DNA from: Planctomycetaceae bacterium
Lineage (GTDB): Bacteria; Planctomycetota; Planctomycetia; Pirellulales; Thermoguttaceae
Reading direction: 5' to 3'
NCBI GenBank assembly: GCA_031278315.1
Contig: JAITKS010000347.1
Span: forward strand, 1-37,600
DNA: 37,600 nucleotides
In this document: positions 1-37,600 of the stretch, in pieces
Layout of the letters: every line of letters starts with the position of its first letter
How positions within the stretch are numbered: the stretch's first letter is position 1
Position numbers and translations under genes: made by a program
The notes under the pieces: model-generated
Databases searched by the model: none
Told to the model about the DNA's origin: nothing
Seen by the model: the letters and a program-made list of their open reading frames with translations, nothing else

Positions 1-74
1 GGGGTTACTTCACACGAAAAATTAATTTCGTTGATTACAATTTGTTCGAGTTGAATATTCTTTGTTGTTTTCAT
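1..74 (-). CDS. 5' end of an unidentified gene, cut by the window edge
   Basis: An ATG at 72-74 (minus strand) is preceded by a good ribosome binding site, GAGGTG, about 5 bases upstream, and opens a frame with no stop to position 1. Only 24 residues are visible (MKTTKNIQLEQIVINEINFS and a few more). They do not resemble the N-terminus of S5, L15 or SecY, the proteins expected after L18 in this cluster. The product is unknown. Confidence 0.5.
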   Translation of the reverse strand, partial: MKTTKNIQLEQIVINEINFSCEVT

Positions 75-106
75 AGTTACACCTCATTACCTTTCTGATT
101 TCAAAA

Positions 107-289
107 TTGAAATCTATTAACCTTGAGAGCAATGCAAAAAAATTTTTTTTTGCTGTATTACTCTTATCTTTCCGTGCGGCTCTATTGGGTTGTCAACGCA
201 ACAACTCAACGCACACGGAGCCAAACAACGTTGTGCCGATTCATGTTGACCGTGTATTTGTGTACGTAAACACAATAAACACGGCTTAA
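107..289 (+). CDS. possible small lipoprotein (60 aa), doubtful
   Basis: A short frame with a TTG start at 107 encodes a basic N-terminus, a hydrophobic stretch (FFFAVLLLSF) and a lipobox-like LLGC near residue 29, followed by an Asn/Thr-rich tail. This is the layout of a small lipoprotein. No ribosome binding site is visible, the start codon is weak and there is no recognisable family, so it could be a chance frame in AT-rich DNA. It is divergent from the partial gene at the left edge. Confidence 0.2.
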   Translation: MKSINLESNAKKFFFAVLLLSFRAALLGCQRNNSTHTEPNNVVPIHVDRVFVYVNTINTA

Positions 290-517
290 ATTTTATGACG
301 TTATAAGACCATCAACTTTTTGTTAATTCATTTGTATCTAACAATCAATAAGAATCAAACGGAGCGGAAGTATAACAACACGATCAATAGTTGTCAACAC
401 AATAGTTTTTCAATTTGTAAAATCGTATATGTCCGATCTTTGATTTTTTCAATTTGTACGATTATTATGATTTTCGGTAAAATTTCAATCAATTCATAAT
501 TTAATTGTATAAATTTT

Positions 518-831
518 GTAATATATCAGTGGAATAATTTTTTTTTTCAATTTTTTGTAATTTTTAAACACGAAATACACGAACAAGAGGTAACTATCAA
601 GAAGTCCCGCTAGGGACGACACTTTATTAATTATATGCTTTAGCATACAGAATGAGCTAATAAAGTGTCGTCCCTGCGGGACTTAACTGGTATGTGATTG
701 ATAAACCGTAAGCTAAAGCATACGGTTAATAAAGTGTCGTCCCTAGCGGGACTTGACAGATATGTGATTGATAATTTAAAAATTCGTAAACAACCAAAAA
801 AACGAAAACAATTATTACACTGATATATTAC
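518..831. repeat. family A MITE-like element, copy A1 (314 bp, three internal hairpin modules)
   Basis: The ends are inverted copies of GTAATATATCAGTGGAATAATT (518-539; imperfect complement at 810-831). Inside are three modules built on GTCCCGCTAGGGAC plus GACACTTTATTAA and a small ATGCTTTAGCAT hairpin: one forward (about 602-649) and two reverse (about 655-684 and 703-755). There is no coding capacity. Related copies lie at 26548-26716 and 34313-34693. Together they look like a non-autonomous mobile element. Confidence 0.8.
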
Positions 832-904
832 TTTTATTTTTATTTACCACAGAGAACACAGAGAAAGAATATTTTGTAATTTTAGATTTTAACTTTTAGA
901 TTTT

Positions 905-1015
905 GGGTAATATATCAGTGGAATAATTTATTGTTTTCGGGAATGCGGTCGTCTCGACCGCATCTTTAGTTTTGTTTTTTGACAGGATTACAGGATTGAC
1001 AGGATTTTTATACTC
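905..1015. repeat. repeat debris: family A end joined to a family B-like hairpin, then CAGGATT repeats
   Basis: GGTAATATATCAGTGGAATAATT at 906-928 is a family A terminal repeat. It is followed directly by a palindromic core (GCGGTCGTCTCGACCGC, about 944-961) like the inner half of family B. At 981-1012 comes a short direct repeat of the type GACAGGATTACAGGATT; a related string is at about 28928-28943. Confidence 0.65.
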
Positions 1016-1121
1016 ATTGCCATTTAAAATTCGGTATTATTTTTTGTAACGAAAAAGGTGACCGTTCACGCATAAAACTAGAATCGCCCTGAAAAGACAA
1101 CAGTATTTTTTACTGAATCGC

Positions 1122-1138
1122 CCGCCCCAGCGGGGCGG
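1122..1138. terminator. GC-rich hairpin downstream of rplR, possible terminator
   Basis: CCGCCCC (1122-1128) pairs perfectly with GGGGCGG (1132-1138) around a 3-base loop. It lies about 90 bp beyond the rplR stop, at the downstream end of the ribosomal cluster, and is the strongest GC stem nearby. No U-tract follows on the minus strand, so it could instead be a repeat remnant. The neighbouring GCCCTGAAAGAGC string also looks repetitive. Confidence 0.35.
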
Positions 1139-1227
1139 ATAAAAGTCCCCCCTCCTCGAAGCCCTGAAAGAGCAGCAGGATATTATGACACGATTATTGT
1201 GAAAGAATCCGATGAATTTATAGTTAC

Positions 1228-1740
1228 TTATTTTTTCTTTGCATTTGCTTTTCCAGCGGCTGCTTTTGCGGCGTTTTTTGTTTCTTTGGTTGGTTTAACC
1301 TTTTTATTGCTGCCGCTTTGTGCTTTGTCTTTTTTACTGCTTTCTTTTGGAACTTTTGCTTCGCCCTCTGCTCCGATATCTAATCCGGCATGTCGGGCGG
1401 CATCCGCTAATGCTTTAATACGTCCATGATATTTAAAACCATGCCGATCAAATGCAACTTGTTTTATTCCGGCAGCCAACGCTTTCTTTGCAATCAAACC
1501 GCCGATTTTTTCAGCAGCAGTACAATTACCTCCGTTTGGAATTTCCGAACGAATGTCTTTATCACGTGTACTAGCAGCAACTAACGTTTTCGCCAAATTA
1601 TCATCAATTATTTGAGCATAAACGTTTGTATTACTACGAAAAACACAAAGACGCGGTCTCGACGAATATCGTTTAACCGCATTCGATACACGAAACGCTC
1701 TATTCTTTCGTTGTCTGTTTATTTGTTTGAATTTTTTCAT
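1228..1740 (-). CDS. rplR: 50S ribosomal protein L18 with a long basic C-terminal tail
   Basis: L18 binds 5S rRNA in the central protuberance of the large subunit. The L18 core is clear over residues 1-123: the basic start, [20 protein letters not shown], and the closing [23 protein letters not shown]. Normal bacterial L18 ends about there (115-120 aa). This protein continues for about 47 residues of Lys/Ala/Ser-rich sequence that looks disordered. It is the last gene of the S10-spc series here: rpsE does not follow and about 1.1 kb of repeats does. The start fits the family alignment. A 292-bp spacer separates it from rplF. Confidence 0.95.
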
Positions 1741-2032
1741 TGGATATCACTTTTACTAACTTAAACTTTAATTTTTATAACTAACGTTTTTAATTAAATC
1801 GGGACAAAAAAATAAGTCCGCCATAAAACTAATTTTCAATTTTTATTTTTCGTAATATTTTGAAATCTCAATAAATCACTGTTATCACGAAAACTCACAA
1901 AAAACTAAATTGATTGAAAATTAAACTTCTCTAATATTAGTTTTCTATTAACCATCGAGAACACAAAAAATACAAAATTATATTACGAAATATTTCACTG
2001 TTATATTAGTATATTACATAATCACATAATTT

Positions 2033-2581
2033 TTACTTCTTAGTTGCAGCCTTTGATTCTTTACGTCTTATTACTTCACCTTCGTATTTTATTCCCTTTC
2101 CTAGATAAGGTTCAGCTTTTCTGATACTTCTAATTTCGGCAGCAAATTGACCAACAAGTTGTTTGTCAATTCCCTTTATACTAACATGCGTTTGATCAAG
2201 ACATTTAACATCTAAACCGACAGGAATTTTTTTGTGAACTTCATGTGCAAATCCTGCTCTAACTTGCAAAATTTTATCAGACAAAGCAAACAAATATCCT
2301 GTGCCGAATATTTCTAGTTTCTTTTCGTAACCGCTTGTAACACCGATAACCATATTTTGAAACAAAGCTCGGTAGAGACCATGCATCGCAGCAGCTAAAC
2401 GAGTTGCGTTTGCACGCTCGACAGTAATTACATTTGCGGTACTGTCGAATTTCACATTGACATTCGGACTAAATTCTTGCTGCAATTTGCCCAAAGGTCC
2501 TTCAATTGTCAATGTCTTTTCTGCTAAAGTTACCTTAACATTAGTAGGTATAACAATTGGTTTTTTTCCAATTCTTGACAT
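2033..2581 (-). CDS. rplF: 50S ribosomal protein L6
   Basis: L6 binds 23S rRNA near the sarcin-ricin loop and the factor-binding stalk base. The 182-residue length is normal. The start MSRIGKKPIVIP and the second-domain signature EIRSIRKAEPYLGKGIKYEGE near residues 150-170 are diagnostic. Two alpha/beta repeats of about 80 residues are present. A short Lys-rich C-terminus (ESKAATKK) follows. It lies between rpsH and rplR as in the standard spc order, with spacers of 233 and 292 bp. Confidence 0.97.
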   Translation of the reverse strand: MSRIGKKPIVIPTNVKVTLAEKTLTIEGPLGKLQQEFSPNVNVKFDSTANVITVERANATRLAAAMHGLYRALFQNMVIGVTSGYEKKLEIFGTGYLFALSDKILQVRAGFAHEVHKKIPVGLDVKCLDQTHVSIKGIDKQLVGQFAAEIRSIRKAEPYLGKGIKYEGEVIRRKESKAATKK

Positions 2582-2661
2582 AAGTAACTACTCCTAACTT
2601 GCCGGTTATAATTTCCGGTAACACTATTTCAAAAAATTATTTCTTTTACTGTTATTTTAAT

Positions 2662-2774
2662 ATTTTAAACACTGCTCAAATCTCAAACTCTAAATTCGAT
2701 AACTTCCGAATATTTATCTATCGGAAACAGCAGATTTAATAACTTAAAACTACCGTCGAAATTCATAGTACGAG
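2662..2774 (-). repeat. family C spacer element, rpsH-rplF
   Basis: It matches the family C boxes: ACTGCTC at 2671, TATCTATCGGAAACAGCAG (2714-2732) and CGAAATTCATAGTACGA (2757-2773). Strand is given as that of the neighbouring transcription. Confidence 0.65.
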
Positions 2775-2814
2775 TTGAATACAATAATTAATTTTCAACT
2801 TTCACAAAAATTTA

Positions 2815-3210
2815 TTACCAAATTTGGCCAATTACTTCACCGCCGACATTTTTTAACTTTGCTTCACGGTCGCTTAAAATTCCGCGATTTGTGTTGAGTA
2901 TTTGTATCCCCAAACCATTAAGTACAGGTTTAAGACCAGAAGCCTGAACATAAATGCGGCGTCCGGGTTTACTTACTCGTTTAACTTTGCCGATTACCTT
3001 TTCGGCATTCGGTCCGTACTTTAAGTGAACACGAATAAGTGAAACTGGTTTAGATTCAACAACTTCCCAGTCCCAAATGTATCCCTCACGTTTTAGGACA
3101 TCAACGATTCCTTTTTTCTCATTTGAGACAGGAACATCGACAAATACTTTTTCAATTCTGACCGCATTACGAATTCGGGTCAGTAAATCAGCAATCGGAT
3201 CTGTTAACAT
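2815..3210 (-). CDS. rpsH: 30S ribosomal protein S8
   Basis: S8 binds helix 21 of 16S rRNA and is an early assembly protein of the small-subunit platform. The 131-residue length is normal. The start MLTDPIADLLTRIRNA is the family signature, and the C-terminal stretch LGIQILNTNRGILSDREAK matches the RNA-binding region (usually STSKGVMTDREAR-like; here STS is replaced by NTN). In E. coli S8 represses the spc operon; nothing here shows whether that applies. It follows rpsN after a 667-bp spacer that contains a family C element and a decayed family A element. Confidence 0.97.
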   Translation of the reverse strand: MLTDPIADLLTRIRNAVRIEKVFVDVPVSNEKKGIVDVLKREGYIWDWEVVESKPVSLIRVHLKYGPNAEKVIGKVKRVSKPGRRIYVQASGLKPVLNGLGIQILNTNRGILSDREAKLKNVGGEVIGQIW

Positions 3211-3320
3211 AGTTTTAGTTTATTTTCAAGCAAATTATTTTTTACTTTATTTTAAGCTATTCACGCTTTAATTTTTTATAACCGCAACCTATTTGCTAAA
3301 CGGCAAATAGATATTAAGTC

Positions 3321-3432
3321 TTTTAAACTGCTCTCACTTAAATTTTCGGTTTGAGCTGCTGCCTGATTAACTCTCGGAAAACAGGCTTTACGGAATAAGC
3401 TCTCGTATCGCCGAAATTCTAATATGATACGT
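3321..3432 (-). repeat. family C spacer element, rpsN-rpsH
   Basis: One of the best-preserved copies: TTTTAAACTGCTCTCAC at 3321, TTTTCGGTTTGAGCTG (3343-3358), the hairpin GCCTG/CAGGC around a TTTTCCGAGAG-type loop (read on the minus strand), and CGCCGAAATTC ending in ATGATACG. A 62-codon open frame overlaps it but has no protein features. Confidence 0.8.
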
Positions 3433-3501
3433 ATTACTTTTCTTTTTGAATTACTGAAATTCACCTGTACAAACAGTTATAAAATCGGCGAATTCAAAAA
3501 A

Positions 3502-3767
3502 ATATATATCAGTTGAAATTTTTCAACGATAACTTGAACGATAACTTGATTGTGCCGTATAGTGAAAATTTTCCCGTTTGCTAGCAACAATACTTAAAAT
3601 TCGTTAAGAACATTGCGTTGAGTTCACAATGAAGTATCGTTAGTAATAATTCTATAACCTTAAAAAAATATGGTTAATAAATTACTGCCCTAGCTGGACA
3701 AGGAAAAAAAAGGAACGCACATCTTTGGAAAAAAATTATCTTACGAAATATTTCACTGAAATATTAC
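3502..3767. repeat. decayed family A element, copy A5
   Basis: Bounded by ATATATATCAGTTGAAATT at 3502 and an inverted TTTCACTGAAATATTAC ending at 3767. An eroded module (GGTTAATAAATTACTGCCC, then TAGCTGGAC, 3672-3699) corresponds to the GGTTAATAAAGTGTCGTCCC module of intact copies. It is recognisable but heavily mutated. Confidence 0.5.
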
Positions 3768-3877
3768 AAAAAAATTTAAGATAATTCTGGTACAAGATTG
3801 TAATTTTCGATCAAACTTAAATTATTGTTTTTTTTAATTTGTTAATTATTGTAACAATAAATTTTGTTTACACGGAA

Positions 3878-4063
3878 TTACCAACTTGATTTTTTTACTC
3901 CCGGAATGTGTCCTTGATTAGCAAGGTTACGGAAACAAATTCGGCAGATTCCAAACTTTCGATAAACGGCTCGCGGTCTGCCGCAAATTTGACATCTGTT
4001 TTCTCTACGAGTTGAGAATTTTGGTTTCCGTTTTGCTTTATTAATTTTTGATATACTTGCCAT
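3878..4063 (-). CDS. rpsN: 30S ribosomal protein S14, zinc-binding (type Z)
   Basis: S14 sits in the head of the small subunit. This is the short zinc-ribbon form: 61 residues with CQIC (24-27) and CRIC (40-43) as the two metal-binding pairs, and the C-terminal [11 protein letters not shown] typical of type Z. It lies between rplE and rpsH in the standard order, with exceptionally long spacers on both sides (587 and 667 bp). Confidence 0.96.
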
Positions 4064-4349
4064 TGGGATTGATGGATAAATTATTCATTTATGGATAAGC
4101 TGCCTTTTTCAAACTATAAATTTGATAGCCCCAAAAGGCATTTGTAACATTAATACTTGAATTGTTGTAATATTTCTGTGAAGTCTTTTTGTTCGTAATT
4201 CAATATGAAATTTGTAAAATAAACAGCGTTTTCAACTGATATTCCTTTAATTACAAACTATGAACTTTAATTAAAATTTCTACCGCAATATTACGAAAAT
4301 TTTCACGTTTGAAATTTCAATAACTCGTTTCAGCACTATTAAGCTTAAC

Positions 4350-4476
4350 TGATTTAAATGATTCACTCTTTGATTCTCTATTAGTTTTTTCAAAGTTTGC
4401 CGGATTATCTCCTCCCTTTGAAATCAGTTTTTTACCTTTTACGCTTTTGAATAACCGAAAATCATAATACGATACT
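4350..4476 (-). repeat. family C spacer element, rplE-rpsN (degenerate)
   Basis: Weak but ordered matches: AACTGATTTAAATGATTCACTC, a TTTGCCGGATTATC segment, CCCTTTGAAATCAG, and the end box CCGAAAATCATAATACGATAC (4455-4475). The rest of the 587-bp spacer is AT-rich with no gene seen. Confidence 0.45.
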
Positions 4477-4650
4477 TATAATAAATACACACAGAATAAA
4501 TACACTCGGAATTAATTGTTGAGTCTCACAATCTAAAACATTAACAACTCTGATCAAATCAACAGTTTTTTTATACGATTCAATTTTGTATTGTAATCAT
4601 CCGTTGATATAAAGTTGATATAAAACTGCGTGATTATCTTTTGTGTAATA

Positions 4651-5223
4651 TTATATTTTTTTACGTTTCGGCGGAGCGTCGGCTCTGAACGGCATACCGA
4701 ATTCGCGAAGTAATTCACGCGATTCGTTATCACTTACGCCGCGTGAAACAAAGGTGATATTCATACCTTGACTTTTCGTATATTTGTCTGGATTCAATTC
4801 AGGAAAGACCAAAAATTCGATCAAACCGAGATTGTAGTTGCCGCGACCGTCAAAGCTTTTTGGATTTAATCCTTGAAAATCACGTACTCGCGGCAGCACA
4901 ATTGAAATTAGTCTGTCTAGGAACTCGTACATTCTTGCACCGCGAAGAGTTACCATACAACCGATATTCATTCCTTCACGTAATTTGAAATTGGCAATTG
5001 ATTTTCGCGCTTTCGTTACTACAGGTTTTTGACCCGTAACTTGAGTAAGCACATCAACGGCTTCTTCCATATACTTTTTATCAGCAATACTACTGCCTAC
5101 TCCCATGTTCACAACAATTTTTTCGAGTCTTGGCAATGACATAATATTCTCTCGACCAAGCTTCTTTTTGAGAACAGGTATGATTTCTTTTTTATATTTT
5201 TCTTGTAAACGCGGTATTGTCAT
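4651..5223 (-). CDS. rplE: 50S ribosomal protein L5
   Basis: L5 binds 5S rRNA and contacts the P-site tRNA and S13. Signatures include [12 protein letters not shown] (residues 32-43), [35 protein letters not shown] and the C-terminal [11 protein letters not shown]. The frame opens further upstream at 5241. I place the start at 5223 because GGAGAG then sits a few bases before this ATG and the protein begins [11 protein letters not shown] as in homologues. That gives 190 residues, slightly longer than the usual about 180, with a basic tail PPKRKKI. Confidence 0.95.
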
Positions 5224-5348
5224 CATTCTCTCCAATAACATTTTGACCCGTGTATATTTTGCACACGCGGTTGTATTTCAAAAATTAAATTTTGCATTCG
5301 ACATGTTAAAAGTCCAATCTATTAAGTATTCAATTAACATATCAATTG

Positions 5349-5460
5349 TTTCAAATCTGCTCATACTTTGTAATTCGGTAATAATTATCTGCTTAACAAT
5401 CGATAAACAGATTTAACGAATACTTTGAATTACCGGAATTAATAAATTATATAGTACAAG
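5349..5460 (-). repeat. family C spacer element, rplX-rplE
   Basis: Boxes in order: TTTCAAATCTGCTCATAC, AATTCGGTAATAATTATCTGC, ATCGATAAACAGAT, and ACCGGAATT followed by ATAGTAC at the end. TTATCTGCTTAACAATCG and CGATAAACAG can fold on each other. Confidence 0.6.
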
Positions 5461-5506
5461 CCGATATTTCGTCCGATTTATAATTTTGTTTTGACTATTT
5501 AACTAG

Positions 5507-5848
5507 TTACTTTTTTTTTGCTTTTGCTGGTGAAATTAGGCTTATATCGGTTTTACATTTTTTACATGTACGATATTTTGCACCGTTTTCATCGTAACGT
5601 ACACCAACACGTGTTGGCTTATCACATTTAGGACAAATCACTTGAACGTTTGAAGCGGGAATTGCCATCTCTAACGAAAGTTGACCGCCCCGCGGATTAC
5701 GCTGACTTTTACGCACATGTTTTTTTACAACAGCTACGCCTTCGAGCTTAATCTTGTTCGATTCGTGATCTATTTCTAATACTTTTGTTCTTTTGCCTCG
5801 ACTAGGTCCCGTAAGAACTACAACCAAATCATTCTTATTGACACGCAT
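5507..5848 (-). CDS. rplX: 50S ribosomal protein L24 with a C-terminal zinc-ribbon motif
   Basis: L24 is an assembly-initiating protein near the polypeptide exit tunnel. The KOW motif is at residues 6-33 (DLVVVLTGPSRGKRTKVLEID), followed by GVAVVKKHVRKSQRNPRGG. The C-terminal half has CPKC (73-76) and CKKC (95-98), a paired-cysteine motif found in a subset of bacterial L24. Length 113 is normal. Neighbours are rplN and rplE, with 283-bp spacers on both sides. Confidence 0.96.
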   Translation of the reverse strand: MRVNKNDLVVVLTGPSRGKRTKVLEIDHESNKIKLEGVAVVKKHVRKSQRNPRGGQLSLEMAIPASNVQVICPKCDKPTRVGVRYDENGAKYRTCKKCKTDISLISPAKAKKK

Positions 5849-5940
5849 GACTTACACCTGAAAAAATTATAAACAATATTTATTTTAAACTATTCACACT
5901 TACACTTAAAAATTTCGGCAATAATATAATTTCGATAATT

Positions 5941-6036
5941 TTTAATCTGCTCACACTTAAATTTTCGGCTTGAACTGCTAACTTATCTATCGGAAGCAGG
6001 CTTTTAATAATAACCTAAATTCATATTACAATACGT
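5941..6036 (-). repeat. family C spacer element, rplN-rplX
   Basis: TTTAATCTGCTCACACTTAA at 5941, ATTTTCGGCTTGAACTGC, then TTATCTATCGGAAGCAGGC (5983-6001) and AAATTCATATTACAATACG at the end. A partial second copy (ACTATTCACACTTACACTTA and ATTTCGGC) precedes it at about 5888-5925. Confidence 0.7.
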
Positions 6037-6131
6037 TATATTTTGTTTGCTTATCTCTTGGAAAGCGAAACCGGCTTTATCGTTTTATGTAATTATTACA
6101 GTGTGAATAAATGTGAATAAAATAATCAATT

Positions 6132-6542
6132 TCAAACTACCTCGCTTGCTAGGCTGATTATTTTTACAAAACCTTCTTCGCCGCGAGCTTTACCTTTACC
6201 TTTTTTCTTTCGGTCTTTATCGCGTAATTCACGAGCAACAGCACCGAAAACGCGTGTACCTACCGGATTTTTATTATTATCAATCAATACCGCTGCATTA
6301 GAATCGAATCTAACATAGCTGCCGTCTTCACGGCGTACTGACTTTTTTGTTCGCACGATAACCGCTTTGACTACCGCACCTTTTTTAATGTTACTGCCCG
6401 GAATTACTGATTTAACCGAACAAACAATAATATCACCTAGTCCCGCAAAACGCCGATGAGTACCTCCAAGCACTTTGATACACATTAATTCTTTTGCACC
6501 TGTGTTATCAGCAACATCTAATCTGGTCTGCATTTGAATCAT
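6132..6542 (-). CDS. rplN: 50S ribosomal protein L14 with an internal basic insertion
   Basis: L14 contacts L19 and 16S rRNA at inter-subunit bridge B8. The start [20 protein letters not shown] and [15 protein letters not shown] are diagnostic. L14 is normally about 122 residues with the order ARELR, a few residues, then KIVSLA. Here about 14 extra residues ([13 protein letters not shown]) separate RELRDKDR from [12 protein letters not shown], giving 136 residues. The frame is intact. GAGGT lies about 10 bases before the ATG. Confidence 0.96.
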
Positions 6543-6664
6543 AACTCAATCTACCTCACAAATAATTTAGTTGAATAATTGAAATTTTTTTACTTTGCTA
6601 ATGTTCTTATCGCAAGAGACGATAATGAATAAAATTATTCATTACTATTATTCTGCAATTTTAT

Positions 6665-6745
6665 GTTTTTAACTTGTTGTACCGGACTTAAAATTTCGGT
6701 ATTTTGATCGGTATTCTGATAATAAGTTACTCGAAAATTTAAGTA
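6665..6745 (-). repeat. possible family C remnant, rpsQ-rplN
   Basis: Only parts of the pattern are visible: TTTTTAACTTGTTGTACC, ACTTAAAATTTCGGTATT and GATCGGTATTCTG. It is placed like the other copies but is too degenerate to be sure. Confidence 0.3.
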
Positions 6746-6781
6746 TATTTTTTTGATATTTGATATTTGATAATTGTGTTT

Positions 6782-7102
6782 CTAGCTATTTTCTATTTGT
6801 TGTTGATTTGTTGCCGCAGCTAATTTGGCAGCAGCACGTAAAGCAGCAACATCTATTAAATTACCTTTTGTTACAATTCGTACTAACTTCCAACGTTTTA
6901 ATCTTGACAGAGGGCGGCTTTCTACAATTTCAACTGTATCACCGACCACCGATGAATTTTCTTCATCGTGAACATAACAAACAGTGCGCCGTTTGACATA
7001 TTTACCGTATTTCGGATATTTTACAAGCCGAGATACTTCGACCCGTCTAGTCTTTTTCATTTTGTCGCTTGTTACGACTCCAACTACAATTTTTTTTGGC
7101 AT
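6782..7102 (-). CDS. rpsQ: 30S ribosomal protein S17
   Basis: S17 is a primary 16S rRNA-binding protein of the small-subunit body. The OB-fold signature is clear: VGVVTSDKMKKTRRVEVSR near the start and GDTVEIVESRPLSRLKRWKLVRIV at residues 54-77. The core is about 80 residues; an Ala/Gln-rich tail of about 25 residues follows (AALRAAAKLAAATNQQQ). It sits between rpmC (114-bp spacer) and rplN (239-bp spacer). Confidence 0.95.
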   Translation of the reverse strand: MPKKIVVGVVTSDKMKKTRRVEVSRLVKYPKYGKYVKRRTVCYVHDEENSSVVGDTVEIVESRPLSRLKRWKLVRIVTKGNLIDVAALRAAAKLAAATNQQQIENS

Positions 7103-7216
7103 TTAATCTCAACCTCTTTCAATGTTATTTATTTCGATTTGTCATAGACTTGTGTTTACAACAAGATCATGTATTGTTTCTACTTTTGATTACTGTATCC
7201 GGCGATTATAGTTCCT

Positions 7217-7420
7217 TTATAGTTCCTTTTGACGAATAGATTTTATTGTAAGTATTTGCGCAATCAATTTTTTATTTTTTTTCAATTCACTAGGCGAATC
7301 CAGACGTTCCATTCGTGCCTGTAATCTAAGACGAAACAATGAATCTTTAGCATCTTTTAATAAGACACCGAGTTGTTCATTTGTCATTGATTTAAGTTCT
7401 GATATTTTTACAGCATACAT
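7217..7420 (-). CDS. rpmC: 50S ribosomal protein L29
   Basis: L29 is a small two-helix protein at the exit tunnel that helps form the SRP and trigger factor docking site. The 67 residues show the family pattern: ELKSMTNEQLGVLLKDAKDSLFRLRLQ, then a short loop and ITIKSIRQKEL-like end. The 114-bp gap to rpsQ is the shortest true spacer in the cluster. Confidence 0.93.
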   Translation of the reverse strand: MYAVKISELKSMTNEQLGVLLKDAKDSLFRLRLQARMERLDSPSELKKNKKLIAQILTIKSIRQKEL

Positions 7421-7904
7421 TTTTAAATTTATCTTTCTAATCTAAATTGAATTTTATTTTTACTAAATTAATAAAATCCTAATACTATATTTTTCGCTCC
7501 AGTCCAATTTACGTTTATAAATATACTGAATCAGCTTTGAGTAAATTAAGGTTAAAGTGAAATTCAAATTCCGCATGATTATTACCAAATTTCTGGGCAG
7601 CATATCAAAATCATTAATGTAAAAAAACTTATCTAAATATTTAATATTTTTTCAAATAAAAACTAGTTTATTCAAATACAGTGACAACAAATTTAATAAC
7701 TTCAAATAACAGAATTAACATTAATTTTTATTTATTACATGAATAAAAATTAAATTCATAATTGATTATATTTATCAAATTACGCCGTTGCGGTAAGTAT
7801 TTAATATTTTTAATTGTTAATTCACTTACTGATTTTACTTTAATGTAAATCTTGTAATTGTACTAGTTATTATGTTCCAAGATATTTGCAAATTTATTGT
7901 TTTT
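7421..7904. other. 484-bp spacer rplP-rpmC, no feature seen
   Basis: Very AT-rich. No gene, no clear family C copy and no strong hairpin were found by eye. Confidence 0.6.
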
Positions 7905-8321
7905 TTACATGATTTTTCGTTTTACGAATCTGCATTTTACTGGCATTTTGTGTGCTAGTCTGTTGAAACATAATTTTGCAGTTTCTTCTGGAACACCAGC
8001 GACTTCATACATAATAGTACCGGGTTTTACGACCGCAGCCCAATATTCAGGTTCGCCTTTTCCTTTACCCATTCGCGTCTCTAACGGTATTGACGTGATG
8101 GACTTATCAGGGAAAATTCGGATATACAAACGTCCTTCAGTTCTGAGATATTGCTGTGCGGCGATACGTCCTGCTTCAATCGTCGCAGCACTTATCCAAC
8201 CGCCTTCAAGCGTTTGTAAACCGTAATCTCCAAATGTTACATCGTTTCCTCTGGTCGCTTCACCTTTTATACGACCTCTTTGGATTTTTCGATGTTTGAC
8301 TCGTTTTGGCATTCGCGCCAT
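7905..8321 (-). CDS. rplP: 50S ribosomal protein L16
   Basis: L16 lies near the A site and peptidyl-transferase centre and is needed for late 50S maturation. MPKRVKHRKIQRGRIKG and GWISAATIEAGRIAAQQYLRTEG are family signatures; the C-terminal GTIMYEVAGVP is also present. Two ATGs are possible (8321 and 8312). I use 8321 because GAGGAC lies about 8 bases before it. The first 62 bp overlap the 3' end of rpsC in another frame, so the two are probably translationally coupled. Confidence 0.96.
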   Translation of the reverse strand: MARMPKRVKHRKIQRGRIKGEATRGNDVTFGDYGLQTLEGGWISAATIEAGRIAAQQYLRTEGRLYIRIFPDKSITSIPLETRMGKGKGEPEYWAAVVKPGTIMYEVAGVPEETAKLCFNRLAHKMPVKCRFVKRKIM

Positions 8322-8976
8322 TGTTTTCGTCCTCGCTATATTCGCCTTGATTTATCCAAACTTGGATTCCAATATGACCTTGTGCGATTTTGGCTTCATG
8401 AAAACCATAATCTATTTTCGCACGTAACGTCGATAACGGAATTGAACCGGCTATTTGCTTCTCGCAACGCGCCATTTCTGCACCGCCTAATCGACCCGAT
8501 AACTGAATTTTTATACCCTTTGCACCGGCTTCCATCGCTTGTTCCATCGCACGTTTCATCGTGCGGCGGAAACCGATCCGCCTAACTAACTGTTCGCCGA
8601 TATCTTCAGCTACAAGTTGTGCAACAATATCAGGACGAAGTACCTCTTCAATTTTGAGATTTACTCTACGTCCGGTTATTTTTTGCAAGTCTTCCTGAAG
8701 TTCTTCAACCTTTCTGCCGCGCTGCCCGATCATAATACCCGGTTTAGCAGAAAATAGTACAACGCGAACTTCATCACGTGTCCGTTCAATTTCGATTTTA
8801 GCTATCGCTGGATAAAGCGGTTTGTCCGCTGCATCTTTACGTTTTTTTATAAAGTCGCGAATTTTCTTGTCTTCTACAAGCAATTCCGCAAACTCTTTCT
8901 TGGAGGCGTACCAACGACTTTTCCACTCCTCCATAATGCCGACACGAAATGCTACCGGATTTACTTTTTGACCCAT
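8260..8976 (-). CDS. rpsC: 30S ribosomal protein S3
   Basis: S3 forms part of the mRNA entry pore in the small-subunit head. MGQKVNPVAFRVGI starts the protein; the KH-domain loop GIMIGQRGRKVEEL is at about residues 80-93; the C-terminal domain has GIKIQLSGRLGGAEMARCE. It is 238 residues, ending in an Asn/Ser/Lys-rich tail that runs 62 bp into rplP. The start fits homologues. Confidence 0.97.
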   Translation of the reverse strand: MGQKVNPVAFRVGIMEEWKSRWYASKKEFAELLVEDKKIRDFIKKRKDAADKPLYPAIAKIEIERTRDEVRVVLFSAKPGIMIGQRGRKVEELQEDLQKITGRRVNLKIEEVLRPDIVAQLVAEDIGEQLVRRIGFRRTMKRAMEQAMEAGAKGIKIQLSGRLGGAEMARCEKQIAGSIPLSTLRAKIDYGFHEAKIAQGHIGIQVWINQGEYSEDENNGANAKTSQTSKNPKRSYKR

Positions 8977-9031
8977 GTTATCCTATAGTTTCTAATAATC
9001 TACATGTTTCTTGTTGAGGTTTAATTCACCT

Positions 9032-9150
9032 TTTTTTAACTGCTCACATTTTCAATAATCTACCGATTTAATCTGTCGATTTATCTACCATAAAATTGGT
9101 GTAATGAATTGTAATGAATACAACCTTGCCGAAATTCATTTTATGAGCTG
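9032..9150 (-). repeat. family C spacer element, rplV-rpsC
   Basis: TTTTTTTAACTGCTCACATT at 9032, then CGATTTATCTACCATAAAAT, and the end box GCCGAAATTCATTTTATGAG (9128-9147). The first box and end box are good; the middle is degenerate. The rest of the spacer shows nothing else. Confidence 0.6.
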
Positions 9151-9305
9151 AAAAAAATAAACTACCGCAACCGAATTTTTTTCACAATATTATGTATCAA
9201 ATTCTAAATTGCGAACAATACAAATTACGGATTCGCTTGAATTATCGTAACAATAATTATTAGCCCGCTTCCGTTTGCGGATTAAACATATTAAAACTAA
9301 CCTCA

Positions 9306-9668
9306 TCAGTTGCCGCCGATTATAACGGTAATATGTGAAGTTCGTTTGTAATATACACTTGAAGCTCCTCGCGATTTGGGACGAAAACGTTTGCTCATCG
9401 GACCGCCGTCTATTCTAATATCGAGAATACCGAGACTTGTTGTTTTACCCATTGTGATTCTGTCTGCCGCATTTTTAACAGCTGTGTAAATCGCTTGACG
9501 GACAAGTTTCGCTCCGCGTGAAGGGTAGCATGAAAGTATTGCTATTGCACGTTCTGCTGCTTCGCCGCGCACTAGATCCGCATAAGGCCGAATCTTTCTT
9601 GCACTCATTTGAACGTATCGATGAATCGACTTAAACGTTTCTTTTTTATTTTCTGCTTTTTTTGCCAC
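9306..9668 (-). CDS. rplV: 50S ribosomal protein L22
   Basis: L22 lines the polypeptide exit tunnel with its extended beta hairpin. The start-proximal RYVQMSARKIRPYADLVRG, the middle AVKNAADRITM and the hairpin region GPMSKRFRPKSRGASSVYYKRTSHITV are all typical. Length 120 is normal. The family order rpsS, rplV, rpsC is kept, with spacers of 377 and 329 bp. Confidence 0.96.
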   Translation of the reverse strand: MAKKAENKKETFKSIHRYVQMSARKIRPYADLVRGEAAERAIAILSCYPSRGAKLVRQAIYTAVKNAADRITMGKTTSLGILDIRIDGGPMSKRFRPKSRGASSVYYKRTSHITVIIGGN

Positions 9669-9888
9669 TGTTTTTTACCTCGTAAAAAAAATGAAATTGA
9701 TTTACAAATTATACTAATTCAAAACCGTTGCCGTCTAAAAAACTACAAATAAGATTAGCCGGAATAGGAATATTATGTGAACAAACAACATTTGTCAAAA
9801 AATTTGAATCTACATATTCATCTGCTATTCTGTTTATTAACGAAAAACAACAAAAAGCAAAAAAACAAAAAATTCTGTAGATATTCAG

Positions 9889-10023
9889 TATTTTTGAACC
9901 GCTCTTACTTGAATGTTCGGTTTGAGCCGTTTGTTTATCTATCGTAAAACAGCAGGCTTTTTAATGTTTTTTATATTTTGTAGTGAATGGTCTTTATATC
10001 ACCGAAATTAATAGTACGATGCG
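9889..10023 (-). repeat. family C spacer element, rpsS-rplV
   Basis: TTTTTGAACCGCTCTTAC at 9891, GTTCGGTTTGAGCCG, TTATCTATCGTAAAACAGC, and ACCGAAATTAATAGTACGATG at the right end. On the minus strand the central stem is AGCC/GGCT. Confidence 0.75.
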
Positions 10024-10045
10024 AAAATGATTTGTTACCGTTTTT

Positions 10046-10315
10046 TTATTTCTTACCTTTTCCGCCGTGACCTCTAAAAATTCGTGTCATTGAAAATTCA
10101 CCTAATTTGTGTCCGACCATTTCTTCGGTTACAAATACTTTGACAAATATTTTTCCGTTATGCACAAGAAAAGTATGTCCCACAAATTCGGGAACTATTG
10201 TACATGCTCTCGCCCATGTTTTTATAGGCTCTTTCTTGACAGCATTATCCAATTTTTCGACCTTCGCAAGGAGTTTAACATTGACAAACGGTCCCTTTTT
10301 TAACGATCTGCTCAT
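10046..10315 (-). CDS. rpsS: 30S ribosomal protein S19
   Basis: S19 is in the head of the small subunit and forms a complex with S13. [12 protein letters not shown] at the start and [23 protein letters not shown] at the end are diagnostic. The open frame begins with a TTG at 10321, but the ATG at 10315 gives the normal family start and 89 residues. Confidence 0.96.
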
Positions 10316-10639
10316 AAACAATTTAATCCCAAAAAAATTATTCGCGACGGATTATACGCGAAACAAGTTGATTTTTTATCTAAAAGTCAAAGCCAAAATT
10401 TCTGAAATTGAAACAGCCCAAACTTGAAATCAAATACCCTGCTTATATTTTTAACTTGCTTATATTTTTTATATTTTTGTAACAAAAAATACCGCAAAAA
10501 AAATATCCTTCACAATTGAAAATAAATAGTAACTTCTATAATGACAACCGCACTCGCTAATTAGACTATATAACTTGTTACTTTTATGAAAATTTAACTC
10601 CTAAAAACATGACAGACAAAACAATGAATTTTCTAAATA
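10316..10639. other. 324-bp spacer rplB-rpsS, no clear feature
   Basis: AT-rich. There is no gene and no family C copy that I can align with confidence. Confidence 0.5.
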
Positions 10640-11503
10640 TTATGACAATTTTAGTACACCGTAGCGTCTGCTTTTTCGTCGTCTGATAATAGCTTTATTA
10701 GTTGGTTTGCGTTTTTTACGAGTTGATGTACCTTTGGTTGGTTTACCAGTTGGCGTGACAGGGTGACGTCCGCCTTTTGTTCTGCCTTCACCTCCGCCGT
10801 GCGGGTGGTCGATTGGATTCATTGCCGTACCTCTAACATGCGGGCGTCGTCCCATCCAACGGCTTCGTCCCGCTTTACCGACTTCTATATTCATGTGGTC
10901 GATGTTACCTACAACTCCGATTACCGCACGGCATTTGATCGGTACACGTCTAATTTCGCCGCTTGGCATATTTAATTGTGCCCAACCTGTTTCAGTGTCG
11001 CGTGCTACTAATGTTGCTTTAGAACCAGCTGACCTACAAAGTACACCGCCTCGATTCGGATGTAATTCAATATTGTGAACTTCTGCCCCTAAAGGTATTT
11101 CTGCAAGCGGCAAACAATTACCGAGATTAGGCGGCGCACCTGTTCCGCTTAAAATTTTCGCTCCAGATTTTAAACCTTCCGGTGCAACAATATATCGTCT
11201 CTCACCGTCAACATATTTCAACAACGCCAGTCTTGCACTACGATTCGGATCATATTGAATTGATGCAACTGTTGCTTCAACTCCGTCTTTGTTTCGCCGG
11301 AAATCAACTAGTCGAAATTGACGCTTATGACCGCCCCCGCGATGACGGACTGTTATTATTCCTTGATTATTACGACCATTAGTTCGCCGTTTTGCCCGTA
11401 GTAATTTTTTTTCCGGTGATGTATTTTTTGTCAGTTCTGCGAAATCGCTGACACTCATGTTCCGGCGACCAGCATTATTTGGCTTATATTTTTTTATTCC
11501 CAT
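10640..11503 (-). CDS. rplB: 50S ribosomal protein L2
   Basis: L2 is required for subunit joining and lies close to the peptidyl-transferase centre. The protein has the N-terminal [17 protein letters not shown], the OB-fold [18 protein letters not shown], and the C-terminal [19 protein letters not shown] with the conserved functional histidine. Length 287 is slightly longer than usual (about 275). Spacers of 309 and 324 bp flank it. Confidence 0.97.
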
Positions 11504-11514
11504 TTGAATACCAC

Positions 11515-11680
11515 TATTATTAAACTGTTTATACTTTAAATTTCGTTAACCGCATGTTCACTAACTATGATCAATACTGCAAAAAGGTGAAATATAATTT
11601 AATGTTTAAATCTATAATTTAAATCTGCGTGAATTATATTTACACTATCGAATTATCGAAATTAAATTGAGTATGAACTG
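11515..11680 (-). repeat. possible family C remnant, rplW-rplB
   Basis: TTATTAAACTGTTTATACTTT with AAATTTCGTTAACCGC at the left, and ATCGAAATTAAATTGAGTATG at the right, fit the two ends of the family with a diverged middle. Confidence 0.4.
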
Positions 11681-11812
11681 GTATAATTTTTAACTACTTG
11701 TCTAATCTAATACAGCGAATTGTACAATCGCAATCAAACGTCCAACCGCCTTAAAATCACACATTAACTCACAAATTTTTATATGAAAGACAATATCAAC
11801 CGTAATTGATTA

Positions 11813-12130
11813 TCAACCGTAATTGATTTTATCATTGTCATCTAATCTTACTAACGCCCGCTTGATTGGAGTTGTTCTTCCAAGAGCGTGACGAACACGT
11901 CGTTTTTTACCTTTACGTTTTTGTGTTCTTACTTCAACTACCTTAACCTCAAAGAGGAACTCTACAGCTTCTTTAATCTGTTTTTTATTTGCAAGGCTAT
12001 TTACTTCAAAAGTGTAAATATTACGATGTTCAGCAAGGTCGTAACCTTTTTCTGTAACTACTGGTTTAAGGATTACCTGATATGGTTCAAGTTGTAAATT
12101 TACTTTTGTAATATCAAATTGTCTTGGCAC
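11813..12130 (-). CDS. rplW: 50S ribosomal protein L23
   Basis: L23 is at the tunnel exit and docks trigger factor and SRP. The family pattern QVILKPVVTEKGYDLAEHRN, then YTFEVNSLANKKQIKEAVEFLFEVKV and RTQKRKGKKRRVRHALGRT is complete in 105 residues. It lies between rplD and rplB as expected. CACCTC upstream (12137-12142) gives GAGGTG as ribosome binding site. Confidence 0.95.
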   Translation of the reverse strand: MPRQFDITKVNLQLEPYQVILKPVVTEKGYDLAEHRNIYTFEVNSLANKKQIKEAVEFLFEVKVVEVRTQKRKGKKRRVRHALGRTTPIKRALVRLDDNDKINYG

Positions 12131-12188
12131 TATACACCTCCATTATTTTATTTCGATTGTACTTATTTCGGGATTAAGTTTGTATAAA

Positions 12189-12306
12189 TCTTTTAAACTG
12201 CTCACGTATAAATTTTCGGTTTGAACGATCTTTTTACCTAAATCTGGAATCAGGTTTGTAGTGAATGGACACGCCTTTGTTACTGCCGAAATTCATAGTA
12301 TGAAAC
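12189..12306 (-). repeat. family C spacer element, rplD-rplW
   Basis: Well preserved at both ends: TCTTTTAAACTGCTCACG at 12189, AAATTTTCGGTTTGAACG, and TGCCGAAATTCATAGTATG at 12284-12302. The middle loop is diverged (CTAAATCTGGAATCAGG). Confidence 0.75.
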
Positions 12307-12356
12307 GGATATTTATTGATATAGTTTATTTTGATTTATCATTGTTCAAGATTAAT

Positions 12357-13085
12357 TCAGGGACTGGGCGTAACTATCTCTGTTCCTGTTCCTGTTCCTG
12401 TTGCTGTTGCTGTTTCCGATTTTAGCTCGTTGAGTTTTTTCTCGTAATCGGACGGACTAATAATTGAGTTCACAAGAGATTCATAAGCTAGGCGTGTCAT
12501 TAGCAGTCGTTTGGGACGAAGAATTTCGTAAGCATTTAGATCAGATACAGGTAAAATTCGGACACCTTCAATGTTGCGGAAACTTTTGTAAAGATTTGTA
12601 TTATGTTGTTCAATTGCGACGAGGACTGTTTCGTTTATTTTAAGAGCATTAAGGATTTGTACTACTTCTTTAGTTTTAGGTGCATCGACTGCCAGAGTAT
12701 CGATTAGAATAACTTGTGCGTCGTTTAATTTTGCGACAAAAGCCATTCTTGCAGCTTTTTTTAGTGCTTTACTTGGCAATCTGAAAAACCAATTTCGCGG
12801 TCTTTTCGCAAAAATATGACCGCCTCCGCGGCGTACACCGCTGCGCCGATGCCCCGCACGTGCGTTGCCCGTACCTTTTTGTTTGTACATCTTTTTCTTA
12901 TGACCGGCAACTTCCGCCCGCGATTTAGTTTTCGCAGAACCTTGCCGCAGATTAGATTGGTACATAACGACAGCATCATGTAAAAGCCGGCTGTTGATAT
13001 GTTCAACCAACAGTTCAGTATATACTGTCAACTTATCTATTTCGTTACCCGATTTATCGTAAACCGTCAATTCGACGCTCGACAT
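12357..13085 (-). CDS. rplD: 50S ribosomal protein L4 with a low-complexity C-terminal tail
   Basis: L4 lines the exit tunnel with an extended loop. The loop is clear at about residues 50-100 (KTKSRAEVAGHKKKMYKQKG, then GNARAGHRRSGVRRGGGHIF). The core ends near residue 220; an Ala/Thr/Gly tail (ATATGTGTGTE) follows, encoded by a tandem CCTGTT/GCTGTT hexamer run (12379-12415). In E. coli L4 represses the S10 operon; no equivalent leader could be identified here. Length 242 versus about 205 for the family. Confidence 0.95.
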   Translation of the reverse strand: MSSVELTVYDKSGNEIDKLTVYTELLVEHINSRLLHDAVVMYQSNLRQGSAKTKSRAEVAGHKKKMYKQKGTGNARAGHRRSGVRRGGGHIFAKRPRNWFFRLPSKALKKAARMAFVAKLNDAQVILIDTLAVDAPKTKEVVQILNALKINETVLVAIEQHNTNLYKSFRNIEGVRILPVSDLNAYEILRPKRLLMTRLAYESLVNSIISPSDYEKKLNELKSETATATGTGTGTEIVTPSP

Positions 13086-13182
13086 GGCACACCTAATTCA
13101 AATTATTTTCGTTGAAAATTACTAAAAAATTTATATCCGAAACAATTCGGATTATTAAACACTAAAAAATTTCTTACTAAAA

Positions 13183-13290
13183 AGTTTTAACTTGCTCTCG
13201 TTTAAAATTTCGATTATCGTTACCTGCTTCCTAAATCGGAAAGCAAGTTTTTATTCACGTATTATTATCGAAATTCAAAGTACGATGTGT
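13183..13290 (-). repeat. family C spacer element, rplC-rplD
   Basis: GTTTTAACTTGCTCTCG at 13184, TTTAAAATTTCGATTATCG, then GCTTCCTAAATCGGAAAGC (13224-13242), and TATCGAAATTCAAAGTACGA. On the minus strand ACTTGCTT pairs with GAAGCAGGT allowing one G-U, the longest central stem of the family. Confidence 0.75.
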
Positions 13291-13342
13291 ATAAAACAAA
13301 CATTAAATTCGATTCTTTTGAAACTTCATTTTTATAAAGTTA

Positions 13343-14110
13343 TCAAGAATTTTCTGCTGTTGCTGCGGTTTCTGCGGTTGCTTTTTGTTTTTTTGTAATA
13401 CGCCACGGATTGGACTTAGGGACAGGTTGAATATTTGTTGGTTTGACTGTTACATATCCGCCTTTGGGTCCCGGAACGGCACCGCGTATTATCAACAGAT
13501 TGTTTTCTTTATCGACTAGAACTACCTTTTGATTTCGGATTGTTATTCTATCTGCGCCGTATTGACCGGGCATCCGTTTTCCTTTTTGAGTTCGGCTTGG
13601 AAATGCGCTGCATCCGCTGCTGCCTAAATGCCGATGACACTTTTTTACACCGTGTGATGCTCTTTGACCGCTAAAATTATGTCTTTTCATTACACCTGTA
13701 TAACCGGAACCTTTACTTATTGCCGTTACATCAACTGCAATTATGTTATCGAAGACATCAACTTTAATTTCTTGACCTATTTCAAATCCGTTTATTGGAA
13801 TTTTAAATTCACGTATAAATTTTTTCGGTTCACAATCTGCTTTAGCGGGCAAAACGATTCCGGCACTAATTCGTGATTTACGGCGTTTACTCTCAATTGA
13901 TGCAACTTGACCGCGTTCACTTTTAGATGCACGATGTCTAGCTTTATTACCGTATCCAAGTTGAACTGCCTCGTAACCATCCCGCTCGCCGTTACGAATC
14001 TGCAAAACATGACAAGGTCCGAGTTGTACAACTGTAACCGGTATTGCTTCACCTGTTTCCGTGTACAATTGAGTACATCCAATTTTTTGTCCTAAAAGTC
14101 CGATTGTCAT
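13343..14110 (-). CDS. rplC: 50S ribosomal protein L3
   Basis: L3 is an early assembly protein reaching the peptidyl-transferase centre. TIGLLGQKIGCTQLYTE opens the protein; GSGYTGVMKRHNFSGQRASH and GSSGCSAFPSRTQKGKRMPG are the central signatures. After the normal end it has an Ala/Thr/Lys-rich tail (KKQKATAETAATAENS), giving 255 residues against about 210. Second gene of the series, after a 700-bp gap from rpsJ. Confidence 0.96.
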   Translation of the reverse strand: MTIGLLGQKIGCTQLYTETGEAIPVTVVQLGPCHVLQIRNGERDGYEAVQLGYGNKARHRASKSERGQVASIESKRRKSRISAGIVLPAKADCEPKKFIREFKIPINGFEIGQEIKVDVFDNIIAVDVTAISKGSGYTGVMKRHNFSGQRASHGVKKCHRHLGSSGCSAFPSRTQKGKRMPGQYGADRITIRNQKVVLVDKENNLLIIRGAVPGPKGGYVTVKPTNIQPVPKSNPWRITKKQKATAETAATAENS

Positions 14111-14149
14111 TTGACGAAAATTTATTGTTACAAAAAAATACTATTTAAT

Positions 14150-14250
14150 TTACCAATATCACACTTTAATATTTTTGGTTTGACGTTGTTTCTTTAGAAA
14201 TTTGACTAGTACAAATTTGAATTGCCAAAATTTCTAATGTGTGATTTGTA
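14150..14250 (-). repeat. possible family C remnant next to rplC start
   Basis: ATCACACTTTAATATTTTTGG and, 60 bp on, CCAAAATTTCTAATGTGTGAT (14226-14246) make an outer inverted repeat like the C ends, with ATCACAC/GTGTGAT as perfect arms. The inner part does not match well. Confidence 0.4.
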
Positions 14251-14392
14251 AGTTTGTTATCCACACAACTTGACTGATTTAATTTACTACGCTGTTGTTA
14301 TCTACTGTTTTTATGATTTTTTTTATGAAAATTTACTACTGTTATTTTTTTGGATTTAACTGTTATTCAGATTATCCCTCTTTTAATTAGAG

Positions 14393-14502
14393 TTTTTAAA
14401 CTGCTCTCATTTAATTTTTGGTTGAGCTGTCTGATTACCTAGTTGGAAAGCAGCTCTTTAATGAATAGCTTTCTTATCGTCGAAATTCATAGTACGATGT
14501 GT
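14393..14502 (-). repeat. family C spacer element, rpsJ-rplC, copy 2
   Basis: Near consensus: TTTTTAAACTGCTCTCAT, TTTTTGGTTGAGCTG, AGTTGGAAAGCAGCTC, AATAGCTTTCTTATCGTCG and CGAAATTCATAGTACGATG. The stem GAGCTG (14424-14429) with CAGCTC (14451-14456) is perfect. Confidence 0.8.
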
Positions 14503-14642
14503 AAAGCAATTTAATTGAATACCTCGACAGAATTACGCTTGATATTTTTTATAGTTGTATTTAGTAATTGGACGTCTTTAATTTAAGCGTTATATTTGCG
14601 GGTATTTTGAATTGTTTATACCTTTTGAATTGTTTACACTTT

Positions 14643-14756
14643 GAACAGTTTACACATTCTGTTTGCACTTAAAATTTCAGTAAGAGCTGCCGGCTTATTT
14701 TTGGAAAGAAGCAGTCTCTTTAATGAATAGCTTTCTTGTTGCCGAAAAAATATGAG
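14643..14756 (-). repeat. family C spacer element, rpsJ-rplC, copy 1
   Basis: GCACTTAAAATTTCAGTAAG, GAGCTGCCGGCTTATTTTTG, AAAGAAGCAGTCTC, and AATAGCTTTCTTGTTGCCG. It shares TTTAATGAATAGCTTTCTT exactly with the copy 250 bp away, so these two may be a recent pair. Confidence 0.7.
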
Positions 14757-14810
14757 TTTTGTAATTATCTTATTCTTATTTTGCAGTTTATTATTGTTTG
14801 ACAATCTAAT

Positions 14811-15140
14811 TTATTTTTTTCCGCTTGTTTTAATTTTAATATCGACACCGGCGGGCAAAGTAAGTTTATTTAGTGCGTCGATTGTTTTGGTTGTTGCCTG
14901 TACGATGTCGATTACTCTTTTATGAGTTCTGATTTCGTATTGTTGCCTTGCCTTTTTATCGACATGCGGACTTGAAAGAACGGTATAACGTTCAATTCGT
15001 GTAGGCAACGGAATAGGACCGCGAACTAACGAACCTGTACGTTTCGCCGTATCGACTATGTCTGCGGCACTTTGATCAAGTATAGCATTATCGAATGCTT
15101 CCATTCTAATTCTTATTGTTTCATGCCCAAGCACGCTCAC
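14811..15140 (-). CDS. rpsJ: 30S ribosomal protein S10
   Basis: S10 is in the head of the small subunit and, in other bacteria, also pairs with NusB in antitermination. [29 protein letters not shown] and [18 protein letters not shown] are diagnostic; length 109. The start is GTG at 15140 with GGAG about 8 bases upstream. It is the first gene of the ribosomal series; 1.3 kb separates it from the divergent gene at 16439. Confidence 0.96.
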
Positions 15141-15230
15141 TGTCTATCTCCACTAAACTTTTTAACTAGTTATACTTTAATTACTGTAACCTAAACCTAT
15201 TGTAATTTTGTACAATAAAAGCCGGTTTTA

Positions 15231-15384
15231 CGTTTTTAAACTATTCTTATCTTATTTGATTTTTTTCGGTTTAATTCGACTGCTTATCTAAAACAGACTT
15301 TTACGATCACATTGCCCTCGTCGTCAACATCGCCGAAATCATCGCCCCCATCACCCTCACCGCCGAAAATTATAGTACGAGTTG
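15231..15384 (-). repeat. family C element upstream of rpsJ
   Basis: TTTTTAAACTATTCTTATC, TTTTTTTCGGTTTAATTCG, CTGCTTATCTAAAACAGAC and, at the right, CGCCGAAAATTATAGTACGAG. A CATCGCC-rich stretch of about 40 bp is inserted before the last box, so this copy is longer than the others. Confidence 0.65.
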
Positions 15385-16438
15385 TATATTTATTTTTAAC
15401 TCATACAAAAAACTACAAAAACTAACTTTTTTTCAATACGTCTTTATTTCAGCATTTCAGTATTTTAGTTTTATCGAGTTGTTTATAAATTGAAATTGTT
15501 TGTGCAGCTTTTAATTGACAGGTAACGTATTTATAAAACACGGTACAATTTAATTATTTACGTTTAAGTAAACCTGACGTCCTAATTGCCAAATAACTGA
15601 AATTGAAACTCACGGTTAAGAAATTGATCTTTGATATTTGATTCTTGATTACGTTGTGATGTTTGTTATTTTTGCGTTGTAACGAGTGATTGAATAGAAT
15701 CGCAATAATGAAAGTAAGACTAAAGTAAAAAGCTAAACTATTCTAATTGGTCGTACAAGTTTTATATCGTGTATTCTTTTGGTGCAGTTGCAAAACTGTT
15801 TCTTGATTACGAATCTTGAATTAAACATTCTGCTGAAATATTCCGATGTTCTAATTCTATTAGATTTCGTTTGTGATCATTTGTGTTTTGTCTAACTGTG
15901 TAATGGGGTCGCAATTGAAAGGCGGTAAATTTACCATTACTATCAAAAGTGTCAAGGGGGCGGTTTTCACATATTATCTCAAAAGTAAATTTTTAACGGT
16001 TAAAGATTCTTTTTTTGATAATATTAAAATATGATTTTTACAAAAAACGCCTTAAAATACAGGTTGAAATCAATAGATTTTTTTTTTGTACGAACATAAA
16101 AAAATTTTTTTTACACAATGATTTTTTTATTTGATTTTGGTGATTGACTTGATCTGAAAATCAAAATTGCAATAATAGATGAACAAAATAATTTTGTGAT
16201 TCGGTGTGCAGGATTCAAATTTATTATTAAAAGCGGAATCACGATTACAATTGTTTTTGATCTATAACTGTAAACAGTTATTCACTTACAAATCTTGAAA
16301 TGTTTTTCGGCAATTTAAAATCGGTATTTAAATTGAAATCGATATTGAAATCGATATTAAAAATTGAGATTAAAATTTGAAATTGAAATTGTCGAAAATT
16401 TAATCAACTAGTTTAATTTTTTAAATTATTGTAACAAT
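15385..16438. other. 1.05-kb divergent intergenic region, no gene seen
   Basis: This separates rpsJ from the rightward SDR gene and must contain promoters for both, but no convincing -35/-10 pair could be picked in such AT-rich DNA. The only less AT-rich patch is at about 15904-15970 (GGGGTCGCAATTG, later CAAGGGGGCGG). At 16319-16395 there are degenerate direct repeats of TTGAAATCGATATT-type units just upstream of the SDR start. Confidence 0.5.
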
Positions 16439-17458
16439 ATGTCAAATGTGTCAATTGAATCAGGCGAGCGGATATTTGTTACCGGCGGTACAGGTTTTAT
16501 TGGTTGCAAGTTAGTTGAGGAGTTATTACGACGCGGATGTTTTGTCAATTTACTTGTTCGTAATCTGCAGAGAGAGCCGGTTGATAATTTCATTGATCAT
16601 CTGAATTATATTCGGGGAGATATTACAGATATGGAATCGCTTCGCCGCGGTATATCCGGCTGCAAGTATGTTTTTCATCTTGCCGGTTATGCGAAAAATT
16701 GGGCGAGGAATCCGAAAATTTATGATGAGGTTAATATTTTAGGAACGAAAAATGTTTTTAGTGTTTCGGCTGAGATGGGTGTTGAGCGTATTGTTTGGAC
16801 TTCGACGATAGTAACTTTTGGTCCGACCGAGCGCGGTGTAATAGGTGATGAGAACATGAAACGTGTTAGTGATAAATTTTTCACGGAGTATGAGCGGTCG
16901 AAAGCGATAATGGAGCGGGAAGCGTTGAAGTTAGCATCGGGGAATTTACCTCTTGTTATAGTTAATCCGACGCGGGTATTTGGTCCGGGAATACTTTCTG
17001 AATCGAACACGGTAACGCAGCTTATTTCGATGATACGCAATGGCAGGATGCCTGTAGTTTTTAATTATGGGCGCAATGTTGGAAATTATGTTTATGTGGA
17101 TGATGTAGTGAGAGGATTAATTTTAGCGATGGAAAGGGGGCGTATTGGTGAGCGTTATATTTTAGGCGGTGAAAATGTAATGTTATCGGAGTTTTTTGCG
17201 ATGATTGACAAGGTTGATAATATCAAGCGTTTTCGTTGGGGAATATATTATTTTACGCCTTTTTTGATTGCATATTTATCGGAATGGTTAGCAAATCTTT
17301 TTGGAATTTATCCAATTTTTACGCCCGGCTGGGTAAAGACATTTTTAACAGATTGGTCATTTTCGTCTAGTAAAGCAGAGACCGAGTTAGGATATAAACC
17401 AACATCATTTGAAGAAGCGATAAGAAAAACGTGTCAATGGTTAGATAAGAACAAATAA
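16439..17458 (+). CDS. extended SDR: NAD(P)-dependent sugar epimerase / dihydroflavonol-reductase-like
   Basis: This is a 339-residue extended short-chain dehydrogenase. The cofactor motif GGTGFIG is at residues 16-22, the catalytic YxxxK is YERSK near residues 150-154, and a TSTIV stretch gives the serine. It resembles the hopanoid-associated epimerase HpnA and dihydroflavonol 4-reductase group, enzymes that oxidise or epimerise small sugar or isoprenoid-linked substrates. No hopanoid genes are adjacent, so the substrate is not assigned. A hydrophobic patch at residues 260-280 is common in HpnA-like proteins. No ribosome binding site is obvious before the ATG. It faces away from rpsJ and converges on the desulfurase gene. 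Confidence 0.85.
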   Translation: MSNVSIESGERIFVTGGTGFIGCKLVEELLRRGCFVNLLVRNLQREPVDNFIDHLNYIRGDITDMESLRRGISGCKYVFHLAGYAKNWARNPKIYDEVNILGTKNVFSVSAEMGVERIVWTSTIVTFGPTERGVIGDENMKRVSDKFFTEYERSKAIMEREALKLASGNLPLVIVNPTRVFGPGILSESNTVTQLISMIRNGRMPVVFNYGRNVGNYVYVDDVVRGLILAMERGRIGERYILGGENVMLSEFFAMIDKVDNIKRFRWGIYYFTPFLIAYLSEWLANLFGIYPIFTPGWVKTFLTDWSFSSSKAETELGYKPTSFEEAIRKTCQWLDKNK

Positions 17459-17551
17459 CAAGTTTCTAATAATCGTTAGTTAATTCAGCGAAATATTTGT
17501 AAACATATCAAAGAAACCCGACTGGATAATTGCATGAAGGGTAATAGAAAT

Positions 17552-18679
17552 TTATCTGCGGCTTTTTAGAATCTCTTTTAATTTTTGTAGAATATAATCA
17601 ATTTCATCAATTGTATTGTCTTCCGAAAAAGTAAATCGGATTGCTTCTTTAGCTTTAATCGAATCAAATCCCAACGCCTTGATAACATGACTCGCCTCAA
17701 CCGCTCCCGCACTACACGCTGATCCCGTTGAACAATAAATTCCATCACGATTAAGCATCAAAACAACTAACTCGCCATCTATTTTGTCAAATCCGATATT
17801 CGCATTGCCCGATAAACGCCGCTCTATATCTCCGTGTACCCTTGCACCGCCGAAACTCAAAATTCCGTCTATAAATTTATTCCGAATTTTTGTAACGTTA
17901 AATTTGTTTTTTCGCGTCTCTACAGTATTTTGCATCGCAATACCTATCCCCGCAATCGCTGCTGTATTTTCCGTTCCCGCTCGATAACCTCGCTCTTGAT
18001 CTCCGCCGTCCATGAACTTGTCAATTTCAACACCCTCCCGAATATAAAGAATACCTACTCCCTTCGCCGCATGTATCTTATGACCCGAAATCGATAATAA
18101 ATCAACCGGTAACGTCCGTAAATCTATCTCAATTTCACTTACCGCTTGAACAGCATCAGTATGAAAAATTAAATCAGCTTTACGGCATATTTCCGCTAAT
18201 TCTGCTATCGGTTGAATCGTTCCGATCTCATTGTTCGCAAACATTATCGTTACAAAACCAGTGCCGGAACAAATCGCTTGACGTAACTTTAACGGATCAA
18301 TAATTCCACTCGACCCTACATCAAGAAATGTAACTTCAAATTGATTTCGAGATAAAAACTCAAGAGATTTCAACACCGCCGGATGCTCAAACGTTGTCGA
18401 AATAATATGATTTTTATTTTTCTTACGGCACATCGCCGCAATACCCTTAATTGCCCAATTGTCTGATTCCGTTCCGCCCGACGTGAAATAAATCTCTCTT
18501 GGACTCGCCCCAATTACATTGGCAACACGTAATCTCGCCTCCTCGATTATTCGTTTAGCTCGTCCTCCAAAATCATGTATCGCTGACGGATTACCAAAAT
18601 CGTCATCAAGCACAGACAACATCGCACTAAGTACACTCGGCGAAATTTTAGTTGCCGCAGCATTATCAGCATAGATCAT
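17552..18679 (-). CDS. cysteine desulfurase (NifS/IscS family)
   Basis: This PLP enzyme removes sulfur from cysteine as an enzyme-bound persulfide for Fe-S clusters or tRNA thiolation. It is 375 residues and starts MIYADNAAATK as in NifS/IscS. Visible residues are H99 (FEHPAV), D175 (HTDAVQA), the PLP lysine K201 (SGHKIHAAKG) and the catalytic C322 in STGSACSAG. The short loop around C322 fits group I enzymes (NifS/IscS) rather than SufS. No iscU or scaffold gene is next to it. The direction is away from gspK by a 96-bp gap, so the two may be co-transcribed. Confidence 0.93.
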   Translation of the reverse strand: MIYADNAAATKISPSVLSAMLSVLDDDFGNPSAIHDFGGRAKRIIEEARLRVANVIGASPREIYFTSGGTESDNWAIKGIAAMCRKKNKNHIISTTFEHPAVLKSLEFLSRNQFEVTFLDVGSSGIIDPLKLRQAICSGTGFVTIMFANNEIGTIQPIAELAEICRKADLIFHTDAVQAVSEIEIDLRTLPVDLLSISGHKIHAAKGVGILYIREGVEIDKFMDGGDQERGYRAGTENTAAIAGIGIAMQNTVETRKNKFNVTKIRNKFIDGILSFGGARVHGDIERRLSGNANIGFDKIDGELVVLMLNRDGIYCSTGSACSAGAVEASHVIKALGFDSIKAKEAIRFTFSEDNTIDEIDYILQKLKEILKSRR

Positions 18680-18775
18680 TTTAATTCGTATTTAGTTCGT
18701 ATATATTTTTTGTAACGAATATTATTTCTATTTGAGAAATCTTTGAAAAAAATAAAAAGATAAACAAACAATAAT

Positions 18776-20560
18776 TTATTTGGCATATTCTGTTACGCCA
18801 AGCGATTCGGCGTTAAATCCTGGACCAAGTTCGGTTAATTCACGTATTCGAATAATTTTAGCAGGCTTATCAATCTCCGACGCATCTAACCAAACCTCTA
18901 ATCGTACCGCCGGCGACTTCTCGTCAAAACGACCTATCACATTCGCCCGAAATACCGCACCCTGCGTGCAAAAATAAGGTTCAAGCCGTTTCAATAATTC
19001 AAAATCTGTAACTATTCCATGCGTATAAATCCAAAACGGATACTTCATGTCATCTTCCGGTATTTTCGTCATATCCGATTCACGTGCTGAAATTATCTCA
19101 TCAATAATATCTGATAGTTGTAATACTGTCTCACTATCCGTTGTCTCTCCGATATTCTTTTGATTTAGAAAAATCTCAAGTACCGGCCGCGATGCCTGAT
19201 TGATATTTATTCGACCAATCGGAGGTGTATCTGAAACGGTTAAATTATCGTAAAGCTCGGGTAAATATTTTGCCATCTCGGTAGGGTCAGTTGAAAAAGG
19301 CGAAACAATCGATCCCGCCGAATTGCTGCCAGATGCCGAATTACTAGAATTACTACCCGCACTGCTGCTATTACTATTACTACTACTGCCTGTACCGCTG
19401 CCGCCCGAAGACGAATTAACATTGCCGCTATTGCTAGACACCGTACCCGTATTACTACTTGTTGGTTGTATAAGTTCAAGCAGAGATTTTATAGTTGCAG
19501 TACTACTTGAACCAGAACCTGAGCCAGAACCTGAACCTGAACTTGAATTTGAACTAGCAGCAGCACCGCTTGAATTTGATACGTTTTCTGTTCCTCCTGA
19601 ACTTTGTTCACGAATCGCAATAATATAGTCAACCCAAGTTTGATCGCTTAATCTCGATTCAAGTTGAGTTCTTAAATCTTCAATATCTTCCTGATTGATA
19701 TTTATTTTCGCCTCACCGTTTGGGCTGCGGTTTGATTCACGGCTATCAAGAGTCAACAACGAAACAAGACCTAAAGGCAACTCACCTGTTTCTATATTTA
19801 ATTCGCTCAATACGGATTCATCAGGTTCGCCTTCGTCTAAAATACCGTTACGGTTCCAATCAACTCCGTAAAGTAGTTTCGGCGTTATTCCTTTGACTAA
19901 CAATAACTCATCAATCGAGTCTGGAATTTTATTTTGCGTATAATACGGCGGTTCGAGTGCAGCGTAATATTCGTCTTCGGCACCGTACTCGCGAGGTTCA
20001 GAATCTTCGTCGCACCAATCTAAAATTGAATCTGCTATTTCCTCTGTCATTCCGGGCAATTGTAATAAAATATTCCGACCGAGTCCGGGATAAATTTGAT
20101 CAATCTGAATTAACCAACGAAGATTCAACTTGCTCGATTCGTCTTCAAGACCATATCTGAAATCATCACCAGCTAAATAACCTTCCGCAGATATTCTTGG
20201 AACAACAATTGAAAAACGTCCTATATTCATTGGGTCGTTAGCGAATTGTGTACGGACAGATAATCCTGCGTCTGAACCGTTCATTGCAATTGAGCCGTCT
20301 GTAACGATGTGTCCGCAAAATTCATTTTCATTATCGTAAATACCGCCGTATTCGGTAATTGTTGTGTCATCGTTCATTAAGAAAAATCGAAGATATTCAA
20401 CACCGCTCTCCGCAATGAGTCGAACCTGACGCTGCCGGAGCGACTGATTCACTCCGCGCTTTTCTGATAACATAAAACGCGAATACGCTAAAACTGATAA
20501 CGACAAAATCGTTATCACAATCAATACAATAACTAAAATTACACCGCGATTTTTAGACAT
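18776..20560 (-). CDS. gspK: type II secretion minor pseudopilin GspK-like, with Ser/Gly/Asn-rich insertion
   Basis: GspK is the large minor pseudopilin thought to cap the type II secretion pseudopilus. The prepilin-like N-terminus (MSKNRG then hydrophobic residues 7-28) is followed by a pilin-like helix and T2SK domain: LPGMTEEIADSILDWCDEDSEP (168-189) and LLVKGITPKLLYGVDWNRNG with a calcium-loop-like DWNRNGILDEGE. A second helix-hairpin-helix-like GRININQASRPVLEIF lies at 449-464. Residues 319-355 and 369-419 are almost only Ser, Gly, Asn, Thr and Ala. I start at 20560 rather than 20608 because AAGGAG sits 8 bases before this ATG. No other gsp genes are in the window. Confidence 0.85.
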   Translation of the reverse strand: MSKNRGVILVIVLIVITILSLSVLAYSRFMLSEKRGVNQSLRQRQVRLIAESGVEYLRFFLMNDDTTITEYGGIYDNENEFCGHIVTDGSIAMNGSDAGLSVRTQFANDPMNIGRFSIVVPRISAEGYLAGDDFRYGLEDESSKLNLRWLIQIDQIYPGLGRNILLQLPGMTEEIADSILDWCDEDSEPREYGAEDEYYAALEPPYYTQNKIPDSIDELLLVKGITPKLLYGVDWNRNGILDEGEPDESVLSELNIETGELPLGLVSLLTLDSRESNRSPNGEAKININQEDIEDLRTQLESRLSDQTWVDYIIAIREQSSGGTENVSNSSGAAASSNSSSGSGSGSGSGSSSTATIKSLLELIQPTSSNTGTVSSNSGNVNSSSGGSGTGSSSNSNSSSAGSNSSNSASGSNSAGSIVSPFSTDPTEMAKYLPELYDNLTVSDTPPIGRININQASRPVLEIFLNQKNIGETTDSETVLQLSDIIDEIISARESDMTKIPEDDMKYPFWIYTHGIVTDFELLKRLEPYFCTQGAVFRANVIGRFDEKSPAVRLEVWLDASEIDKPAKIIRIRELTELGPGFNAESLGVTEYAK

Positions 20561-20608
20561 TAAAATCTCCTTTATAAATTCAGAAAATAACAATGATAAA
20601 TTAAACAC

Positions 20609-21005
20609 GATGAATTATTCTCTGACAACAATTAAAAAATTAGCCTCATAGAGATACAAGACTCTATAGAAACTGTCCGGTTTTATTTTTTGTAACGAAA
20701 AAAGAACAAACGAAAAAATTTGCCGAGACGCAATGCTTTGTGTTTCGACAATTCTTTTCTTGTCGAGTTCTTTTAATTTATAATACACTGTTTATACTTT
20801 TTGGACAATAGCATAATATTTACGGACAATAATTGAATTTCGATATTCTGTACATTGTATTTTTTTATGTTACATTATTTCTGTTTTAATAATTTAATCG
20901 ATTTGTGTGATAGCCGGATATGATTTATTAACTGTTTATACTTATTTTTTCCGGCATATAAGTAAGCGTGCGGTAATTTTTTTATATTATTTTTCGATAC
21001 AAAAA
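20609..21005. other. intergenic region gspK-acpS with a family E repeat fragment
   Basis: Divergent spacer. At about 20690-20755 it holds TTTTTTGTAACGAAAAAA and GAGACGCAATGCTTTGTGTTTCGAC, both related to the repeat at 36355-36414. No gene is seen; promoters of gspK and acpS must lie here but were not resolved. Confidence 0.5.
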
Positions 21006-21389
21006 ATGCGTATTATTGGAATAGGTACTGACATAATCGAATGTGACCGAATCAGCCGGATGCTGCAGCGTCATCTGAATAGTTTTGTACGAATGGTATT
21101 CACTGATACAGAAAATAAATATTGTTCTGAACATAAGAATTCAAACCAACATTATGCCGGCAGATGGGCAGCAAAAGAGGCGGTGATGAAAGCATTGGGA
21201 ACGGGATGGATTACTGGTTTAACATGGACAGATATTGAAATCATAAATCAAATCGGCGGCAAACCAATAATAAAGTTACATAACGGCGCAACGCAAATTG
21301 CCGATAGTCTTGGTATCGATGAAATTCAAATAAGTATAACTCATTGTGAATCGCACGCTGTAGCTTTTGCAATTGCAGTAGGCGAATAA
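21006..21389 (+). CDS. acpS: holo-[acyl-carrier-protein] synthase AcpS
   Basis: AcpS transfers the 4'-phosphopantetheine arm from CoA to a serine of acyl carrier protein, activating fatty-acid synthesis. IGIGTDIIECDRI at the start carries the magnesium-binding Asp, and AGRWAAKEAVMKALGTG is the second signature; the end ISITHCESHAVAFAI is also typical. The frame is open from 20907 but the family start MRIIGIGTDI at 21006 gives a normal 127 residues. It stands alone, convergent with the htrA gene; the hairpin-bearing element at 21433-21643 lies between. Confidence 0.93.
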   Translation: MRIIGIGTDIIECDRISRMLQRHLNSFVRMVFTDTENKYCSEHKNSNQHYAGRWAAKEAVMKALGTGWITGLTWTDIEIINQIGGKPIIKLHNGATQIADSLGIDEIQISITHCESHAVAFAIAVGE

Positions 21390-21432
21390 TATATTTTATT
21401 CTTATTGGGAAATTCTAAAAAATAATTTTATG

Positions 21433-21643
21433 GTAATATATCAATGGAATATTTGTTTCAAATTTTTGGAGTTGGTTATGAATTTTAAAAAAACAAAACC
21501 TTATTACCTTATTATTGAAAAATGATTTTTTAATAAGGTAATAAGGTTTGTATGTGATGGTCTTATTGGCTAATAAGGTTGAAAATAAGGTTAGTTAAAA
21601 ATGAAATTTTGAAACCTTTGATAAAATTTCACTGGTATATTAC
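21433..21643. repeat. family A-type element, copy A4, with a different core
   Basis: The ends GTAATATATCAATGGAATATTT (21433) and the inverted ATTTCACTGGTATATTAC (ending 21643) match family A. The interior lacks the GTCCC modules and instead has the long AAGGTAATAAGG palindrome listed separately plus further TAATAAGG copies. It occupies the gap between the convergent acpS and htrA genes. Confidence 0.65.
21496..21549. terminator. perfect 19-bp inverted repeat between convergent genes
   Basis: AAACCTTATTACCTTATTA (21496-21514) is exactly complementary to TAATAAGGTAATAAGGTTT (21531-21549) with a 16-base loop. As the only long stem between acpS and htrA it could stop transcription from both sides, though it is AT-rich and has no clear U-run. 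It may be simply the core of the repeat element around it. Confidence 0.5.
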
Positions 21644-21652
21644 TAATATTAT

Positions 21653-23278
21653 TTAGATAGACTTTATACTTGTAGGACGTTTTCCTAATTTAACTTTTAT
21701 TTTTTTGATTTCACCATTTCGTATTAACTCAATCGTTTCTGTTTTTCCTGCACTTGATAAAACAGTTAGATGCGATAAGTGTATATGATCTTTTATTTCT
21801 ATATCTCCCCATTTTATTAAGATGTCTCCTCGTTTTATGCCTGCATCTCTTGCTGGTGAGAACGGCGTGAAATCTCGTACTAGTACACCTTTGGGAATAT
21901 CCCATCCCATTGATTGCGCGAAATCTTCCGTTGTTGAAGTCATAATAATTCCTAGCCATCCGTGTTCGACCATACCGTTTTCACGTATTTCAGTGTAAAC
22001 ATGTTTTGCTAACATACTCGGTATCGCAAAGCCGATTCCTTGATTTCCGCCGTTTTGCGAAAAAATTGTCGTGTTGATTCCAATCAATTCACCGTTTAAG
22101 TTCACCAACGGACCGCCGCTGTTACCCGGATTAATTGCCGCATCGGTTTGTAACATCTCATGTGAACGAGAACCGTTCAAATTCGGATTATATCTTTCTG
22201 TTGCGCTAATTATTCCCGAAGTTACCGTGTTACCTAATCCGAATGGATTACCTATTGCAATAACTTGTTCGCCTACATTTATCTTTTGACTGTCGCCCCA
22301 CTCTATGCACAGCGAGCGGGGTAAATCTACACGCAGCACAGCAAGATCAGTATCCAAATCGTAACCTATGATTTCAACATCGTTTGTAATTTGACCATCG
22401 CTGAATTGAACCGATAACAATCTCGCCTTATTTATTACATGTTGATTTGTCAATATATAAGATTTAGAATCTTTAGAATCAACTATTACACCAGTCCCAA
22501 GACCTACTCCAACCATAAATTCACCGCGGCGGGATTGAGTATAAACACGAATCGAAACAACACACGGCGTAACTTTCTTGACTACCCAAGGAAGACGCTG
22601 TTCCGGCGTGCCTATATCAACAAGCAACTTGCGAGCAGCTTCGGCTTTCGCACGTTCTACGCCGCGATTGACAGAATAAACTATATTCTCGGCATACCGC
22701 GGCGTTATCCAAGCTGCTATTATCAAACCGATTACTAACAAAAATAAAAATTTAATTGAAAGATCATCCCGCAATCTTTTCGTATTATTTGTTGATCGTT
22801 TAGTATCGTTTGTTTTCTGATTATCGGTATTGACTCTAGTATCGGCAACGAGAAAGAATTGATTCGGATGTTGTTGGTTATTATTCGCAAAAGGTTGAGT
22901 AAAAGGTTGAGATTGTAATTGAGATTGTGATTGAGATATTGGTATTGATGTTGTTTGCAATGGTGTCGATGAAGAAAATAAAATGTCATTATTAGGATGA
23001 CTAATCGTTGACGGCGTTGATGACGGCGTTGTTGACTGAGTTGGTTGTTGTGTATCGGAGTTAAGTTCGTTAGAATGTTCCGATTGTTTATCGGGTTTGG
23101 CTGACGATGTTGACGATTCGGGTGAAGATAAAACGGAATTAACTGTTGGTGTAGTAGTTTCGGGGATATTATTCAAATCGTTTGTAATTGGATTTGATGA
23201 TAATTTATCCGTTAATTGATCTGCTAATGATTGGTCTGGATTTAAGCCGATATTTAGTTTTATGTCTTGTTTATCCAT
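21653..23278 (-). CDS. membrane-anchored HtrA/DegP-type serine protease with one PDZ domain
   Basis: HtrA proteases degrade or sense misfolded envelope proteins. The 541 residues are: a Ser/Thr/Gln/Asn-rich hydrophilic N-terminal region (1-170), one membrane segment (about 174-191), a trypsin-like domain with H280 (LTNQHVI), D311 (TDLAVL) and S387 (GNSGGPL), and a PDZ domain (about 438-530). The N-terminal region would be cytoplasmic and the protease periplasmic. One PDZ resembles DegS and HhoA/HtrA rather than DegP. The stop lies 10 bp from repeat element A4. No strong ribosome binding site is seen before the ATG. Confidence 0.92.
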   Translation of the reverse strand: MDKQDIKLNIGLNPDQSLADQLTDKLSSNPITNDLNNIPETTTPTVNSVLSSPESSTSSAKPDKQSEHSNELNSDTQQPTQSTTPSSTPSTISHPNNDILFSSSTPLQTTSIPISQSQSQLQSQPFTQPFANNNQQHPNQFFLVADTRVNTDNQKTNDTKRSTNNTKRLRDDLSIKFLFLLVIGLIIAAWITPRYAENIVYSVNRGVERAKAEAARKLLVDIGTPEQRLPWVVKKVTPCVVSIRVYTQSRRGEFMVGVGLGTGVIVDSKDSKSYILTNQHVINKARLLSVQFSDGQITNDVEIIGYDLDTDLAVLRVDLPRSLCIEWGDSQKINVGEQVIAIGNPFGLGNTVTSGIISATERYNPNLNGSRSHEMLQTDAAINPGNSGGPLVNLNGELIGINTTIFSQNGGNQGIGFAIPSMLAKHVYTEIRENGMVEHGWLGIIMTSTTEDFAQSMGWDIPKGVLVRDFTPFSPARDAGIKRGDILIKWGDIEIKDHIHLSHLTVLSSAGKTETIELIRNGEIKKIKVKLGKRPTSIKSI

Positions 23279-23342
23279 AAATATTTATTGTATTGTTGAG
23301 CGGTCTTTTTTTGGGGAAGACAGCGCAGTTTGTTTTATGTTG

Positions 23343-23453
23343 ACGCATCTTACTACGGATTTCGGCGATACAAATTCGTGAAAGGCTGATTTTCCGGTAA
23401 TAATCAGGCAGTGTGAGCCGGCATTCAAGTAAGAGCAGTTGAAAGTAATGGTA
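23343..23453 (+). repeat. family C element, opposite orientation, in htrA-membrane protein gap
   Basis: Reads in the plus direction as CGCATCTTACTACGGATTTCGGCGA, then CTGATTTTCCGGTAATAATCAG (perfect CTGATT/AATCAG stem with a TTCCGGTAAT loop), and ends AGTAAGAGCAGTTGAAA. The orientation matches transcription of the rightward gene at 23936. Confidence 0.7.
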
Positions 23454-23597
23454 ATCGAGTTTACGTTTGTAGGATTACCGTTTAAAAATTAAAAATTTTT
23501 TTGCGTGTTTCGTTGATATAAGTTTGACAAGTCCGCAATTATAATATCAAAATAAATTAGCACAACACGAGTTTAGTGTTTTAGTTTGTACTATAAT

Positions 23598-23719
23598 TTT
23601 CAGCGGGTTTTAAGTGTTATTATTTTAGTTTTTTGGTTTGAGCTGTTTTGTTTATTTATTGGAGCGGGTTGATATATTGCAAAAATAAACCTTTATTCTT
23701 TTGCCGGCTCTGTACGCAT
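23598..23719 (-). repeat. degenerate family C element in htrA-membrane protein gap
   Basis: Plus-strand boxes TTTTCAGCGGG, TTTTTTGGTTTGAGCTG, TTTGTTTATTTATTGGAGC, and TTGCCGGCTCTGTACGCATG match the family in order, in the ribosomal-cluster orientation. The rest of the 657-bp gap shows no gene. Confidence 0.4.
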
Positions 23720-23935
23720 GGTAATTGATAAAAAAATAATTATAGTATTTCTACAACAATATATTTTGTAATATTTTTGTGAATCATTCCGTATTTATAA
23801 TTTTGTTTTTTCGGCAAGACAGCCGGCGGCGGTAAATTGAAATTTAGTGTGCGGTTAGTTGAAGGTTTTATTTAGATAATTTAAGCAAAGTAATCAAAAG
23901 TTATTGAAATTAAAGTTGTACGAGCGGTTTAATAT

Positions 23936-25918
23936 ATGTTATTAAAAATGATTAAGTCTAATATCGGCGATAAGATTTATTCGAGGTTGCCTGATTTTTT
24001 TGAAGTATTAATATTATTTTTTGTTTTTTGCGTATTGGGAGGCACGCCGATACCGGATGTGAATGAGCCGTATTATATTGGTAAGGCGATTCATTTTTGG
24101 AATCCTGATTGGGTGTTGGATGATACGTTTCTTGAATCGCGTGATTCTCATTTAACGTTTTATTTTCTTTTTGGTTGGTTTTCGTTTTTTTTATCGCCGT
24201 ATTGGATGGCGGTAACAGGGCGATTTTTAACTTGGTTTCTTTTAGCGTTAGCGTGGAGGCGGTTATGTTTTACGATTTTACGAGTACGATGGGTATCGGT
24301 TCCGTGCGGTCTTGCGATGGCTTATTATGTTTCGGGATTTAACATGGCGGGTGAGTGGATTATTGGCGGTGTAGAGGGCAAGTCATTTGCGTTTCCGTTT
24401 GTTTTATTTGGGATTGCGGAGTTGGTGCGGGGGCGTTGGGACCGCGTGTGGATTTTTTTAGGAATTGCATCTGCGTTTCATGTGTTGGTTGGGGGATGGT
24501 CGGTGATTGCGGTTATTATTGTGCATATTTTGTGTAGGAAGCGTCCGAATTATCATTACATGATTATAGGAGGATTAGCCGCATTACCAGGGATGATTCC
24601 AGGACTGCTTTTAGATTACGGAACTGTTGGAGACATCGTTCAAGAATCGCATCGAATTTATGTTTTCGAGCGTTTGAGTCATCATCTTGTTCCGTATAAA
24701 TTTATGTGGACTCGGATTCTGCGGTTTCTATTATTAACGATTTTGTGGATAACTTGTTGTCGATTTATGCCGCATGGCAGCGGGAGGCAAAGACGATTTG
24801 ATTTTTTCGTTTGGGGAACAATTATTATTTCTTTGATCGGGTTTATTTTGGCATATACCGTGCAATCGAGTGAATCTATATCGGCGACTGTTTTACGGTT
24901 TTATTGGTTTAGGATGTCTGATGTTGCTGTACCGATGGGGGTAGCGATAGGGGCAATGTTTAGATTATTGAGATTAACTAATCTGTTGAGACATAATGCG
25001 TTTCGTTTGCCGACCGTGTGTGAATTGATAATTGCGGTAACGGTTTCGGTTATGATATTTCTAATTGCTGATTATTTATTATTCGGCGGTATGATGTTTT
25101 CTTGGACGGTTGAATCGGACATTGCGGTTGCGTGGTGTATTTCTGTTTTAATATGCCGATTGATCTTGTATTTGATTAACGAATGTAAAATTGAAAAGAG
25201 AATATTGAGTTTTATTGATTCATCTAATTTGGTAGTGAGAATCGGAAGGATAACTCAAAGAGACGGCGAGCATTCAGGTTTTTCAATTGGCAAAATTGCA
25301 AAGGGTGAGGAGTATGCAAGTATAAGTAATTTGAAAATTTGGAAAGGTGTTATTTATGTAGTGATTTTAATTTATGCGCCGTTTGTGGTTTTTATGGATT
25401 TAGCTGATTCAAGAACGCGATTTTCGTTTCCAAAATCTGAATCGAAAGTACCGATGCAGGCGTACAAGTGGCGCGAAGTGTGTAATTGGATTGCGGACGA
25501 ATCGAATACATCAAGGTTATCTAAATTTTTTATTCCGTATGACAGTGTAACATTTAAGTGGTATGCGAATCGCAGTAATGTTGCGGTGTGGAAAGAAGTA
25601 CCGCAAGATGCAAAATCGTTAATTCAGTGGGCGGAATCGATAGAAGAGTTATATGGAATTTCAAAAAGAATGAGTAATTCGGAAAGTCATAATGGCCGTA
25701 ATGGTAAAAATTCAGAATTGATTTTAAACAAGATATCGAAAAAACCATTTGCTCAAATGTTATCTCAAAAGACTCCAGAGGAAATGAGAGTTTTACAAGA
25801 AAAATATAAATTTAATTATATTCTTGCGCCTTTGTTACCGGACATATCGAAGCGTTTCGGATATAAAATAGTTTATAAAAATTCAGAATATTGTGTCTAT
25901 AAAGTTGAAAATAAATAG
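23936..25918 (+). CDS. large multi-pass membrane protein, DUF6798-like
   Basis: The 660-residue protein has a short cytoplasmic start, then about ten hydrophobic segments (for example residues 23-40, 72-95, 150-200, 215-230, 258-275, 290-310, 345-400 and 475-495), and a soluble C-terminal part. Early loops contain DVNEPYYIGKAIHFWNPDW and FLESRDSHLTFY. The C-terminal part has WREVCNWIADES, then KWYANRSNVAVWKEVPQDA, a pattern I associate with planctomycete DUF6798 proteins, which resemble membrane glycosyltransferases of the GT-C type. That assignment is from memory of the family. The function is unknown. It is a single gene with no clear ribosome binding site. Confidence 0.75.
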   Translation: MLLKMIKSNIGDKIYSRLPDFFEVLILFFVFCVLGGTPIPDVNEPYYIGKAIHFWNPDWVLDDTFLESRDSHLTFYFLFGWFSFFLSPYWMAVTGRFLTWFLLALAWRRLCFTILRVRWVSVPCGLAMAYYVSGFNMAGEWIIGGVEGKSFAFPFVLFGIAELVRGRWDRVWIFLGIASAFHVLVGGWSVIAVIIVHILCRKRPNYHYMIIGGLAALPGMIPGLLLDYGTVGDIVQESHRIYVFERLSHHLVPYKFMWTRILRFLLLTILWITCCRFMPHGSGRQRRFDFFVWGTIIISLIGFILAYTVQSSESISATVLRFYWFRMSDVAVPMGVAIGAMFRLLRLTNLLRHNAFRLPTVCELIIAVTVSVMIFLIADYLLFGGMMFSWTVESDIAVAWCISVLICRLILYLINECKIEKRILSFIDSSNLVVRIGRITQRDGEHSGFSIGKIAKGEEYASISNLKIWKGVIYVVILIYAPFVVFMDLADSRTRFSFPKSESKVPMQAYKWREVCNWIADESNTSRLSKFFIPYDSVTFKWYANRSNVAVWKEVPQDAKSLIQWAESIEELYGISKRMSNSESHNGRNGKNSELILNKISKKPFAQMLSQKTPEEMRVLQEKYKFNYILAPLLPDISKRFGYKIVYKNSEYCVYKVENK

Positions 25919-26134
25919 GACTCTTAAAAATATGCCGGATTACTTTACGGAATAATATTGACATCGATTTAATGGGGTTACTTGAATCGTCATTTAATTT
26001 ATGTATGATATTTAATTATTGTGGACTGTTTGATTTTTTTGATTATGTCGAATTGAAAAAAATTACGGTCTTTTGACAAACGGATATGAAACGTTAAAAA
26101 CAAAATTTAACAAGGTTTTAGGAATAAAAAAAGT

Positions 26135-26485
26135 ATGAGTGAGTTTCCTTTCAGTGTAGAGAGTATTTTGGAGCAGTGCGGCGGTAATGCGGCGGTAGCT
26201 TTAGAGGTTTTGAAGGAACTAATGAATCAAGTACCTGCTGACGAAACCGAGATGCAAAGCGGTTTTGATAGTAATACGCTAATAACAACGAGTAAAGCTG
26301 CTCACAGATTAAAGGGAACAGCAGGTGTTTTGGGAGCAGATAAGTTACATGCTCTATGTGCAGCTCTAGAAATCGCTGCGAAAGAAGAACGTTTTGATGA
26401 CGCAAAGAAAATCTTTGACGAATTAAAAACGGAATCAAAACGGTGTATTGATTATGTTCCTATTGTGCAGCAAAAATTACAATAG
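26135..26485 (+). CDS. HPt (histidine phosphotransfer) domain protein
   Basis: HPt proteins relay phosphate between response-regulator receiver domains in phosphorelays. The 116-residue protein is a single helical HPt domain: the phosphorylatable histidine is H57 in AAHRLKGTAGVLGA, followed by LHALCAALEIAAKEERFDDA. No kinase or receiver gene is adjacent, though a CheX-like phosphatase gene is 1.5 kb away. AGGA is upstream of the ATG at a long distance. The gene is followed within 70 bp by repeat element A2. Confidence 0.85.
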   Translation: MSEFPFSVESILEQCGGNAAVALEVLKELMNQVPADETEMQSGFDSNTLITTSKAAHRLKGTAGVLGADKLHALCAALEIAAKEERFDDAKKIFDELKTESKRCIDYVPIVQQKLQ

Positions 26486-26547
26486 AGGACAATTGTATCA
26501 GTGGATTTTATTTAATTTAAAATTCAAGATTTAAGATTTAAGATTTA

Positions 26548-26716
26548 GTAATATATCAGTGGAATAATTGTTTTTCAAATTTTTTGTAATTTCTAAACAC
26601 GAAAAAGAGCTAACTATCAAGAAGTCCCGCTAGGGACTTAACAGGTATGTGATTGATAATTTAAAATTCGTAAACAACCAAAAAAACGAAAAAAAATTAT
26701 TCCACTGATATATTAC
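26548..26716. repeat. family A MITE-like element, copy A2 (169 bp, minimal form)
   Basis: Perfectly inverted ends GTAATATATCAGTGGAATAATT (26548) and AATTATTCCACTGATATATTAC (ending 26716). It has only one small GTCCCGCTAGGGAC hairpin (26632-26645). Flanking strings (AACTATCAAGAAGTCCCGC, AACAACCAAAAAAACGAAA) are identical to those in A1, so it is an internal-deletion or single-module form. Confidence 0.85.
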
Positions 26717-26747
26717 AAATCTTAAATTTTGAATCTTAAATCTTGAA

Positions 26748-27020
26748 TTATGCCCCATCATCTTTTGTATTTTTTTGTTTTTCTTTATCAAGTTCTTTTT
26801 GAATGTCGGGGGGCAATTTTATTCCGTCCATGCGGTTATTTTTGTAATTCCATGTCGATTTGATTTGATCGATGGTAGGATTAATTGCGCTATATCTTTC
26901 ATATCCATTAAATTGTACTCCAGTGATTATAGCATTTGTGAAATCAGTACCTGTTAAATCAACACTTTCAAATTTACAATTAGATAAATTTTGATTAGAC
27001 CTTTTCTCTAACTTGATCAC
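26748..27020 (-). CDS. short pentapeptide-repeat protein or remnant (90 aa)
   Basis: Residues 10-38 (NLSNCKFESVDLTGTDFTNA and on) follow the A(D/N)Lxx pentapeptide pattern that folds into a right-handed beta helix. The remainder is hydrophilic with PPDIQKELDKEKQKN at the end. The start is GTG at 27020 and no ribosome binding site is apparent. Only about five pentapeptides are present, few for a functional protein, so a truncated remnant is plausible. A 16-bp inverted repeat overlaps its first codons. Confidence 0.55.
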   Translation of the reverse strand: MIKLEKRSNQNLSNCKFESVDLTGTDFTNAIITGVQFNGYERYSAINPTIDQIKSTWNYKNNRMDGIKLPPDIQKELDKEKQKNTKDDGA

Positions 27021-27107
27021 GGCAAATTAAATAAGCAAAATGAGCAAGTGAAATAATAAGTCTTTTCAATTTTTTTAGGAATTACTATTTGGTTAGAGAA
27101 AAGGTCT
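26997..27107. repeat. 16-bp inverted repeat across the start of the pentapeptide gene
   Basis: AGACCTTTTCTCTAAC (26997-27012) is exactly complementary to GTTAGAGAAAAGGTCT (27092-27107). A second nested hairpin, TTAGGAAT (27075-27082) with ATTCCTAA (27111-27118), is alongside. The first arm encodes residues 3-8 of the predicted protein. Confidence 0.6.
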
Positions 27108-27122
27108 ATTATTCCTAACGAT

Positions 27123-27264
27123 AACTTCTAAAAATTAATATTAGGAGGAATGAAGGCGTCTTGTCTGTACTTTTTTTGTACGAAAAACGCCTAAATATGC
27201 GGTCGAGATGACCGCGTTCCTTCTAACAATAAATTTTTACATTAGGTTTAGGTTTTTAGAAATT
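27123..27264. repeat. family B MITE-like element, copy B1
   Basis: Starts AACTTCTAAAAATTAATATT and ends with the inverted GGTTTTTAGAAATT. Inside are GTCTTGTCTGTAC, GTACGAAAAACGCC and GGTCGAGATGACCGCG. The right end overlaps the stop codon of the riboflavin synthase gene (27263-27265). Confidence 0.8.
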
Positions 27265-27874
27265 AACTGACGGTTACTGACTGATTTTTTGAATCAAATA
27301 AACGTTGAACATATTTTGCTAGGATATCTGTTTCGATATTTACTTTATCTCCGATTTGACGGATTCCTAAAGTTGTTTCTTTTAACGTGTATGGAATTAG
27401 CGCAACACTAAATAAATCGCTTTCACATTTTACAAGTGTTAAACTTACTCCATCGACAGTAACCGATCCTTTCGATGCCGTTTGAATAGATAAATCTTTC
27501 GGTATTTTGAAATAATAATCTTTCCAATCGCCTAAATCTTCAACTCGAACCAACTCGCCTTGACCGTCAATATGTCCCGAAACAAAATGACCTCCGAGCC
27601 GCTCGCCAATCATTAACGATCTCTCAAGATTAACACGGCTGCCGACAATCAATTCACCAAGATTGGTTCGCAATAGAGTTTCGGGGCCAACTTGAAATTC
27701 AAATCTATTGTCTGTCTTATTTATTACCGTCAAACAACATCCATTGACCGCAACGCTGTCAGAAATATCAACTGACATTCCAACTAACTCATCCTCAACT
27801 TCAAGCCGGCAGCCGACACCTTCTATCGTTACATTTGATACCCGCCCTAAAGCCTCAACTATTCCAGAAAACAT
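27263..27874 (-). CDS. ribE: riboflavin synthase alpha chain
   Basis: The enzyme dismutates two 6,7-dimethyl-8-ribityllumazine molecules to riboflavin and a pyrimidine. Two lumazine-binding halves are seen in 203 residues: MFSGIVEALGRV with VNGCCLTVINK (first), then GHIDGQGELV with VDGVSLTLVKC (second). This duplication is the family hallmark. The last codons and the stop fall at the end of a family B repeat, so the C-terminus (DSKNQSVTVS) may have been shaped by the insertion. No other rib genes are adjacent. GAGAG precedes the ATG. Confidence 0.95.
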   Translation of the reverse strand: MFSGIVEALGRVSNVTIEGVGCRLEVEDELVGMSVDISDSVAVNGCCLTVINKTDNRFEFQVGPETLLRTNLGELIVGSRVNLERSLMIGERLGGHFVSGHIDGQGELVRVEDLGDWKDYYFKIPKDLSIQTASKGSVTVDGVSLTLVKCESDLFSVALIPYTLKETTLGIRQIGDKVNIETDILAKYVQRLFDSKNQSVTVS

Positions 27875-27985
27875 AAATCACTCTCTCACTATCTTTCTAA
27901 ACTTAAATTATTTTTCATTAGATCGAAATAAAAAAATGTAATCTTTCACTGATATACTAAATATATTTCGTTGAAATATTACTTT

Positions 27986-28480
27986 TCATTTTATTCCGCT
28001 TGGAATTATTCCGCTTGGAAAAGTAAAACCGATTTGCAAAGCCAATTGTCCCCATTCACATTTGAATGGAATCATTATCGGATGCGAATTTTGCGGAAAA
28101 TGAAGTCTGCAATTTTCACCGTATAGAACATTCGGTAATGTTATACTTAGCGAATATTGTGCTAACTTTGCTTTCGCTCCGCCGCATACAATATTAGTAA
28201 TTTCCCCAACGGCATCCATGACGTCATCGTTTACGTCGTTTAGATCGGGGTCAATTAACATTGTTGCGGCAGCTTTTACAGCTACACTAACAGACATCGA
28301 AAGAACAATCGTTCCAATGCCTTTTCCGCTAATCCCGACAATACCGCTAACCGGATGTAATGCCTGATTGTTTTCCATCAGTCCAAGACCAAGCCGTTCA
28401 ATGCGACAACCAAGTTGTGTCGTAAAGGCTTCTTCAAGCCCTGCTATTACAGGGTTAATATAGTCAATATCGATAGTCAT
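27986..28480 (-). CDS. CheX-like chemotaxis phosphatase domain protein
   Basis: CheX/CheC proteins dephosphorylate CheY-P. The 164-residue protein has the phosphatase motif ExxN as E93-I-T-N96 in VGEITNIVCGGAKAKL, with the usual following stretch and a GIVGISGKGIGTIVLS strand pair at residues 46-61. A single motif fits CheX rather than CheC. AGGAG lies 8 bases upstream of the ATG. No cheA or cheY is near; in planctomycetes such orphan CheX proteins are common, so the partner is unknown. Confidence 0.85.
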   Translation of the reverse strand: MTIDIDYINPVIAGLEEAFTTQLGCRIERLGLGLMENNQALHPVSGIVGISGKGIGTIVLSMSVSVAVKAAATMLIDPDLNDVNDDVMDAVGEITNIVCGGAKAKLAQYSLSITLPNVLYGENCRLHFPQNSHPIMIPFKCEWGQLALQIGFTFPSGIIPSGIK

Positions 28481-28549
28481 AATAATCTCCTTTCAAATAT
28501 CAGAAACCGGCACAAAATTAATTTCTACTTACAATCGGGTATGTTTACT

Positions 28550-28671
28550 ACTCGTAACTCGTAATATGAATTTCTGTTGTACAAAGCCGTATTCATATTT
28601 ATTCAAAGTCAGCACCGCAATAAGTAAGCAGACAGCTGACAAAAATACACGTGAGAGCAGTTGAAATGTCC
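28550..28671 (+). repeat. family C element between cheX-like gene and PTPS gene
   Basis: Plus-strand order: CTCGTAATATGAATTTCTG, the stem GTCAGC (28608-28613) with GCTGAC (28635-28640), and GTGAGAGCAGTTGAAATG at the end. The stem sequence differs from other copies but still pairs perfectly. Confidence 0.7.
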
Positions 28672-28846
28672 ATATAATTCACATATCCCGAACTCAAATA
28701 TTCAGCAGTACAACAATTTCAACTCTCATACAAAGAATTTTTTTTACACCGCCGAAAGTTAAGGCAACATTATGACTCTTTTTTTAATTTGGTCAACAGA
28801 GGACAAAACACAAATTTCAGAATAAAAAAAACACAAAAAATAAAAA

Positions 28847-28926
28847 AGTGGTTAGTGAGTAGTGGTGAGTGATTTGAACTTATAATCCGTGATAATTTCC
28901 GCATGCGAACTAACCACTAACCACTA
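28847..28926. repeat. family D palindromic repeat, copy 1
   Basis: AGTGGTTAGTGAGTAGTGG at the left mirrors AACTAACCACTAACCACT at the right. Inside is AATCCGTGATAATTTCCGC followed by ATGCGAA. The same element, inverted, is at 36211-36284. Confidence 0.75.
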
Positions 28927-29135
28927 TCCTGTAAATCCTGTCAAAAAAAATTCAACTGATATATTACAAAAAAATTTTATGACTGAATACCGTATATTGC
29001 AAAATAAAAACATAAACTTAAAATGAGTTTAACATACGTATCGTATTATGAATTTCGGTTTTCGTTTTAGACAAATATTTCATTGATATATTACCGAAAT
29101 TTAACATACAAACAGTTTAAATAATATTTATGGAC

Positions 29136-29189
29136 ATCTCTAATAATTATTTTTTTATTGTCGTTGCGAACATAAAAATTATTAGAGAT
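29136..29189 (+). promoter_or_regulatory. leader hairpin just upstream of the PTPS gene
   Basis: ATCTCTAATAATT (29136-29148) and AATTATTAGAGAT (29177-29189) are perfect 13-bp arms around 28 bases, ending 27 bp before the ATG at 29217. It could be an mRNA leader stem or an operator; nothing shows which. Confidence 0.4.
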
Positions 29190-29216
29190 ATTGTTAAATT
29201 TTCCCTTTAATTGAAA

Positions 29217-29708
29217 ATGGCATATTCAATTCGATTCGATAGCGACACATTAAGTTTTCCGGCGTCGCATTTTATTACTTTTGGCAATCCTGAAAAAATA
29301 GAAGCATTACACGGACATAATTTTCGCGTGCGTGCGGAAATCATGGGACCTCTTGGTAAACTTGGTTACGTCATTGATTTTTTGCCGGCTTACGACGCTC
29401 TTAAAAAAATTTGTGATACTTTATCACATAAAATTCTTTTACCTGCTAATCATCCGTATATAAAAATCCGTGATTCAAAAAATGGTACTATTAACGTAAC
29501 CGTGCCGCCTCTGCGATGGTCGTTTCCTTCAAACGACACTTTAGTTCTGCCTTTAATAAACAGCACAACAGAATTACTCGCAGAATATATAGCAAAAAAA
29601 TTTCACAAAACTCTCGAAGAATACAACGCATTCGAATATGAAACTTCAAAATATAAATTAAAAATAGAAATCGAAGAAGCTGCCGGAATGTGGGCTGTGT
29701 ACGAATAA
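29217..29708 (+). CDS. 6-pyruvoyl-tetrahydropterin synthase family, Cys-less PTPS-III-type
   Basis: The family acts on 7,8-dihydroneopterin triphosphate. Zinc ligands H18 (FPASHF), H32 and H34 (LHGHNF) are present, as are YVIDF and LSHKILLP. The catalytic Cys of QueD/PTPS, four residues before the first His of HGH, is replaced by I28, followed by E29 (IEALHGH). That Cys-minus, Glu-plus pattern matches PTPS-III, which can replace dihydroneopterin aldolase in folate synthesis. So a folate role is more likely than queuosine, by inference only. Start: ATG at 29217, 163 residues. An insertion relative to QueD lies at residues 80-110. No folate or queuosine genes adjoin. Confidence 0.85.
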   Translation: MAYSIRFDSDTLSFPASHFITFGNPEKIEALHGHNFRVRAEIMGPLGKLGYVIDFLPAYDALKKICDTLSHKILLPANHPYIKIRDSKNGTINVTVPPLRWSFPSNDTLVLPLINSTTELLAEYIAKKFHKTLEEYNAFEYETSKYKLKIEIEEAAGMWAVYE

Positions 29709-29751
29709 ACTCATCATAATAATATTGTAATATTTCAACGAAATGACATCA

Positions 29752-30273
29752 TCATAATAATTTTATATCTTTGATATGTATTATTTCGGGCGTTGAATTT
29801 TTTTCCCATAAAATTGAAATTACATCAATCCGATAATTTACTTTTTTTAACTTTAATAAGTAAATTAATTGTTCGGCAAGATTATATAACCGCTTTTGTT
29901 TTTGCGGCGTGACAGCTTCATACGGTTGTCCGAATATCTTTGAACTTCTAGTTTTGACTTCGACAAAAACTAACATATTCTTGTTTTTATCTTTTGCGAT
30001 AATATCGATTTCGCCGTCTTTAAGAACTACATTTTGTTTTAGAATAAAATAATTATTATCTTTTAGAAACTGTACTGCTTCATTTTCGCCGGCGCGTGCC
30101 AGCTGATCTTTGGGCTTATTTGAGATGCTTTTCCGTATTTTTAGATCAGATAAAAATTTTATACGTAATAACGGGTCGTTGGAAAAATATAAGAATAAAT
30201 CGTTAAAAAAATTTTTTATCCGCTGCCAAATTGATTTCGTATAACGTTTAACTTTTTTAAAATTACAAATCAT
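29752..30273 (-). CDS. UPF0102 (YraN family) nuclease-fold protein
   Basis: YraN proteins have a restriction-endonuclease-like fold with unproven role. The core spans residues 57-173: ARAGENEAVQFLKDNNYFIL, then GEIDIIAKD and VFVEVKTRSS (the D...ExK motif: D88-type Asp, EVK), and YRIDVISI at the end. A basic N-terminal extension of about 55 residues with several aromatic residues precedes the core; typical family members have 115-125 residues. It lies 81 bp after fxsA in the same direction. Confidence 0.88.
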   Translation of the reverse strand: MICNFKKVKRYTKSIWQRIKNFFNDLFLYFSNDPLLRIKFLSDLKIRKSISNKPKDQLARAGENEAVQFLKDNNYFILKQNVVLKDGEIDIIAKDKNKNMLVFVEVKTRSSKIFGQPYEAVTPQKQKRLYNLAEQLIYLLKLKKVNYRIDVISILWEKNSTPEIIHIKDIKLL

Positions 30274-30354
30274 GTTGTTAGATATAAAAATTGGTAATCT
30301 TGAATGTCGAAATCGACCATTAATTTTTTTTGAGATTTCATAATGTATTTTTTG

Positions 30355-30777
30355 TTACGATATATCAATTACGTTATCGGAGTTATTGTTGTCATTTTTA
30401 TATTTTGTTTTTTTGCGGTATTTTTCAAATTGCAAAGTCAGATGTTCAATAATTATAGTGCGAACAAACGGAAACAATAATAAAATACCGCAAAAGTCGC
30501 TTAGTAGTCCCGGCACGATCAAAAGAGCAGCCGCAAACAAGATCAACATACCGTTCATCGCTGGAAATTTCGGCGTTTCGCCGTTGTCAACTTGACGATT
30601 AAATTCAATCCAGCAACTCGTTCCCTGACGTTTGGATAGAAATATTCCAACCGCACTAATACTAAAAACTAAAATTATCGTGATTACAAGACCAAACATA
30701 TACGAAAAAAACCAAAATACCGCTAATTCAATAACAGGTACTAATATAAGTAACAACATTAATTTCCAGTAAAACAT
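30355..30777 (-). CDS. FxsA family membrane protein
   Basis: FxsA is a small inner-membrane protein; E. coli FxsA overproduction relieves F exclusion of phage T7, but the general role is unknown. The 140 residues have hydrophobic segments at about 4-19, 25-46, 74-88 and 90-110. The family pattern is present: PVIELAVFWFF, GLVITIILVFSISAVG, and LILFAAALLIVPGLLSDFCG. The C-terminus is charged (RKKTKYKNDNNN). It probably forms a pair with the YraN gene. Confidence 0.9.
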   Translation of the reverse strand: MFYWKLMLLLILVPVIELAVFWFFSYMFGLVITIILVFSISAVGIFLSKRQGTSCWIEFNRQVDNGETPKFPAMNGMLILFAAALLIVPGLLSDFCGILLLFPFVRTIIIEHLTLQFEKYRKKTKYKNDNNNSDNVIDIS

Positions 30778-30867
30778 ATTTTTATTTAAAATAACGATTT
30801 AAATATCCGTACCCAAAATTGCAGCTAAACAAAAATTGGTTTAAAGATCAAAAAGAATTAAAAAGTG

Positions 30868-31007
30868 AATTTCTAAAAACCTAATTTAAAAATTTATAGT
30901 TAGAAGGAACGCGGTCGTCTCGACCGCATATTTATTTATGTGTTTTTTGTAAAAAAATAGTGCCGGCGGGACGCCTGCGTTCCTTCTAATATTAGTTTTT
31001 AGAAGTT
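30868..31007. repeat. family B MITE-like element, copy B2 (inverted)
   Basis: AATTTCTAAAAACCTAATTT at the left and TTAGTTTTTAGAAGTT at the right. Inside are AAGGAACGCGGTCGTCTCG and GGGACGCCTGCGTTCC. The orientation is opposite to B1. It lies in the gap between hemerythrin and fxsA genes. Confidence 0.85.
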
Positions 31008-31139
31008 CCTAAAGTAAAAATTGATAACATTACAAAACGGATAATAAACTGATAATATACGTATCGTACTATGAAATTTCAACGATACGATACGTATAAA
31101 ATTTTTCATTTATATTTTTACGTTTTGTATTTTGTCTTA

Positions 31140-31544
31140 TTATTTTTTGTTTTTGATATGTCCTGCAACTTTTGTGTCTTCTTTTTTTATGTGATTTATC
31201 AACCAGTCCCCTACACCGAAAGACACTTTACTAATAAGTGATGTCGTTGGTCCGTCTTTTTTAATTTGCATTACGAGTTCATTTACGAATTTCTTGAAAT
31301 CGTCGTGTAATGATTTGTGATTCATATAGTCGGGGTAGCTATATTGTATTTGTAATTTTTCTTCGTCGCTGAAATGTTTTGAAGTGTACGACTCCAAAAA
31401 GAGCAGCGTACTATTTAATTTTTCGCGTCCTTGTCCTGCCGAACAAGCTGCTAACAACTCATTGACCGCCTCGATCAATTGTTTGTGTTGAGTATCAATT
31501 AGCGGGTTACCTGTTTCAAGGTCTTTGCTCCAAGTGTAAGCCAT
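31140..31544 (-). CDS. bacteriohemerythrin
   Basis: This is a single-domain di-iron oxygen-binding protein. All seven ligands can be placed in the 134 residues: H20 (DTQHKQL), H57 and E61 (SKHFSDEE), H76 and H80 (HKSLH), H118 and D123 (HIKKED). The protein is soluble and cytoplasmic with no signal peptide. Oxygen delivery, storage or sensing are the known roles, and it suggests a microaerobic or oxygen-variable lifestyle. AGGAG lies 8 bases upstream of the ATG. It is a single gene. Confidence 0.95.
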   Translation of the reverse strand: MAYTWSKDLETGNPLIDTQHKQLIEAVNELLAACSAGQGREKLNSTLLFLESYTSKHFSDEEKLQIQYSYPDYMNHKSLHDDFKKFVNELVMQIKKDGPTTSLISKVSFGVGDWLINHIKKEDTKVAGHIKNKK

Positions 31545-31756
31545 AAATTAGCTCCTATTTTTAATTGTTGCAGATGCATTAGTTTATTTATCGAAAATGA
31601 TATCCAAGTGTAAAGTTTATAGTGTAAAGTTTAAAGTTTATAAATTTTATCAATTGGAAAAACGTAATTACATCTTGTTGTTAAATTCAAAACATCCTTT
31701 TTTTACGATTTGTTATTATCCTTAACAACAGTCCAATACCGTTTGCTTTTATTTTG

Positions 31757-32539
31757 TTATTTGCTTATCCAACCGTATCTTGTGTCGTAAACCCATCCTG
31801 TATTCCAGTAGTGATAAACAGTTGATTTACCAGCATGTTTGTAACCGATTTTTTCGCATAATTTAATTGTTTGTTCATTTTCGAGTTGAGTTGTCAGAGT
31901 AACGTTTTTCATGTCGAGCGAGCTGCACCAGAAGTCGCAAGCGTCGAAAAGATGAGTACCGATACCTTGACGCCGATATTGATTATCGACAGCAAGAAGT
32001 TCGATACAACCGTCTCTTTCGATGCCGCCTTGATTATTTATTTGGCGTCGGATACATCGGATTGTAACGAGTCCGACGTGTCGATTACCTTCACGCCAAG
32101 TCCAGATACTATCTGCCAATTCACCAGAAACAGAATAATTGATCCAAGTAAGAAATAATCGCTCAAAGTGCGGACTTAATTCCGGATCACGCTTGAATCG
32201 AGATAATTGACCTGATTGAACTGCAAGTTGTTCAAGCCATTTTGAACAGAATGTTGAAGTGTAAGCACGAACATGTGTATCGAGTCCGGTAACATTATGC
32301 GGAACAGATTTGACAAGACGCAAACGGCGGTCGAAACAAACGCATTGCGCTCCGTTGATAGGAATTGAATCAGGTCCATTGCTATCAAGCGAAATACAAA
32401 CCAACCGAAAACGGTTATGACTCTCGTGCAAGGATTCTTCAAGTTGTTTCGGTGAATAATCGGCTGGAAGTTCAAGTCTTCCGATTGGGAATGCAAAAAA
32501 TTTCGATTCCCATAAAACAGGCAAAATTGAATACGGCAT
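31757..32539 (-). CDS. GNAT N-acetyltransferase, WecD-like
   Basis: GNAT enzymes transfer an acyl group from acyl-CoA to an amine. The acetyl-CoA pyrophosphate loop is YRRQGIG (188-194), preceded by the strand IELLAVDNQ and followed by NEQTIKLCEKIGYK and a hydrophobic end. The N-terminal WESKFFAFPIGRLE (10-23) and the central SRFKRDPELSPHFERLFLTW resemble the dTDP-fucosamine acetyltransferase WecD group, so the substrate may be an amino-sugar nucleotide. That substrate is a guess. A stand-alone gene with 260 residues and no clear ribosome binding site. Confidence 0.75.
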   Translation of the reverse strand: MPYSILPVLWESKFFAFPIGRLELPADYSPKQLEESLHESHNRFRLVCISLDSNGPDSIPINGAQCVCFDRRLRLVKSVPHNVTGLDTHVRAYTSTFCSKWLEQLAVQSGQLSRFKRDPELSPHFERLFLTWINYSVSGELADSIWTWREGNRHVGLVTIRCIRRQINNQGGIERDGCIELLAVDNQYRRQGIGTHLFDACDFWCSSLDMKNVTLTTQLENEQTIKLCEKIGYKHAGKSTVYHYWNTGWVYDTRYGWISK

Positions 32540-32835
32540 AATAACAACCCAAATAAAATTCGTAAAAAAAAATTAGAATTAACGTATCAATAAATGAAAT
32601 GCGAGCTAACTTATAAAACTTATAACGTGAATTGTATATGACTCGTACTATAAATTTCAGATGTTAAACTATTCATTAGGTATATTTTCTTTCTTATAAT
32701 TAAGCAAGAGGGACAACCAAAATTCATCGTACCATGTGTATATTACAAAATTCGTTTTAGATTGTATCACTATTAAGCAACAATAAAAGGGGAGGCAAAA
32801 TTTAGAGAATTGCGAAAAACATCACAAAAAAATTT

Positions 32836-32948
32836 AGTAATATATTAGTAGAATAATTTATTGTTTCCGGTAACGCGGCTGTCTCGACTGCTGTCTTTAG
32901 GAATTTTTGTACAAAAAAGATACAGGCATGACATCAGCGTTACCGGCT
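32836..32948. repeat. chimeric repeat: family A end plus palindromic B-like core
   Basis: AGTAATATATTAGTAGAATAATT (about 32837-32859) is a family A end. It is followed by CCGGTAACGCGGCTGTCTCG and, inverted, CATCAGCGTTACCGG ending near 32948, a palindrome of about 80 bp. The same A-end/B-core junction exists at 907-966. The rest of the 454-bp gap 32540-32993 shows no gene. Confidence 0.6.
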
Positions 32949-32993
32949 AAAATTGGTTTTATAAATTTACTTCAATTACAAAATCTTTCTGTT

Positions 32994-34019
32994 TTAAAAA
33001 ATTTCGGTTGTGAAAATTTGACTATCTGTTGATGACGGCTGCGGTTGATTTTGCATCTGATCGAGATATAGAACTCTATGTGAATTTGGCGTATTCGGCT
33101 GATTTACCGGCGAATAATTTTGCGGAGAATTTGGCAAATAATTTGGCAAATAATTTTGCGGATAATTTTGTTTGATTGGCGTACCAACTCTAGCTGTGAT
33201 AGTTTCGTACACGATCTTTTCTTCGCAGTGTAGAACGGGCAGGGCAGTAATTTGTTTTTCGCCGGTTTCGTAATATCTTCTGACGATTCGTTTTGTTCGC
33301 GGATTAATTACATTGACTAAAGTTTCTGTTTTTTGTTTTATCGGAGCAAATTTTAATTTGTAATCGATTCGCGGTTTGTATGCGGTGACAGTTTTTACTG
33401 CAACGGGAATAGCACCCGGAGTTCCTGCTGCTACAACAGTTACGGCGGATGCACGTCGTGTATATTTACCGTCGATAAAAATATCAGACGCCGAATTTTG
33501 CGATGGAATAACGTAAACAATTTCGACTCCTGTAGAATTAGATGATCTCATATAATTCGGTTGATTGGGTGAGGTTGTTACGGTTCCTGTTGCGGGTTGA
33601 CCGACGGAACCGACATTACCGGTAACAGGTGAAATTGTCGGAATGTTAGCTTGTGGAATAAGTGTCGAGCGGGTTGACGGCGCAGCTTGAACTGGAATTG
33701 ATGGAACAGGTGCGCCGATATTCATCGGCGGTTGATTTACTTGTGCAATTGTTTGACCAGATTGAAAATAACGTGTAGTGTAAGATGTTTCTTCATTTGA
33801 GCCTCCCCATAAACAATCACCGAGATTGTCGGCGAAACAAACAATGCAGAAAAAAAATAGTAATGCAATCGGGGCGAAGTTAAAGAGTAATATTTGTCTA
33901 AAGAGAGTACGTATTCGAGTTTGTCGAATTGAATGTAAGCAGACATTTTTCAAGTCTGACAAACTTATGAATGTTGAATCTAACTTTGCCGCAGTGTATT
34001 TTAATTTTGATTTAGGCAT
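32994..34019 (-). CDS. secreted or membrane-anchored Pro/Asn/Gln-rich protein of unknown function
   Basis: Not recognised. Using the ATG at 34019 (MPKSKLKYTA) the protein has 341 residues: a basic N-terminal 42 residues, a hydrophobic segment at 43-62 (ILLFNFAPIALLFFFCIVCF) that could be a signal anchor, then a long region rich in Pro, Thr, Val, Asn and Gln. It has VEIVYVIPSQNSASDIFIDG and RVGTPIKQ in the middle. Near the C-terminus are short NYLPN/NYSPN-type repeats, reflected in DNA tandem units at about 33104-33172. An alternative ATG at 34064 lies 6 bp from repeat B3. It probably acts in the envelope. Confidence 0.6.
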   Translation of the reverse strand: MPKSKLKYTAAKLDSTFISLSDLKNVCLHSIRQTRIRTLFRQILLFNFAPIALLFFFCIVCFADNLGDCLWGGSNEETSYTTRYFQSGQTIAQVNQPPMNIGAPVPSIPVQAAPSTRSTLIPQANIPTISPVTGNVGSVGQPATGTVTTSPNQPNYMRSSNSTGVEIVYVIPSQNSASDIFIDGKYTRRASAVTVVAAGTPGAIPVAVKTVTAYKPRIDYKLKFAPIKQKTETLVNVINPRTKRIVRRYYETGEKQITALPVLHCEEKIVYETITARVGTPIKQNYPQNYLPNYLPNSPQNYSPVNQPNTPNSHRVLYLDQMQNQPQPSSTDSQIFTTEIF

Positions 34020-34069
34020 ATTTTTTCTTAGAATTATTGTTGAATTATTGTTACAAAAAAACATTAGGT

Positions 34070-34210
34070 AACTTCTAAAAACTAACTAATATTAGGAGGA
34101 ATGCAGGCGTCTTGCCTGTACTTTTTTTGTACAAGAAACGTCTAAATATATGGTCGAGACGACCGCGTTCCTTCTAACAATAAATTTTTACATTAGGTTT
34201 TTTAGAAATT
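34070..34210. repeat. family B MITE-like element, copy B3
   Basis: AACTTCTAAAAACTAACTAA at the left and GTTTTTTAGAAATT at the right; inside AGGAATGCAGGCGTC, GTACAAGAAACG and GGTCGAGACGACCGCG. It has the same orientation as B1. It lies just upstream of the gene at 34019, so it probably contains or displaces that gene's promoter. Confidence 0.85.
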
Positions 34211-34312
34211 CATTAAAATTTATTCTTATCGATTAAACAAAACATAACAAAAAATATCGTACAGTTCACACAAAAAAAATGAAAGTGAAATTTTTTGGGA
34301 ATTATACTTCTC

Positions 34313-34693
34313 GTAATATATCAGTGGAATAATTGTTTTCGTTTTTTTGGTTGTTGATGAATTTTAAATTATCAATCTCATACCTGTTAAGTCCCGCAGG
34401 GACGACACTTTATTAACCGTATGCTTTAGCTTACGGATCAAACGCTATAACCTACCTATCAAGTCCCGCAGGGACGACACTTTATTAACCGTATGCTTTA
34501 GCTTACGGTTTATCAATCACATATCTGTTAAGTCCCGCAGGGACGACACTTTATTAGCTCCTACCGTATGCTGGAGCATACAATTAATAAAGTGTCGTCC
34601 CTAGCGGGACTTCTTGATAGTTAGCTCTTGTTCGTGTATTTCGTGTTTCAAAATTACAAAAAATTTGAAAAACAATTATTCCACTGATATATA
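34313..34693. repeat. family A MITE-like element, copy A3 (381 bp, four hairpin modules)
   Basis: Ends GTAATATATCAGTGGAATAATT (34313) and inverted AATTATTCCACTGATATAT (ending about 34693). It contains three forward GTCCCGCAGGGACGACAC modules (34391, 34463, 34533) and a reverse one (to about 34612), the last two joined head to head across a GTATGCTGGAGCATAC hairpin. Confidence 0.85.
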
Positions 34694-34941
34694 CTTTTCA
34701 CACTTTAAATTTTGGTATTTGTTTTAAACTAAAATTGCTTCTACGGAGCGAATTTGTGGACAATTTTTTTGACTCAAAAACAAAAATTGTGCTGACATAT
34801 TACAAATTTTGGTTTCTCTACAATTATTTCAATTGAGATATTATAGGTTTTATTTTTAACTCGTGCTGAAAAAAAATAATTTTTTCCAAATTTTTTGTAA
34901 TTAGATTTTGTAATAGATTATTTGTAATAGATTAATAGATA

Positions 34942-34990
34942 TAGTCCCGCTAGGGACGACACTTTATTAACCGAATGCTTTAGTTTACGG
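34942..34990 (+). repeat. solitary family A hairpin module
   Basis: GTCCCGCTAGGGACGACAC, TTTATTAACCGAATGC and TTTAGTTTACGG match one internal module of family A but without terminal repeats nearby. It lies 200 bp upstream of moxR. The rest of 34694-35184 holds no gene. Confidence 0.7.
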
Positions 34991-35184
34991 CAGGAGTTTT
35001 TTTATTTTCTAATGTATCTATCCCCTAATATACAATGTTTTGAAGGTAAGTATAATGTGTTATGTTTTGTTAAGACAAAGGATCGATATTATTGTTTCAT
35101 GGAAGATTTAAATATATTTTGGGCGATAGACTGATTTGGTTCTGTCTTTTTTTGCCTATTTACCTAACTATAAAAATTGAAAAA

Positions 35185-36216
35185 ATGACATCACAGAATT
35201 TACTTACACTTGATGAGATTAAGCCGCTTTCAAGTTGTATTCGCGGTTTACTTGAGGAGCTTGACAAGATGTTTCTTGGGCGTTCGGAGTTACATCAAAT
35301 GGTTGTTATTGGGATATTGAGTCGGGGTCATATTTTGCTTGAGGGAGTTCCGGGTGTTGGGAAGACGGCGTTGATCAAGGGGCTTGGTAATTTATTTAGT
35401 CTTACATTTGATCGTGTTCAATTTACGCCGGATTTAATGCCGAGTGATATTTCTGGTACGAATATTCTTCAGGAGACAGATAACGGCAAACGTGAAATGG
35501 TATTTCAACCGGGGCCAATTTTCACGAATATTCTTTTAGCGGATGAGATAAATCGGGCGTCGCCGAAGACGCAATCGGCGTTATTAGAGGCGATGCAAGA
35601 AGGTGCGGTTACGCTTTTGGGTCAGACGCGAAAGTTACCGCAACCGTTTTTCGTGTTAGCGTCGCAGAATCCGATAGAGCTTGAGGGAACGTATCCGTTA
35701 CCGGAAGCGCAGCTGGACAGATTTATGTTTAAGTTATTTGTTGGGATGCCGTCGTCGGAAGTGTTGAAGGATATAATTTATAGCCGGCGTCATGGTGTAC
35801 CGCCGGAGCCGTCGAATTTATTTGACAAAGATTCGCTGGAAGCTTTATTTAAAGCGCAGACGCAGATTTTTTTACCGTCAGCTGTTGCAGCGTATATTGC
35901 AAGACTGGTTGCAGCTACGCATCCGAACAGTGAGGAAGCACCTCAAATTGTTCGTGATTATGTAAATTTCGGCGCATCGCCGCGGGCTGCGATTGCTATT
36001 GCGGAAGCAGCGAGAAGTGCTGCGTTGATAAATGGGCGGCCGTCGGTAGGATTTGAAGATGTAAGATTTGTTACGCCTGCCGTTTTGAATCACAGATTAT
36101 TAGTAGGTTACAAAGCAAGAATGGACAAAATTGATGTAACAAAAATAATAAAAGGACTACTAGATACAATAAAAGAAGTAGGAGTAGATTTACCAAAAGA
36201 TATAAAAATAGGTTAG
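35185..36216 (+). CDS. MoxR-family AAA+ ATPase
   Basis: MoxR ATPases act as chaperones that help assemble or activate metal-bound or von Willebrand A domain proteins. Walker A is GVPGVGKT (residues 54-61), Walker B ILLADE (116-121), sensor 1 ASQNPIE (159-165). The C-terminal lid has SPRAAIAIAEAARSAAL and DVRFVTPAVLNHRL. I start at the ATG at 35185 (343 residues); a TTG at 35092 would add 31 hydrophobic residues not found in the family. Usually a DUF58 and VWA gene follow, but here a repeat follows directly: the stop TAG lies inside family D copy 2. No ribosome binding site is evident. Confidence 0.94.
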   Translation: MTSQNLLTLDEIKPLSSCIRGLLEELDKMFLGRSELHQMVVIGILSRGHILLEGVPGVGKTALIKGLGNLFSLTFDRVQFTPDLMPSDISGTNILQETDNGKREMVFQPGPIFTNILLADEINRASPKTQSALLEAMQEGAVTLLGQTRKLPQPFFVLASQNPIELEGTYPLPEAQLDRFMFKLFVGMPSSEVLKDIIYSRRHGVPPEPSNLFDKDSLEALFKAQTQIFLPSAVAAYIARLVAATHPNSEEAPQIVRDYVNFGASPRAAIAIAEAARSAALINGRPSVGFEDVRFVTPAVLNHRLLVGYKARMDKIDVTKIIKGLLDTIKEVGVDLPKDIKIG

Positions 36217-36284
36217 TTAGCGGTTAGAGGTTAATTCGCATGCGGAATTATCACGGATTACAATTTCGAATCACTAAGCACTAT
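36211..36284. repeat. family D palindromic repeat, copy 2 (inverted)
   Basis: GGTTAGTTAGCGGTTAGAGG, AATTCGCATGCGGAATTATC, ACGGATTACAATTTCGAATC then ACTAAGCAC: the reverse complement of 28847-28926 with scattered changes. Its first bases contain the moxR stop codon (36214-36216). Confidence 0.75.
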
Positions 36285-36382
36285 ATTGCTAGCAACGATC
36301 AAAAAAAATCTGATTTGATTTATTCGTATTTTTATTTTTATGCGGGACTGATTATCTTTTTCGTTACAAAAAATAAAATTGA

Positions 36383-36414
36383 TCTGTAGAGACACAATGC
36401 CTTGTGTCTCTACA
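36383..36414. terminator. perfect 14-bp hairpin between convergent moxR and PAP2-like genes
   Basis: CTGTAGAGACACAA (36383-36396) pairs with TTGTGTCTCTACAG (36401-36414) around TGCC. It is the strongest stem in the gap and could act in both directions. The preceding TTTTTCGTTACAAAAAAT (about 36358-36375) and a relative of the stem also occur at 20690-20755, so it belongs to a repeat (family E). Confidence 0.5.
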
Positions 36415-36520
36415 GACATTATCACACCCCGAAGGAGTATCTCTAATATAGCCTTGCGTTGTGTACTCACCGCACACGGAATCAAATGGATAAATTAACA
36501 CAAAATATAAAATTTAAAAT

Positions 36521-37600
36521 CTAAAATTTAAATATAATTCCTGCACCTGTACTTTCTTTTTCTATTATTGGAAAAATTGTTAAACCTCGATAGATTTGTT
36601 TTCCCTCTGTTTTTGATACTGCACGGATCGATAAATATGCAATATACCATCCCAATAAAGCTTGTGACAAATAATGAGCATCATCATAAATACGGCTTGC
36701 TGCCGTAAATGTCGAACAAAGATAAAATATACATTTTAAGAATAGATTATCCGTTATTTGCGCTGCCGTTATAAACGGTATCGCTCCATTAAAAGCATGA
36801 CCGCTCACACCATTGTATTTACCCTTAAGCCAAAACGATGTTCCCGAAGCCGGACGCCCGGCACCAACAAAAAGTTGACCCAATAAAATTGACGGGCAAC
36901 CAACAATATAACCTCGCGTCCCCATAGTTACATAATTACCAAATGTAAATTGTCCAATCTTATACTTCGGAAAAATACTCGGAAAAAATTTATAACACGC
37001 CGTTGATAACACAAAAAATGCAACAACATTTATTTCACCAAACTTCTTCGTAAATACATTGAAATTATTAAGACTGCTATTCACCTTCTGACGTATAATT
37101 CGCCGATGAAACCAATTTTTGAAATCGCTGTCTAAAGACGTATTCGCCAATATCGCTGCTCCGCCAAAAGCAACAAATAAATTGCCCAATGAATCAGAAC
37201 TATTAAAATTACGTAAGTCTGAACATAAAAGAGGAAAACTCTGCATAAAGAAATCGCCGATACAATACCGGAAATGAAAAAGTTTGGAACACCGAGAATT
37301 AAATGATTCCAATCTATTATTTGAATACACAGATTGAGGACGATAACAAAAATTATCAGAATTATATTTATTATTATCACAAAATTCACCAGACGGAAAT
37401 GAAGATTGTACTCGTAATGACATCAAGTCAGACGAGGAATAATCAGGAATTGATGAATTAAATTGTAAAGGTTCAAAGTCTATTTTTCGTATTGACAATC
37501 GGTCGAAAAGTGTATTTTTTACGTAATTAGATTTAGCCGATTTTAGATTTGAATTGATGTCAATATTATTTATATCAAATTTATTAACAATATCGTTGTA
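36521..37600 (-). CDS. PAP2-like membrane phosphatase-family protein, 5' end beyond the window
   Basis: The frame stays open to 37600, so the start is outside; the TTG at 37498 need not be used. Counting from there, PAP2 motifs are GRPASG (RP at 215-216), NGVSGHAF (SGH at 232-234) and SRIYDDAH (SR 268-269, H275). PAP2 enzymes hydrolyse lipid or other phosphates at the membrane. The third motif usually ends with Asp four residues after His; here it is Q279. Several hydrophobic segments lie at about 105-120, 155-172 and 195-212. The Ser/Asn-rich part before residue 75 has no family match. It converges on moxR. Confidence 0.7.
   Translation of the reverse strand, partial: YNDIVNKFDINNIDINSNLKSAKSNYVKNTLFDRLSIRKIDFEPLQFNSSIPDYSSSDLMSLRVQSSFPSGEFCDNNKYNSDNFCYRPQSVYSNNRLESFNSRCSKLFHFRYCIGDFFMQSFPLLCSDLRNFNSSDSLGNLFVAFGGAAILANTSLDSDFKNWFHRRIIRQKVNSSLNNFNVFTKKFGEINVVAFFVLSTACYKFFPSIFPKYKIGQFTFGNYVTMGTRGYIVGCPSILLGQLFVGAGRPASGTSFWLKGKYNGVSGHAFNGAIPFITAAQITDNLFLKCIFYLCSTFTAASRIYDDAHYLSQALLGWYIAYLSIRAVSKTEGKQIYRGLTIFPIIEKESTGAGIIFKF

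Follow-up and report, generated by a model that had tools for sequence, protein, structure and literature searches.

A PTPS homologue of a Planctomycetaceae bacterium with a PTPS-III motif and a probable role in folate synthesis

The question raised by this locus is whether a gene of the PTPS family, found at positions 29217–29708 of the window, serves queuosine or folate synthesis. The window is the whole stretch of DNA that was analysed, 37,600 nucleotides from a draft genome of a Planctomycetaceae bacterium. An earlier note on this DNA had described a PTPS homologue with IEALHGH in place of CxxxHGH, and proposed that it is a folate gene despite automatic annotation as QueD. PTPS-III and Planctomycetes without FolB have both been published, and the FolB bypass is also used by malaria parasites. 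Given the published motifs and the published absence of folB, the idea in the note is an application of known biology. Two things are added here. One is a genus-wide difference, namely CExxHGH in the rest of the order versus [V/I]ExxHGH in all 18 sequenced copies of the genus of the window, which have lost the triad Asp as well. The other is a correlation, outside the family of the window, between the methanopterin enzyme Mch and a CitG-like gene that can lie beside the hybrid PTPS.

The motifs of the classes are set out in PMC5041015, which assigns ExxHGH to PTPS-III, CxxxHGH to PTPS-I, and CExxHGH to hybrids able to serve both pathways. Planctomycetes are among the groups without folB in which PTPS-III stands in, according to a finding cited in PMC4674097. 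Mutational work on Plasmodium PTPS (PMC2229834) showed that the formation of 6-hydroxymethyldihydropterin requires a Glu, which is Glu38 in P. falciparum.

Active site and class of the window protein

The gene lies on the forward strand, as do all the residues located below, and extends from an ATG at 29217 to the end of the stop codon at 29708. It encodes 163 amino acids. A TTG at 29211 is a possible earlier start that would add two residues; the genus relatives align from the ATG at 29217. The protein matches the Pfam PTPS family (PF01242) with 61.6 bits against a cut-off of 22.4, and it was assigned to PTPS-III as a predicted 6-hydroxymethyl-7,8-dihydropterin-forming enzyme.

The gene is in the place stated in the earlier note, and the motif IEALHGH, which reads as given there, is encoded at 29298–29318. 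Ile28 (codon ATA, 29298–29300) occupies the position of the catalytic Cys. It is followed by Glu29 (codon GAA, 29301–29303), the predicted catalytic base, which stands three residues ahead of HGH and aligns with Glu38, the catalytic Glu of the P. falciparum enzyme. Residues 32–34 (HGH, 29310–29318) supply two zinc ligands, H32 and H34, as assigned from sequence and row conservation, and His18 (29268–29270) is the first zinc ligand. The three zinc His and Glu29 are identical in 132/132 aligned family rows. Glu119 (29571–29573) is conserved in all rows and Glu154 (29676–29678), probably the pterin-anchoring Glu, in 130/132. One change was absent from the earlier note. At the conserved Asp-His pair, presumably two members of the PTPS intersubunit triad, the window protein has Ser70-His71 (29424–29429), so that the Asp is lost (Ser70 codon, 29424–29426) and the His is kept.

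These residues were compared with those of each PTPS class. The window protein has the ExxHGH Glu (Glu29-Ala-Leu-HGH), the PTPS fold and the three zinc-binding His of PTPS-III; the Asp-His pair seen in Plasmodium, which is usual in the class and not stated as defining it, is lacking. The catalytic Cys of CxxxHGH in PTPS-I and QueD is replaced by Ile28. The hybrid motif CExxHGH is likewise lacking, and the Cys is absent throughout the genus. PTPS-II (biopterin) was rejected since the motif spacing is not CxxxxxHGH. A sequencing slip was also rejected, because 18/18 distinct genus copies with the motif region read [V/I]EALHGH.

The remark of the earlier note on automatic annotation as QueD holds only in part, since the window protein does match the NCBIfam QueD model TIGR03367, but with a score of 48.8 bits against a cut-off of 89.25. 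The 6PTHBS model gave 47.7 bits, below its cut-off of 125.5. Because both scores fall below cut-off, the QueD name would be an over-annotation.

Solved structures were compared as well. Ranked by sequence, chain 1Y13 of P. falciparum (E 3e-19) and the chains of P. vivax 2A0S and its mutants came first, followed by QueD chains at about 2e-4. Plasmodium RETLHGH aligns onto IEALHGH of the window, and the catalytic Glu therefore coincides. For an AlphaFold2 model (mean pLDDT 94.7), 47 relatives were supplied along with the window protein. The top four Foldseek matches of this predicted model were the Plasmodium PTPS structures 3m0n, 1y13, 3lze and 2a0s (E 5e-17 to 1.3e-16, TM 0.83–0.88), one of which bears the title 'E37A catalytic residue mutant'. 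QueD structures matched the predicted model at about 1e-6 with a TM of about 0.57. The DHNA structure 8evk was a weak match (rank 25, E 0.035) that fits the shared tunnelling fold only.

The Plasmodium PTPS-III enzymes (1Y13, 2A0S, 3LZE and 3M0N) share with the window protein a Glu three residues before HGH, the lack of the Cys, and a long form with extra strands, and they are its best matches by sequence and fold at about 26–28% identity. They differ in keeping Asp before the catalytic His (LDHH), where the window protein has Ser (LSHK). The PTPS-I/III hybrids of other Planctomycetota have 36–46% identity to the window protein; they share the family, the long form and a vertical relationship, but keep the Cys and Asp that are both lost in the genus of the window. 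QueD/PTPS-I proteins (such as E. coli QueD and a paralogue on contig C322 of the window genome) share the Pfam PTPS fold and the zinc ligands; unlike the window protein they have no Glu, keep Cys and Asp-His, are shorter, and form a separate clade. FolB, dihydroneopterin aldolase, is alike in pathway role, yielding the same product for FolK, but belongs to another family, acts on another substrate, and is absent here.

Folate and queuosine genes in the genome and its relatives

The window genome is a draft of 4.0 Mb in 473 contigs and is 86% complete. The set of 60 genomes analysed comprised this one, 20 others from its genus, a further 16 from its family and 23 from its order. Profile searches placed FolB above cut-off in 0/60 genomes, the window genome included, and in 0/29 high-quality genomes; the same search was positive in 10/14 control genomes. 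A single weak match (27.8 bits, below cut-off) lies in a 397-amino acid frame of genome G059. Because the window genome is 86% complete, the absence of its own folB leans on its relatives. FolE was found in 49/60 genomes, FolK in 51/60 and DHPS in 58/60. All three are present in the window genome, FolE and FolK above NCBIfam equivalog cut-offs, so that a genome without folB but with folE and folK, as expected for a PTPS-III, was found. A copy of the long PTPS was detected in 53/60 genomes, among them 29/29 of high quality. No long PTPS was found in the genus genomes G003 (84% complete) and G006 (74%), both incomplete.

Queuosine genes are also present. The C322 paralogue is a separate short PTPS with the Cys-type motif KCSHLHGH that passes the TIGR03367 QueD cut-off with 91.3 bits, and the window genome has QueC and Tgt above equivalog cut-offs as well as QueF. 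With a dedicated QueD accompanied by QueC, QueF and Tgt, queuosine synthesis does not require the window gene. Elsewhere in the family and order a divergent second QueC-like gene stands beside the short QueD (for example G027:C3:36207–36809 and G034:C304:12453–13052); none was among the matches listed for the genus of the window.

No folate gene forms an operon with the PTPS gene within the window, and its neighbours there (riboflavin synthase, CheX, UPF0102, FxsA and hemerythrin) have no conserved linkage to PTPS within the genus, so operon evidence is silent. A search of phage records gave no match to the window PTPS.

Loss of Cys and Asp in the genus

Motifs were tallied in 124 sequences after removal of duplicates, comprising 18 from the genus and 106 from elsewhere in the order, from further Planctomycetota and from a handful of other phyla. 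The motif outside the genus is CE[R/P..]LHGH with LDH, and inside it [V/I]EALHGH with LSH, once LMH. The 18 genus copies divide into 16 VE..HGH/SH, one IE..HGH/SH and one VE..HGH/MH. Among the 106 others there are 100 CE..HGH/DH, two RE..HGH/DH, and one each of CE..HEH/DH, CE..HGH/DQ, CE..HGH/EH and VE..HSH/DG; the triad position is Asp in 104/106 (in DH, DQ or DG contexts) and Glu once. Cys and Asp are both lost in 18/18 genus copies, and this double loss occurs in 0/106 others. The VE..HSH/DG copy (VEKVHSH with LDG) belongs to the sister genus g9 (L146, G028:C89). Since it shares the Cys loss, the Cys was probably lost before the Asp. L146 is also without a middle segment and may be decaying.

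In a tree of 72 rows, a branch (97/98) divides the long family, together with Plasmodium, from the short QueD sequences. The grouping of Plasmodium with the window protein means the same side of that branch, with no finer placement. The genus copies were together (95/85) and joined g9 (100/97) within their own family, as expected of vertical descent. The branch to genus plus sister is long (0.56). Among the genus copies dN/dS is 0.04–0.09, a rough value because synonymous sites are near saturation, although purifying selection is still clear. The tree test proposed in the earlier note therefore placed the window protein with PTPS-III and hybrid sequences and not with QueD. Neither of the two results that the note had named as refuting its claim, a normal folB and a grouping with QueD, was obtained. 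Together with the fold, the lack of folB, the separate Cys-type QueD with its partner genes and the presence of FolE, FolK and DHPS, this supports the claim of a folate gene rather than a queuosine gene.

The Asp loss is unusual. Plasmodium and the bacterial RE-type copies keep Asp, so the PTPS-III reaction is compatible with an Asp there, and with Ser at this position the activity of the Plasmodium enzymes cannot simply be carried over to the window protein. Loss of Asp may lower or merely narrow activity in the genus. The genus offers a natural experiment, in which CE/DH relatives can be compared with VE/SH copies for the residues behind queuosine-type versus folate-type chemistry.

Predicted reaction, alternatives and the methanopterin link

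We consider the window gene to be a PTPS-III that makes the folate precursor in place of the absent FolB, with queuosine served by the separate QueD (probability about 87%). What the analysis itself shows is the sequence with its motif, the clade and the fold, which pathway genes are present, and purifying selection. The substrate would be 7,8-dihydroneopterin triphosphate, made by FolE. Glu29 would act as the base that starts side-chain cleavage, with H18, H32 and H34 coordinating a zinc ion, and the product, 6-hydroxymethyl-7,8-dihydropterin, would pass to FolK so that the FolB step of folate synthesis is bypassed. The protein would thus be active without the triad Asp; His71 may still be a proton carrier, and Ser70 would be unable to play the charge role of Asp. 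With both Cys and triad Asp lost, the QueD-type side reaction should be removed. This would correct a likely QueD misannotation and complete the folate pathway for a group of uncultured planctomycetes.

It is highly unlikely that the window protein, in spite of the missing Cys, is still a QueD-type enzyme or a hybrid with a part in queuosine synthesis as well. Its match to the QueD model would agree with this, as would the Cys kept beside Glu in the rest of the order, but that match is below cut-off, the triad Cys and Asp are gone from every genus copy, the same genome has a dedicated CxxxHGH QueD, and the tree separates the two families. Improbable, to a lesser degree, is a pseudo-enzyme that has lost catalysis and taken on another role, such as a structural or regulatory one. 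In its favour are the loss of two triad residues out of three, the long branch to genus plus sister, and the further damage in the sister copy L146 (HSH, LDG). Set against this, every genus copy retains the zinc ligands, Glu29 and His71, purifying selection is strong, and genomes with FolE, FolK and DHPS offer no candidate for the FolB step other than this PTPS.

The use of the product was also considered. In the rest of the order a CitG-like gene (PF01874, 236 bits) lies upstream of the hybrid PTPS, as at L122:10104–10994 on the reverse strand. By coordinates it directly adjoins PTPS in 14/22 genomes, all 14 outside the family of the window. The CitG-like gene and Mch occur in exactly the same 22 of the 60 genomes (22/22). 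Outside the family, the hybrid PTPS would therefore also feed methanopterin, and the CitG-like gene beside it is a candidate for bacterial methanopterin synthesis. A window product that feeds mainly tetrahydromethanopterin rather than folate would fit this linkage of CE-type PTPS, but has next to no probability: Mch and the CitG-like gene were found in 0/37 genomes of the family, the window genome included, yet PTPS is retained, which largely excludes such a use for the genus and points to folate. Folate would then be the remaining use of PTPS in the family.

For the folate enzyme, the ancestral hybrid CExxHGH would have been reduced to [V/I]ExxHGH in the genus, with the triad Asp lost too. 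We lean slightly toward a working PTPS-III throughout the genus that lacks the triad Cys and Asp and cleaves by Glu, His and zinc alone, the hybrid having become a single-purpose folate enzyme after methanopterin metabolism was lost.

Several other PTPS copies were observed. L242 and L250, from bins labelled Proteobacteria or Deltaproteobacteria, are long RE..HGH forms that lack Cys and keep DH, like Plasmodium, and are further bacterial PTPS-III candidates. A third PTPS in a genus relative (L123, G018:C129:12014–12430) has a rubrerythrin-type rubredoxin ribbon fused to the PTPS domain; its motif, GEAQYLHGH, has neither Cys nor Glu in place, and its tree branch is very long. More paralogues occur in the order (L155–L157, L158 at G057:C46, and L160), some beside FolE (G034, G059). 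L158 has the motif CEFFHGH and falls in the short clade.
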